A DNA stretch of 64,000 bases, taken from positions 4,526,001 through 4,590,000 of the forward strand of contig NC_089436.1 of assembly GCF_026210795.1 (NCBI RefSeq), in the 5' to 3' direction. The notes under the pieces were generated by a model, which was given only the letters and a program-made list of their open reading frames with translations, made no database searches and was not told where the DNA came from. Made by a program: the position numbers and the translations under genes. Of this stretch, positions 1-64,000 are shown in pieces; position 1 is the first letter of the stretch, and every line of letters starts with the position of its first letter. This stretch comes from Rhizophagus irregularis. Its lineage: Eukaryota; Glomeromycota; Glomeromycetes; Glomerales; Glomeraceae.

Positions 1-2
1 GA

Positions 3-1803
3 CCAGTTGCTTATTTTATTCGCGGTGAAATATATTTTAGTCAAAGTAATTATTCTGAAGCAATATATAATTTAAAAAAATCATTAGATTGCAAAGCAAA
101 AGTAAATAACTTATACATAATACTTGGAAATAGTTATTTACATTACTCATGTGTTAATCATTATGATATGGCCATGGAATATTATGATATTGCATTAAAA
201 AATGATCCAAATAATTATTTATGCCTTAAAAATTGTGCATATATTTATGAAAATCAAGGAGATTATTTAAATGCTTTAATGATATTAGATAGATTGTTAA
301 ATATTAATGAGAAGGATTCTTTGGTTTTATGTTACTATGGAGAAATTTTATGTAATATGACACACTATAGTAAAGCTATATTATATTTTACAAAAGCAAA
401 TATCATAGACCCAGAAAATATTCATAATTTGAATAGGAGAGCTATTGCATACTATACTATTCAGGAATATGATAATGTATTATCAGATCTTGATAAAATT
501 ATACAATCAGATCCATTAAATAGTTCAGCATATTATCTTAAAAGTTTAACGTATTATACAAAAAATGATATTAATAATGCTGAAATATCATTTAAAAAGC
601 TTGCAGCATTATTAAATTCTAATAATAGTTTGACAAAGTTTCAGTTATTTCATCTAGAGTACTTACTAAATAATAATAGTTCTAAAGAATTATACAATAT
701 ATTAACAAAAAATGATCGAATTCCTATGATGAGTGATTTACTATCATGTTTTATTAGATGTAAAATATATATTGAATTAAAAGATTATAGCATGGCAAAA
801 ATGTATTTTGATACGTTATTTGAATATAATGTTTCCAAGAATTGTTTGTCATATATTCATTTATTACGAAAGCATTCAGTTTTTTGGTTTTATTTATATA
901 AATCTTGTAGAATTATTGGATATTATTTTACTGATGGAATTGTTGATAAATTTAGTGAATACATGTATAGAGGTAAGAAATATTTAAATTGTTTATTTTC
1001 TTCTATTCAAGATAATAAATATCTTAAACTCATTAGAAAAAGAAGTATATTTTATTTCAAACCTTACAAATTTAAATAGTGAACTTTGTCAATTTCAAGA
1101 AAGTGATACAAGCAGGTAAAGTCTATTCATAATAATACTTTAAGTCAGATTGTCTTAAATACAAATTAACCAAATTAACCGTAATTTTAAAATCAAAGTT
1201 TATTGGGGCGGATATTGCGTTCTAAAAATGAAAAACTTCGTTTGGATTTGCCATTCTATTTTAAGTATCCTATTTGTAAAATAAATATTAAAAAAATATT
1301 ATCTAAAGACTGCTTTATAAAATTATATAGTGATGTAAGTTAATTATTTATGATAATTTCTTTTATTTTATTTAACTTTAATTAATATTGACTTAATTAT
1401 AGGATCACCAAGAAGATCATACACTAAAACATGAAGTTGTGTCAAAACTCGAGGGATTAGGTTGGATTGAATACGCGCTTCCAATATATAGTTTAAATAA
1501 GCTTCAACTTTCAATTGAAATAAATTCTATTGAAATGGTATGTTCCTATTTACTTATTCAAGGCAAATTTCCTTTCAGAACAAATTAAAATATAATATTC
1601 TTTAATTTACATAGCAAATAGATTATATTCGATCTGGACGTAAACACTATAATCATCATAAGATAACTCACATTCCAAATGTGAGTTTGTTGTTACCAGA
1701 TCACCAAATTTGCCCAAATGTTCCAGAAACTTTCAGTGACATGTACTTTTCAAGAAAAGAAATGGGAAACTTACTTGATTTAAAAGATATCCTTGATAAA
1801 TAA
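3..1803 (+). CDS. TPR-repeat protein, 3' part of a spliced gene (partial at the window edge)
   Basis: The reading frame is open from base 3, so the gene starts upstream of the window. I predict five exons: 3-972, 1037-1115, 1199-1334, 1403-1537 and 1615-1803. All introns are GT-AG, 64 to 83 bases long, and phase is kept throughout. The first exon holds several degenerate tetratricopeptide repeats (for example AMEYYDIALKNDPNN and AILYFTKANIIDPENIHNL), which form helical hairpins used for protein-protein contacts. The simple ORF appears to end at 1079, but the coding signal shifts frame there; splicing 973-1036 removes the shift. The C-terminus is a non-TPR tail ending in LLDLKDILDK. From memory, this tail resembles that of a large Rhizophagus TPR/kinase family; an N-terminal kinase domain may lie outside the window. 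The exon structure is inferred by eye. Confidence 0.8.
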
Positions 1804-2390
1804 TTATTTACTTTCTTATTAATATTATTAGAATTGAAAATTTTTTAAATATTGAACCATTTTATCTATAAAAAGAAATCTTTCGTTTTAGGAATTTTTA
1901 TTGAAAATTAAAATTGATACCTGTTGGAAATATACTATCTACTCCTGGGAAAATATTTGTATGATGTAGGATATTTCATAAAATGTTAGCAACTCAATTT
2001 TATAGTAAGAAACGTAAACATTTATTCAAATTTTCAACTAGATATAACAAATTTTATTAATCATTGATATTTTATTATTAACGATATGTATTATATATTA
2101 TTTTATTTGATACAATAAATTTTATTTAACAAATTATAAAATATATATTATTATTTTTACTATAAATAAATTTTTAGAAATTTAAATCTCTGCTAAAATA
2201 AAAAGTTTCAGGATTTTCATAATTATTAAAAAAGAATTGCTATTTCGATTTAAATTCCATTGAATTTTGGTACTTCAATAATTTCATTAATATTTGGTCT
2301 ATTTAAAGGTGAATTATCCTAACCATTTATCATTAAAATCTAAATACGATTTTGGAGTTCCTTTAATAATTTCAGGACATAAATCATTAA
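1804..2390. other. Non-coding AT-rich spacer after the TPR gene
   Basis: This stretch has no sustained reading frame and no clear repeat. It is the presumed 3' UTR and intergenic spacer, ending in the TTAA at 2387-2390 that flanks the next element. Confidence 0.5.
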
Positions 2391-3159
2391 GGAGAGTGTA
2401 ATCACGTGACTTTCAATTGGCAAAAAAATTTTTTTGTGCTTATTCAGTACGTCCGTGTCTAAGGCCACACAAATTCGATTTTTCGGTTCACTTCACCCGG
2501 CTGGGTCACTTTTTCAAATTTCAATAAAAAAAAGTTTATATATAAAAAGTTTATCATGTGATAGGGACGTAATTTTATTGGCGGGAAAGTTTATCACGTG
2601 GCTGAGAACTTGCAAAAATAAATTCTTTAATTACCCTCCCCTTTAAAAGTCAACCAATCAGATGTCACGATTTATATATAAACTTTTTTTATTAATAAAC
2701 AATAAACCCCGGGTCCCCAGGTCGATTTTAAATTTCAATGTTACGTGAACCAAAAAATTGAATTTGTGTGGCCTAATAAAACATTTGTAAATTACTAAAT
2801 ATTTAAAAAAATATATTATTTTCTTACCTTTTGGAACCCGAAAGTTCACCAGGTATAGTTTTTATTTAGACTTAAATATTATATTTTGGAAAAAAATATC
2901 AAAAGAAGTTCCAAAAAGGTTGCGAATCGCTTAGTGAAAGTTTTAGAATCTCTCTATTGGAAAACATAATATTATTTTTTAGCAAAAAACATTTTATCAT
3001 TTATTAATTTAATATATTGTATTCTATAGGTATGTTTTTTCACATGTCTTTACAAAAATAATAACAAAATAATACATAATTATTCAACCTAAAGTACTTT
3101 GTTCTTGGGCTTCATATTTTAAATTTTCTTATTATAAATCACGTAACTACACGCTCCCC
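2391..3159. mobile_element. Non-autonomous TTAA-target DNA element (769 bp)
   Basis: The element is bounded by TTAA at 2387-2390 and 3160-3163. Its termini are imperfect inverted repeats, GGAGAGTGTAATCACGTGA against GGGGAGCGTGTAGTTACGTGA. An inner inverted repeat pairs about 2463-2560 with 2680-2778 (GGCCACACAAATTCGATTTT against its complement). There is no transposase. A TTAA target duplication is typical of the piggyBac and Kolobok superfamilies; which one applies is not decided here. Small ORFs at 2434 and 2658 lie inside the inverted repeat and are not credible genes. Confidence 0.6.
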
Positions 3160-3229
3160 TTAATAATTTCTTTTTATTAAATTTTCATCATGAGAAAATA
3201 AACAAAAGATTGTGACCTCCCACATTAGT

Positions 3230-3416
3230 CCTGTTCAATTCTGGTTGGTTGCATCTTTAGGTCGGGTTTATTTGTCTGATTTTTTGCATAACACGTGAAA
3301 TATCCGACCTTTTAACCCATAAAATTTTTGGGTTTTTTTGGTCGAACGTGTTTCACCAATAGAAATTGTTTATTATGCATGTGACCGAAAAATGCAACTG
3401 AGCTGAATTGAACAGG
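3230..3416. mobile_element. Short MITE-like inverted-repeat element
   Basis: CCTGTTCAATTC at the left end is matched by GAATTGAACAGG at the right, with further pairing just inside (TTGCAT / ATGCAA). The element is 187 bp and non-coding. No convincing target-site duplication was found, so its superfamily is open. Confidence 0.5.
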
Positions 3417-3889
3417 GGCATTGTTATCATCGTGGAAGAATAAAAGTCTGAAGCTTTAGTATATGATATCTCTTCCTTTTCGTCATTGTTACCAATATTT
3501 GATAATATTTCCATTGCTATTTAAGGTATTATATACTAGGAAAACGGAAACCGTTGAGGGTCCATCGCTATAATTTACATATACTGTATTACATTACAAA
3601 ATGTGTTGCTCGTTACAAAAAATGTGATACAAAACATAAAAGAAATAAGCAGGATAGTGACGTAGGTGGAAGGAAGGAACAATACATGGGTTAAACCGGT
3701 ACTACAAATTTATCTAGTTTCGTACAATAAATAGTCCTTCGCTATGCTCCGAACAATAAAGCTTTTTACTATATGATAAGGAATCAAAAAATATATTACA
3801 TAATCAATTAACATATCATATTTTTGTGTAACATTGTATTTTGAGTTTTCATTTTCTTCTTATTCAAAAGATTCCGAAAGATCTGATAA

Positions 3890-4085
3890 AACGTTTCCAC
3901 TATGAAAATCACGATGTACGTATCCATGATATATATAACCTTTAGTCCTTTTGTTATTCCTAATAACTGATATCAATCAATTTCAACAAAATCATCTTGA
4001 AGATATTGACGTAAATCTTCCCGCTTGCATATTGCATAACCAAAATATAATCATTGGTCTTTTTTCCGAACTTATTATAGTATAA
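3890..4085 (-). pseudogene. Protein kinase fragment (degraded)
   Basis: Read on the minus strand, pieces in three frames recall a kinase core: YILVMQYAS (hinge), then EDLRQYLQDDFVEID followed by an in-frame TGA where a Trp would be expected, then YQLLGITKGL, then HGYVHRDFHSG (catalytic loop HRD with the following residues). The frame changes mean at least two indels. No complete kinase can be read here. It is probably a relic of the same expanded kinase family as the gene at 7416-10844. Confidence 0.55.
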
Positions 4086-4764
4086 CATGAATCAAGCTGA
4101 AAAATATCAGAAGAGAAACGAGAGAGAAAAAGCAAAGGAAAAATTGTTATAATTATCTAGTTATTATGGTTCAAAATTATTTATATCGTCAAACTAGTAC
4201 TAAGAAAATAAGTAAGATGGCGACGATGAACAATCATGTTCCTTGACAATTTATGAACGAGAAATAATATCTTGAATTAATAGGCTGTTTAAAAATTACT
4301 TTTGAAATTGAATTACAATTAAACAATAACGAAATTGAATAAGCAATGAAAGATAATTTTAAATAATTATAAATTAAATTTCATTTAATAACTGAAGTTA
4401 ACGACGTTCCAACTAGTGCTTCGATCCGGATGAAAACCGTCATCCGGATTACACAAAAAAAAATCCGGATTCTATCCGGATTGATCCGGATTAATATCCG
4501 GGTCAGATAATCCAGATGGAAACCGGAATCCGGATTGGATTTACATATAAAATTTTTTTTGACTGCGGACTAGTTGATGATCCATATAATAAACATCGAA
4601 TAGCATTCCAACATATTTATTGTCAAAAAATTTTAACAAATATTTTATGAAATTTGGATTAAATTAATATTAATATCAATTTAATTTTTAGAATTTATGG
4701 CTATACTTTGTAACTTTTACAACTTAATTAAACTTTATGTATTATTAATATTTAATAAAATACA

Positions 4765-5150
4765 GTATGTGGCTTTGTTAAATAAACACTATGGCTTTTA
4801 TTTAATGAGAATCTGGGCTTTTTTTATGAACTTTATGGCTTTTATTTAATAAGGATCTAGGCTTTTTTAATAAATTTTAAGACTTTTATCTAATAAAAAT
4901 CCAGACTTTTTTAATAAACTCTGGGCTTTTTTAAATAAACTTTATGGCTTTTATTTAATAAGAATCTGGGCTTTTTTTATGAACTTTATGGCTTTTATTT
5001 AATAAGGATCTAGGCTTTTTTAATAAATTTTAAGACTTTTATCTAATAAAAATCCAGACTTTTTTAATAAACTCTGGGCTTTTTTAAATAAACTTTATGG
5101 CTTTTATTTAATAAGAATCTGGGCTTTTTTAATAAACTTTAAGGAGAAGA
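4765..5150. repeat. Tandem repeat of about 170 bp
   Basis: At least two near-identical long units are built from shorter parts that each combine ATGGCTTTTATTTAATAA with a variant of TCTGGGCTTTTTTAATAAA. It lies inside the hAT element and has no coding potential. Confidence 0.7.
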
Positions 5151-5530
5151 ATAGTAAATAATTAATTTTTTTATTTTGTATTTTTTTTTTCAAATACTCT
5201 AACAATTTAGCAAAATTTTTTATTTTTTAAAATTTTTTTTTATCTTCATATTTGAATTGAAAAAGGTGTATTTTTTACATTTTTAAAGTTAATAAAATAA
5301 AGAACATTTAAATATATTTTACATTTAAAAAAAACTATTTTACAGTTCTTTTCTAATTAGTCAGAACTGTTTTCGCGCAATAACTCGCTATCCAGTGATC
5401 ATAAAAATATGATTAATGGATCATTAGAATCCACTCATAGAGAGCTTTCAAATGGTACCAAAATAACCTTTCTAGCATCAATAGATGGCGAGTTATTCAT
5501 GTAAATATTTTAAAAATTATCTCATCATCT

Positions 5531-5967
5531 TAAGGTTGCTTGCCGAAATCAAGTAGTTTAGGCCAAGGCCGAAACTTTTTTAAAACCGAAAGTTTAGGCA
5601 ATTAAAAGTAAATTTGCCGAAATTATACAATGCCGAAACTTTTACCGAAAGGCCGAAATTTGGCCGAAATTATTGGCCAACATTAATACTATAATTCTGG
5701 CCGGAATAATGATCGACGTGTAAATTTCCTTTTATGGAAATTTGTGTAACATTTGTGTGACACATTTCTCCGATTTTACTGGGAAACAAAATTTCCTTTT
5801 TTGGAAATTTGTGTAACGTCACGTGACACAATATTATAATTTCGGCCGAATTTTAATTTTGGCCAAAATTAAGACCGAGTTTCGGCCTAATTTCGGCATT
5901 TTCGGCATTTGATTTGATTGGCCGAAACCTTTCGGAATTTCCTTTTTAGTTTCGGCAGGCAACCTTA
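5531..5967. mobile_element. hAT MITE, TAAGGTTGCTTGCC family (nested)
   Basis: It is flanked by a perfect 8-bp duplication, CATCATCT (5523-5530 and 5968-5975). Ends are TAAGGTTGCTTGCC and its near complement. The interior is rich in GGCCGAAA / TTTCGGCC motifs. It is inserted in the hAT element 4414-6243. Relatives are at 17119-17304 and 25014-25257. Confidence 0.85.
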
Positions 5968-6325
5968 CATCATCTATCGAAGCTAGAAAGCTCATTTTAG
6001 TACCATTCGAAAGCTCTCGATGTGACGATTCCAATGAGCCATTAATCGTCTTTCTACGATTACTGGATGGTGATATATTGCGTGAATATAGTAAATATAT
6101 ATGAAACCTCATCCGGATTCTGGTTCAAACCGGATATTTTCCATCCGGATCAAAATCCGGGTCAAAATCTGGATATCCGGATAAAAAAAAATCCGGATTC
6201 ATCCGGATTCATCCGGATGAGACAGAAACGGATCAAAGCACTAGTTCCAACTTTCTTCGTTTTATTTTGACAAATCTTTCATATCTTCTTTGAATGTTTT
6301 TTTTTCGCACTTGATTTCTTCATTT

Positions 6326-6585
6326 TCATTCCATAATTTTTATTGTTTTTATAATATATATATATCACTATCTTCAATTTTTATTTTCTTTTTAACTTCC
6401 TGTTTACTTTCTTCGGTCTCAACAATTTCACTAAACTCCTTTTTAACTTTAATTTCTGTTTTATTAACTTCAAATTTATTCTCTACAAATTCACTATTCT
6501 CTTTTAACTTTAATTTTTTCTCTTTGAGTTTAATAATTTCAAATTCATCATCAAGAATATTTCTTGCATGTGGCCAAAATGCTGG
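6326..6585 (-). pseudogene. Charged coiled-coil exon, possible tail of a kinase gene
   Basis: The minus strand is open from about 6585 to a TGA at 6326. It begins RPAFWPHARNILDDEFEI, which could be the last piece of a kinase domain, and continues into a Lys/Glu-rich helix (KLKEKKLKLKENSEF and similar). I see no upstream exon that completes it. It may be a gene remnant or the last exon of a broken gene. The identity is a guess. Confidence 0.3.
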
Positions 6586-6599
6586 TCTAATGAATATGT

Positions 6600-7415
6600 A
6601 AGACAGCTACTGGAACTGTTAAAGACTTTAAAGTACTTCTGTACATACAATTTAAATAACAACTACTACTTCGTTGCACCTGAGTACCTATATAAAAACC
6701 TAAACTCAACACAACCATCCAAGAGTGTTTCGCTGGGATGCGACAGGCTCTTATCATCTCACGTGACTTTGTTCGAAATATTGGCAAAATTTTTTACCAG
6801 TTAAATATTTATCATAACTCCTCACATGACATAACTATCCACATGACCAAAATATCTAACGTAACCATGAATATCATCGATAAAATTTTTCTGAAGAAAA
6901 TTTTTTTTAAAGGTCCATTAATTTAATTTTTATTATTTTTATTTATTTTTATTTATTACTATGAGTGATTAGTGATAATTAATATTTAAATTTTACGAAC
7001 AAATTTAATTTTAAATGCTTTATGAATTTACATTATATAATTTTAAAAAATTATGGTAATAATGTAAAAGTTTATTCTGTATAAATAAGTATAATCACCA
7101 GTCTGATCATTTTCGACAAAAAAAAGTGATATTCAAATTATTTTAAGTATATATTACGTATTGAGAAGTATTAAGAAATTTTTCTTTGTTTTAAGATTTT
7201 TGCTGTGCAACAATGAGGCTTGATGATTGACATACATTTCAGTATATGTGCAAAATTTGTTTGTTATATATACAATTCTTGTACTTCTGATGTGCATAAT
7301 GCATTTTGCATAAATGTTATTACCATATACCTGTACTAATAAAGGCGTTTAATAATAAAAAGATATTTACATTATCTTTTCTAGTCAGAAAGAATTTTAA
7401 TATAATTATATAGTA
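6600..7415. other. Intergenic region upstream of the kinase gene
   Basis: No reading frame with coding character was seen. A TATATAAAA-like stretch occurs near 6690 and AT-rich DNA leads to the proposed kinase start at 7416. Promoter elements cannot be assigned from sequence alone. Confidence 0.3.
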
Positions 7416-10400
7416 ATGGCTCTTAATAATGATAAAGGTAATGATCATATATAATATAAACATTTAATACAATTGGAATTCTAATATTTTTAAACAAATT
7501 TACAATATAATAAAACTAGTTTCTGAATTTGAAGGAAGCAGTATTAAAGAACTCGAAGGAAAAGGTATATTAAACATGCTAAAATATTGAATTTTTATTT
7601 GTAAATACATATCTATAATAATACCTTATATAATATACAAATATAGCTTGTAAGTTAATAGGTCATCTTATAATTGAATAATGATGGAATTACTTATCAT
7701 TTTTATTACATTTCATGTAATTAATTAATTCATTAATGATTAACAATACTATAGTCAGTAAGTTATTAGTTATATTCTTTACTTTGTTTACTACTTTACA
7801 TAATATTCAAATAACTAAATTCTTTATTTAATTAACTACTTAATAATTAACTTGTATTACAGATGGTAAGTCACAATATTATATTTATTTGCTTAATATT
7901 TTATATGGCTTAACTAATTATTCTTAATTTAAACAACTAGATTGTAAGTGATATATTTAATTTACAATAAACACTTTTATATTATATTTATATTTATATT
8001 TAACTAATAATTAATTAATAATACTAGGGTGTAAGTTATAGATATCTATATTTCTATTATTTATATAATTTATACTAACTAAATTCTTTATTTAAAAATT
8101 ATTTTGTAATTTATTTTAGTTGGTAAGTTATAAATTCTCATTGCTATAATATTTAGTACATATAATTTAAACTAATTAAATTCTTTATTTAAAAAATTAT
8201 TTAATATAGGGAGTAAATTATTTATTTAATTCTATTATTAATTACCTATTATTATAATATTTACATAATTTAAAGTTTAAACTAACTGAATTCTTTATTT
8301 AAATAGATTGTAAGTTTATAAGTTATTTATTTAATTCTATTATTACTTATTGCTATAATATTTACATATAATTTAACTAACTAAATTTCTTTATTTAAAT
8401 AGATCGTAAGTTATAAGTTATTTATTTGATTATATTATTACTTATTATTATAATATTTACATATAATTTAAACTAACTAAATTCTTTATTTAAAAAATTA
8501 TTTTGTAATTTCTTTTAGTTGGTAAGTTATAAGTTATTTATTTAATTCTATTATTACTTATTGTTGTAATGTTTACATATAATTTAAACTAATTAAATTC
8601 TTTATTTAAAAAATTATTTTGTAATTTCTTTTAGTTGGTAAGTTATAAGTTATTACCTACTGTTATAATATTTACATATAATTTAAACTGACTAAATTCT
8701 TTATTTAATAGATCGTAAGTTATAAGCTATTTATTTAATTCTATTATTACCTATTGTTATAATATTTACATATAATTTAAACCTAACTAAATTCTTTATT
8801 TAAAAAATTATTTAATAATATAGGGTGTAAGTTATTTATTTAATTCTATTATTACTTATTGTTATAATATTTGCATATAATTTAAATTAGCTAAATCTTT
8901 GTTTAAAAATTATTTAATAATATAGGGGGTAAGTTATTTATTTAATTCTACTTACTGTTATAATATTTACATATAATTTAAATTAACTAAATTCTTTATT
9001 TAAATAGGATGTAAGTTATAAGTTATTTAATTCTATTATTACTTATTTATACAGTATAATATTTACATATAATTAAACTAACTAAATTCTTTTGTTTAAA
9101 ATTATTTAATAATATAGGGGGTAAGTTATTAATTTAATTCTATTATTACTTATTTATATAATATTTATATATAATTTAACCTAACTAAATTCTTTATTTA
9201 AAAAAGTATTTAATAATGACAATGGAGAGAGTAAGTTATTTATTTAATTCTATTATTACTTATTGTTATAATATATACATATAATATTACTAACTAAATT
9301 CTTTATTTAAATAGATTGTAAGTTATAAGTTATTTATTTAATTCTATTATTATTTATTGTTATAATATTTACATATAATTTAAACTAACTAAATTTTTTA
9401 CTTATAAAAATTATTTACTAATAATATAGCTTGTAAGTTATTTGTTGTTTCTATTATTATGTATTTATAAATATTTATTTGTTAATTGAATTCTTTATAC
9501 AAAATTTCTGTTACTTTAGTTGGTAAGTTGTAAAATATGGGTTATATATTATTATATATTTATACAAAAGCTAAGATATATATTGTATTAAACTTCTATT
9601 TAAATTTTAGAGTAAGTGTTGGTTTTAATTTTAAATTTTAGTGTAATTTTTAATAAGCTTCAATAATAATTTTATTTATTTATATAGATTTGGAAAAAGT
9701 GGAAATACAATTATGGATAATTTTATTTTGAAAAAAAAATTAAAATGGATTCCTTATAATAAATTTAAAAATGTTAAATATCTTGATAAAGGAGGATTTG
9801 GTACTGTATACAGAGCTATTTGGTTTTGTTATAATAAATATTATGATGTGATTCTTAAATGTCATAATAATTTAAGTGAAAATTTAAATGAATTTTTAAA
9901 TGAAGTATGTTAATATGTTATTTATTTTTTTAATTTAAATTATAATTTATTTATACTAATATATTGTTACTTTTTTATAGTGGGAATATCATGGAAGTTA
10001 TTTAAATTCATATGATATTATTTATTTTTTTGGGTTTACAAAAGATCCAGATACTTTGGAATATATGGTAGTAATGGATTATGCAAACAAAGGTAATTTA
10101 AGAGGAAACTTAACAAGAATAAACAAAAGTGGTTGGTGTCAAAAATTATATATGTTATTTGGAATTATCTCTGGACTTGATGATATACATATACAAAATC
10201 TTATTCATTGTGATTTTCATGATGGCAATATTTTAAATCATAATGAAAGTAAAATTTATATTAGTGATTTAGGATTATGTAAACCTGTTAAATCGTCTTT
10301 GAAAAAAGATGGTATTTATGGTGTTATGCCATTTATGGCACCAGAAGTTTTAAGAGGCAATTCTTATACTCCAGCTAGCGATATATATAGTTTTTCTATG

Positions 10401-10844
10401 ATTATGTGGGAATTTACATCTGGGATACCACCATTTAACAATAGAGCACATGATATTCAACTTAGTTTAAGTATTTGTGAAGGTGAACGTCCTGGAATTA
10501 TTGAAAATACTCCACAATGTTATATAGATTTGATGAAAATGTGCTGGGATGGAAGCCCTTTAAAAAGGCCATCTTCCAAAGAAGTGTTAAATATTATTAA
10601 GGAATGGGTTTCTCTTCCAGATAATGTGAAAGTTGAAGATATTAATGAAGAATTAAAATGCAATATTATGGAATTTATAAATGCACCAATTGGACATAAC
10701 AATAATCTTGCTATGGAATTTCATCCACAAGCATATTATACAAGTCGCCTATTTGATTTTACTAGTAAACAGTTGAATGAAAATCTTGAAAGTGAAGATT
10801 TGAATGATGTTATAATTAAAGATATGAAGTCATTAGGTTTGTAA
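7416..10844 (+). CDS. Protein kinase (Tyr-kinase-like type) with a microexon-built N-terminus
   Basis: The proposed 25 exons are 7416-7437, 7520-7564, twenty 3-nt exons, one 1-nt exon (9611), 9688-9904 and 9981-10844. They sum to 1209 nt, a 402-residue protein. The kinase domain shows the glycine loop GGFGTVY (about residues 78-84), the beta-3 Lys in DVILK (about 100), the catalytic loop HCDFHDGN (about 191-198), DLG in place of DFG (about 211) and APE (about 235). HCD replaces HRD but Asp193 and Asn198 are kept, so the enzyme may be active. The intron at 9905-9980 is unambiguous. The upstream part is inferred from splice signals and frame; a shorter form starting at the ATG at 9713 is the alternative. 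It belongs to the expanded fungal kinase family typical of Rhizophagus. Confidence 0.75.
7647..9687 (+). repeat. Tandem array of introns separated by 3-nt microexons
   Basis: Repeats of about 75 to 113 bp each start GTAAGT (one GTAAAT), carry CTAACTAAA or similar near the end as a branch-point-like motif, and end in AG. Exactly three bases separate one AG from the next GT in twenty successive cases: 7647 ctt, 7755 tca, 7863 atg, 7941 att, 8028 ggt, 8120 ttg, 8210 gga, 8307 att, 8403 atc, 8519 ttg, 8635 ttg, 8712 atc, 8824 ggt, 8926 ggg, 9008 gat, 9118 ggg, 9228 aga, 9315 att, 9430 ctt, 9520 ttg. A single base (9611 a) follows between the last two introns. The repeat body is well conserved while the triplets vary. 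Confidence 0.7.
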
Positions 10845-11396
10845 TTAATACAAAAAAAGTAATTTTGCAAATTATTTATGTAAATTTAATTTTTAATTAT
10901 TTAATTATTTAGAGATTAATAAGACAGAAGAAAATTAGATGATTATTTAAGTTTTATCAAAATTTTGATATTATGCATTCAGAAAATTGTTTGTTATTTC
11001 ATTTTTTTTAGATTTATTTAAACACTAAGGCTAGAGTAGTAAAATATTTACAAGTTTCTTAGTTTGTAATTTAAATAATTCCTTTCTATCATAGTTTATC
11101 CCAATATTAAATATACTGTATGTATTCTCTTTTTTATTTATTTAGAATTATCTAAACACTAAGACTAGAATACTAGTAAAGATACTTAGTTTGTAATTTA
11201 AATAAATCTTATTTTTCAATTACTGAATATATATTAATAAAAAATGTAAATATATAAAACCATTTCCAATATGCGAAATCAAATAAGTAATTCAAACTTT
11301 TTATATATATTCTTAAAAGCTGATGAAACTAAAGTAATTAGAATTTTACTAAGCTCAAAAATCCAAATAATGACAAATTGCTAATTAAATATTTAA
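10845..11396. other. 3' flank of the kinase gene with a short direct duplication
   Basis: No gene was seen. Two related copies of a segment containing AAACACTAAG followed by CTTAGTTTGTAATTTAAAT lie at about 11011-11085 and 11148-11208. The rest is AT-rich. Confidence 0.4.
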
Positions 11397-11640
11397 GGCC
11401 AAATAAATAAATTTGTTAGTTTCTCATCATCATGTGAATGTCATGAAAGAAAAAAAAATTTTGTTTTATTTGGTCAGATAATGCCGCTTTTGTCTAATCA
11501 TAGTCAGAAAAATAAAATTTTCTTACCACCCACAGAAAATTCATTAAAATTAATCAGAGATTTGATAATTTTTTTCCTGGGCAGGGTCAGTTTTTGATAT
11601 TTTTTTTTCATGAGAAACTAATAATTTATTTTGCTTGGAC
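11397..11640. mobile_element. TTAA-flanked MITE (244 bp)
   Basis: TTAA is found at 11393-11396 and 11641-11644. Ends are GGCCAAATAAATAAATTTG and the complement of an AATTTATTTTGCTTGGAC end, with TTAGTTTCTCAT shared in inverted orientation. It is non-coding. Confidence 0.6.
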
Positions 11641-11805
11641 TTAAACCTATATATGAGTTAATTTTGTTATAACAAACCTTAACTGATATATCATAAATTT
11701 ATTTTTATTTTGATGTCAATGATGTGACATAGTCTTTCAAAATATATATAGTTCACTTCATTTCACCAAAGAACTTTTTTTTAGAATTTATTTGAGTGAA
11801 GTATA

Positions 11806-12003
11806 CAGTCAACCCCCTTTATAGTCACACCCCTTGGGACTGAAAAAAAAGGGTGTGATTATAAAAAAAGTCATATGTTGTGACTATAGAAGAGGTTTTT
11901 CTAATATATTTATTGGTACATTGGGCCAAAATATGGTGTGCTTATAAAAGGGAATTTTATATGATGTGATTATACAGGGGGTGACTATATAGGGGGTCGA
12001 CTG
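11806..12003. mobile_element. Mariner/pogo-type MITE (198 bp)
   Basis: It is flanked by TA. The termini CAGTCAACCCCCTTTATAGT and GTGACTATATAGGGGGTCGACTG are inverted copies. CAGTC ends with a TA target are typical of Tc1/mariner and pogo elements. It is non-coding and lies just upstream of the Crinkler-like fragment. Confidence 0.75.
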
Positions 12004-12016
12004 TATATGGAATGCA

Positions 12017-12700
12017 TAAGACACACTCGACAATGATCATGGAGCAGAACTTATTATATTAAATGACAGTAGAAATTCTCTCCTCAAAATGATCAGGGCT
12101 TCATGAGATGCTTCACATATTCGTATTGAAGAACAATCTCAAGTTCACCATGTTTATTGAGATGCCATCAAAACCATTTTCAGATTAGTCATTCCCAAAA
12201 GTGTGTCAGCTTTATGGACTTGGCGAGTCAGATGATCTCTTGTTATTAGTGTTCTCACCTTTCACTTGCAAGTATAAAGAACTGAAAGAGGATTCTTTCA
12301 AGACAATATTTAAACATCTTACTGCAGAACTAAATGTCTGTCTCAAAGCTATTTCAATTAGTGGAAATGAAGCATCAAAATTGCAATATGTTTGTTCATA
12401 CCTTGTTTTCAGAATAAATCTATACAAGGAAAAGTTTGAGTTTCGACCAGAAAAAAACATCACAGGACCAATGGACATGGACCAGTTGATTTTGTAATAT
12501 ATTTACTCCAAACTGCGAAAACTGTTAGTGTGACAGAAGTAAAGGGCGAAGATATTTTCAAGAGCATTGCTCAGAATTCGAATCACAAACATAAGGCAAA
12601 CGAGATGGAGGAGAAAAGTGTATTTATGGGTAAGACTTTTGGGATCATCACAGATGTAAAAGAATGGTATTTTATGGAATGTTCACTCAATGATCAGGAC
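12017..12700 (+). pseudogene. Crinkler-like gene, 5' fragment, broken by a hAT insertion
   Basis: Pieces in several frames read FPKVCQLYGLGESDD, KEDSFKTIFKHLTAELNVCL, INLYKEKFEFRPEKNITGP, then, after a frame change near 12465, HGPVDFVIYLLQTAKTVSV and KTFGIITDVKEWYFMECSL. From memory this matches a large Rhizophagus family annotated as Crinkler (CRN)-like; no function is implied by that label. A TAG stop lies just before the VCQLYG segment, and at least one indel shifts the frame. The coding sequence stops at 12700, where the hAT element 12701-21619 begins, and resumes at 21620. Confidence 0.65.
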
Positions 12701-13126
12701 TAGAGAACGGAATCGATTATAGTAAAATCAAATTAATCGAAAATCGAATCTAAATTGATTAATCAAAAATCGAATTAAAAAATTAAATCTTTTATTGTGG
12801 CGCAGTAATTCGATTTTTTTTTAACATTTAATATTTTATTGAAATAGTTTTTAATTAATTAATTTATTTTTTATTATTTTAATTTATTTTCATTTAATTA
12901 TTGTATAGTAAAATTACTTTAATTTTGTATATTAATTAAACATAAAATAAATATATTTTTCTAGCAATTTTTTGCAAATAATTTTAAGTCTGTAATCAGC
13001 ATGATCAGCACATCACGTATTTATTGAACCATTATATTTACTTTGCCTATGACATCTGTTTGTATTACAAAATTTAATAAATAAAAAAATTCACACGGTA
13101 AAACTTTATCTTTTTTACTTAAAATT

Positions 13127-15157
13127 ATGGCAACCACTACACGAAGTAAATACAAGCAATTAGCTAAAGAAAAAGAAGCAGAAGAGGAGAATTTGGCACA
13201 AGAAATAACAGAAGAAAATGAGAATGATTCTAATTATGAATATGAAACAGATAATTTGTCAGAAAAAAGTTGTGTAACAGTGCAAGAAATCAGCATCTCT
13301 GATATATCAGATGTTATAATTATTGATGACGATATAGAAACAAATAAAAAATCTTTATCAAAAAAAGAAAAAAAACCTCCAACTAAAACTACAAAACTTA
13401 AAACAAGTTGGGTTTGGAGATTTTTTAAATTTAATGAAAATAATACAAAAGTTATTTGTCAAATTGGAGAGTGTGGAAAAACTCTTGCATGGTGTGGTTC
13501 ACCAAGTTCTATGAAAACACATTTATCAGATGCACACCAGATTACTAAAGCCATTGCAATAAAATATCAAGAAGATGAGCTAATAAATCCTTAACAAACC
13601 AATAATGTTAGACCACATTGTTCTTCTAAATAAGAATCTTTAACAAAAAATGTTGTAGGATTTGTTGTTGGTACAGTACAACCATTAAGTATTGTTGAAG
13701 ATCCAGATTTTGTGAACATTATAAATGGGTTTGATGAGCATTATAAAGTCCCTTGCTTTAAAATTCTTAAAGATCGGATCTCAACAGTATATGAAACAGA
13801 AAAAGATTCTCTTAAAAATCAACTTTCACAAATATAACATGTTTCTTTAACGCTAGATGCCTGGAGTTCATCAGCACATTTACCTTATTTAGATGTTACA
13901 GCTTATTGGTTAACATCAAAATTTGAACCACGTGAAATACTTCTTAGCATGGCTGAACTGCCATATCCACATGGTGCAATTGAAATACAAGAACACTTAA
14001 TTGATTTATTTAATGAATGGGAAATTGATACAAAAATAAATGCATTAGTGACTGATAATGCATCTAATATCAAAAAAGCATGTGATAATTTAGGAATTGA
14101 AAGAATTCCATGTGCCGCCCATACACTTCAGCTTAACATTGGAAAGGGATTAGATACAATGAAAGAATTAATTAACAAATGTAAATGTCTTATTGCATTC
14201 TTAGCAAAAGATAAAAAAAAGCAACAATTAAAAGAATCACAAGTTTATTTATACAGACAACAAGCAATGCAATTAAATACACAAGAAGCTGAAGAATTGA
14301 AAAAACAAATTGAAGATCATGTTGTTGTTGATGTAGCGAAAGCTAATAATACATGTTGGAATTCTACATTATATGCTTTTCAAAGACTTATTATTCTTAA
14401 ACCAGCCATATTAATGTTAAAGGCATCTTTAATAAATGATACAAATTCATATATTCATAAGGAGGATGAAAAATTAGAAGAATTGGATCCAACAGCTTAT
14501 GAATGAAAAATAATCAAAAAAGAAGTAGAACTTTTAAGTTCTTTTGAAAATGCAACATGTTTTTTAAGTGATGTGAAATACCCAACTATTGGGTTTACAT
14601 ATCCATGCATATATAACTTAAGAGAAAGACTTGAAAATGATTTTGTTTTATTGGAGACTGTAGATAATTGTCAAAATGTAATTTTGGAAGATTTAATATT
14701 AAGGTGGGAATTTCCTCAAGAATTATGTTTAAAAGGATCATTTTTTGATATTCATTTCAAAAGTTTAGATTTTATTAATTCTCAAGAAAAGTGTAATAGT
14801 ATTATTAATCAATTAAAAACAGAATTTGAAATCTTTAAACATAACAGTTCATCTGCTGTTATATTTGATAGAAATATTGATGAATTAACAACAGCAATGG
14901 GAAATTTTTGGAAAAAAAAGAATGCTAAAATTACAGTTCCAATTAAAGATGAATTTTAACATTATCTTAATGTATCAGAATTGCCTGCTCTTGAAGAATA
15001 TGATCCCTTTGTATAGTAGCTAACAAACAAGAACCAATATCCAATGCTTCATAAGTTAGCAATGAAATACCTTTCTATACCTGCTACATCAGTTCCATCA
15101 GAACAGCTTTTTTCTTATGCTAAAAATTTAATCACTTCTCAAAGAACTCATTTAGAT
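13127..15157 (+). pseudogene. hAT transposase, inactivated by stops and insertions
   Basis: One frame runs from the ATG at 13127 through all pieces. A BED zinc finger (WRFFKF, C-x4-C spacing in CQIGECG, H-x4-H in THLSDAH) is followed by the RNase H-like core (LTLDAWSS, VTDNASN, CAAHTLQL) and the C-terminal dimerisation region (YPMLHKLAMKYLSIPATSV, SEQLFSYA). In-frame stops lie at 13592, 13631, 13835, 14504, 14957 and 15014/15017. The last codons are scattered between insertions at 15617-15678, 17391-17415 and 21123-21149, and read on to an end at 21149. The frame itself is not shifted, so decay was by point mutation. Confidence 0.85.
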
Positions 15158-15616
15158 TAGAGATGGCAACAGTTGGTCACAGTCGGTTATCAGTTGGTCA
15201 TAACCAGTTATAGGTTTTTGACCGACTGACCATTTTGGCTGACTGTTTTTCTGACCATTTTTCTGACCATTTGACCGACCGTTTGACTGACCATTTAACC
15301 AACCATTTAACTGACTATTTAACCATTTTTTTTAGTGAATTTAATTAAGAAAAAATGTTAAAAAGTTTTTTTTTGATTAAATCCGCTAACAAAAACATTA
15401 TACAACTTTTTTACTGATTAAGTTCATAAAAAAAGTGTTAAATGAATAGAGTTGGTTAAATGGTCAGTTAACAATCGGTTAAACAGTCAGTTAAACAGTC
15501 AGTCAAACGGTCGGTCAAAAATGGTCAGTTAAACGATTGGTCAAAGCCTTTGACTGACCAATATTGGTCACAGTTATTAACCAGTCATAACCGGACCGTA
15601 ACTATTGCCATCCCTA
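15158..15616. mobile_element. hAT MITE, TAGGGATGGCAA family, copy 1
   Basis: Target duplications ATTTAGAT and GTTTAGAT (7 of 8) flank ends TAGAGATGGCAAC and, inverted, TAGGGATGGCAAT. Arms are rich in ACCGACC / GGTCGGTC-type motifs around an AT-rich centre. It is inserted in the transposase pseudogene. Other copies lie at 15871-16286 and 24928-25552. Confidence 0.85.
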
Positions 15617-15870
15617 GTTTAGATTCATTTGTTATTAATCAGCTTATATTCTTAAAAAGAAATAGAGAATATATGGATTAGTGCTTCAACCTGGATGAAA
15701 ACTATCATCCAGATTACACAAAAAAAAATTTGGATTATATCCAAGTTGATCTGGATTTTAAATTCGGATCAGATAATCCGGATAGAAACTGGAAACTGGA
15801 TTGAATTTTTTTTAATTGCAAGCTACAGAGATGCACAATAGCTCATTAGAATCATCTTATTAAGACAGAT

Positions 15871-16286
15871 TAGGGATGGCAATGGTTACGGTCATAACTG
15901 GTCATGACCGGTTAATAACTGTGACCGATATCAGTCGGCCAAAGGTTCTGACCAACTGTTTAACTGACCAGTTTTGACCGACCATTTGACCGACCATTTA
16001 ACCGACCATTTAACCGATCGTTAACCGACCATTTAATTAACCCTATTCATTTAACACTTTTTTTATGAGCTGAATCAATAAAAAAAGTTGTATAATGTTT
16101 TTGTTAGTGGATTTAATCAAAAAAAAACTTTTTAACGTTTTTTCTTAATTAAATTCACTAAAAAAATGGTTAAACAGTCAGTTAAACAGTCAGAAAAATG
16201 GTCAGCAAAAATGGTCGGTCGGTCAAAGATCTATAACCGGTTATGACTGACTGATAACCGACCGTGACCGACCGTTGCCATCCCTA
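15871..16286. mobile_element. hAT MITE, TAGGGATGGCAA family, copy 2 (nested)
   Basis: It has a perfect 8-bp duplication AGACAGAT (15863-15870 and 16287-16294) and ends TAGGGATGGCAATGG and, inverted, TAGGGATGGCAACGG. It is inserted in element 15679-17390, so it sits three insertions deep in the Crinkler-like gene. Confidence 0.9.
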
Positions 16287-17118
16287 AGACAGATCGAATG
16301 GCACTAATTTCATCCTTATACAATCACTGGATGCCGAGATATTCAACAAAACATCAAAAATCAGCATTTTATATATTGTAAGTTATGATACTGCACCATT
16401 TTATGTTTTGTTAAATATCTCGACAACCAGTAATCGTATAGAGATGCACAATAGCTCATTCAAATTGTTGCATCAAGATGAATCTAATGAGCTTTAGAGT
16501 ATCTTTCTATGACTACAGAATGTCAAGATACTCGATAAATGTCAAAATCTGCATTTTTCATTTTGCAATAATGCGCCATTTTACAGTTTTCGAATATCTC
16601 AGTATTGAGTGATCGTAGAAAGATGAATTTAGTACCATTCGATTTGTTTCAACAAGACGATTCTAATGAGCTATTATGCATCTCTGTACAATCACTAGAT
16701 GCTGAGATATTTAAAAAATGTAAATGGCACATTATTACAAAAATGAAAAGTGCCGATGTTTGATGTTTTGTTGAATATCTCGACATCCAGTGGTCATAGA
16801 AAGATGATCTCATTGGATTCGCCTTGATGCAATGATTTGAATGAGGTATTGTGCATCTTTATATGATCACTGGTTGCTGAAATATTCGGTAAAATGTGAA
16901 ATGACATAGTATCACAAAATAAAAATGCTGATTTTGACATTTGGTTGAATATCTCGGCATCCAGTGATTATATAAGGATGAAATTAGTGCCATTTGATCT
17001 GTCTCAATAAGATGATTCAAATGAGCTTTTATACATCTCTCTAATCCGCATTTTAAAAAAATCCAATCCGGATTCTGGTTTCTATCCAGGTTATGAGATA
17101 CAGATTTACAGTCCAGAT

Positions 17119-17304
17119 TAAAGTTGCTTGCCAAAAATAAAAAGGCCATTATCAAAATGGTAAAAATAATTTCGACATTTCGACATGACAAAATGACGAA
17201 ATTATTTTATTATTAAAATTGACTAAAATGCAAATGACGAAATGGAAAAATAATTTCAACAATTTCAACATGACGAAATTCACTAATTTCAACAAGCAAT
17301 TTTA
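17119..17304. mobile_element. hAT MITE, TAAGGTTGCTTGCC family (nested, diverged)
   Basis: It has a perfect 8-bp duplication GTCCAGAT (17111-17118 and 17305-17312). Ends are TAAAGTTGCTTGCC and, inverted, TAAAATTGCTTG. It is 186 bp, with repeated TGACGAAAT-like motifs inside. Confidence 0.8.
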
Positions 17305-17936
17305 GTCCAGATCAATTCAGATGTAATCCAGATATCCAAAAAAAAAATCCAGTTCAATCTGAATTGATCTGAATACGGGTCAAAGCACTAATGTGGATAT
17401 TTATAGGGTAGAAACTAAGGATGGTCATCGGTCCTAGAAGACCGCGGTCCTACGGTCCTACACCATAAAAAGACGGACCGGTCCGTCTTAGTGTAGGACC
17501 GCGGTCTTTCGGTCCTGTATCACATATAATAAGACCGTCGGTCTTTTTAAGGACCGCAGTCTTTTTAAGACCGATCGGTCTTTTTCTTTTTTTGCAAATA
17601 AAAAAAGATTTTCTTCCTTAACTTTATTAGGAATAGCCTTGTTTTATAAATGAACACTAATTGGGATGATTTTTAATATAAATTTTTTTTTTACAAATCA
17701 CCTGGATTTATGATCATCACATACGTCATGCACTTACTATTATTGTATTAGTGACAATCATATGATCATTTTCGTTTAATCAAACACTAACCTTTTAGCT
17801 AAATATGAGTTAAGCATGATAAAACTAGTTGTATTTATGCAAAAATGCATCACAGTGTTCAAACTTGCACAGTAGTTAAAAAATTTTCCCATCGCAATTT
17901 TTTTTTTTATTAAATTTTTTTTTTCTTTTTTGAATT

Positions 17937-19889
17937 ATGGCTGAAGAGCAAGAACAAGAGGATAATTACAACTCTTTTCCATATGAATCCTTTATAGAGG
18001 ATCAAATTTTTATTGATTATGAGGATGAGGAATATGAAGAAAGAGATAGTGAAATAACAACAGAAATGGCTGAAAGAGGAACTGAAATTACTGAAACTGA
18101 AACTGAAACTTCTAGTATTAGATCTAAAGAATTAAGACAAGCTCGAGTTTGGAAACATTTTGAAAAAAAGACAATTGAAAAAGATGATGAACAAACTGAA
18201 ACTTATATTTTATGTCATATTTGTGAAGGCCATTTCTCTGCAAACAATTCTACTACAACTCTTGAACGTCATTTAAAAGCTAAACATTTTGATGTATATA
18301 AAGACTTAGGTCAAGTTGAATCTAATGCAAAACCCTGGACAGTTGATATACAACAAGAAAAGCATAATCTTTTTGTTAATTGGATTATCACAGACCAGCA
18401 ACCATTTACCATTGTTGAAAATCAAAGTTTTAAAAAATTTATAGCATCTATTCAACCAAAATACAAAATTCCATCTCGACACATAATAAAAGATATGATA
18501 ATGAAAAAGTTTGAAAATGCACAAATTCAAATAAAAAACTACCTTCAACTTTCAACTTCCAAAATTTCGTTAACAATGGATATGTGGACAACAATTAGTT
18601 CATTAGGTATTTTGGCAGTAACAATTCATTTTATAAAAGATGATTGGCAGTTTGATCACTTTGTATTAGATGTATTGTATATTCCTTCACCACACACAGC
18701 TTTAGCAATTAAAGATTCTATTATTAAAATTGTTTCAGAATTAAATATTGCAGATCGATTAATTGGAATTACTAGTGACAATGAAGCAAAGATGTTAGCT
18801 GCGACTCGACTGATTAAAGAAGATCTTAATTTATCAGAATTTTGCCACTATCGCTGTGCAGCACATATTTTAAACCTTGCTGTTGAAGCAGCACTTAATA
18901 CAAGTATAGTTCCTAATTGTGTCAAAAAGTTGCGTATATTTATTAGTACAGTAAGAAATTCACCTAAACAAATGGATAAGTTAAAGGAGTTTTTTCAAGT
19001 TGAAAAAATTAAATTTAAAGTACCACTTCCAGATTGTACTACAAGATGGAACTATACATTCTACATGATAGATCGAGCATTAGAAATTAAACCTCTTTTG
19101 GCTCATTTAGTATCAAATCTTACATCATTATCAAATAATTGGCCAAATGAAGAAGAATGGAATATACTTACTATTTTAGCAGACTTATTAGCTCCTTTTG
19201 CATCAGTAACAAGAGTGATATCTGCTTCTAGTTATCCAACTATTGGTGAAGTTAAATTACTTTTTGAAGGTATTAGAATGCATTTAAATCAATCTCGAGG
19301 TGAAAATTTTATTTTACAAGACCAAGTAGATGAAATGAACCGTGTTTTTACAAATTATTTTGATGAAATAAGTGAGGCATTACATGTTCCAGCCTTTTTT
19401 GATCCCCGTTATAAAAAATTAGCATATGGTGATATGTCTCAAAATAATATTTTTGAACCAATTCGTAGAGCAATGGCCAATTATAGAGAATCTGATGATA
19501 CTCATATACCATCTCAACCCATTCAGGCTTCTCAGCGTCATTTAATGAATTTATCAGCAATTGAAACAAGAAATTTTTTTCGCAATTTAATAGCACCAAA
19601 TCAAACTCCGCAGCCTGTTTTAAATGAATTGGAACTTTATTTTACTTCTAACTCACCGGGTGATGAAATAGTACCTTTAGAATGGTGGAAAAACCATTCT
19701 ATGGAATACCCAACATTATCAAAAATGGCAAAGGACTACTTAGCCATAATGCCAACGTCTGTTCCTTGCGAACAGTTTTTTTCAATTGCAGGAAACCAAT
19801 TTAGTCAAACACGTAACAGAATTGATGCTAATACAGCACGAGCATGTTTATGCTTAAAATCTTGGTTAGAACAAGGAAAAATTGAATAA
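17937..19889 (+). CDS. hAT-family transposase with BED zinc finger, intact
   Basis: The protein is 650 residues, a usual length for the family. An acidic N-terminus is followed by a BED finger (Cys93, Cys96, His112, His117) that should bind the GGACCG-rich ends. The RNase H-like core shows the first catalytic Asp in LTMDMWTT (about 215), the second in ITSDNEA (about 281) and the CxxH motif CAAH (about 307-310). The insertion domain with TTRWNYT follows, and the C-terminal dimerisation region carries the catalytic Glu in PCEQFFS (about 612). No intron or stop interrupts it. It resembles plant RICESLEEPER-type BED/hAT transposases. By motif content it could be active and could also mobilise non-autonomous relatives that share its ends. 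Confidence 0.93.
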   Translation: MAEEQEQEDNYNSFPYESFIEDQIFIDYEDEEYEERDSEITTEMAERGTEITETETETSSIRSKELRQARVWKHFEKKTIEKDDEQTETYILCHICEGHFSANNSTTTLERHLKAKHFDVYKDLGQVESNAKPWTVDIQQEKHNLFVNWIITDQQPFTIVENQSFKKFIASIQPKYKIPSRHIIKDMIMKKFENAQIQIKNYLQLSTSKISLTMDMWTTISSLGILAVTIHFIKDDWQFDHFVLDVLYIPSPHTALAIKDSIIKIVSELNIADRLIGITSDNEAKMLAATRLIKEDLNLSEFCHYRCAAHILNLAVEAALNTSIVPNCVKKLRIFISTVRNSPKQMDKLKEFFQVEKIKFKVPLPDCTTRWNYTFYMIDRALEIKPLLAHLVSNLTSLSNNWPNEEEWNILTILADLLAPFASVTRVISASSYPTIGEVKLLFEGIRMHLNQSRGENFILQDQVDEMNRVFTNYFDEISEALHVPAFFDPRYKKLAYGDMSQNNIFEPIRRAMANYRESDDTHIPSQPIQASQRHLMNLSAIETRNFFRNLIAPNQTPQPVLNELELYFTSNSPGDEIVPLEWWKNHSMEYPTLSKMAKDYLAIMPTSVPCEQFFSIAGNQFSQTRNRIDANTARACLCLKSWLEQGKIE

Positions 19890-20130
19890 AATATTAAAAA
19901 ATTTTGATATTTTATCCTTTCATATAATTAAAAAATCTTTTATTTTATTTTTTTTGTATAAATTTTTTAACTTTTTATGTATTCTCTTTAAAAATATATG
20001 TATTTATTATTAACATTAAAAATAAATTAACATTTATAAAAAATGAATAAATTACTAAATTTCAGAATGAACAAATAATCTTAAAAATTAATAAATTAGC
20101 ATTAGGAAAGAATATAAGCATGTAAGTGGG

Positions 20131-20859
20131 CAGAGTTGCCTGTCAAAACACTGAAACTCCAATCTTTAAAAAAAGCGTTTAAGCGGAATATCTCATCATC
20201 CAGTGATCAGAAAAGGATGAAACCACCACCATTCGAATCCTCTCAGCGAGACGCGTCGAATGGTGACTAAACCATATTTCCAGATCAATAGATAACCAAC
20301 AATTATTGAATTTGTTATAAAATAGTTTTGCCGACGTAATTGTTTTTCTATCGATTCTAAAATCATGATTTTGATACCATTCGACGCGTCTCAGTAAGAC
20401 GATTCGAATGGTGGTAAATTCATCCTTTTATAATCACTGGATGGCGAGATATTACGTTTCAAAGTTTTTTTTTGAAATTTCCGAAGTCATAGTTTCGAAA
20501 ATTTAAAGCTTTGAGAAAAAATACTTCAAAACGCAATATCTCACCATCCAGTGATTGTAAAAGGATGATTTTACCACCATTCGAATCGTCTCGCTGCAGC
20601 GCGTCGAATGGTATCAAAATCATGATTTTATAATCAATAAAAAAAATATTACGTCGGCAAAACTATTTGATAATAAATTCAATAATTACCGACTATCTAT
20701 CGATCCTAGAAACATGATTTAGTCACCATTCGACGCGTCTCGCTGAGACGATTCGAATGGTGGTGGTTTCATCCTTTTCCGATCACTGGATGACGAGATA
20801 TTCCGCTTAAACTCTTTTTTTGGAGTATCGGAGTTTCAGCGTTTTGACAAGCAACTCTA
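20131..20859. mobile_element. Fold-back hAT-like MITE (729 bp)
   Basis: Flanks TAAGTGGG (20123-20130) and CAAGTGGG (20860-20867) match at 7 of 8. Ends CAGAGTTGCCTGTCAAAAC and, inverted, TAGAGTTGCTTGTCAAAAC. Nearly the whole element is an inverted repeat built from copies of a module with CCAGTGAT, ACCATTCGA and GACGATTCGAATGGT. It is nested in hAT 17416-21122. Confidence 0.8.
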
Positions 20860-21619
20860 CAAGTGGGAAGAGTGATTGTCATTATTTATTGGTTTGGAAA
20901 TGGCCGGTCTTTATATTATTTTATGAAGACCTTTATCAGATTAATAGGTTTATTCAATATAAAAATCATTTATTATATAAAGACCGGTACGAGGACTGGT
21001 CGGTCCTCAGGACCGGTCCTACTGCGCCACAAAAAAATGCAAGACCGCGGTCCGGTCCTACAAGTCCTGGGACCGACCGGTCCAGGACCGAGTAGGACCG
21101 GTAGGACCGATGACCATCCTTAGTAGAAACTGAATTAGATAGTTCTTAACTATATAAGTAATTTCTTAAGAAAACAGGAAAATATGTATATATTCTTTTT
21201 TTTTAGCAATAAGAGTAACAAACTTTTTCTTACTTTTTTCTTTTTCTATTTATAATAGGTAGTTTTTTAGTAATAAGAGTAATTCTTTTTTCTTTTATAT
21301 CAATAATAGGTAGTTATTTCATTTATTTCTTGTAATAATTTCAATAAAGACATTTAACATTGAAATTTAAATAAACATTTTATAATATAAAATAAGCAGA
21401 ATTACTGCAAAAAAAATAGTTTTTTTGCTTATTAAATTGTCATGGTACAAATTTAATTACGATTGTTGATCAATTTTTTTTTATGACACATAGATTCGAT
21501 TAGAATCAATTTAATTAAAATCAAAAATCAAATCTTAGAATTGAATCTTAAGATTCGATTAATCACAATTAATCAATTCTTAAATCAATTCTCATTTTGA
21601 GAATCGATTCCAATCCCTA

Positions 21620-21831
21620 ATCAGAACGAGCTAAGATTTAAACTATCAAAGCCTGTAACTGTTATATATAATAATGAAAACATGGGAGGTAATGTTAAAA
21701 GAGTTTTCACACATATTGCATGGTTATTGGAGGAGGTACAGAAACTGGATTTAACTTCTCAAAGTGCAATAAAAAAGCCTAGATCATCAGGTAACCTTAA
21801 GGAAAAATCAGATACTGTCATTAAGTCTTAG
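21620..21831 (+). pseudogene. Crinkler-like gene, 3' fragment
   Basis: This continues the fragment at 12017-12700 once the hAT nest and one copy of the target duplication are discounted. It reads LRFKLSKPVTVIYNNENMG, then VFTHIAWLLEEVQKL, and ends in a Lys/Ser-rich tail with TAG at 21829-21831. The frame agrees with the last part of the 5' fragment (WYFMECSLNDQ). Confidence 0.65.
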
Positions 21832-22530
21832 GATAGGATATTAGTCATGTATTGCAAGCAAAATCCTGAACCATTGTATTTATTTTATTCTGTGCTTCTA
21901 TTACCTGTATAATAAGATGCATTCTGAACCAATGTACTTATTTTTTACCTGTATTAATAAAAAATGTGCATACATTTAATAAAATATAAATATATGACTA
22001 CTGAAGATATACATGTGTGATACAATATGTTTATCATTCAATCTGTTAATGATAATACTGTATACAGTTAAATTAATAGCCCGATTGGACAAATTTTATT
22101 AATATTTTATTTTGCATAATAAGTATCATACTTTACAATATAATGTAACATATATAAAAAAGTACTAAACTATTGTAGCTACTTCTAAAAATTTCACTAT
22201 TACATGATGTATTACTACACCTGGCATTTCTTCCTAACTTTGAATGTTACATACTTACATATTTTATTTCATCTTCACTTAATTTTACAATAGATGCCGC
22301 TCATAGACTTTTATAATCCTCAATACAGAAGAATAAGTCATAAACCTTTCTTAGCATTTCTAGTGACCAAGCTGATTTCTGAAAAATCTATTTAGTATAA
22401 TGAGATCGATGGTTCTTGGTAGCAATAATTTAATTGATAATGTGATATGCAAGAAATATATGCATTATTTTTGGTAAACAAAAAAGCCCGCAAATAAACA
22501 AATTACATTAATAGTTAAATTGTATATATA
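21832..22530. other. Intergenic DNA after the Crinkler-like fragment
   Basis: No reading frame or structured repeat was recognised. It is probably the 3' flank of the broken gene. Confidence 0.4.
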
Positions 22531-22538
22531 AAAAGAAT

Positions 22539-24117
22539 TAGAGCTCCGCACAAGTCGGGTCGGGTCGGGTTACCTGGTTAACCCGAACCGAAATTTTTTT
22601 TCAGGTCAGGTCGGGTCGGGTAAACCGTTCTGACCCGACCTGACCCATTTGACCCGAAAGTATTCAGGTCACTTCGGATAACTCAGGTTACCCGAAGTTT
22701 TATTATTAAATATTTCAATTAAAAAAACGTTATGTAACATTTTTTTTTTATTAATTATACAAAAAACGTCAGGTTCGACGTTTTTAATTAAAAAAAAGAT
22801 TTTTTTTAATTTTTATTGAAAAAACGTCGGGTCCCGGCATTTTACTTTTGTTTTTATATATAAAAACGCCGAAACTATTTGTTTCAGCATTTTTGTTTCG
22901 ATCTTAGATGTAAAAACGCCGGAATCATTAGTTCCGGCGTTTTTCATTTTGATTTTACATGTAAAAACACCGGAATCATTAGTTCCGGCATTTTTCATAT
23001 TGATTTTACATGTAAAAACGCTGAAACTGATAGTTCTGGCGTTTTTCATTTTGATTTTACATGTAAAAACGCCGGAATCATTAGTTCCGGCATTTTTCAT
23101 ATTGATTTTACATGTAAAAATGCCGAAACTGATAGTTCCGGCATTCTTTTTTTCAATTTTACATGTAAAAATGCCAGAATCATTAGTTCCGGCATTTTTC
23201 ATTTTGATTTTACATGTAAAAACGCCGAAACTATTAGTTTCGGCGTTTTTTTTTCAATTTTACATGTAAAAACGCCGGAATCATTAGTTCCGGCATTTTT
23301 CATATTGATTTTACATGTAAAAACGCCGAAACTGATAGTTCCGGCATTTTTTTTTTCAATTTTACATGTAAAACGCCGGAATCATTAGTTCCGGCGTTTT
23401 TCATATTGATTTTACATGTAAAAACGCCGGAATCATTAGTTCCGGCATTTTTCATTTTGATTTTACATGTAAAAATGCCGGAATCATTAGTTCCGGTGTT
23501 TTTCATTTTGATTTTACATGTAAAAACGCTGAAACTGATAGTTCCGGCGTTTTTTTTTCAATTTTACATGTAAAAACGCCGGAATCATTAGTTCCGGCGT
23601 TTTTCATTTTGATTTTACATGTAAAAACGCTGAAACTATTAGTTTCGGCATTTTTTTTTTCAATTTTACATGTAAAAACGCCGGAATCATTAGTTCCGGC
23701 ATTTTTGCATATTGATTTTACATAAAAATGCCGAAACTGATAGTTTCGGCATTTTTTTTCAATTTTACATGTAAAAACGCCGGAATCATTAGTTCCGGCA
23801 TTTTTCATTTTGATTTTACATGTAAAAACGCCGAAACTATTAGTTTCGGCGTTTTTTTTCAATTTTACATGTAAAAACGCCGGAATCATTAGTTCCGGCG
23901 GTTTTCCTTTTGATTTTACATGTAAAAACGCCAGAACTATTAGTTTCGGTGTTTTTAATTTATTTGACCCAAATATATGTCGGGTCAACGAGTCGGGTCG
24001 GGTACCGACTAGCACTGACCCAACCCGTGTCAGGTCATGAAATTGATGACCTGACCTGAATATTTCGGGTCAACCCGTCAGGTCACCCGATCTGTCAGGT
24101 CAGGTTGCGGAGCTCTA
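22539..24117. mobile_element. hAT-like element filled with a hairpin satellite
   Basis: It has a perfect 8-bp duplication AAAAGAAT (22531-22538 and 24118-24125). Ends are TAGAGCTCCGCAC and, inverted, TAGAGCTCCGCAACC. Subterminal arms are made of GGGTCGGGTC / GACCTGACC motifs. The core is the tandem repeat at 22860-23960. It has no transposase. Confidence 0.85.
22860..23960. repeat. Hairpin satellite, unit about 57 bp, roughly 19 copies
   Basis: Each unit joins a palindrome TTTTACATGTAAAA to a hairpin such as CGCCGGAATCATTAGTTCCGG or GCCGAAACTGATAGTTCCGGC, each flanked by A and T runs. ORFs on both strands here are translations of the repeat and are not genes. Confidence 0.9.
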
Positions 24118-24659
24118 AAAAGAATACTACTAATATTATACAACAGAAGAAGTTCAATGGTATCTTCTTTTATTTTTCTTTTTTTCTCTGCTTTATGTAA
24201 AAGTATTATGTTGCTTTTCTAGTAATTTTGGAAGAAAAAAAACAGTTATAAAATTTAAACTAAAAACAAAGAAATTATATTAACGATGTTTTTCTTACCT
24301 TTTCACAAGTAAAATTCTGACCAATTGGGTATCTACCTGATTGTAACTTTTTTTTGATTGGTCACCTAATTTATTTAATAGTTAGAAATTGGTGTACACT
24401 TCAATCGGATATCAATCAGGTTAATACCTGATTGATAACTATCATTCAGTTTAAATTTACTGATTGATTTTTATTGTTTCAATTAAACTATTGATAAACT
24501 ATTTTTCTTTAACTAAAATTAAACTATTTTATACTATTAAAATTTACACTAACATTTTTTTTGAACATTTACTTTTAAAACTTAAAAAAAAAGTTTAAAC
24601 TATTTCATACTATTTTTAACATTTTTTTTCAAACATTTACTTTTGAAACTTTTAAAAAA

Positions 24660-24927
24660 AATTTTTTTTTTTTAGGAATTGGTTTTGATTTGAATACTGG
24701 AATCCCATAAAAGTTTCAAACATTTTACTTTTGAAATTTTATTAAACTGAAAAAATCATTTATTTGAAGCTATTAAAAAATGATTTTTAACATTTTTTTA
24801 TTTTATTATAGGGAATCAGTTTGATAGTTTCAAAGAATTTTTTTTGAAACTATTAAAAAAAATGATTTTAGTACTTTTTTCCTAATATTCTATTATAGAA
24901 AATCGGTCTAAAGTTGGATACTAAATC
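24660..24927. repeat. Tandem repeat split by two transposons (continues at 25553-25635 and 33659-33830)
   Basis: Units of about 100 to 130 bp carry a T-rich stretch ending in TATAG or TTTAG, a short conserved block (GGAATTGGTTTTGATTTGAA; CTGGATACTGGGTCCCA) and often CCATAGGTAAGTTT. About five units are seen when the hAT MITE 24928-25552 and the Tc1 element 25636-33656 are taken out. Confidence 0.5.
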
Positions 24928-25552
24928 TAGGGATGGCAACGGTCGGTCATGGTCGGTCATCGGTCGGTCATAACCGGTCAAAAACCTTTGACCGACTGAC
25001 CGACCGTTGACCGTAAGGTTGCTTGCCGAAACCTAGGGGTTTAGGCAAGATGGCGTTTCGCCGAAAAGCGAAATTCTGCCGAAACTATATTAAAGTTATA
25101 TTAAAAAACTGGCGAAACTTTGGAGAAAGGCGAAACTGCCGAAACTTATTATAAATGCCGAAACTGCCGAAACTCTGCCGAAACTATAATAAATCTATAG
25201 TAAAATTTTGACGAAACTAATCGTAGGATTTTGAAGAGGTTTAGACAAGCAACCTTAGTTGACCGACCGTTTGACCGACCGGTTAACCGATCCTGAAAAC
25301 GTTTGCGAACGTAATTTAATTGAAATACTTAATAAAAAACGTTTTCGCAACGTTTTCTATTAAAATAATTAAAAAAACGTTTGCGAAACATTTTTTTTAT
25401 TAAATTACATTTCGCAAACGTTTTCAGGATCGGTTAACCGGTCGGTCAGACCGGTCAGTCAAACGGTCGGTCAGAGGTCTTTGACTGACCGATATCGGTC
25501 ACGGTCATGACCGGTCATAACCGGTTAATGACCGTGACCGTTGCCATCCCTA
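24928..25552. mobile_element. hAT MITE, TAGGGATGGCAA family, copy 3
   Basis: It has a perfect 8-bp duplication ACTAAATC (24920-24927 and 25553-25560) and ends TAGGGATGGCAACGGTC at both sides. Long inverted arms are rich in GACCGACC, and a central palindrome is built from CGTTTGCGAAC-like motifs. It contains a nested MITE at 25014-25257. Confidence 0.92.
25014..25257. mobile_element. hAT MITE, TAAGGTTGCTTGCC family (nested)
   Basis: It has a perfect 8-bp duplication GTTGACCG (25006-25013 and 25258-25265) and ends TAAGGTTGCTTGCC and, inverted, TAAGGTTGCTTGTC. The interior repeats GCCGAAACT. Confidence 0.9.
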
Positions 25553-26039
25553 ACTAAATCCCATAGGTAAGTTTCAAAATAATTTTTCAAAACTTTTAAA
25601 AAAACATTTTTTAACATTTTTTTTTTATTATTCTACAAAGGGCGATCAAAATTATCCAGCCACTTTAAAAATAAAATATTTTTATATAAAAATATGAAAA
25701 AAAAATAAAAATTTAAAATCAATGTTTTTATTTATGATTTAATTTATTAAATTATGTAAAAATTAGAATTAATTTTATATTCACCAGTGGTTAATTTAAA
25801 ATTAATTTACCAGTGGTGAATTTACCTCTGGTGAAATTCACCAGTAATATGATAATTTTAGTTTTATAAGTTTTATATTAATTTTGTTTGTATTACGTTT
25901 TACAATTTTATACACGTAAATAAAAATTTTTTTATGAATTTTTTTAAACTGTAACTTTTTTTCCAAACATACTATTAAACCCATACAACTCAGAAATTTA
26001 TAGAGAAATTTGTGTTTTTATAACACTACTAACTGTTTA

Positions 26040-26622
26040 ACTCCTAAAGTTTTATATTTTTTATTTAATAACATTAGAGTGTAATTTCACTACTTTAGTC
26101 AAATGAAATCAATTTCTTTTATTAATTAAAGTTGTTCAACAGAGCCAAAACTACTTGTATATTATTTTTTATAAGTGTAGGTATAATACATATAAAAAAA
26201 CCCATATTTTTCATAATGGTACTAACTTTCAAAATTGTTTTTTTATTTATTAACTTCAGAGCGTACTTTTACTACTTTAGTCAAATGAAATCGACTTTCT
26301 AAATTAATTGAAAATTGTTCAGCAAGGTCGAAACTATGTGCATATTAATTTTCATGGGTGTAGGTATAATATATATGGAGAAACCAACATTTTTCATAAT
26401 GGTACTAACTTTTGAATTTTTCTTTTTTCCGTTTACTAACTTTAGAGCATAATTTCACCACTTTAGTCAAATGAAATCGACTTTCTAAATTAATTAAATA
26501 TGTTCAGCAAGGTCGAAACTATTTGTATATTAATTTTCATGGGTGTAGGTATAATACATATGGAGAAATCTACATTTTTCATAACGGTACTAACTTTTGA
26601 ATTTTTTTTTTCTGTTTATTAA
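26040..26622. repeat. Tandem module of about 185 bp (continues at 31767-32060)
   Basis: Copies start near 26072, 26260, 26443, 31770 and 31956, each with AATTTCACCACTTTAGTCAA or a close variant, then GGTGTAGGTATAATACATAT and TTTTTCATAATGGTACTAAC. The TTAA element 26623-31762 inserted between the third and fourth copies. It is non-coding. Confidence 0.8.
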
Positions 26623-29600
26623 GGGTAGAGGGATCGACATCGTTGATCATATGGCTAAAATTTTTTTTCAGGAGTTTTAATAAAATGTTACTTTTTAAAC
26701 CTTTTAATTTGATAAAAAAAAAAAATAAAAATGTAAAACTGACACGTTGAAACCTAACGCGTTCTCCTATTACTTTAAAATGGGTGCTCATAACAAACCT
26801 TTAGCTTGAAAACTTCAGTAGAAGACAGAAATAAGTTGCGAATCACCTTATGTAAGTTGCAAATCACCTAGTCATAGTTAAATTTTATATTACATACCGT
26901 TTTAAAATTTTATTCTTGCCTTATTTTTGTTAGAAAAAATGACTCTTCACTGGTCAGAAAGACTTTTAACACATAATCTGAATAAATATTATTTGTTTAA
27001 ACGCAAAAATAGAAGTATTTTAGTCCGAGATAATACTAGAAAGTATGAAGTTTTACCTTTACATGCTGAAGTTGGTATAGGAGAAAGCCTTGCAACTAGT
27101 GGTTATTTGGATATTAAAGTTAATGGTTGTGAACCTGAATATGAAGACAGAACATGGGTTCCTATTCTTCCTGGATATACTATATTTACCAAAGTTCATA
27201 AGTCTTTTGTCCAATTATCAATTGAAAAGAACATAGATAACACTTTGATTTTTTATTGGGCAGATTATGGTAGGGACGAAACCTTTACTAATGTTCAATA
27301 TTCGTCACGAAAACCAGATTTTTTTGCAAGTTTAATTGCACGTTTACCTGGAGAGGGCAGAATATCCATGCTTGATCTTTTAGGATTTCATGATAAAAAT
27401 AATGTAGAATTTCTTCGTTCTATTATTAATGCCAAATTACCAACAATATTCAAAGATGCCAAAAAAAACTATGCTATTATTAACAAAGGTATTACATTAA
27501 AGCGGTCATGTAAAAGAAAAGGGATTGCAATTTTGGATGATATCACATCATCTAATTCGGCTAATAATATTATGTCAGGTATGACAGTATCACAAGAAGG
27601 TCTTTCGATAGATGGATTAAGTGTACAAGCATTAGCAGTACAATTTTTTGAAATAAAAAATGAATTATATCGAGTAAAAAAACAGCTTAAAATCGAAATA
27701 GATAAAAATTTACAGAATAATCACAGAGAGGAAGAAGGTTCTTCTACTATTAATGAAAATCAAAACTTGGATCAAAAGATAGAGGAAGTGATTTCAAAGG
27801 CTAAACTTGGATCAACAATCTTAATTGATACTAGACAATATTTGAAGACACTTTTTACTCAACCATGTCCAAGATGTTATAGTTCTAATAAAAAATTGGA
27901 AGTTATTAGCGTAGGTTTTAGTGTTAAACCTCATATTTTTTGTAATGATTGTAAAAAAACAACAGAATATAAAAATGAAACATATCAAAATAATTTTGGC
28001 ATTTTTGTATCTGGTGCAGGATTAGCGGGAGGTGCAAATCGTCAACAGATGGAAACAATATTTTCAACGATCGGTATTACATCACAAATTGTAAAAAAAA
28101 CCTATCATCAATATCAAAAAAAATTTTTTGATACATTGCACCATGCAGCAGTAACTAGCGCAGAAGAGGCTCTTGAAATTGCTTGTTCACATATTGTAAA
28201 TATGGGAGAAAAAATATTACCAGTGAGTTTTGATGTATCCTGGTCTCATGTAAGAAATGCGAACCAAGCAAGTGGTGAATTAATTTTACAAAAAGAACTT
28301 TCCGGTGAGTATGATTTCCATATATATTATGTATATTAATTACGTAAAAATGCATTTGTTTATTAGTTTATTCAATTTAGAATTTACATACCGTCCTGTA
28401 ATTGCCTTTTATGTTGTGGAAAAGTCACGAAGCAAAAAAATAAAAGATCAAGAAGGATCTCAAATTATTCACCAAGGTAATTTTGATAAATCATCACGTC
28501 AGATGGAGCACGCTATTCTTATTGAAGTTCTTGAGAAAATTCAACCGAGTTTAGATAAATATGATTTGATGTTAGATATTGGTGTTGATGGAGACCTGAA
28601 TAGTAATAAAACTTTATCTAGTATTCGTTCAGTAAATAAAATATATGGAGATCTAAAGCATATAGGCAAAAACATTCGGAAAAAAATTGGTATTGATTGT
28701 ATTTAATAATTTCTTAATTGTAAATATATATTTGTTCATTTATTTAATTTTATTATCTAAAGCAAAGAATGCAGTTTGGAAAGATTATGAAAATGTAATA
28801 ATGAAATATTATACTCGAGTTGTATATGCTGCTACTGCAAGAAAAGAAGATCCCGATATTGAAACACCAGAAGATCAAAAAGTATCGGATTTACAAATTA
28901 ATGGATTAGTTGCACATCTTTCTGGTGATCATTCATTATGCTGGGAAGATTTTTGTTGGCATAAATCTAACGTTGACTTGGAACTACCTGAACCAAATTT
29001 GCTAAAATATGATAATCACAGACGTGCTTCTTTTCGATCTATGTTAATAGAAGTATTCCGTCTTCCAACACAACAAAGCCTAATTACTACCATTCGTACC
29101 TCCCATAATGAGGCATTTAACCGAATAAAATTATGCTATACTAATAAATTAATTGATTACTACAAGTCATATCAAGCTCGACATGCTTGTGCTATACTAC
29201 ATAATAATTATGAGATTGAATTTTTGATTGAAATTATGCGATCTATAGAAGAAGTATCTGACCTTTCGGTTGAAGATTATATTAATCTAAAAAAAATGCT
29301 GGATATAAAACAACAGCAAAGGCAAAAGAACCAAAAGGAAATCACACAACGTAATGAAGAAAGAGGGAAAAAAATTGATGAACAAAAAAAACAAACCGAA
29401 ATGTTTGATTTTGACCAAGTAATTATATTTCCTTTTTTTTTCTGTTGATTGCATCCTTTTGTTGTAACTAGAATGAATTATTTGCTAATAGGATTTAGTA
29501 CCATATGGAAAAAATGTTAAACATGAAATTGAAACTCATGAATTTATTCCATCATTTTCTCACCTTATTCATGATTTTATGTCTCTGCTTAAATGCCATG

Positions 29601-31762
29601 CTTGTCTTTCTTTTCCAAAGTATTCTGCAATTGGTTTATGTAAAGTCTGTTATTTTTATCTTTATTCCGGTCTTCAAAACCAGTTTCCAAATCAAAAGTA
29701 TACTTTACCATTCGAGATTCCAAATACTGAAATTTCTATTGAGAAAAAAGTTGATATGGTAGTAAACCAAGTATTTGAATTTTCTGGTTATCGCGAAAAG
29801 CAATATGAATCTATCATGTCATTTATCAACAAAAAAAATACTCTAGTAATTTTACCTACTGGTAGTGGAAAAACATTGTGTTGGGTAGTGCCTGCGTTGA
29901 TTAGTGAAGGACTTACCGTTGTTTTTACACCATTAAAAGCGCTGATTGATGATCAGATTAGAGAACTTATTAATATCAGAATTCCATGTGCTGGCTTATA
30001 TACATCAACGAATCATCCATCTAATTATCAAGAAAAAGTATTTGGAGAGATTGCAGCTGGTTTTTTGCGTGTTTTATTTGTAACTCCTGAGAAGTTTCAC
30101 AAGAATCCTGCTTTTCGTTCAATGCTTATGAGAATTAGCCAAATAAGATCAATTCGTTTTGTAATAGATGAAGTACATTGCATAGTTGAACAAGAATATT
30201 TTCGGTAAGTCTATAAATAAATAACAAAATAAAGCTAATATCTCTAATTAACTATCTATTTTACTGTTTTTATAGAAAAGCATGGAATAATTTGGGTACA
30301 TTAAAGCAATTGTTTCCTCTATCTCATCTTATGATGCTTACAGCTACATGTTCGACTAACGAGGCTCGAAAGATACAATTGATTATGAATATTGAAGTGG
30401 GTGATCTTAATATTATTCGGGGTTCCTCTTTTGTACGTTCCGAAATTACTTTTGAAGTTCAAACCAAAAGTTCTAAGGAGAAGACTATCAATGAAATTTG
30501 CGAGCAAATTCAAAAAATTGAAAATGAATATTGTATAATTTATTGTGCATCACCAGCAAGTTGTGAAGAAATATTAGAATTGATTAGAACAAAGCTTGAT
30601 ATTTCTTTAGATATATATCACGGTAAACTAGAAAGCATAACACGGCATCAATCAATTACACGCTGGAAAGCAGGTTTAACTCAAGTCATGGTTGCAACAA
30701 ATGCTTTTGGACTAGGGATCAATATGTCTAATGTTCGCTTGGTAATTCATTACACGTTTCCACTTAGTTTAGGTAAATATTTTTACTATTCATTGAAATT
30801 TAAATACAATAATTATTAACATTTCTATGTTTAGGAAATCTTATTCAAGAAGCTGGAAGGGCAGGACGTGATAGAAGAGAAGCAAAACATACCATTTATT
30901 ACTCACGACAAGATATCAAAACTGTGTATGGAATTGTTGCAGGCGAAGAAAGGTTTTGGATTTTATTTTTATTTCTTTTTCAATATCAATTCTACATTAA
31001 TATTGTTTCATTTTATTCAATTTAGCTCGACAAATGATTTAGAATACCAAGAGTATCTTGAAGAAAGACAAAAGAAATTTTAGAGGTAATGTTCTTTTGT
31101 GAATCACTATGAATGCCGCCAGAAATTACTTATGCAATACTATTCTTGGGCTGGTGATGAAGAAGCCTTACCTTGTGAAAAGTGTGATAACTGTTTACAT
31201 CGTCAAAGTCATTGTCCTATAATTCAAGATGCACGCCAAGATGCTTTGTACATGTTGCGAGTGATTGATGCAGTTACAAATTATATGAAAAACAATAACG
31301 AGAACACAACCCGTGATGATATTGTTCAAGTTTTTTGCAGGTCAAAAAACGCGTCAGTTATAAAAAAAAATTTAAACCATTTAGATATTTATAAAGAAAA
31401 TTATAACCGTATTCTTAAAAGACAAGAAGAAGTTGCATACTTGCTTGAAGATCTTGTAATTCGTGACTTGGTCGAAGTCAAATTCAAGCTTAGTAAGCCA
31501 ACTCCTACTTCCCAAATAACCTGTAATCTTATTTACATAGGTGTAACTGAAAATGCTGTTGAAAGGGCAAGTATAGGAAGTTGGATTTATAGTGTTAGAA
31601 GTCGTCAAAAATAATTTTTTTTTTACTCTAAATAAAAAAATAACCGATTTTAATTGGGTAAAACATTATGCCAGTAAATTATCCGATAATATGTACCATC
31701 ATCTGATCCTAAAATTTTTAGTTTATTTTTATTATGACTTGATCGACTAAAACACTCTACCC
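26623..31762. mobile_element. TTAA-target DNA transposon (Kolobok-like) encoding a transposase-helicase
   Basis: TTAA is found at 26619-26622 and 31763-31766. Termini are GGGTAGAGGGATCGACATCG and, inverted, GGGTAGAGTG followed by a GTCGATCAAG match. It is 5.1 kb and contains a single multi-exon gene. The TTAA target and the transposase motifs suggest Kolobok or a Mutator-like relative; the exact superfamily is inference. Confidence 0.75.
26939..31614 (+). CDS. DDE transposase fused to a RecQ-type DNA helicase, C-terminus disrupted
   Basis: Predicted exons are 26939-28304, 28381-28689, 28763-29418, 29492-30204, 30276-30772 and 30835-30952, followed by a damaged end to 31614. GT-AG phases agree throughout. 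The N-terminal 777 codons are a DDE transposase: CPRC..CNDC cysteine pairs, LPVSFDVSWSH with the first Asp, MLDIGVDGD with the second, HLSGDHSLCWEDFCWHK, and TSHNEAFNR with the probable Glu. The C-terminal part is a RecQ helicase: LPTGSGKT (Walker A), FVIDEVHC (DEVH box), LTATC, GLGINMSNVRLVIHYTFP and QEAGRAGRDRR, then CEKCDNC zinc-binding cysteines. The join lies inside exon 29492-30204, with no stop between the domains. Between 30953 and 31110 the frame breaks, with stops at 31081 and 31087; this is decay or splicing I could not resolve. Confidence 0.8.
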
Positions 31763-32292
31763 TTAACTTCAGCGCGTAATTTCACCACTTTAGTCAAATG
31801 GAATCGACTTTCTAACTTAATTGAAAATTGTTCAGAAAGGTTGAAACTACTTGTATATTAATTTTCATGGGTGTAGGTATAATACATATGGAGAAATCTA
31901 CATTTTTCATAATGGTACTAACTTTCGAATTTTTCTTTTTTCCATTTACTAACTTTAGAGCGTAATTTCACCACTTTAGTCAAATGAAATTTACTTCCTT
32001 TATTAATTGAAAGTTTTTTAGCAATATAAAATCTACTTAATATTGTAAGATTTATTCATTTTTTATAATAATACTTACTTATGAATTATTGTATAATATA
32101 TTATTATATTTAAACTATATATTTTATATAAATATTTTTATTAGTAAAATTATTATTTTTTTCAAAACAAAACAATTTAAATTTTAATAAATTATGTAAT
32201 ATAGGTGAACTTTACCTTGGGTGAATTTCACCGCTGGTGAATTTACCCCTGGTGAATTTCACCACTGGTGAGCGTTAAAATCACCCTAAAAA

Positions 32293-33505
32293 TTAATAAT
32301 TAATTCTATTGCCATTTGCAGCAATAACTGCCTCAATTCTCTTAGGCATACTATTAACCAAATTTTTATAATATTCCAGAGGAATATCTTTCCACGTATC
32401 TTTAACATATTTTTCAAGCACTTTAATATTAGATGGTGGTGGTGTATGACGGCGAACTATCATTTTTATCTCTGCCTAAAGGTTCTCAATTGGATTGAGA
32501 TCAGGACTTTGGGCAGGCCAATCAAGCACCACAATTCCAGCATTTTTGCATGCAGCTGTAGCAACCTTTGAATGATATGGTGAGGCATTATCTTCTTGGA
32601 AAATCCCATTACCATGTGGAAAATGCCTTTGTAAAGTAGGTACAACATATGTGTTTGACCAGTAACTGAATCATTTAATGGAACAATTGGTCTGAGTCCA
32701 TTCCAGGAAAAACATCCCAAAATATTTTGCTAGGACTATGCTTTACAGTAACTGAAATACAGTCAGGATTTAATTCTTCCCCAGGTTCACGCCATACCTT
32801 TCCCTGACATTCTTTTTGAAACTGTGTAAAAGTGCTTTCATCAGAAAAAAAGCACACGTCTCCATTTTCTTGCACTCCAATTTTCATGCGCATGAGCCCA
32901 TTCAAGACGAGCCTGACAATGTGCTTCCGACAGTGCAGGTTTTTTACAAGGAATACAAGCTGTTAGCCCAACTTTCTTAAGGTTACGACGTATAGTAATA
33001 GCAGAAACAGGTTGTTCTGTACGTGCTGTCCATACTGTAGCAAGCTTTTTCGTGTAAAGTCAGCAGTTTTTACCATTTTCTTGAACAAATTCTTTAAGCT
33101 CTTGTTGAGCTGGTGAATTAAGAAGGGGTGGACGACCAGTTTGTGTTTTTGGTGTTAAGAAGTGTGTTTCATGAAAGTGCTTAAGTATATCATTAACAGT
33201 TGTTTTCCCACATTCCAACTGTTTAGCAATTATACACACAGGTCGAAATGCTAAAAATCGGCAAAAAAAATGGCGCGAAAAGCAGTGGCTATTCTTGGCT
33301 ATTCTTAGCTATTCTTGGCTGTTTTTGGCTATTTGTGAATTAACCTATACTATTTGTAAATAGTTTATATAAATTTGCAAATAGTTTATGCAATTCTAGC
33401 CATTTTTTTTGCCTGTTTTTGGTCATTCGACGTGTGACGACTTGATTGTCCACAATTATGCCCATAAACAATTGTGCTACACGTTTTTGGGGTAAGTGGC
33501 TTCAT
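32293..33505 (-). pseudogene. Tc1/mariner transposase, degraded
   Basis: The start is ATG at 33505-33503 (MKPLTPKTC). A helix-turn-helix (IAKQLECGKTTVNDILKHF) follows, then TGRPPLLNSPAQQELKEF, the first catalytic Asp in FFSDESTF, WREPGEELNPDC, DNASPYHS, and DWPAQSPDLNPIENL with a TAG where Trp is expected (near 32475). It then reads on to the usual C-terminus PLEYYKNLVNSMPKRIEAVI. A 200-bp insertion (33237-33436) splits the DNA-binding region and a frame change occurs near 32700. It is inactive as it stands. Confidence 0.85.
33237..33436. mobile_element. Small CACTA-like insert in the Tc1 transposase
   Basis: Ends are CACAGGTCGAAATG and, inverted, CACACGTCGAATG. Flanks ACA and ACG could be a 3-bp duplication with one mismatch. 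Removing the insert and one flank rejoins SSRIIAKQLE of the transposase in frame. The ends resemble those of the large element at 55036-63826. The interior has repeated GGCTATTCTT. Confidence 0.65.
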
Positions 33506-33984
33506 ATTTTTAGAAAGTTCTAGAAAATATGAAGTTAAAGGGTATATTTATCATGATTATAAATACAAAATAATGTATTGATTACATCATGTTATTACAT
33601 CATGATCAGCATAAATTTGCCAAAACAAAGTGGCTGGATAATTTTGATCGCCTCTGTATTATAAGGAATCAGCTCTGATGTATATACTAGAATCCTATAG
33701 GTAAGTTTTAACTTTTGAAACTTTTTTTTAAAAAACTTTTTTTAATGTTTTTTTATTTCTTTTGTAGAGAATTGGCTCCAACCTGGATACTGGGTCCCAG
33801 ATAAAGCTTTGAAAGTATAAGAAAAATATAATAGTATTAATAGCATTAAATTATAATATTAATAAATTTAAACTATTAAATAAAATTATTGTAAAATATA
33901 AATAAAAACGTATGCAATTAGAAGATTTTTATTGTTATAAATTTATCAATAAGTTTCAATCAGTATACTGATATATCAAATAGT

Positions 33985-34374
33985 TAGAGTTTGGATCCGT
34001 TGTTTGAACGGATATTAATAAATTGGATGATTATTCAGATTTAAAAATAAATATCTGAAGATTTAAATAGTTTAGCGGGTAGTCATTAAGCCAATGATCA
34101 ACCTTAATGATAAAAGTTTAAAAAATTCATTTCGTAATGTTGGAGTAATGGAATTAGAATTTAATATCCGACGGATATCCGGATAACGGATATCCAAAAT
34201 GTAATTTGCGTATAGCGAGCCTATTACTATACATAAAATTGAAATTAATTTCATGACTAAACTATCAATTCTGCAAAGAATATTTATTCCAAAATTTTTT
34301 GGTTCAAACACATATTCGTAATTATAAATTACAATTTTACTGAAAGTCCTACTGGATAACGGATCCAAACTCTA
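33985..34374. mobile_element. hAT MITE, TAGAGTTTGGATCCG family
   Basis: It has a perfect 8-bp duplication CAAATAGT (33977-33984 and 34375-34382). Ends TAGAGTTTGGATCCGTT are inverted copies. CGGATATCCG motifs cluster near 34170-34195. It is 390 bp and non-coding. Confidence 0.88.
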
Positions 34375-34382
34375 CAAATAGT

Positions 34383-35480
34383 AAATATCCTATTAGTAAC
34401 TATTTATATCCAATTGTACTCTATTGAATATCTCGATTGGTATCTAAGTATCCTTCTTTTACGCCATTTTTGGCAGCAATCAGGTTTACCAATTGATGAA
34501 AATTTTTAAAAAAATAGGGACCAATCGGGTGAAATTCGGTTACCTGATTAGTCCCGATTTAACATTGTTTGACTAGTATTTATTGCAATTAAAAGGTTAT
34601 TACATTGTTGTTCTGATGATACTGAAAAAAAAAAAACAGATAAAAATTTAAAAGGGTATTCATTTAAGAAGTAAAGAGAAAAAGAGACTATGAACATATT
34701 TTGGATTATGGCCTTCCCTTTCAGATGACCATTAAAAAAATGAGAAAAATTCACATATACTAGCTTCAATTTCAACAACAGTTCCATTAGAGTCTACAAT
34801 CCATGCCAACTAGCCAATTTTAGATTTCACTATCTTGCCAAGTGGCCAAAGCAATTCACTCATATCATTTTAATTGAATACATGACCGTAACAGTTCATA
34901 AATAAAAACCCATATGGTCACTGATAATTATAATGTAGTTGAAACCATATCACACAGGTCAAAAAGTGAAAAATCAGGTCATCAATTAGTCACCAATCAG
35001 CTATCTGATTGGTGACCGATTGGTAACTGATTGGATGCTGTGTTATTTAATAATTTCAATATCAGATGTAATACTTTAACATTATTGTTGATAATCTTCA
35101 AACCAAAAGATGTTGTGATATTATGACAGTCTGATTCATTTTTGGACTGTTTGATTACCACAGGATGATTTTTGCTACACCAAGATCATGATCTATCACT
35201 CTCATAATTCATTGGCATTTTAAATATAAATCAATTGTCATCTTGTTTACCACTTTTATTGAGGAATACAAAATGACACATTTTTTTGAGGTTTTCTCTT
35301 TCTGGATAGTGTATGCTAAGACATCATTTTTGAGCAATTTTCCAGTAATGCCTGCATCTTAAGGACTCTTATTGGGTTAGAATAGTATTCAAGGTGTACC
35401 ATTTTTAATGCCAGTATCAATTCTGTTCTTGAATTCACTGCTTGAAGGTTCTTTGTTGATAACTCTTCATTGTCATAATC
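34383..35480. other. Non-coding stretch with CCAATCAG-type short repeats
   Basis: No gene was recognised. Short motifs of the form ACCAATCGGG, CTGATTGGTGACC and complements recur around 34475-34560 and 34980-35030. They resemble motifs near 24310-24450 and may mark old inverted-repeat elements whose ends I could not fix. Confidence 0.35.
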
Positions 35481-35489
35481 AGTTTTCTT

Positions 35490-37032
35490 CTACAGTAAAT
35501 CGATGACAACATATATTTTTCTATATTTCTTGTTCATCTCTGTCTTTTTTTCTTTCATTATAGTTTTTTTGTTAAAAGTATTAAATTTACAGTTGTCAGA
35601 AGACTTAATACTTTCTTCTTTTTCTCTCCCTCCATCATTGAAATTTTGACACTCAAAAGAACCAACATTTTGGCGAGATAATCTTTCTGATCCCTTAATG
35701 ACATTGTTTTGAAAGGCCAACAGATGTAGTTCATCCATAGTAAAGAAATCACATCCCACACCATTACAACTAAAATTGGATGATAGCATGAAGGTTTTAC
35801 TATAATTCCCTCTGATCTGAAGGGTATGGCATTCCTTAGTTTTCTACATAAAATATCATTGCTAAAGTACATATTTTTATTTTTATCTTTTGAAAATAGT
35901 GCAAAACTAGGTATCTGAAAGGTGCTACAAATTTCATTACCAGATCTTTTATCCATTTTTTTTTGTAAAGTGTAGAATCATGACCAAGCATAAGAACTTA
36001 AAAAACCACTTAGTACAATGAATGAAAGGTAAGATGGTAAGGTAAGACTTACTCTTGAATAATGTTATCTACTTGAAGTGATTGGAATTGTGCAAACAAT
36101 TGATTTATTATATACCTTGAATATCATCAAGGTTTCACTAAATCATATTTTTTGATGTTGATGTTAGGCGATGGCCATTTTTATTACCCATGTAAGGATT
36201 ATTATGAATAATTTTTGTTTATTCCATTCTTTACAACTATAATTTGAATTACAGTATATTGTTGTTATCTTTATTATTATTACCTCCTTTAGCTGCATTT
36301 GTGTAGGAAGAAAGATTTCTTTTATTATTGAATTGACTAAGCACTTATATTTTATTCAAATATTTAGGTTTGACTTGTTATTTTTTATCACAATCTTTAG
36401 CAATATAAGCAGGTGAACCACATGTGTGGCAGGCTTTTTCATTTAAATTGAACTAAAAACACTACTGCCTTTGATATTGAGTTTTAAATTAGCAGCTTCA
36501 CTTAAAACATCTTTGTTAGGAAAGTATACCATTGCATATTTCAATAAATTATAATTCTTAGGATTTCTGGGAATAACTACACTTTTAGCATCTGATCCTT
36601 TAAGAAGTTCATTCACTTCTCTTCCAGTCATTCCAAAGGGTAAACCAGTAAGTTTAAGTGCAAACACATATTTTTCTTCTCTGCTTTCATCATTTAATAA
36701 TAATGGAACTATTCACTTTAACTGTATGCTGTTCCAAATAACAACTCCATTGGGAATAAAAATGATCTATACATTCTTCACCACACAGATTTCATATGGC
36801 TTATAGTTTAGGGGATACCTAAAACCTATATCATATAAGATTTCTGCATTTCTTTTGCTTTCAATTTTTCAGTTCTATAAGCTGCATCCTTAACTTGAAA
36901 TTTGATTGGTTCTTTATTTTCCATAAACTTAAATTTGGTGTCCACAAACTTATTATACTGTTCCTGATTATCAAATTCGATTTGAAAAAGATTTTCTTTA
37001 TTTTTTTTCTGATAGATAGTTGTAATCTTCAC
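35490..37032 (-). pseudogene. LINE ORF1-like (RRM plus zinc knuckle), degraded
   Basis: On the minus strand, fragments in changing frames include KKNKENLFQIEFDNQEQYNK (37032 downward), LTGLPFGMTGREVNELLKGS with a following RRM-like segment (36667-36443), the zinc-knuckle remnant CHTCGSPAYIAKDC (about 36420), an Asn-rich linker, and the charged tail MDKRSGNEICSTFQIPSFAL (35956) to 35490. From memory the order matches ORF1 of Rhizophagus LINE-type retrotransposons, which bind the element RNA. Stops and frame changes make it non-functional. Confidence 0.55.
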
Positions 37033-37439
37033 AATATCATTTTTTTTAAACTAAATTTTTATTTTTTATTTTTTATTAGCGAATAAATTTATAAAGAACA
37101 ATACAAACATATAAAATTTTATAATAATAGCTGCAGGTACCTGATTCTAAATTAACGAGTACTAACTAATTAGTTTCTATCTAAGTTTTAACCTGGATTT
37201 GAAACCTACTAAAGTAATATACAATTAAGATATTCTATCAACCTTGCTCTAAAAACCTGACTCCTAAGATAAAATTAATTTTTTATTTCAACTCCTTAAT
37301 ACCACTAAACACCGTTCAACTACTAACCTTCCTAAAAATATATAAACAAAGACAAAGTATAGTTAACTAAAACTATAAAATCCTGTACATTCATACCAAA
37401 ATAAATATTTGATCATAAACTATCTAAACCATTATAAAG

Positions 37440-37925
37440 GTTATTAGTGTTAATTTTTCTATTAAATTAATATATTCATCCTCGTTATAATTTTCTTTTA
37501 ACTTTTTTAAGATTAATTTTTAATCTTTTTCTTTTTCTTTTTGCTTCATGCATCTATCAATCCAAAAGCTCCAACTTTTTTCAAAAATAAAATTTCATAA
37601 TAAAATTACCTATATATTTCAATTATTAAATATCAATGACATATATGATGATGAACTATCCCTTTAATTAGATCTATAAAGGTAAACCTTGATTCATTAT
37701 AATCTCAATCCCAGTAACTCATTTGATTAATAAGAATATCATCAATAATCAGATCTTAACCTGCTTCAATTAACAATGAGTTACAACTATTTTTAAAAAA
37801 TTGTTTAACTTCTCAAATAATGTTATCTATTTCTGCATTATGTGATTCACAAATCCAGACATAATCAAAAGTTTCATCATGTTGTTTACAAAAAGAACAT
37901 TTCCAATTTTCAAATATTTTGTAAG
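37440..37925 (-). pseudogene. LINE ORF2 3' fragment (zinc-binding C-terminus)
   Basis: The minus strand reads WKCSFCKQHDETFDYVWICE, a Cys/His cluster like the C-terminal zinc-binding region of LINE reverse transcriptases, then degraded sequence ending FWIDRCMKQKEKEKD and a short KENYNEDEYINLIEKL tail. It lies 5' of the ORF1 remnant on the same strand, so it belongs to a different, adjacent LINE copy. Confidence 0.5.
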
Positions 37926-38491
37926 CTAAATATTTTTTTTTCTATTGTAAGAATCTCTTCTATCAAAAGATTTATCAATTATTTTTTTCTTTTTGACAAA
38001 AATAAAAAAGTAAGATATATTGAATCAACTTTATATGTAAAAACTTTATAAAATTTCTTGTAAAATAATGGGAATATACTAAAATTCATCTGTGAATTCA
38101 TTTGAATACTAAGAAAGGAAGTGTTGATACCAAAATTTATGATAATAAGCCAATGAATGTGCTACAAAGTTAAATAAACGTAATATAATAATGATAAAGC
38201 TTAATTAAAATAATTTTATTTTTTTTTGTTATAATCTTATAATAATCTTTCTTTAGAGTCCCAACTAATAATTATATTATTTACTGTAAAATTTGCATTA
38301 ACTATGTCAACTTTTCTTAATATGCAAAAATATTATTAAGTTAATCATTTTGCGGATTTAGTATGAATAAACTTAATTATTACACTTAATGACCTGGACC
38401 ATTTAAGAATTTTCATTTTTCAGCCAGTTACTCAAACTTGATCATGGAAATGTGGCAAACACAAATATTTTCTCTCCTCATCTTTATTAAA

Positions 38492-39863
38492 ATGTCTCAA
38501 CTTAATGTTGATTGCCTTAATGAAATTTTTTTAGAACACGATAAGTTACTCTGTATTCATGTTTATTAGTCAATCACCTTTGGTGTGAAAGTTTCTATTA
38601 AAATTTATAGGAGTAATATTAGGAATTACGGTACTTTAAACTCTTGTCTTCCAAATGAATTAAAAGAAATTCTATATGATAGGAATATTATTACTTCATC
38701 CTTAGCTTCAAAACTTCCAACGTTTAATTATGCATCATTTTGTAAAATTCTATCAATCTGTAAATTTAATTGCGAACTTAAACAATTTTTTAATGAACAA
38801 CAATCAATATATTTCTCCTCGAAATTTGGACCAATATTTATGTATTTGTGTATTTAAATTTTTTATGAAAATCTCTTCTATAAAAAAATTGAATTTAAAT
38901 TATTTATCAAGATCAAACATTTTATATTGGAGCGAGTGATTGTTTAAAAGATCTTTCAGAACTACACTGTTATTCAGATATTTGTCCTCAATTTTTTTAT
39001 CAATCATCTCAAATATGTCATAATATACAATTATTTGATATAACATTTACAAAAGTTATTTCAAATGGATTAAAAAGATTTAATTTCTGTTCAACAAAAT
39101 TTAAAAAATTTACAAATATTTCTACCTTATGATTGTGATGATTCAATAAGTTATATAATTGTTGCTTCATTAAAAATAATTTCTAATAATGTGATTATAT
39201 TATGTAATCATTACATTCCATTATCATTTATTTCAAAATTTATAAATTTACAAGAACTTATTTTTAGATTTTTATCATATAATAAATCTCCTTTTGAAGA
39301 ATTTAATGAATTACAATATATTAAATTTTCAAAATTACAATATTTAAAATTTAATAATGTTTATCCAAGAAATGAATTATTAATAAATTTCTTGATGAAT
39401 AATGGAAGAAATTTAAAAAAATTTTATATTAAAAAGAGTAATAAATCAATAAATTTTAACTATAATTAAATATTACCCAAATCTTAGAAAACTTTTTTAC
39501 TGGAATTAAAAATGATGAATTGGAAATATTAAAAATGTTTTTTGAAAGTTTTGGAATATTTAGAATATATTAAAATTCGGTGTAAAGGTTATTTTAGTGA
39601 AAGAAATTTATTTGATGTTATTGTTAAATTTTCACCTAAAGATTTTTGTAAATTTAGTATTAAATTATTCAGTTGATACAAGATCAACATTACTTCCAAT
39701 TCAATTAGAATCTTTTTTTTACAAATTGGTAAATCGTGAATCGAAAAAATCACTTTCTTTGATTATTTATCGTGATATGAATGTTTATACCTTTACAGAA
39801 AATGATGAAAATATGAAAATCATTGAAAAATATGCTAAATTAGGTATTATTAGAAAATTTTGA
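38492..39863 (+). pseudogene. F-box/LRR-type protein, degraded
   Basis: It starts MSQLNVDCLNEIF at 38492, the usual opening of Rhizophagus F-box proteins, which would serve as SCF ubiquitin-ligase adaptors. Further blocks are VSIKIYRSNIRNYGTLNSCL, FNYASFCKILSICK, HYIPLSFISKFINLQELIF, LQYLKFNNVYPRNELLINFL and MKIIEKYAKLGIIRKF at the end. A stop follows the first block near 38567, and further stops and frame changes occur near 38856, 38940, 39470 and 39660. It is recognisable end to end but broken. Confidence 0.75.
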
Positions 39864-40417
39864 GTGGTACACGAAGTTTAAATATTGGAAATACGGGATG
39901 CGTCAAAATAAACAGCGAAACTAATAGTATATGAATCTATGATTACTATCTAATAAATTAATGAACCTAATACTTAACACATAATATATAATCAATAATT
40001 AAAAATTATGTTATTGGCTTATCTTTTAATTCATTTTATAAATGTGAATCATTACTAATTTCTCCTTGTAATTATTACTTACAAATATCAAATAATCTAT
40101 ATTACTTTAAGTAACTGCAACTTTCACAAAACAATGTTAGTTGGCATTGTGAACGTCTCACAATGTATCTATGTCGGGATAAAACAGAAATGTAGTAATC
40201 AAAAATTTTATTATATAAAATACATTGTCTTTTAATAAATTAAATAAATTGTTTATTTCTATCTTTGCAAAAACCTGTGATTGTGAAACCAATTACTGAT
40301 CTTCAGATCCGCTTTTTTTTTAAGCTATAGGCATTTCAGAAGTATGTTAAAATATTATTAGTATTTTTAACAAAATATTAAGCATACCATCCCTTTTTTA
40401 GGCATATCTTCAGCTCT
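39864..40417. other. Intergenic spacer
   Basis: AT-rich DNA without a credible reading frame or structured repeat. Confidence 0.4.
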
Positions 40418-40692
40418 ATGGATGCGGATTTTGGTAAATATTTTTTCCTTTTTTTACTTTGATTTTTTTATTTAACAAGCGTTTACTGATTGTTTATTTC
40501 TTTTTTTTAGATAGTTCTCCAAATTTTGGGATTTTAGTTCATTTTTTTAAAAATAATGAACTGTTACTAACAGTTCATTTTCCTTTTTTAAGATATTTAG
40601 ATATTTGGACGCATGGGAATTTGGTGCCGCATCACCTACCGGATAATTTAAGCCAATCACTTACAAATAAAGTAGGCCCTGAAAATTTTTGA
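40418..40692 (+). CDS. Small two-exon gene of unknown function (tentative)
   Basis: The predicted exons 40418-40433 and 40511-40692 are joined by a GT-AG intron (40434-40510). They give MDADFDSSPNFGILVHFF, then LRYLDIWTHGNLVPHHL and an end at GPENF. The protein is about 65 residues with no domain I recognise. The intron has good borders, but the first exon is only 16 nt. It may be a fragment of a larger family. Low confidence. Confidence 0.3.
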
Positions 40693-41329
40693 GTTACCAC
40701 GATTATGTTTCAATTTTGATATATTTATATAAATAATGAGACATGAATGTTACAGTTCATATTAGTAAATAAGATGGATGAAATAGTTTTTTTTTTTTTT
40801 GATAAGAACCATTTGATATTTTTCTAAAACTCAGACTATTTCTTTACATTTAAATATTGCTTGGATTCTGATTACTACATTACTACTACTCTCTTCCTTT
40901 ATGATGATCGTATTTTTTTTTTCAAAGTTAAAATAATTATAACATTAATTGAAATATCGGGAATTTTCAAGAAATTAATTTTTTGAGATAAAATTTTTTT
41001 TTCTTACAAAAAGAGAAATGATAAAAATAGTGAAGTTTGAACCAAAAAAATTTAGACGTTAGTACTAAAAGTATCCGAGAGTTTTTCGTCCAAATTGGGA
41101 ATTATGGTTAGATTAAATAATTTAATCCCAATCTTCATTTTCGAGATATCAAAAAAAGACATCCTTTTATGGTGAACAAATCAAATATCATATCATATAT
41201 AAATAAAAAAAACTAATATTTTTTACGGCTAGTGGGTGTTTATTTTAATTTCAAATTTATAGTCACCATTCGAAATTAAACATAAACTTTTACGTTATTT
41301 TTTATGGCCCGCCGTAAGCACGGAAAGGT
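40693..41329. other. Intergenic spacer
   Basis: No gene or clear repeat was seen, only T runs and AT-rich DNA. Confidence 0.4.
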
Positions 41330-41530
41330 TGATGAAAAATCATCATGGTGCATGATGATTTTTCACCATGTTGCATGATGGCTTTTCACCATGTTGCATG
41401 ATGACTTTTCATCATGATTGATGATGACTTTTCACCATGTCTCTTGATGACTTTTCACCATGATTTATGACGACTTTTCACCATGTAACGAATAATTTTC
41501 ATCATGTGACAAATAATTTTCATCATGTTT
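41330..41530. repeat. Short tandem repeat, about 29-bp unit
   Basis: Around seven units resemble ATGATGACTTTTCACCATG, with variation after CATG. The motif is partly self-complementary (CATGATG / CATCATG). Confidence 0.75.
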
Positions 41531-41815
41531 CCTAATACGAAATTGTTCAATATCCAAAAATAGCTTACCATGCCGCTGGTTTTTTATATTACAAATCGTA
41601 CTATAAAACATTTTTATTCCATCACATCTATGAATTTTTTTTCTCAACCGATCTAAATTTTTTTGGTTCCCCTTTTTTTTAATTGTCATTTTTCTTTTCT
41701 TGAACCAATCTTTTACTTTTGGTTCTTTCTTTTTTTTCAAATTTCCTCTTTTCTCTTTCAAAACACCTTTGTCTTTCTTTTCCTTTTTTTTTTTTTTAAA
41801 AAATTTTTCATTTTT

Positions 41816-42430
41816 TTCCTCTCTTTATTTTTTTTTCATTCTTTTCACCATTTAGATTTGGTTTTTTTTCCAAAACCGAAAAATTATTATTATTTTTTTT
41901 TTATTAAATAATCTTCTAAGACTTATATTATTTTTTTTTGGTCTTTTTTTTTAGACCTTATTATTGAATTTTTTTTTTTGGTCTTTTTGGACCGAATTAT
42001 TATTTATTTCAGAATTTTTTCGGTACTTTTTAAACCCGATTTCTTTCTTTATCCTTTTTCTTTCCTCGTATTTTTTTTCTTTTTCTTTTGAAATTTTTCT
42101 TTTTCAACCCGATTTTTCTCTTTATCCCTCCCCACAAATTTTTTTTTTGTTTTTTTCCGATTGACTTTTTTTCCAATCCGAAAATTTTTTTTTCCTTTTC
42201 CTTTTTCGGTTTGGCCTTTTTTCTTTCATACCGAATTTTTTTTCCTGAATACATTCTTTCACCATTTAGGTTTGGACCGGTGATCAGATTTCCCGATTCT
42301 TATTAATAATAGTATTATTATTTTGTATCAAGCTCAATAATAAATAGACTAACATAATTATTTATTTTTTGTAAAAATAGATCGTTATAATTAATTTTTC
42401 TGGGAATTTATTTTTCATATTAATTAGTAA
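41816..42430. repeat. Direct duplication of a T-rich block (second copy about 44150-44800)
   Basis: Both copies share GGTCTTTTTGGACC, CAGAATTTTTTTCGGT-like sequence, CACCATTTAGGTTTGGA / ACCATTTAGATTTGGA followed by TCGGTGATC, then GCTCAATA with AATAGACT and TTTTTTGTAA with AATAGATCG. They flank the exon/intron-like array 42608-44080. The second copy also carries an insert near 44540-44680. Confidence 0.6.
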
Positions 42431-42607
42431 GATATTTTTTTTTCTAGAGGATAAAAAAAAAGATTTTTTTCGTAACAATGTAACAACAACCTACTTTACA
42501 AAATTGTTTTTGTAATGAATTTGTAAATTCCACAATATTGCAACATTTGTTTCGTGTGATAAATAAATTTTGTATTGTATAACACTTGCACATGTTATTT
42601 ATTCTAG

Positions 42608-44080
42608 GTCCAAGTGTTTCGGTATGGAAACTTCGGAATGGTGAATTTCGAAACAGTAAATTTCAAAATAGTAAGTTTCGCAACGAAACAATGCGAAACA
42701 ATTATTTTTTATTTTTTTTTAATAAGATATGTTATTTATTCTAACGTTTCTTTATTTTTGCAGGTTTGTTTCGACTTGGTAACTTTGGAACGGTAGATTT
42801 CGAAAATAGTAAGTTTCGCAATGTTATGTAATGTTGCGAAACTTTATTTTTTTATTTTATAAAGAAACGATATCTCACGTTTCTTTTTTTTTTGTAGGTT
42901 CAAGTGTTTTCTGCTCGGGGCTTCAAAACAAACGGTGAGTTTTGCAAACGTCGTGAAACTTGAATGTTTTTTATTGTAAGAAACGTTATATTAACGTTCC
43001 TCTCTTTTTTTGTAGGTTCAAGTATTTTGGCTTAGGAACTTCGAAATGACGACTTTTAAAGCGGTAAGTTTTGCAACGTTTTATTTCGTTACGAAACTTA
43101 ATTTCTTTTTTTTTGTTTGAGAACGTTATACTGTTTTTTTGTAGGTTCAAGTGTGAAATTCGAAATGGCGAATTACGAAACGGTAGGTTTCGCAATGAAA
43201 CAAAACGTTGCGAACTTTAATTTTTTTTATTCTAAGAAATGTTATATTAACGTTTCTTCTTTTTTTGTAGGTATTCTCTGGATATTGGATTTCGGTTAGG
43301 TTTCGAAGTTTCGTTTTGAAACTTGGATTTTTATTTATTTTCTTTTTTTTAAAGAAACGTTATTAACGTTTCTTTATTTATTTTTGTAGACTCCCTTCGG
43401 CTTTTGATATCGGGCTGGGATGCTAAGAGAGGGTAACTGGGTAGTTTTGTAATGATTACGAAACTTTATTTTTTTTATAATTTTTTAAAGGAACGTTACT
43501 AACGTTCTTTATTCTTTTTTTGTAGGTTTCGGTACTCCAAGGACCCGAAACGGCAAAATTGTAAGTTTCGTAACAATAAAATTGTCACGAAAATTTAATA
43601 TATTTTTTTTTGCTTTTTAAAGGATGTTGCTAACATTCTTTATTCAATTTTTAGGTTTCGTTACTCCAAGATTCTAAACGGTGAAATGGTATGTTTCGCA
43701 ATGTCTTATTGCGAAACTTAATTTTCTTTTTATTAAGAAACGTTCTAACATTTCTTTTTCTTTATTTTGTAGGTTTCGTTGAGCTCAGACATTTAGTTTC
43801 GGCAAGTTTCATTACGAAACTTACCTTTTTTGTTTTTTAATGGAAACGTTACTTACGTTTCTTTATAATTTTTTTGTAGGTTCCGGAGATTATCAACTAG
43901 GTCACTAGGGTACCGGTGATTAGAAACGGTAAGTTTCTTTGCGAAATTTACCTTTTTTTTGTTTTTTAATGGAAACGTTCATTATCGTTTTATTCTTTTA
44001 TTTTGTAGACTCCATGATTTTAGTGTTCTGGATACTAGCGATGAGTAAGTTTCGTGGTTTTCATTGTGAAACTTATGTTT
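42608..44080 (+). repeat. Tandem array with exon/intron-like units (about 12)
   Basis: Intron-like segments of about 81 to 93 bp start GTAAGTTTCGCAACG or a variant and end TTTTTTTGTAG. Each holds two inverted repeats (GTTTCG...CGAAAC and AAACGTTA...TAACGTTT). Between them lie 37- to 63-nt blocks, for example 42608-42670, 42764-42808, 42898-42934, 43016-43063 and 43145-43182. Several blocks are open and similar (VQVFRYGNFG, LFRLGNFG, VQVFWLRNFE), but phases do not all agree, so I do not call a gene. Confidence 0.6.
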
Positions 44081-44543
44081 TCTATTTAAAATGTTATAAA
44101 ATTTTATCTTTTCTTTCGAACTGAATTGAATTCTTTCAGTTACCTTTTTTTTAATTTTCTTTGAAAAAATTTTCATTTTTTTTTTCTCTTTTTCGGTTAT
44201 TGGTCATTTAAGACCGATTTTTTTTATATTATTATTTTTTCGGTCTTTTTTTTAGACCGTATTATTAATTTTTTTTAAAATTTTTTTTCAGTCTTTTTGG
44301 ACCAGATTTTTTTTTTCAGAATTTTTTTCGGTGCTTATTTTTTTTACGAATTCCTTTTATTCTTTCCTTATCCATTTTCTTTTCCCCCAAATTTTATTTT
44401 TCACTTTTTTTTCAATTTTCTTCATTGTTATTTTTTTTTCCCAAACCACATTCTTAAACCATTTAGATTTGGATCGGTGATCGGATTGACACTGTGGCAC
44501 TACGGTAATTGCCCTTTTTCCCGATTCTTATTATTATCATTAG

Positions 44544-44676
44544 CATATCGGCTGATTGGAAAAATCAAGCCAATTAATATTTAAGCTCAGTTGATGGGTT
44601 CATTATATAACTGATGGGTTACTTATTGTCATTTAGCATATAAAATTATGGGAGGCTTTTCTGATCAGCCGATATG
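44544..44676. repeat. Short inverted-repeat insert
   Basis: CATATCGGCTGAT and its complement ATCAGCCGATATG bound a 133-bp segment that is absent from the other copy of the flanking duplication. It is probably a MITE; no target duplication was identified. Confidence 0.4.
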
Positions 44677-44928
44677 GTAATAATATTTTCCCTAATTATT
44701 TTTTAGGCTCAATATAAATAGACTGACATATAATTTACTTATTTATTTTTTGTAACAATAGATCGGTTTAGTAAATTCTATGGGAAAATGTTTTTTCATG
44801 ACAATATATTGTTATAATTGGGGAATTTTTTTTTCATGACAATAGATTGTTATAATTGGGGAATTTTTTTTTCATAGCAATAGATTGTTATAATTGATTT
44901 TTGGGGATTGTGAAATATTTTTTTGGGA

Positions 44929-45735
44929 GGATTGCTAACCGTCGCCTGGGCAGGGTTTTTTTTCAAATATGTCACATGATGTACAAATTTATTAGTCGGC
45001 TGATGGCTGAATTTTTAACTCAGCTATTTTGATCGATTAAACTTAAAATTTTATTGTGAAGATATTTATAAAAAAATTTTTTTGCATATTTATTCAAAAT
45101 AATCTTATTTAATGAAATTTTATTTGCAAATATTAAAATTTAAGCCACACATTTACGATTTTCAATAAAAAAATCATCGTATTTAAACAATAACAATAAA
45201 TAAAAGATAAATAAATTACAATGACCAAGGAGAAAGATGCTAATAAAAAAATGAAATAACAATGAAGTAATGGAAAGTAATAGAAGATGAAAGAGAAAAA
45301 AAGAGTAATGGAAGTGATAGGAAACAAAAAGGAGAAATAGGACATGATAAGAGATGAAAAGTAGTGATGGGAAATGAAAAGAAATGATGGGAGACGAAGA
45401 GAAGTGATGGGAGGTAAAAAAGAGTGATGGGAGATGAAGAGGATTGATGGGAGACTAAAAGAAGTGATGGGAGACGAAGAGGAGTAATGAGAGACGAAAA
45501 GAAGTGATGGGAGACGAAGAGGAGTGATGGGAGGTAAAAAGGAGTAATGGGAGACGAAGAGGAGTGATGGGAGACGAAAGGAAGTGATGAGAGACAAAAA
45601 GCAGTGATGGAAGACGAAGAGGAGTGATGAGAGTTGAAAAGAAGTGATGGGAGACCGAAAAGGAGTGATGGGAGACGAAAAGGAGTGATGGGATACGAAA
45701 AGGAGCGATGGGAGACTGGGAGACGTAAAGCAAGT
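44929..45735. repeat. Repeat ending in a GATGGGAGACGAAGAGGAGT array, copy L
   Basis: It begins GGATTGCTAACCGTCGCCTGG and ends in about 20 units of a 22- to 23-bp minisatellite. An inverted copy lies at 48740-49671. All ORFs across it are translations of the minisatellite. Confidence 0.75.
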
Positions 45736-46371
45736 ATCATTCCCACCGCATCGCGACGGGTTACACCTAGTAGTTACTAAATTTTTATTTTCTCCTTTTT
45801 TTTAGACGGTTCCAAAGATAAAACATTAAAACTGTTTTGCTATCATTATTTTTAAAGTTTTTACAATAAAGTACAAATACATTTTAGCATGATATGAACT
45901 GCACATCCAGTAACCATAGCATTGAATTTCTGCGTACAAAAATCCAATGATTGGTAATATTATAAAGCTATGGTACAATATCCCTACAAGACCAATAACA
46001 ACATCGGGAGACGTTTTTTATGTAGATTTGGTTCAAAAATTCTACATGAACTATACATATACTATTCTATGTGATTTTAGAGACCCAACATGAGTTTTAC
46101 GTAAATCTAATTTCATGCCTAAGATATATTTATATGGATTCATATAGATTTTTATTTAAAATTTGAATAAAATTTTACGTATTTTTTAAATAAATATATT
46201 ATAGCCCTATAAAAAATAAGTGTCTGGAAATTGTCCAGAAATTGTCCAGAAAATTTGTCTAAATAATTGTCCAGAAAATGTCCAGAAAATGCCAGGTACC
46301 ATGTCCGGAAATTGTTCCGAAAACACACTTGTTTCCGGATACTCATTTTGTCCAGAATTTGTCCGGAAATT
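45736..46371. other. Non-coding stretch with TTGTCCAGAAA repeats
   Basis: No gene was seen. From 46220 to 46370, variants of TTGTCCAGAAA and TTGTCCGGAAA recur, just outside the fold-back element. Confidence 0.4.
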
Positions 46372-46709
46372 TATGGCAAGCCGAGTTGGACAAAATTATC
46401 AGACATTGCGTGATAAAATATCAAGCATGGCTAGACAAAATGTCACTCCGTGTCTGACATTTTACCTGTTTATGCTTGATTTTCATCTGTCCCGTGCTTG
46501 ATATTTATCTGTATGTGCTTGATATTTTTATCTGTTCATGCTTGATGTTTATCTATCACGTGCTTGATATTTTTATCTGTTCATGCTTGATGTTTATCTG
46601 TACATGCTTGATGTTTTATCTGTACGTGCTTGATGTTTTATCTGTACGTGTTTGATGTTTTATCTGTACGTGTTTGATGTTTATCTGTACGTGCTTGATG
46701 GTTTTATCC

Positions 46710-47608
46710 TATGGCAAGCCAAATCGGACAAAAGTCTGTCAATGCACAGATAAATTATCACAGTTATTTCTTTCCATTTTTGGTAATTTTTCGCAGATGA
46801 ACTGTGATATTTTGCATTTATTATCTGCAAAACTTTCCAAAAATTTTTACAGATATTTTTTCTGAATTTTCCCATTTTTTATTATCTGAACTTCAACAGA
46901 TAATTTATCTGTGCGTTAACAGATAATTATCTGAATATTAACAGATAATCATCTGGGTAATAGCAGATAAATTATTGTTAGATTTATATATTTTTTTGTG
47001 ATAAATTAAAAGAAACATTTTTTAGAAGTCTGAAACTTGTCAAACTTAAACTTTTTTTCATGATTTTTTATTTATTGCTTTACAAGAAAAGTTTATAATG
47101 TTTATTAATATACTTTTTATAATATTTTGTTAAAAATATAATAAATAAATTATGTATCAAAAAACTATAAAGTAATTATTATTTATTATCTTATACTATA
47201 ACAGAATGAATTGTTTTTTTTTAACAATTGTACTATTTGTTTTTAAATTAAACAAATAAATTTTTAAAAATTATTTTAAATTCATACATTTAATACCATT
47301 TTCTCTAAAACTAAAATGCAAATTATTATCTTAATAATTAGAATAATTTATCTGTTAAAATCTGGATGATTATCTGTTAATATTCAGATAATTATCTGCT
47401 AACGTACAGATAAATTATCTGTTGATGCACAGATAATAAAAAATGGGAAAATTCAGAAAAAATATCTGTAAAAATTTTTGGAAAGTTTCGCAGATAATAT
47501 ATGCAAAATATCACAGATCATCTGCAAAAAATTACTAAAAATGGCAAAGAATAACTGTGAAAATTTATCTGTGCATTGACAGACTTTTGTCCGATTTGGC
47601 TTGCCATA
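46710..47608. mobile_element. Nested fold-back element of the same family (0.9 kb)
   Basis: Termini TATGGCAAGCCAAATCGGAC are inverted copies, followed by long paired arms rich in CAGATAATTATCTG and CAGATAAATTATCTG. The centre is AT-rich. Flanks GTTTTATCC and GTTTTTGTCC are similar, suggesting an imperfect target duplication. Confidence 0.7.
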
Positions 47609-47613
47609 GTTTT

Positions 47614-48695
47614 TGTCCAACTGTGTTTGATTTAATCCAACTATGCTCGATAATTTTATCCAGCACAGGGTTGATATATCGTTGGTCACATGTTTTAAGT
47701 TTAGCGTAGTTTTAAAAAAATTTTTTTTTTTTATTGGCTTTTTTTTATAAACAAATTTTGTAGAGAATTTTATTTTTAATATAGGCAAAGGCTTAGTTTG
47801 ATAGAATTTCTTTGGGAATTTTTTTAATAAGATTTTTTTGATAAAAAATTTCGTTAGAAAATTTTTTTCATTGATAGGAATATTTCTGAGTTTTTTTTTT
47901 GATGATAATTTCGTTAAAAATTTTTATTTGATAGAAATTTTATTGGAGAATTTTTTTTTGATAGATTTTTTTTTTGACATATACTTAACAATTTTTTGTG
48001 ACAGGAGAAATTTTTTTTTTTTGATAGAGAATTAATTGAGAATTTCTTTTTTTTTTGCAGAAAATTATTTGAAGAATTTTTTTAATAGGGAAGATTTTTT
48101 TTTTGATAGATAATTTCGTTACTAGAAAATTTTTTTAACAAGTGAGATTTTTTTTTGATAGAGAATTTCGTTAAGAATTTTTTTTTAATAGGAGGGAGTT
48201 TTCCTTGATAAAGAATTCTTTTGGGAATTTTTTTTAATAAGTGAAAGTATTTTTTGACGGAGAATTTTATTAGAGAATTTTTTTTTTTTTTTTTGATAGA
48301 AATTTCATAGAATTTTTTTTTTAATAGGTAAGATTTTTTTTTTTGATAGATTATTTCGTTAATAATTTTTTTAACAGGAGATTTTTTTTTTTTGATAGAA
48401 AATTTCGGTAAAGAATTTTTTTTTTAATAGGGAAAATGTATTTTTTGATGGAAGATTTTCGTTAGAAATTTTTCTTAATCAGGGATATTTTTTTTGATTG
48501 AGAATTTCATTAGAGAATTGTTGGTTGAAAAGCCTTTTTATTTTTTTGATGGAGAATTTTGTTAGAAGTCTCAATAGAAAATTTTATTGAAAATAGTTTT
48601 TTTTTAATAAGGGTATCGAGAATTTTGGCTTGAAATTTTTTTTTTTAATAAAGAATTTCATTAGAGATCTTTTTTTTTATAAAAAATTGATTGAA
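47614..48695. repeat. Left arm of a near-identical inverted repeat (right arm 49935-50930)
   Basis: The arm starts TTGTCCAACTGTGTTTGATT and runs through about twenty degenerate units like TTGATAGAGAATTTCGTTAA. The right arm is its complement with few differences and one deletion of about 80 bp. The pairing is direct evidence of a recent inverted duplication or conversion. Confidence 0.85.
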
Positions 48696-48739
48696 AATTT
48701 ATTGGAAAATTTTTTATTAAATTTTACAATTTTAATAAA

Positions 48740-49671
48740 TTTTTACTCCTCTTCATCTTCCCATCACTTCTTTTAATCTTCCATCGCTCCTTTTCGTCTC
48801 CCATCACTCCTTTTCGTCTCCCATCGCTTCTTTTCATCTCCCATCACTCCTCTTCGTCTCCTATCACTCCTTTTCGTCTTCCATCACTCTTTTTCATCTC
48901 CCATCGCTCCCTTTTGTCTTCTATCACTTCTTTTAATCTTCTCATCACTTCTTTTCGTCTCCCATCACTCCTCTTAATCTTCCCATCACTTCTTTTCGTC
49001 ACTCATCACTCCTCTTAATCTTCTCATCACTTCTTTTCGTCTCCTATCACTCCTTTTTATCTCCCATCACTCTCTTCATCACCCATCAGGCCATCACATC
49101 TCTTTGTCTCCCATTACTTCTTTTCATCTCCCATCACTCCTCTTCGTCTTTCATCACTCTTTTTGTCTCCCATCACTCCTCTTAATCTTCCCATCACTTC
49201 TTTTTTTTATCTCCCATCACTCCTCTTTGTTACCCATCACTTCTTTTCGTCTTCAATCACTCCTTTTCATCTCTCATCATGTCCTATTTCTCCTTTTGGT
49301 TCCTATCACTTCTCATTACTCTTTTTTACTCCCTTTTATCTTCTATTACTTTCCATTCCTCCATTGTTATTTTATTTTTTTTTCCTTGATCATTGTAATT
49401 TACTTATCTTTTTTATTTATTGTTATTGTTTCTTTTATTTGTACATTTCAATAAAAATAAATATGGTGATTTTATTCTTTAAAATCGTAAATGTGACTTA
49501 AATTTTAATATTTGTAAATAAAATTTTATTAAATAAGATTATTTTGAATAAATATGTTTGCAAAAAAAATTTTTAAAAAAAATATCTTTTTAATAATAAC
49601 CGATCAAAAATTAGATACATATTTGAAAAAAAAACCCAGGCGATGATCGCCCAGGCGACATTTAGCAATCC
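48740..49671. repeat. Inverted copy (R) of repeat 44929-45735
   Basis: A TCCCATCACTCCTCTTCGTC minisatellite occupies 48745-49330. It is followed by the unique part and the end GGCGACATTTAGCAATCC, complementary to the start of copy L. It sits in the loop between the two long arms. Confidence 0.75.
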
Positions 49672-51561
49672 CAATTTTTATTTATATATATTAAAAGTAT
49701 TTAAAATAGTAGATTTTCAAAAATGTTTTTATGCCAATTAATGATAAAAAGAAGAACCACTGCAAACAAATTTCTGCTATATACTTTTCTTAAAGTTAAC
49801 ATTATTAACTTTTTAATTTATGTCGGCTCATGCGGAGCTTTACTAGTATATAAAATTTGCTTAATTTACTATGCTACTTAGGATTCTATTTAATTTTATC
49901 TTAATCTTATTAATGTAATTTAGTGTTTTTTTAATTTTATAAAAAAAGATCTCTATTAAAAAAAAAAAAATTTCAAGCCAAAATTCTCGATACCCTTATT
50001 TAAAAAAAACTATTTTCAATAAAATTTTCTATTGAGACTTCTAACAAAATTCTCCATCAAAAAAATAAAAAAACTTTTCAACCAACAATTCTCTAATGAA
50101 ATTCTCAATCAAAAAAAAAATATCCCTGATTAAGAAAAATTTCTAACGAAAATCTTCCATCAAAAAATACATTTTCCCTATTAAAAAAAAAATTCTTTAC
50201 CAAAATTTTCTATCAAAAAAAAAATCTCCTGTTAAAAAAATTATTAACGAAATGATCTATCAAAAAAAAAATCTTACCTATTAAAAAAAAAATTCTATGA
50301 TGAAATTTCTATCAAAAAAAAAAAAAAAATTCTCTAATAAAATTCTCTGTCAAAAAATACTTTCACTTATTAAAAAAAATTCCCAAAAGAATTCTTTATC
50401 AAGGAAAACTCCCTCCTATTAAAAAAAAATTCTTAACGAAATTCTCTATCAAAAAAAAATCTCACTTGTTAAAAAAAATTTTCTAGTAACGAAATTATCT
50501 ATCAAAAAAAAATCTTCCCTATTAAAAAAATTCTTCAAATAATTTTCTGCAAAAAAAAAAGAAATTCTCAATTAATTCTCTATCAAAAAAAAAAATTTCT
50601 CCTGTCACAAAAAATTGTTAAGTATATGTCAAAAAAAAAATCTATCAAAAAAAAATTCTCCAATAAAATTTCTATCAAATAAAAATTTTTAACGAATCTT
50701 ATTAAAAAAATTCCCAAAGAAATTCTATCAAACTAAGCCTTTGCCTATATTAAAAATAAAATTCTCTACAAAATTTGTTTATAAAAAAAAGCCAATAAAA
50801 AAAAAAAAATTTTTTTAAAACTACGCTAAACTTAAAACATGTGACCAACGATATATCAACCCTGTGCTGGATAAAATTATCGAGCATAGTTGGATTAAAT
50901 CAAACACAGTTGGACAAAAACATCAAGCACAGACGGACAAAAATATCAAGCACAGATGGATAAAAACATAAAGCATGGACGGATAAAAATGTCAAGCATG
51001 GTCAGATAAAACCATCAAGCACGTACAGATAAAACCATCAAGCACGTACAGATAAACATCAAGCACGGTACAGATAAAACATCAAGCACGTACAGATAAA
51101 ACATCAAGCACGTACAGATAAACATCAAGCATGAACAGATAAAAATATCAAGCACGTACAGATAAATATCAAGCACGGACAGATGAATATCAAGCATGAA
51201 CAGGTAAAATGTCAGGCACGGTGTAACATTTTGTCAATCCATGCTTGATTTTTCACCCGCCCAATGCCTGATAGTTTAGTCCAGCTCGGCTTGCCATAGA
51301 AATTGACCTGAAATATTTATCAATATATACAGATCACGATACAAAGTTGTTAGCAATCAGATGATCTAAATTTCATAATGTTGTTTATTGTGATTGGCCG
51401 TTGTAATAATAAGTTGTATTCCAAAAAAGGAAGGAAGTAGGTCCTAATTTGGTTAGCAAATATGGCAAAACAGGGTCCATTTTTATATAAAATATATATA
51501 AACATAATTGAAATTTCGTTTCATTGCAATGAATTTCAATTTCAATTTCAATTTCAATATA

Positions 51562-52517
51562 TGGTCCGGTGCAAAAAGATTTGTACATCACTAAAAAAGG
51601 ACAAGATTTACGCCAAAGAAAAATTTTGTAAAACTAAACATAACGGGCTGAGATTTACATATTTATTAGTAAATAATTGCCCGAATTTGCTGATAAAATT
51701 TTTTTTTATTGTATGATACTTCCTTCTTCCTTAAAATGAAGTGGCATACCACTAACAGACAACGAAAAACTAATGATAATAAAGTATGCATAATTATCTT
51801 CCAAAGGCTAATTTTACAAAAGAAAGTCATCTGGAGCTTAAATTACGCAAGCAAGTTGCTGAAACACTAATTGTACCAAGGGTACAGTTGGGAGCATTGC
51901 ATTAGACTGGAATAAGTACAGTGATTGCACATTTACACCACATAAAACACTTTGGATGGCCTAATCCAACTTCAAGCATGAAAAACTGGAAGTCAATATT
52001 GTTTTTCAAATGAATTACAAAAACTAGAACTATTGGAGCTGGTTTAAATGCACAAGAAAATGGTACTATTTTCTTGCATTAAAATAGCAAAACAATATGA
52101 TCATGAAGTTTTTATATGTCACCTATTATTATGAACTACAGCCAATTGAAGGTGTTTAAGCAGTTGTAAAAGGTGAAATTGTAAGATCCTAAATTATTGC
52201 CTGTTTGAAATACACTTTTAAATGCATTAAAAAATGAAGTCAACTTAAAGATTATAATGAATTTTAGAAAAAAGTGCTTAAAATACCAAGGCATATTTTA
52301 GTATATTTTGAGGCTAACGAAAATGTCCAATTAATTAATAAAGAATCTAATAATTATAGTGAATCCGATGGTGATGCACAATTTGGTGTAATAATGATAT
52401 TATAATATTTCCGAATATATACTAATAAGATTTATATAAAAAAAAATGAAATTTAATTTATTAAAAAATTTTTTATTGACATTTATTTTGATGTACAAAT
52501 CTTTTTGCACCGGACCA
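51562..52517. mobile_element. Mariner-like element, degraded (956 bp)
   Basis: It is flanked by TA. Ends TGGTCCGGTGCAAAAAGATT are perfect inverted copies of at least 29 bp. Weak coding traces in changing frames occur inside but no catalytic motif is readable, so it is non-autonomous. Confidence 0.8.
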
Positions 52518-52572
52518 TATCAATTGATTGTTTTTTGAACAGCAGTTGTTTAAATAAATTTCGTGAATTGAA

Positions 52573-53165
52573 GTTGATCATCATTTACGTCACAGTAATT
52601 AAAAATAATCTAAAATTGGATTCACATGTTATAAAAATTGAAACTTGTATATAGTAACTATAAATAAATTAGTTATAATGAAGGTACTTTTTTTTATTAA
52701 TAAAATTGTATTTTTTTGTTTGTTTGTTAATTAAATTAAAAATTGTGATTTTTCCCATAAATTACACATTTTTTTAATTAATAATAAAAAAAAATAATAA
52801 ATTTACAAATTGAAAATCGAAAGATGATCATCATTTACGTCACAATGAAAATAATCTACAATTAAATTCACATGTTAATATTAGTTAAAAGAACTAAAGC
52901 CGCAATTAATAACTATAAATAAATTAGTTATAATGAAGCTACCTTTTTTTATTAATAAAAAATTGTATTTTTTTATTTGTTTTTTTAATTAATAATAAAA
53001 AAAATAAATTTACAAATTGAAAATTGAAAGATGATCATCATTTACGTCGCAATGAAAATAATCTACAATTAAATTCACATGTTAATATTAGTTAAAAGAA
53101 CTAAAGCCGCAATTAATAAATATAAATAAATTAGTTACAATGAAACCACACTTTTTTTATAGCTA
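52573..53165. repeat. Three tandem copies of a 180-250 bp unit
   Basis: Units begin GATGATCATCATTTACGTCA or a close variant, carry AATTCACATGTTA and AAATTAGTTATAATGAAG, and end in T-rich sequence. The second and third copies are nearly identical. Non-coding. Confidence 0.75.
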
Positions 53166-54202
53166 TAATTATAAAAGTGTGGTTTTTTTCAACAGATTAT
53201 TACACTTTTTTAATAATAAAAACTAGTCATACCCTAGGGCCGGTGACCGGCCCTTTCTAAGAGTATGATATATACCATAAATTTTAACACTTATTTGCAG
53301 TAACAAAAGTATTGATAAGATATAATTTGAAATAAATAAATAATTTATTTTATTTTTTTTTCATCTAAAATATTTTAATTTGTTTTTTACGTTTTGATTT
53401 AATAATCTTGTAATTGGCCTTAAAAGAAGAATTTATAAAAAACAATTTTTTTTAAAAAAATTTTTTCGTTTCTACTTTCTAACCAAAATAAAATAATTCA
53501 ATAAAATTTATTTCACATGATTAAAACTTAATATTGTAGGATATTTCAAATCAAATTTGGACGATTCTATGTCCACATATTATGTTTTTAATAAATCAAT
53601 TCATGTAATATATAATTTTTTTTATAAATCAATTCATGTAATATATATTTTAATAAGAAAATTCATATAATTTTTCTTTAATAATTAAATTCATATAATG
53701 TTTTTAATAATTAAGTTTGTATTATATTTTTAAGGGACCGATCGCGACTCAATAGGTGAAATTTATTAATTACGATTTATGCAAATCTTTACCGAAAATG
53801 GCTAAAACTCCTATTTTACCGGATCGTCATCTCATCATGTGATATAATATGCAAATTTTAAATACAGTAATTAATAATGTCGATCATAACTAAGCCACTT
53901 GAAGAGTTTGAAGTCGCCAGAGTTCCACGTCTTCGATTTTACTATGGAAGAACGTAAGATTCCGACCATATATTTTCGGCTATTTCAAGCTTTAAATAAA
54001 TTATTTTTGAGCAATTTTAACCAAAATCGGTTAGTTTTAGATTTTTTTTTTGGGTTTAACCCTATATATAGTTTATTTAGGTATCGTTTCTTTATTTTAT
54101 TTTTTTTTTAAAACATACTGAGCGGTGTTTAATCATAAACATTTACTTTCTACCAGTTTATTTATTATATTATAGTGCGTTATTTACCATATTTTCTGTA
54201 GC
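53166..54202. other. Intergenic region
   Basis: No supported gene. GGGCCGGTGACCGGCCC near 53235 is a short palindrome. A 70-codon ORF at 53899 has no recognisable feature. Confidence 0.4.
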
Positions 54203-55032
54203 TTATTCCTTGAACGTTCGTGCATAAGCTGAGATCCAATTTTGTATTATTGTTATCTTAGGGACGTCTTCAGCTTTCAATTCACCAGATTCAACAAATG
54301 TCAGCAGTTCATTATACATATCCTTTGCTGACATCTTATCCTTTTGATTAAGATTTCCATTCAAAAAAAAACTTTTCAACAACTCCTTTACCTGCTTTGT
54401 CATTCTTTTTCCCTTTCCTTTTCCCCCTACTTTTTGATTGCTTTTTAGTGCCCATCCCATAGGAAATTGAAAATTCATGTCAACAGAACTAATTCAATAC
54501 AAATCATGTAGGTTTATAATTTGAATTATGTTTGTTTAGGTTTCACATCTATTTACCTTACATCTTCTAATTTACCATCACCATTATTATTATTATCCAT
54601 GAATTCTGGTATGCTAGGTGTATCTATATATAGAAAATTATTAGTCAAATGTTATGATGAAAAAATTTTATTTCAATCAATCACCTAACAGAGGAATTGT
54701 CCAAGTTAATTCAGGTTCAGTTTGTTCAGAAATTTTTGGATGGGGACGAATAATTGGTTTGGTGCATAGTTTGGCAATTGCAGCAGGAGAAAAATTATTC
54801 CATGGACCAAAATGTGGAAGTGATCGGGCACATACATAACCTGTCATTTCGCCAGAAATTGGCCATTTCCAGTAAAACAAATTTGAAATACCTTTTATAG
54901 TTTTGACATTGGGCTTTGAATTTTGTTCTTTTTTGCTAATATTATATATTTTTTCATCTTCAGGTTCAAATTGACTTCGATTTGGTTCTAAATTTGCCAG
55001 TGATGTACCAGCTAAATGTTTAGCTGCTTCCA
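54203..55032 (-). pseudogene. Host gene of unknown function, 3' part, split by the CACTA insertion
   Basis: Minus-strand exons continue from 63953-64000 and 63827-63890 on the far side of the element, then 54685-55032, 54557-54623 and 54203-54488. All introns are GT-AG with agreeing phase. The protein reads ISHSIKRYIRIGYDIRDG up to the break, VEAAKHLAGTSLANLEPNRS after it, then PISGEMTGYVCARSLPHFG, and ends in a basic domain (KGKRMTKQVKELLKSFFLNG ... EDVPKITIIQNWISAYA). I recognise the last domain as common in Rhizophagus proteins but cannot name a function. The frame is intact across the insertion if one CTA copy is removed, so the gene was probably broken recently. Confidence 0.75.
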
Positions 55033-55204
55033 CTACACAGGTCGAACAGATGTCATTGTCGCAAAATTTGCCTGGAATTTTTCTGGCAAATTGAGAATTA
55101 TCCCGGTAAATTGAGGTAAATTGTGTTACAATTTTGGGATAATGGAGGTCTTACAATTTGGCAAATTTTGTCAAAATGGCGACAATCCTACACAATTCCT
55201 AATT

Positions 55205-56395
55205 CAAATGTTGAGAAATTTTTCAGAAATTTTAGTCAAATTTTTAGTAATTTTATGCAAACGTAATGAAAATTGTGGTGAATTTAGTCAAAATTTTTAG
55301 TAATTTTATGTAAACGAAGTGCAAATTGTGGTGAATTTAGTCAAATTTTTAGTAATGTTATGTAAACGTAATGCAAATTGTAGTGAATTTAGTCAAATTT
55401 TTAGTAATGTTATGTAAACGAAGTGCAAATTGTGGTGAATTTAGGTAAATTTTTAGTAATTTTATGTAAACGTAATGCAAATTGTAGTGAATTTAGTCAA
55501 ATTTTTAGTAATTTTATGTAAACGTAATGAAAATTGTGGTGAATTTAGTCAAATTTTTAGTAATTTTATGTAAACGAAGTGCAAATTGTGGTGAATTTAG
55601 GTAAATTTTTAGTAATTTTATGTAAACGTAATGCAAATTGTAGTGAATTTAGTCAAATTTTTAGTAATTTTATGTAAACGTAATGAAAATTGTGGTGAAT
55701 TTAGTCAAATTTTTAGTAATGTTATGTAAACGAAGTGCAAATTGTAATGAATTTAGGTAAATTTTTAGTAATTTTATGTAAACGAAGTGCAAATTGTGGT
55801 GAATTTAGTCAAATTTTTAGTAATGTTATATAAACGTAATGAAAATTGTGGTGAATTTAGTCAAATTTTTAGTAATGTTATGTAAACGTAATGAAAATTG
55901 TGGTGAATTTAGTCAAATTTTTAGTAATTTTATGTAAACGAAGTGCAAATTGTGGTGAATTTAGTCAAATTTTTAGTAATGTTATGTAAACGAAGTGCAA
56001 ATTGTGGTGAATTTAGTCAAATTTTTAGTAATGTTATGTAAACGTAATGAAAATTGTGGTGAATTTAGGTAAATTTTTAGTAATGTTATGTAAACGTAAT
56101 GAAAATTGTGGTGAATTTAGTCAAATTTTTAGTAATTTTATGTAAACGAAGTGCAAATTGTGGTGAATTTAGTCAAATTTTTAGTAATGTTATGTAAACG
56201 AAGTGCAAATTGTGGTGAATTTAGTCAAATTTTTAGTAATGTTATGTAAACGTAATGAAAATTGTGGTGAATTTAGGTAAATTTTTAGTAATATTATGTA
56301 AACGTAATGCAAATTGTGGTGAATTTAGGTAAATTTTTAGTAATTTTATGTAAACGAAGTGCAAATTGTGGTGAATTTAGGTAAATTTTTAGTAA
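55205..56395. repeat. Left subterminal satellite, 51-bp unit, about 23 copies
   Basis: The unit contains AATTTAGTCAAATTTTTAGT, then AATTTTATGTAAACGAAGTG and AAATTGTGGTG. Two variants (GTAATGAAA and GAAGTGCAA) alternate in blocks, which suggests higher-order duplication. Confidence 0.9.
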
Positions 56396-56499
56396 TGACG
56401 CCAAATTTACCAAATTTGAAATAAAAATTGTCAAAAATATTACATATATTTTGATATTTATTATATAATCCATTAATATCCCTACATATTCTTCCTACA

Positions 56500-58591
56500 C
56501 CCTTACTGTTCTTTTTCTTTTTCTTTTGAGGTTCTCTTAGGAATATTATCATGAATATGTTCCTGTTCTTGGGACGATGGTTTGGATGATGATTTTTTAT
56601 TTGTTTTTTTCGATTGATCACGCATGTTGTCAATAACTTCCTGCAATTCATCAAGTGCTTCGTTGTTTTTATTTGTGGATTTTTTATTTTTTGAAATTCT
56701 TTTTGATGATCGTGTTTGTTGAGGTGTTTTCCTTTTTAGTAGCGATGATGGGGTTTTTGCGGTGTTAATGGTGGGGTTTTGGAGGATTGTTTAGATCGTT
56801 TATTTGATCGTTGTCCCGATGTCTGTGATAATGACGTTTCCTCTTGCTCTGGCTCGTTTACCTCATCCTCACCTCTTCTTCTTCATCAGATTCAGCATTT
56901 ATATCTAATTTATCGACGTTGAGATCTTAAAAGAAAAATTTAAAAAATTTTCTAAAAATTCCGTTCCATAAAAAAAAAAAGAGAACGGTAATACCCAATT
57001 ACCATAACTTTGTTGACTTTGTTGACTTTGTTGACTTTGTTCCTCCTCTTCACTATTCGATTCCGACTCATCATCTGACTCTTCATCAATAGATTTATGG
57101 ACTGAGGGAGATTCTCGCTTTCTGTCTTTAAGTGTCCACCAAATTAAATTTGGTGGTGCTTTCTTATTTTTCCAAAATTCATCTTTAAGGATACGAGGAC
57201 GTACTCTCTTATTTTCTGGAAAATATTTTTCCACGTATTCGTCAATTGAATGTAGAAGTTTCGTTAACTAAAAATAAACGTGTATTAGAAATAGATAAAC
57301 TTCTATTGTTTTTGGGTTTGGCATTTTTCCAAAATTCGAAAGCATGCAAGGAAATTGATATGTCGAGATTTGGCGAAACTAGAAGCACCAATCATGTATC
57401 GATAAAGACATTTTAGTGTCACTGTGCATAAACATAATGAATTGTCTGACTTACTTCATCAGATCTCCATGATAATTTGTAAACAAAAAGGTTTTTGCGG
57501 TTTGTGAATGCGTTTGGATCATTCTCGCGTTTTTTAAAAGATTTTCAATAATCAGGGTGATTCTTCATGGCTAATGCGCCCTTCATCCTTCGATCCCGTT
57601 TCTGAAATTAAAATAACTATTAGTAATTTTCAATATTACCTAAAAATTTGGAACTTGATTAACTTACTTCTGATAAATGGTTGATTATATGGCTCATTAT
57701 TTTCTTTTGTTTTATTTCTGCCTCGTTAAGCTAGCTTTCTTTCCATTTACGTCGGCCATTTTTATGCAAATCTGAGAACACATCCCGAACTATACTTAAT
57801 GTTGCACGAATACCACGTTGTTCAAGAAGTGATTGGATACGGGGGATCAGATCCTTTTCCAATTGTGGTGCAATCTCGCCGAACTTCTTCGTATAATCGA
57901 TGGGAATTGAATCGATTTTTGCGCTACGAATTAGAATTTTAATTTCGTTCTATAAAATGAAAATTGATAAAATTAATGAGTTTAAACGTCACATAAATAA
58001 TAAAAATATACCAAAACAAACTTTTATTTCTTTTCGATGCTTCTTATTATATTGTTTTTGTGCTGTCTCTTGCAACGAATGTAGATCTTTTTCAGGGGTA
58101 TATTCCTCATTGTCTTGTTTATCAAGTTCATCTTCGTTATCGTCATCATCATCATCAACCTGAATATATTCTATTTGTCGATTTTGTCGTGAACGTTCTT
58201 GTGAGTTCAGAGAACGCTCCAGCATTTTCGTTATTTGCCCGAACCCAGTGGACATTTGTTCTTGAATTGACGACATTCCCCGTTTAAGTCGTGAAATACG
58301 TTCTTAATGTACAAAAAAAATAGTAATTTTTAAATTAAGTTTGCTATTTAATCAAAATTTCGAATGATCTGCCAAATTATCCGCCAAAACGTAAATTATA
58401 CCTTCAGTATCCAGACTTGATGACCTATTTAATCGATTACGATTGTGTATTTGGTCGATGGATTCGGCTGAATTTAAGTGTGATAAAGAGCAAACTGTCT
58501 GAATGCCCTGTCCATCACGAGAAGCATCGATAGATAATGGAGAATGTAGTGTACGAGTACGACGCGTTAACAAACTTCTTTTTTTGGTCAT
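56500..58591 (-). pseudogene. Second gene of the CACTA element, coiled-coil/acidic protein, degraded
   Basis: The start is MTKKRSLLTRRTRTLHSPLS at 58591. Exons follow on the minus strand with GT-AG borders: a coiled-coil segment (RISRLKRGMSSIQEQMSTGF, 58300 region), an acidic Asp/Glu stretch, NEIKILIRSAKIDSIPIDYT, then KRDRRMKGALAMKNHPDY and [18 protein letters not shown] with a Gln/Ser run, and a basic tail. In-frame stops near 57725 and 57550 and a frame change near 56870 break it. Its position suits a TnpA-like accessory protein, but no homology is claimed. Confidence 0.5.
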
Positions 58592-58619
58592 TATCAGAAA
58601 AGAAATGAAGTAAAAGCTA

Positions 58620-59431
58620 GAAATGTGGAAGGAACGAACGTAAAATTGAAGAAACGTAAAGTAAAAAAGAGTTGAGTAAAAAAAAAATTAGAAAGGAACA
58701 AAAATAAAATAATTTGAAAATTGTAAAGACGATTTTAATGTAAAGGAACAAAAATTGCAAAATCGACAATTGTATTGTAAAAAAAAAATCACTCTTTATA
58801 TATTTATTCCAATTAAATGTTTTCTTCGCGTAATTGTTTGAAATAATTAAATAATTTTTGAATTGTTCTATTTTGGTAATCGCTGATTTTGGGAAATAGT
58901 TAAATAGTTAAATGATTTGAATTGTTCTATTTTGGTCATCGCTAATTTTGGAATTAATTAGCCAATCGCTAAGTATATTAAGAATATAATTAAGAATAAT
59001 TTGGAATTTAATATATAAATTTAGTCAAACAAGGTTACGAGGAGTATACTGAAAGTTAAATTTATTGTTATCGCTGATATATTTAAGTATATAATTAAGA
59101 ATAATTTGGAATTTAATATATAAATTTATACTATAAAAAGTTAAACAAGGAGTATACTGAAAGTTAAATTTTATTGTAGATCTGTCAAAATGTAACATAT
59201 TCACTTTCGATTATATATTGATCTACAATTGATGTATTGATGTTCGAAAAAAAATAAAAATGTATATATAATTGATGTATTGATGTTCGAAAAAAAATAA
59301 AAATGTATATACAATTGATGTATTGATGTTCGAAAAAAAATAAAAATGTATCATCTGATTATTTATTACAGCAAAATGCTGGTATTTTGGTTAAATTCAC
59401 ATTTTGTAAAATTAAATCAAAATTTGAATAA
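58620..59431. repeat. Central spacer between the two CACTA genes, with a short tandem repeat
   Basis: About three copies of a 50-bp unit (ATTGATGTATTGATGTTCG followed by an A-rich stretch) lie at 59225-59350. Two related segments around 58850-58975 and 59040-59165 are also duplicated. It should contain both promoters. Confidence 0.5.
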
Positions 59432-62400
59432 ATGATGAATGTTAATAAAAGACGCGATAGAACAAGAACTAAAGAAAAATGTTATTGTAATAAATGCAAC
59501 GGAAAGTATATTGATCCAAGAACCAAACAAAAACATTCAATAAGTCTAAGTCTTGATGATGCAACTACTTCAAATGACCCAATGAGTATTGAATCGTCAT
59601 TCGTTAATGAAGAAATCTCTATCGACCCTCAAGAAAGCACATTATCATCAGAAAATTTGTCAACATTTTCTTCGAAAAGGAGAAAACGAAGCAGGTATAA
59701 TACTTATTTGGAGCGTGACACTCAAATGCAAAATATAAATGACAGTGATGATAATAATGACAGTAACGAAGAAACTGATAATTATGGCGATAGCAATGAT
59801 AGGGATGATAACGATGATAACGATGATGGGGATGATAGCGATGATAACGATGATAACGATGATGGGGATGATAGCGATGATAACGATGATGGGAATGATA
59901 GCGATGATAACGATGATGGGAATGATAGCGATGATAACGATGATGGGGATGATAGCGATAATGGGGATGATGGGGATGATGATGGCGAAGAAACCAACAT
60001 TTTTGAAGATTACTCTCCACCGAATTATGATTTTCCAAACAATATTAATGAAAATCAGCAAAATATTGAAGATTGGATAATTGTGTTTGTTTTGAAGTAT
60101 CAAACTAGGTTTCGACTAGCAGATACCGCAATCGATACATTAATTAAATTCATCAAACATATTTTAACAAATTTTAATTACGATCGTTTTAAAGATTTTC
60201 CTACTTCATTGTATACTGCAAGAAAGAAATTAGGATTGAAGCATCAATTTGTCAAATTTTCCGTATGTCCTTCATATCACAAATTATATAATATAGATGA
60301 GGTTAAACAACACACAATCCAACAACACAAAGCAATAAAAAAATGTGATCATGTACAATTTCCAAATCATCGTTCACTTCGACAACTAATGCAATGCTCC
60401 ATTATCAGAACAAAAAGAACTAGACGATGGTAAAGTCGTTAATGCGCCATTATTAATTTATCCGATGCTCAGTATAAAAGAGCAACTTTTACAAATGTAT
60501 CAAAGGCCAAACTTTGAAAAAAATCTTAAATTATGGGCCGATAGAAGCGTCAACGACCGAGTCTTATGTGATGTATATGATGGTGAAATTTGGAAGAATT
60601 TCTCAATAGTGGAATAATAGTGGATGATGAATCGGACGAACAAAGATTTTTTAATAAAGAACATGCGGATGATCATTTGGGTATTATGATTAACGTCAAT
60701 TGGTTTCAGCCATTTGAAAGGACAATTCATAGTTCTGGTACTATATATGGAGCTAAACCCAAAAATATGCTCATTTTAGGATTAATGCCAGGCCCTAATG
60801 AACCAAGCTTACATCAGATAAATCATTACTTGGCGCCAATTGTTGATCAATTTCAAACTTTTTGGGAAGGAGTGGGATTAGACCGAACTTCTACACATTT
60901 ATCCGGAAGATTGATAAAATGCGCAGTAATTGCTTGTTGCTGCGATATACCAGCTGCTAGAAAATTATGTGGCCATTATTCAGCCAATGTAAGCTGTCAC
61001 AGATGCTTAAAGGTTGCAAGAAATAGAAATTTTAGTGGCATGGATGATATTGACGAATGGTTTGTTGCTAAAAACGCAAATAGTCATCGAGAAATGGCTT
61101 TGGAATGGAGAAAATGTAAAAGCAACGAAGCTAGAAAAAGACATGCAAAGCAATATCACGCGAGATGGTCAGAAATGCTCCGTTTGTCTTATTTCGACCC
61201 GATACGATTTTTACCTGTGAACCCGATGCATAATTTATTTATAGGAATTGCATCATTTATCATAAAACGGCTTTGGTTAGGACATGGTAAAATAAATATG
61301 GAGGATCTGACGAAAATTCAAAAAAACATGAACAATATTCATCCACCATCAGAAATCGGTCGAATTCCTCATAAAATAGATATTGGGGAATGATTTTCCA
61401 ATTTAATGGCTAACAAATGGAAAAATTTTTTCCTGATTTATACCAGAGTCGTTCTTTGGGATTTTTTGGACCAAGAAGATCGGAAAATCTTAGTACATTT
61501 CAGCCAAGCTTGTTCTATATTAGTCTGAAGGATTGTTACAATCAAAAATTTAGATGACGCACATGAACATTTAATTGAAATTTTGAAACTTATTGAAACG
61601 AATTACGGAGAAGTTTCAATAACACCAAATTTACATCTTTCATTACACTTGAACAAATGTTGTAAAGATTACGGTCCTCTTTACTCATTTTGGTATTTCT
61701 CCTTTGAAAGGATGAATGGAATTCTTGGTTGATATTTACAATAATATTATTCAAATTATTCAGAATTATTACTTACGATTTACAATTATACAGGGAGTTT
61801 ACCTAATAGTAGACGAAAAATTGAACCGGAAATTATGCGATTTATGATGCAGAGTTCTCAAATTGAATGAAGATTCAACACATTGGCTCTAAATCATCAG
61901 ACCATTTTTCAAATACTTGATTTAAATGATGATACAACTGACAATAACGAAAATGAATCTCTCGAAAGTGAGGAATTACAGGCATTTTTAGACATATCTG
62001 AAAAGCTGGTTTCTGGCGGGGCAACAGGAACGGAGGATTATTCTGGAGAACTTTCAAGTCTGATAAAATTAAATGTTATATTACCGGATGATATTTTGGA
62101 TTTACTAGTTGATTACTACAATCACGCTTATGAAGAATATAATTTTAGCTGACCACGGTTAGATTCTTCTTCATCAACCGAAAATTACATTGCTGTAACT
62201 GGAAATATCACACAATGTGACAGATTGCGCATCAGTGCAGAATATTTTGGGTCAATATTATCCAAAAGGTATATTAGAAGCTCTTATATTTTAGCACGTT
62301 TTATAGAACAACGTGGAAATGATATAGACATATATCCTGGCCAGGTACAATTCTATTTCAAACATACAGTTCATCTTCCGAATGGTCCGACGGAACATTA

Positions 62401-62602
62401 TTTGGCTTTTGTGAATTGGTATAAACCCGCTGCGACCGCAAACATCAGATTTCTTTTTTCCAGCGAAGATTCTGATGATTTTACGAATGATCCGGAACTT
62501 TGGAAAAAGGAGTTTTATAATTCTTCGGTTGATAGTATAATTCCGGTTCATCACATATTAGGTAGATTTGTTCCAGCAAAATTTAAATACAAAATGAACT
62601 GA
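59432..62602 (+). pseudogene. CACTA transposase (Tnp2-type), degraded
   Basis: It begins with a Cys pair (CYCNKCNGKY), then a long Asp-rich run encoded by a GATGATAACGATGATGGG microsatellite, and FVKFSVCPSYHKLYNIDEVK. The Tnp2 core follows: HLGIMINVNWFQPFERTIHS, LGLMPGPNEPSLHQINHYLA, CDIPAARKLCGH, SCHRC, YFDPIRFLPVNPMHNLFIGI, TPNLHLSLHLNKC, and SFERMNGILG joined by a probable intron (61730-61791) to SLPNSRRKIEPEIM. Frame changes occur near 60395 and 60600, and stops at 61393, 61526, 61868 and 62150. Catalysis would need an intact copy elsewhere. Confidence 0.85.
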
Positions 62603-62639
62603 ATACTTGGCCATTTTACCGTTAAATAGAAGATTTCAC

Positions 62640-63770
62640 ATTTAAATTTACCATAATAAATAATTTTTTTTTTTTTGCGAAATTATCCGATTATTATAAC
62701 AAATTATTCAATATTCAGTAAATAATGTTGCATTTTTTTAGTAAATGATCTAATTTTTCGATAAAATGTTACATCTTTTTAGAAAATGTCAACAAATGTA
62801 CATTTTGCAAAAAAAGTGTCAAAAAAAAATAACATTCTAACGAAAAATGTAACATTTGACCAAAAAAACATGAAATTTACATGAAATTTGCTAAAAAATG
62901 CGGAATTTTCATAAAAAATGCACCATTTGGCAGAAAATCGGAATATTTGACAAAATAAAGTAAAATTTGATTTTAATCGACGAAATGTTGTTACAATGAT
63001 ATTACATTGGTGGCAAAATGCGGAATTTTCATAAAAAATGCACCATTTGGCAGAAAATCGGAATATTTGACAAAAAAAAAGTAAATTTGATTTTTAATTG
63101 ACAATGCTATAACAATATTACGAAATGTTGTTACAATGATATTACATTGGTGGCAAATGTGGAATTTTCATAAAAATGCTCCGTTTGTGAATATTTGACA
63201 AAAAAAAAGTAAAATTTGATTTTAATCGACAATGTTATAACAATGTTACGAAATGTTGTTACAATGATATTACATTGGTGGCAAATGTGGAATTTTCATA
63301 AAAAATGCACCATTTGGGAATATTTGACAAAAAAAAAGTAAAATTTGATTTTTAATTGACAATGTTATAACAATGTTACAAAATGTTGTTACAATGATAT
63401 TACATTGGTGGTAAATGTGGAATTTTCATAAAAAATGCACCATTTGGGAATATTTGACAAAAAAAAAGCAAAATTTGATTTTAATTGACAATGTTATAAC
63501 AATGTTATGAAATGTTGTTACAATGATATTACATTGGTGGCAAAATGCGGAATTTTCATAAAAATGCACCATTTGACAAAAAAAAAAGCAAAATTTGATT
63601 TTAATTGACAATGTCGTGAAATGTTACGAAATGTTACATTTGAGGTGTAATGTAGCATTTTCCCAAAATTTCATAAAATTTGCTAAATCGGATAATGTTG
63701 TAACAATGCTATTCTAAAAAATTGCTCAGCGTAATGCAGCATTTTCCACAATTTCCCACCATTTTCCAGG
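62640..63770. repeat. Right subterminal repeats, about 125-bp unit, six copies
   Basis: Units carry GGAATTTTCATAAAAAATGC, then ACCATTTGG, GAATATTTGACAAAAAAA, and TGTTACAATGATATTACATT. The sequence differs from the left satellite, but both are AT-rich and both lie just inside the CACTA ends. Confidence 0.85.
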
Positions 63771-63826
63771 AAAATGGGGAATTTGCATTTTTTGAATTTT
63801 GGACAATGGTGCCCCTTCGACCTGTG

Positions 63827-64000
63827 CTATATCCTCTCCATCACGAATATCATATCCAATCCGAATATATCGTTTAATTGAATGGGAAATCTAAAAAGAA
63901 AAGGTAATTTTAATATGAAATTTATTGCAATGACTATAACAATAATACTTACTGCAGCATGATGCGAATCAATAGTTGTTTTATCTTCGCCTGGTTCAAG
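63827..64000 (-). pseudogene. Host gene of unknown function, upstream exons (partial)
   Basis: This is the continuation of the gene at 54203-55032. Exon 63953-64000 (LEPGEDKTTIDSHHAA) is joined by a GT-AG intron (63891-63952) to exon 63827-63890 (ISHSIKRYIRIGYDIRDG), which breaks at the CACTA end. The gene runs off the window edge. Confidence 0.7.

Follow-up and report, generated by a model that had tools for sequence, protein, structure and literature searches.

Arrays of short introns, separated from one another by exactly three nucleotides, lead into protein-kinase exons at many places in the Rhizophagus irregularis genome. The order of the triplets in these arrays is strong evidence that they have been selected as consecutively spliced, translated single-codon exons, and from this trace of selection we infer their inclusion in the mRNA. 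One such array lies in the window, the whole stretch of 64,000 nucleotides that was analysed, to which all coordinates below refer.

Gene model of the window locus

The array region of the window is predicted to form the 5' region of a gene for a protein kinase, one of a large R. irregularis family. In the model given here, 25 exons join into a predicted open reading frame of 1,209 nt that runs from 7416 to 10844 without an internal stop.

7416..7437, plus strand: exon 1, encodes MALNNDK plus 1 nt; length 1 mod 3
7520..7564, plus strand: exon 2, VSEFEGSSIKELEGK; 45 nt, acidic, repeat-like
7647..7649, plus strand: microexon 1, CTT
7755..7757, plus strand: microexon 2, TCA
7863..7865, plus strand: microexon 3, ATG
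7941..7943, plus strand: microexon 4, ATT
8028..8030, plus strand: microexon 5, GGT; completes a conserved Trp codon (T/GG)
8120..8122, plus strand: microexon 6, TTG
8210..8212, plus strand: microexon 7, GGA
8307..8309, plus strand: microexon 8, ATT
8403..8405, plus strand: microexon 9, ATC
8519..8521, plus strand: microexon 10, TTG
8635..8637, plus strand: microexon 11, TTG
8712..8714, plus strand: microexon 12, ATC
8824..8826, plus strand: microexon 13, GGT
8926..8928, plus strand: microexon 14, GGG
9008..9010, plus strand: microexon 15, GAT
9118..9120, plus strand: microexon 16, GGG
9228..9230, plus strand: microexon 17, AGA
9315..9317, plus strand: microexon 18, ATT
9430..9432, plus strand: microexon 19, CTT; belongs to the common array end CTT-TTG-A
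9520..9522, plus strand: microexon 20, TTG; belongs to the common array end CTT-TTG-A
9611..9611, plus strand: 1-nt exon A
9688..9904, plus strand: kinase exon K1, EFGKSGN...GGFG...
9981..10844, plus strand: kinase exon K2, including the stop codon; PF07714 (E 2e-30), PF00069 (E 9.1e-29)

A first-pass annotation of this DNA had described twenty successive triplets set among 22 introns of 74-113 nt. Exactly 20 AGnnnGTAA sites occur between 7645 and 9527, and the introns between 7565 and 9687 have the lengths claimed. The statement that every one of them begins with GTAAGT is correct for 20 of the 22, the exceptions being the introns at 7565 (GTATAT) and 8213 (GTAAAT). The peptide that had been read in phase and without a stop from the ATG at 7416, AFNDWFGNYLVDRWGWENSF, is recovered identically after splicing. 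The single base at 9611 had been proposed to restore the frame into the kinase exon at 9688, and the predicted spliced frame is indeed open there. The kinase domain of this gene is that of an ordinary protein kinase, with K2 scoring 106.4 bits for PF07714 and 101.1 bits for PF00069 against curated cut-offs of 23.1 and 31.7 bits, respectively.

Extent, plan and splice signals of the array family

The genome searched comprises 146.75 Mb (146,748,485 nucleotides) on 32 contigs. A pattern that spans two microexons and three donors (GTAAGT-N60-90-TAG-NNN-GTAAGT-N60-90-TAG-NNN-GTAAGT) has 1,207 genome matches. The same pattern reversed has no genome match and neither does a version with 4-nt exons, and these two empty controls put it beyond chance. 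BLAST with the window array finds relatives on many contigs, with at least 194 matches (36 of 349 candidates scored). The strict 3' end of an array (TTG, an intron and the 1-nt exon A) matches 89 times and its control not at all, which puts the number of arrays at 89 or more. TTTAG-A-GTAAG followed by an AG acceptor and an ATTTGG exon matches 96 times, again with no match for the control. A query with the spliced N-terminus recovers at least 150 kinase first exons, for some of which the upstream array was checked. Among the 150 first-exon matches listed, all start at query residues 40-46 except four, which start at 27, 35, 36 and 38.

Two rough extrapolations were made from loci of which the discovery set was mostly picked by similarity. 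The strict 3' pattern is carried by 13 of 21 discovery loci, which extends 89 matches to ~144 arrays. The sampled arrays contain 210 of the 1,207 strict matches, which gives ~200. The genome may thus hold a total of perhaps 140-200 array genes.

The sample consists of 36 arrays (the window and loci L001-L035) with 1,143 parsed microexons. The window and L001-L020, taken from BLAST and pattern lists, form the discovery set. The validation set (L021-L035, n=15) is every fifth of 76 unfetched 3' ends, selected by a rule that was fixed before fetching. Arrays were delimited with a donor/acceptor weight matrix that was trained on discovery loci, allows GC donors and is blind to the triplet. They contain 8-78 parsed triplets (median 31), and six of them, which start less than 250 bases from a fetched end, may be cut.

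The arrays have a plan in common. Exon 1, of length 1 mod 3, is followed by an optional exon 2, the triplets, one base and the A-TTT-GG of the kinase exon. The triplets often begin CTC-TNN-ATG-ATT-GGT, continue through a variable middle and usually end in CTT-TTG. Regular expressions find exon 1 at 21 of 36 loci, with length 1 mod 3 in 20; at L015 the match began at an internal ATG, and counted from the upstream ATG the exon has 22 nt, also 1 mod 3. The remaining 15 loci gave no match to exon 1, or it lies beyond the fetched stretch. Exon 2 matches are 0 mod 3 in 13 of 16 cases, the window included. Two of the exceptions (L019 and L034) have stops in them and are thus probable false matches, and the third, L033, is 59 nt long. 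The single base before the kinase exon is A in 32 of 36 loci, G in L017, T in L010 and C in L020; the same expression did not find it in L018. In 32 of 36 arrays, a tryptophan occurs within the first six residues.

A kinase exon lies downstream in all 36 cases. K1 is free of stops in 36 of 36 (L020 is partial) and K2 in 34 of the 35 seen; L025 has an internal stop, K2 of L012 has a frame break and L020 is cut. Alternatively, transcription or translation might start just before 9713. Of 29 kinase exons with a readable start, however, 21 have Ile, Leu or Val in place of the Met at that position (seven further loci were left out as unusable). Since this Met is not conserved and the conserved frame extends upstream of it, the case for such a start is weakened.

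Assembly artefacts or decayed pseudogenes could in principle produce irregular arrays. The assembly is Nanopore-based (PMC10234402), a few units have apparent indels, and among the 35 K2 exons are the one with a stop and the one with a frame break. Passages of the assembly paper describe polishing with Illumina reads to a QV of 36.27 (PMC10234402), so that each array may contain a few single-base errors. The same source reports uniform read coverage (PMC10234402). This explanation is extremely unlikely, because the common plan recurs on many contigs (at least 89 strict 3' ends), the kinase exons are almost all free of stops, and pseudogenes would have lost the stop avoidance described below.

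Searches with two spliced-junction patterns, and with the spliced-protein query among the 150 matches listed, returned no retrocopies of the spliced form. L036, the only pattern candidate with a spliced form, has no kinase match and a frame full of stops. L017 was rejected as a chance open frame in the last intron, and L037-L039 as ordinary kinase exon starts.

The spacing of the splice signals is nearly invariant. Within the 36 arrays, 1,041 of 1,070 GTAAGT motifs, which were not preselected for spacing, sit exactly 3 nt past a TAG or CAG. Introns average 95.8±10.9 nt, and their lengths are spread over all residues modulo 3 (366/325/352). GTAAGT makes up 1,051 of the 1,143 parsed donors; 13 are GC donors, eight of these in L008. 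The AG and the GT or GC were imposed by the parser and hence are no independent evidence for splice sites.

Conserved intron bodies with differing triplets had been claimed for the window, and the entropy profile over the 36 arrays upholds this description. Donor positions +1 to +6 have at most 0.16 bit. The three triplet positions have 1.86, 1.34 and 1.98 bits, and the other profiled intron positions, apart from the fixed AG, 0.36-1.72 bits. Triplet positions 1 and 3 are thus the most variable profiled, and they adjoin the most conserved. The CTAAC-like branch motif of the first-pass annotation survives in its exact form only. CTAAC occurs in 502 of 1,043 introns compared with 26 after shuffling, with the reservation that the introns are copies of one another and the 502 cases not independent. 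The looser YTRAY says little, since it occurs in 1,035 of the 1,043 introns but also in 958 shuffled ones.

Stop codons at consecutive junctions

In phase 1, a codon consists of the last base of microexon i and the first two bases of microexon i+1. Neighbouring triplets are ~96 nt apart in the DNA, and neither the DNA itself nor local splice signals should link them, which leaves spliced RNA as the place where they meet. If they are joined consecutively and translated, then triplets that end in T must not precede triplets that start with AA, AG or GA.

Adjacent junctions are almost devoid of such stops. Over the whole sample there is 1 in 1,043 junctions, compared with 39.9±4.9 when triplet order is shuffled within arrays, and none of 2,000 shuffles is as low. 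The discovery set alone has 0 in 682 (26.7±4.0 in shuffles) and the validation set alone 1 in 361 (13.2±2.8), each again with no shuffle of 2,000 as low. In 16 arrays, one stop or more would be expected for the array by itself, and none of these contains any. The sole adjacent stop is in L022, where CGT is followed by AAC. Reading the same neighbour pairs in reverse order yields 46 stops, and the other straddling register has 152 (130.5 expected). As a guard against copies of copies, each pair was also counted once per array. Stops then number 1 of 817 at lag 1 and 24 of 758 at lag 2 (Fisher 3e-7), 30 of 724 at lag 3 and 29 of 687 at lag 4.

The depletion is limited to stop codons. TAG is observed 0 times against 25.1 expected, TAA once against 8.8 and TGA 0 times against 6.0. 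Non-stop codons include AAG (44 versus 31.3), GAG (47 versus 27.3), TGG (92 versus 63.9) and TAT (76 versus 87.6).

Junctions were counted only if they measure 165 bp or less. The 64 longer junctions left out hold 7 stops and behave like wrong joins. In them a unit was missed, appears broken or carries an insertion, or a donor is non-canonical, and some are perhaps real defects or Nanopore-assembly errors. A first strict parse of the discovery set, confined to GTAAGT and GTAAAT donors, gave 10 stops with 706 microexons. Each of these stops fell at a gap of 193-323 bp, and eight of the ten gaps offer a further AG-NNN-GT candidate; for this reason the arrays were re-parsed with the weight matrix. 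Parser and cut-off were altered after the validation rule had been fixed and before any validation triplet was inspected.

The depletion is present under the other settings as well. With the strict parser and a 600-bp limit, stops number 10 of 685 in the discovery set (30.4±4.0) and 3 of 360 in the validation set (12.5±2.7), with 0 of 1,000 shuffles as low. At a 165-bp limit, the strict parser gives 1 of 319 in the validation set (11.0±2.6). The weight-matrix parser applied to the 36 arrays finds 1 of 1,039, 1 of 1,043, 3 of 1,061 and 8 of 1,107 at cut-offs of 130, 165, 200 and 600 bp, respectively.

Register 0, in which each triplet is itself a codon, was considered and rejected. It is nearly open (3 stops in 1,143 triplets), yet its product is hydrophobic, with a mean hydropathy of 1.42 versus -1.01 in phase 1, and it misfits the flanking exons. 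In the shuffle test it is no rival, because its stop count cannot depend on order. Translation of the array in phase 1 is further supported because the frame fits at both ends, that is, with exon 1, exon 2, the single base and the kinase exon.

Alternatively, an array might be an intron-derived tandem repeat within one long intron that is removed whole or recursively, its triplets never being translated. Skipping all triplets keeps the frame from exon 2 through the A into the kinase exon, and the repeats are diverged tandem copies. Intron identity is also higher within arrays (0.750) than between them (0.724), as for local duplication. Such a reading leaves unexplained why stops are avoided in one direction and one register across 96 nt, why 1,041 of 1,070 donors keep the 3-nt spacing and why runs of 4-nt exons are absent, and we give it very little credence. 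In the form of a single satellite-like intron, it is ruled out by the order-dependent avoidance of stops.

The first-pass annotation had further supposed that skipping of single triplets makes many protein variants. The tandem structure of one-codon exons, their phase 1 and the 1-nt frame exon stand, but skipping as a source of variants does not. Each triplet is frame-neutral, and frequent, useful skipping would yield isoforms that differ by single residues. Joins in which one microexon is skipped (lag 2) create 30 stops in 962, near the chance value of 36.7±4.8, and 204 of 2,000 shuffles are as low. In the validation set they create 7 in 329 (11.9±2.8), with 109 of 2,000 shuffles as low, so that this set may have a slight deficit. 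If skips were selected, however, they would avoid stops at lags 2 and 3 as lag 1 does, and this avoidance is absent. In the window array, loss of microexon 14, 16 or 20 creates a stop, which amounts to 3 of the 20 single skips.

Regular skipping is accordingly improbable. A dedicated skipping code is not supported by these sequences, and occasional skipping may occur. Complete inclusion appears to be what selection has acted on. Diversity lies between paralogues, which have different arrays, and not demonstrably between isoforms.

Array growth, proposed sequential splicing and known systems

Tandem duplication of intron-triplet units had been proposed as the origin of the window array, and growth by this route is supported. 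For twelve pairs of closely related kinases, the arrays were set side by side (dS 0.066-0.09 where stated). Most have the first and last few triplets in common and little else, and their array similarity ratios are 0.19-0.53. Array lengths can be very unequal within a pair, with 38 versus 15 triplets in L005 and L022 and 30 versus 8 in L001 and L025. A few pairs, such as L006/L007, L012/L026 and L013/L034, also have inner runs of 2-3 triplets in common. In L020, a multi-unit triplet run is present twice. One intron of each copy carries a foreign insertion, the two insertions are closely similar, and this is the pattern that block duplication would leave.

Tandem duplication of a segment with splice sites is a known way to multiply introns. 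In R. irregularis, by contrast, units of an intron and a codon would multiply, and the protein would gain one residue per duplication. The kinases themselves are under only moderate constraint. Pairwise dN/dS has a median of 0.57 (IQR 0.49-0.68) and is below 1 in 581 of 595 non-independent pairs, and among the 15 closest pairs it is 0.66-1.34. A median of this size implies rapid evolution of the entire family.

Fungi with short introns splice by intron definition, and the exon part of the donor that pairs with U1 comprises positions -3 to -1. A 3-nt exon is therefore the exon part of its donor, and donor and triplet can be duplicated as a unit without altering the donor. The spliceosome would take out the ~96-nt introns successively, and every step would add one triplet. 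That triplet would at once supply positions -3 to -1 of the exon ahead of the following GTAAGT and so rebuild a 5' splice site. Two spliceosomes could hardly flank one 3-nt exon simultaneously, and sequential removal, presumably as a 5'-to-3' ratchet, would be the simplest scheme. The microexons would normally all be retained, in the order of the genome and in phase 1. Duplication or deletion of a unit would add or remove one amino acid, giving each paralogue its own fast-changing segment.

We consider it highly probable that the arrays are tandem introns with 3-nt exons and a 1-nt exon, fully included in order, spliced sequentially and enlarged by duplication; the direction of removal and the role of the product are what we infer from their layout. 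Translated in phase 1, the array segments are hydrophilic overall and contain ~9% Trp. Individual arrays have their own residue bias, such as His/Pro/Tyr in L004, Tyr/Asp/Trp/Asn in L005 and Arg/Asn/Lys/Glu/Trp in L008. In what is the weakest step of the model, we propose that the array segment may be flexible and may alter partner binding or regulation of the kinase.

There are precedents for tiny exons, micro-exon genes and recursive splicing, and the machinery invoked here is that of ordinary splicing. Micro-exon genes (MEGs) of Schistosoma form a multi-copy family with variable products, in which very short exons, usually of a length divisible by three, follow one another (PMC10526429). 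Exon sizes are given as 3-81 bp in the abstract and 6-81 bp in the body text, which also describes 10-20 such exons per gene, introns of 0.1-5 kb and secreted proteins (PMC10526429). Runs of tiny exons in a multi-copy family are thus common to both systems. Unlike those of MEGs, the array exons of R. irregularis are 3 nt long and were parsed 8-78 in a row between introns of ~96 nt. The array units are tandem copies of one another, and the genes code for a kinase rather than a secreted protein.

Exons of matching size have been reported singly: a 3-bp micro-exon in Drosophila homothorax (PMC7392893) and 1-nt exons in Arabidopsis APC11 (PMC4674806) and Fusarium CYP621A (PMC12940212). In R. irregularis, by contrast, dozens occur in a row in perhaps 140-200 genes, and the 1-nt exon is family-wide. 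For APC11, simultaneous splicing of the flanking introns was judged very unlikely, and intron definition with recursive splicing was proposed (PMC4674806).

The arrays also resemble recursive splicing, in which ligation at an acceptor immediately recreates a donor at the point of joining (PMC8605326). The Ubx microexons m1 and m2 are spliced recursively and are either retained or re-spliced (PMC8605326). At intronic ratchet points, acceptor and donor are juxtaposed, so that what looks like a 0-nt exon leaves nothing in the mRNA. In the arrays the donor would instead be rebuilt after a triplet, and each step would leave one triplet behind. The zero spacing typical of ratchet points is found at 1 of 1,070 GTAAGT motifs.

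Among the titles and abstract openings listed in searches of open-licence literature, none describes one-codon exons arrayed in tandem or reports R. irregularis microexons; one listed paper with both terms concerns a Rhizoctonia genome (PMC4014442). A Trichoderma paper of 2024 calls functional microexons previously undescribed in filamentous fungi (PMC11121469). As a gene architecture, the arrays may be more than a variation on known splicing. It seems reasonably probable that they represent an undescribed, genome-wide arrangement in which the spliceosome acts as a codon-depositing ratchet and duplication of introns with their codons diversifies ~140-200 kinase paralogues.

Exons of a few nucleotides are considered difficult for splicing, since the sites on either side of them cannot both be bound at the same time. 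A run of as many as 78 parsed one-codon exons, under strong selection for complete inclusion in order, would be the most extreme such case known to us and a ready substrate for work on the order and fidelity of splicing. Standard read mappers and gene finders are expected to miss coding sequence of this kind. The fungus is a root symbiont with a very large kinase family, and through such arrays its proteins could evolve by one residue per duplication.

A neighbouring gene and the 5' exons

About 67 kb downstream of the window kinase gene, its contig carries another array gene in the same orientation.

G000:C8:4602202-4605089, same strand as the window gene: second array gene (L001)

Translated exon 1 reads MGQCIGK or MGQCISK at three array loci of this genome (L004, L012 and L016), and begins MDQC or MALNND in other members. 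The MGQCIGK/MGQCISK start presumably resembles an N-myristoylation/palmitoylation start. Exon 2 of L007, L010-L013 and L030 encodes degenerate acidic repeats of the EEFEGSGT type, with a product of 40-43 residues, compared to shorter products at other loci. Exon 2 of these six genes is a second repeat-built segment, located 5' of the microexon array.

Possible defects in single loci

Among 1,043 adjacent microexon junctions, the only phase-1 stop is CGT|AAC in L022 (near 3189 in locus coordinates, as for L012, L015, L020 and L008 below), an array that also contains unusual triplets. This stop would be consistent with decay of the gene as well as with a mistake in the assembly. The L012 kinase is intact except for a frame break near 7496-7499, and that of L025 except for an internal stop in its K2 exon; these two loci are possibly pseudogenes or assembly errors.

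Other repeats in the window

The window also contains two more tandem arrays and a 21-base sequence that recurs elsewhere in the genome.

5428-5448, minus strand: 21-base sequence, about 2 kb upstream of the kinase gene
22834-23961: tandem array, 51-bp unit, about 22 copies
55231-56396: tandem array, 52-bp unit, about 22 copies

The 21-base sequence occurs in identical form at eight places on seven contigs and is probably a piece of a dispersed repeat.

Insertions and GC donors in array introns

Three array introns of L020 carry foreign insertions that are closely similar to one another.

L020 3762-4051: foreign insertion
L020 5479-5742: foreign insertion
L020 7162-7426: foreign insertion

The latter two are part of a multi-unit run, a block of triplets present twice in that array. 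In L015 (4521-5423), the kinase first-exon match begins about 900 bp past the last parsed triplet, a gap that an insertion within the last intron would explain.

At L008, a TTG-type microexon is followed by a GCAAGT donor (GC-AG intron), for example at:

L008 2116-2342: TTG-type microexon with GCAAGT donor
L008 2641-2860: TTG-type microexon with GCAAGT donor

This combination recurs eight times along with the array units. The TTG/GCAAGT unit has therefore multiplied with the array, such that a rare donor type spread through duplication.
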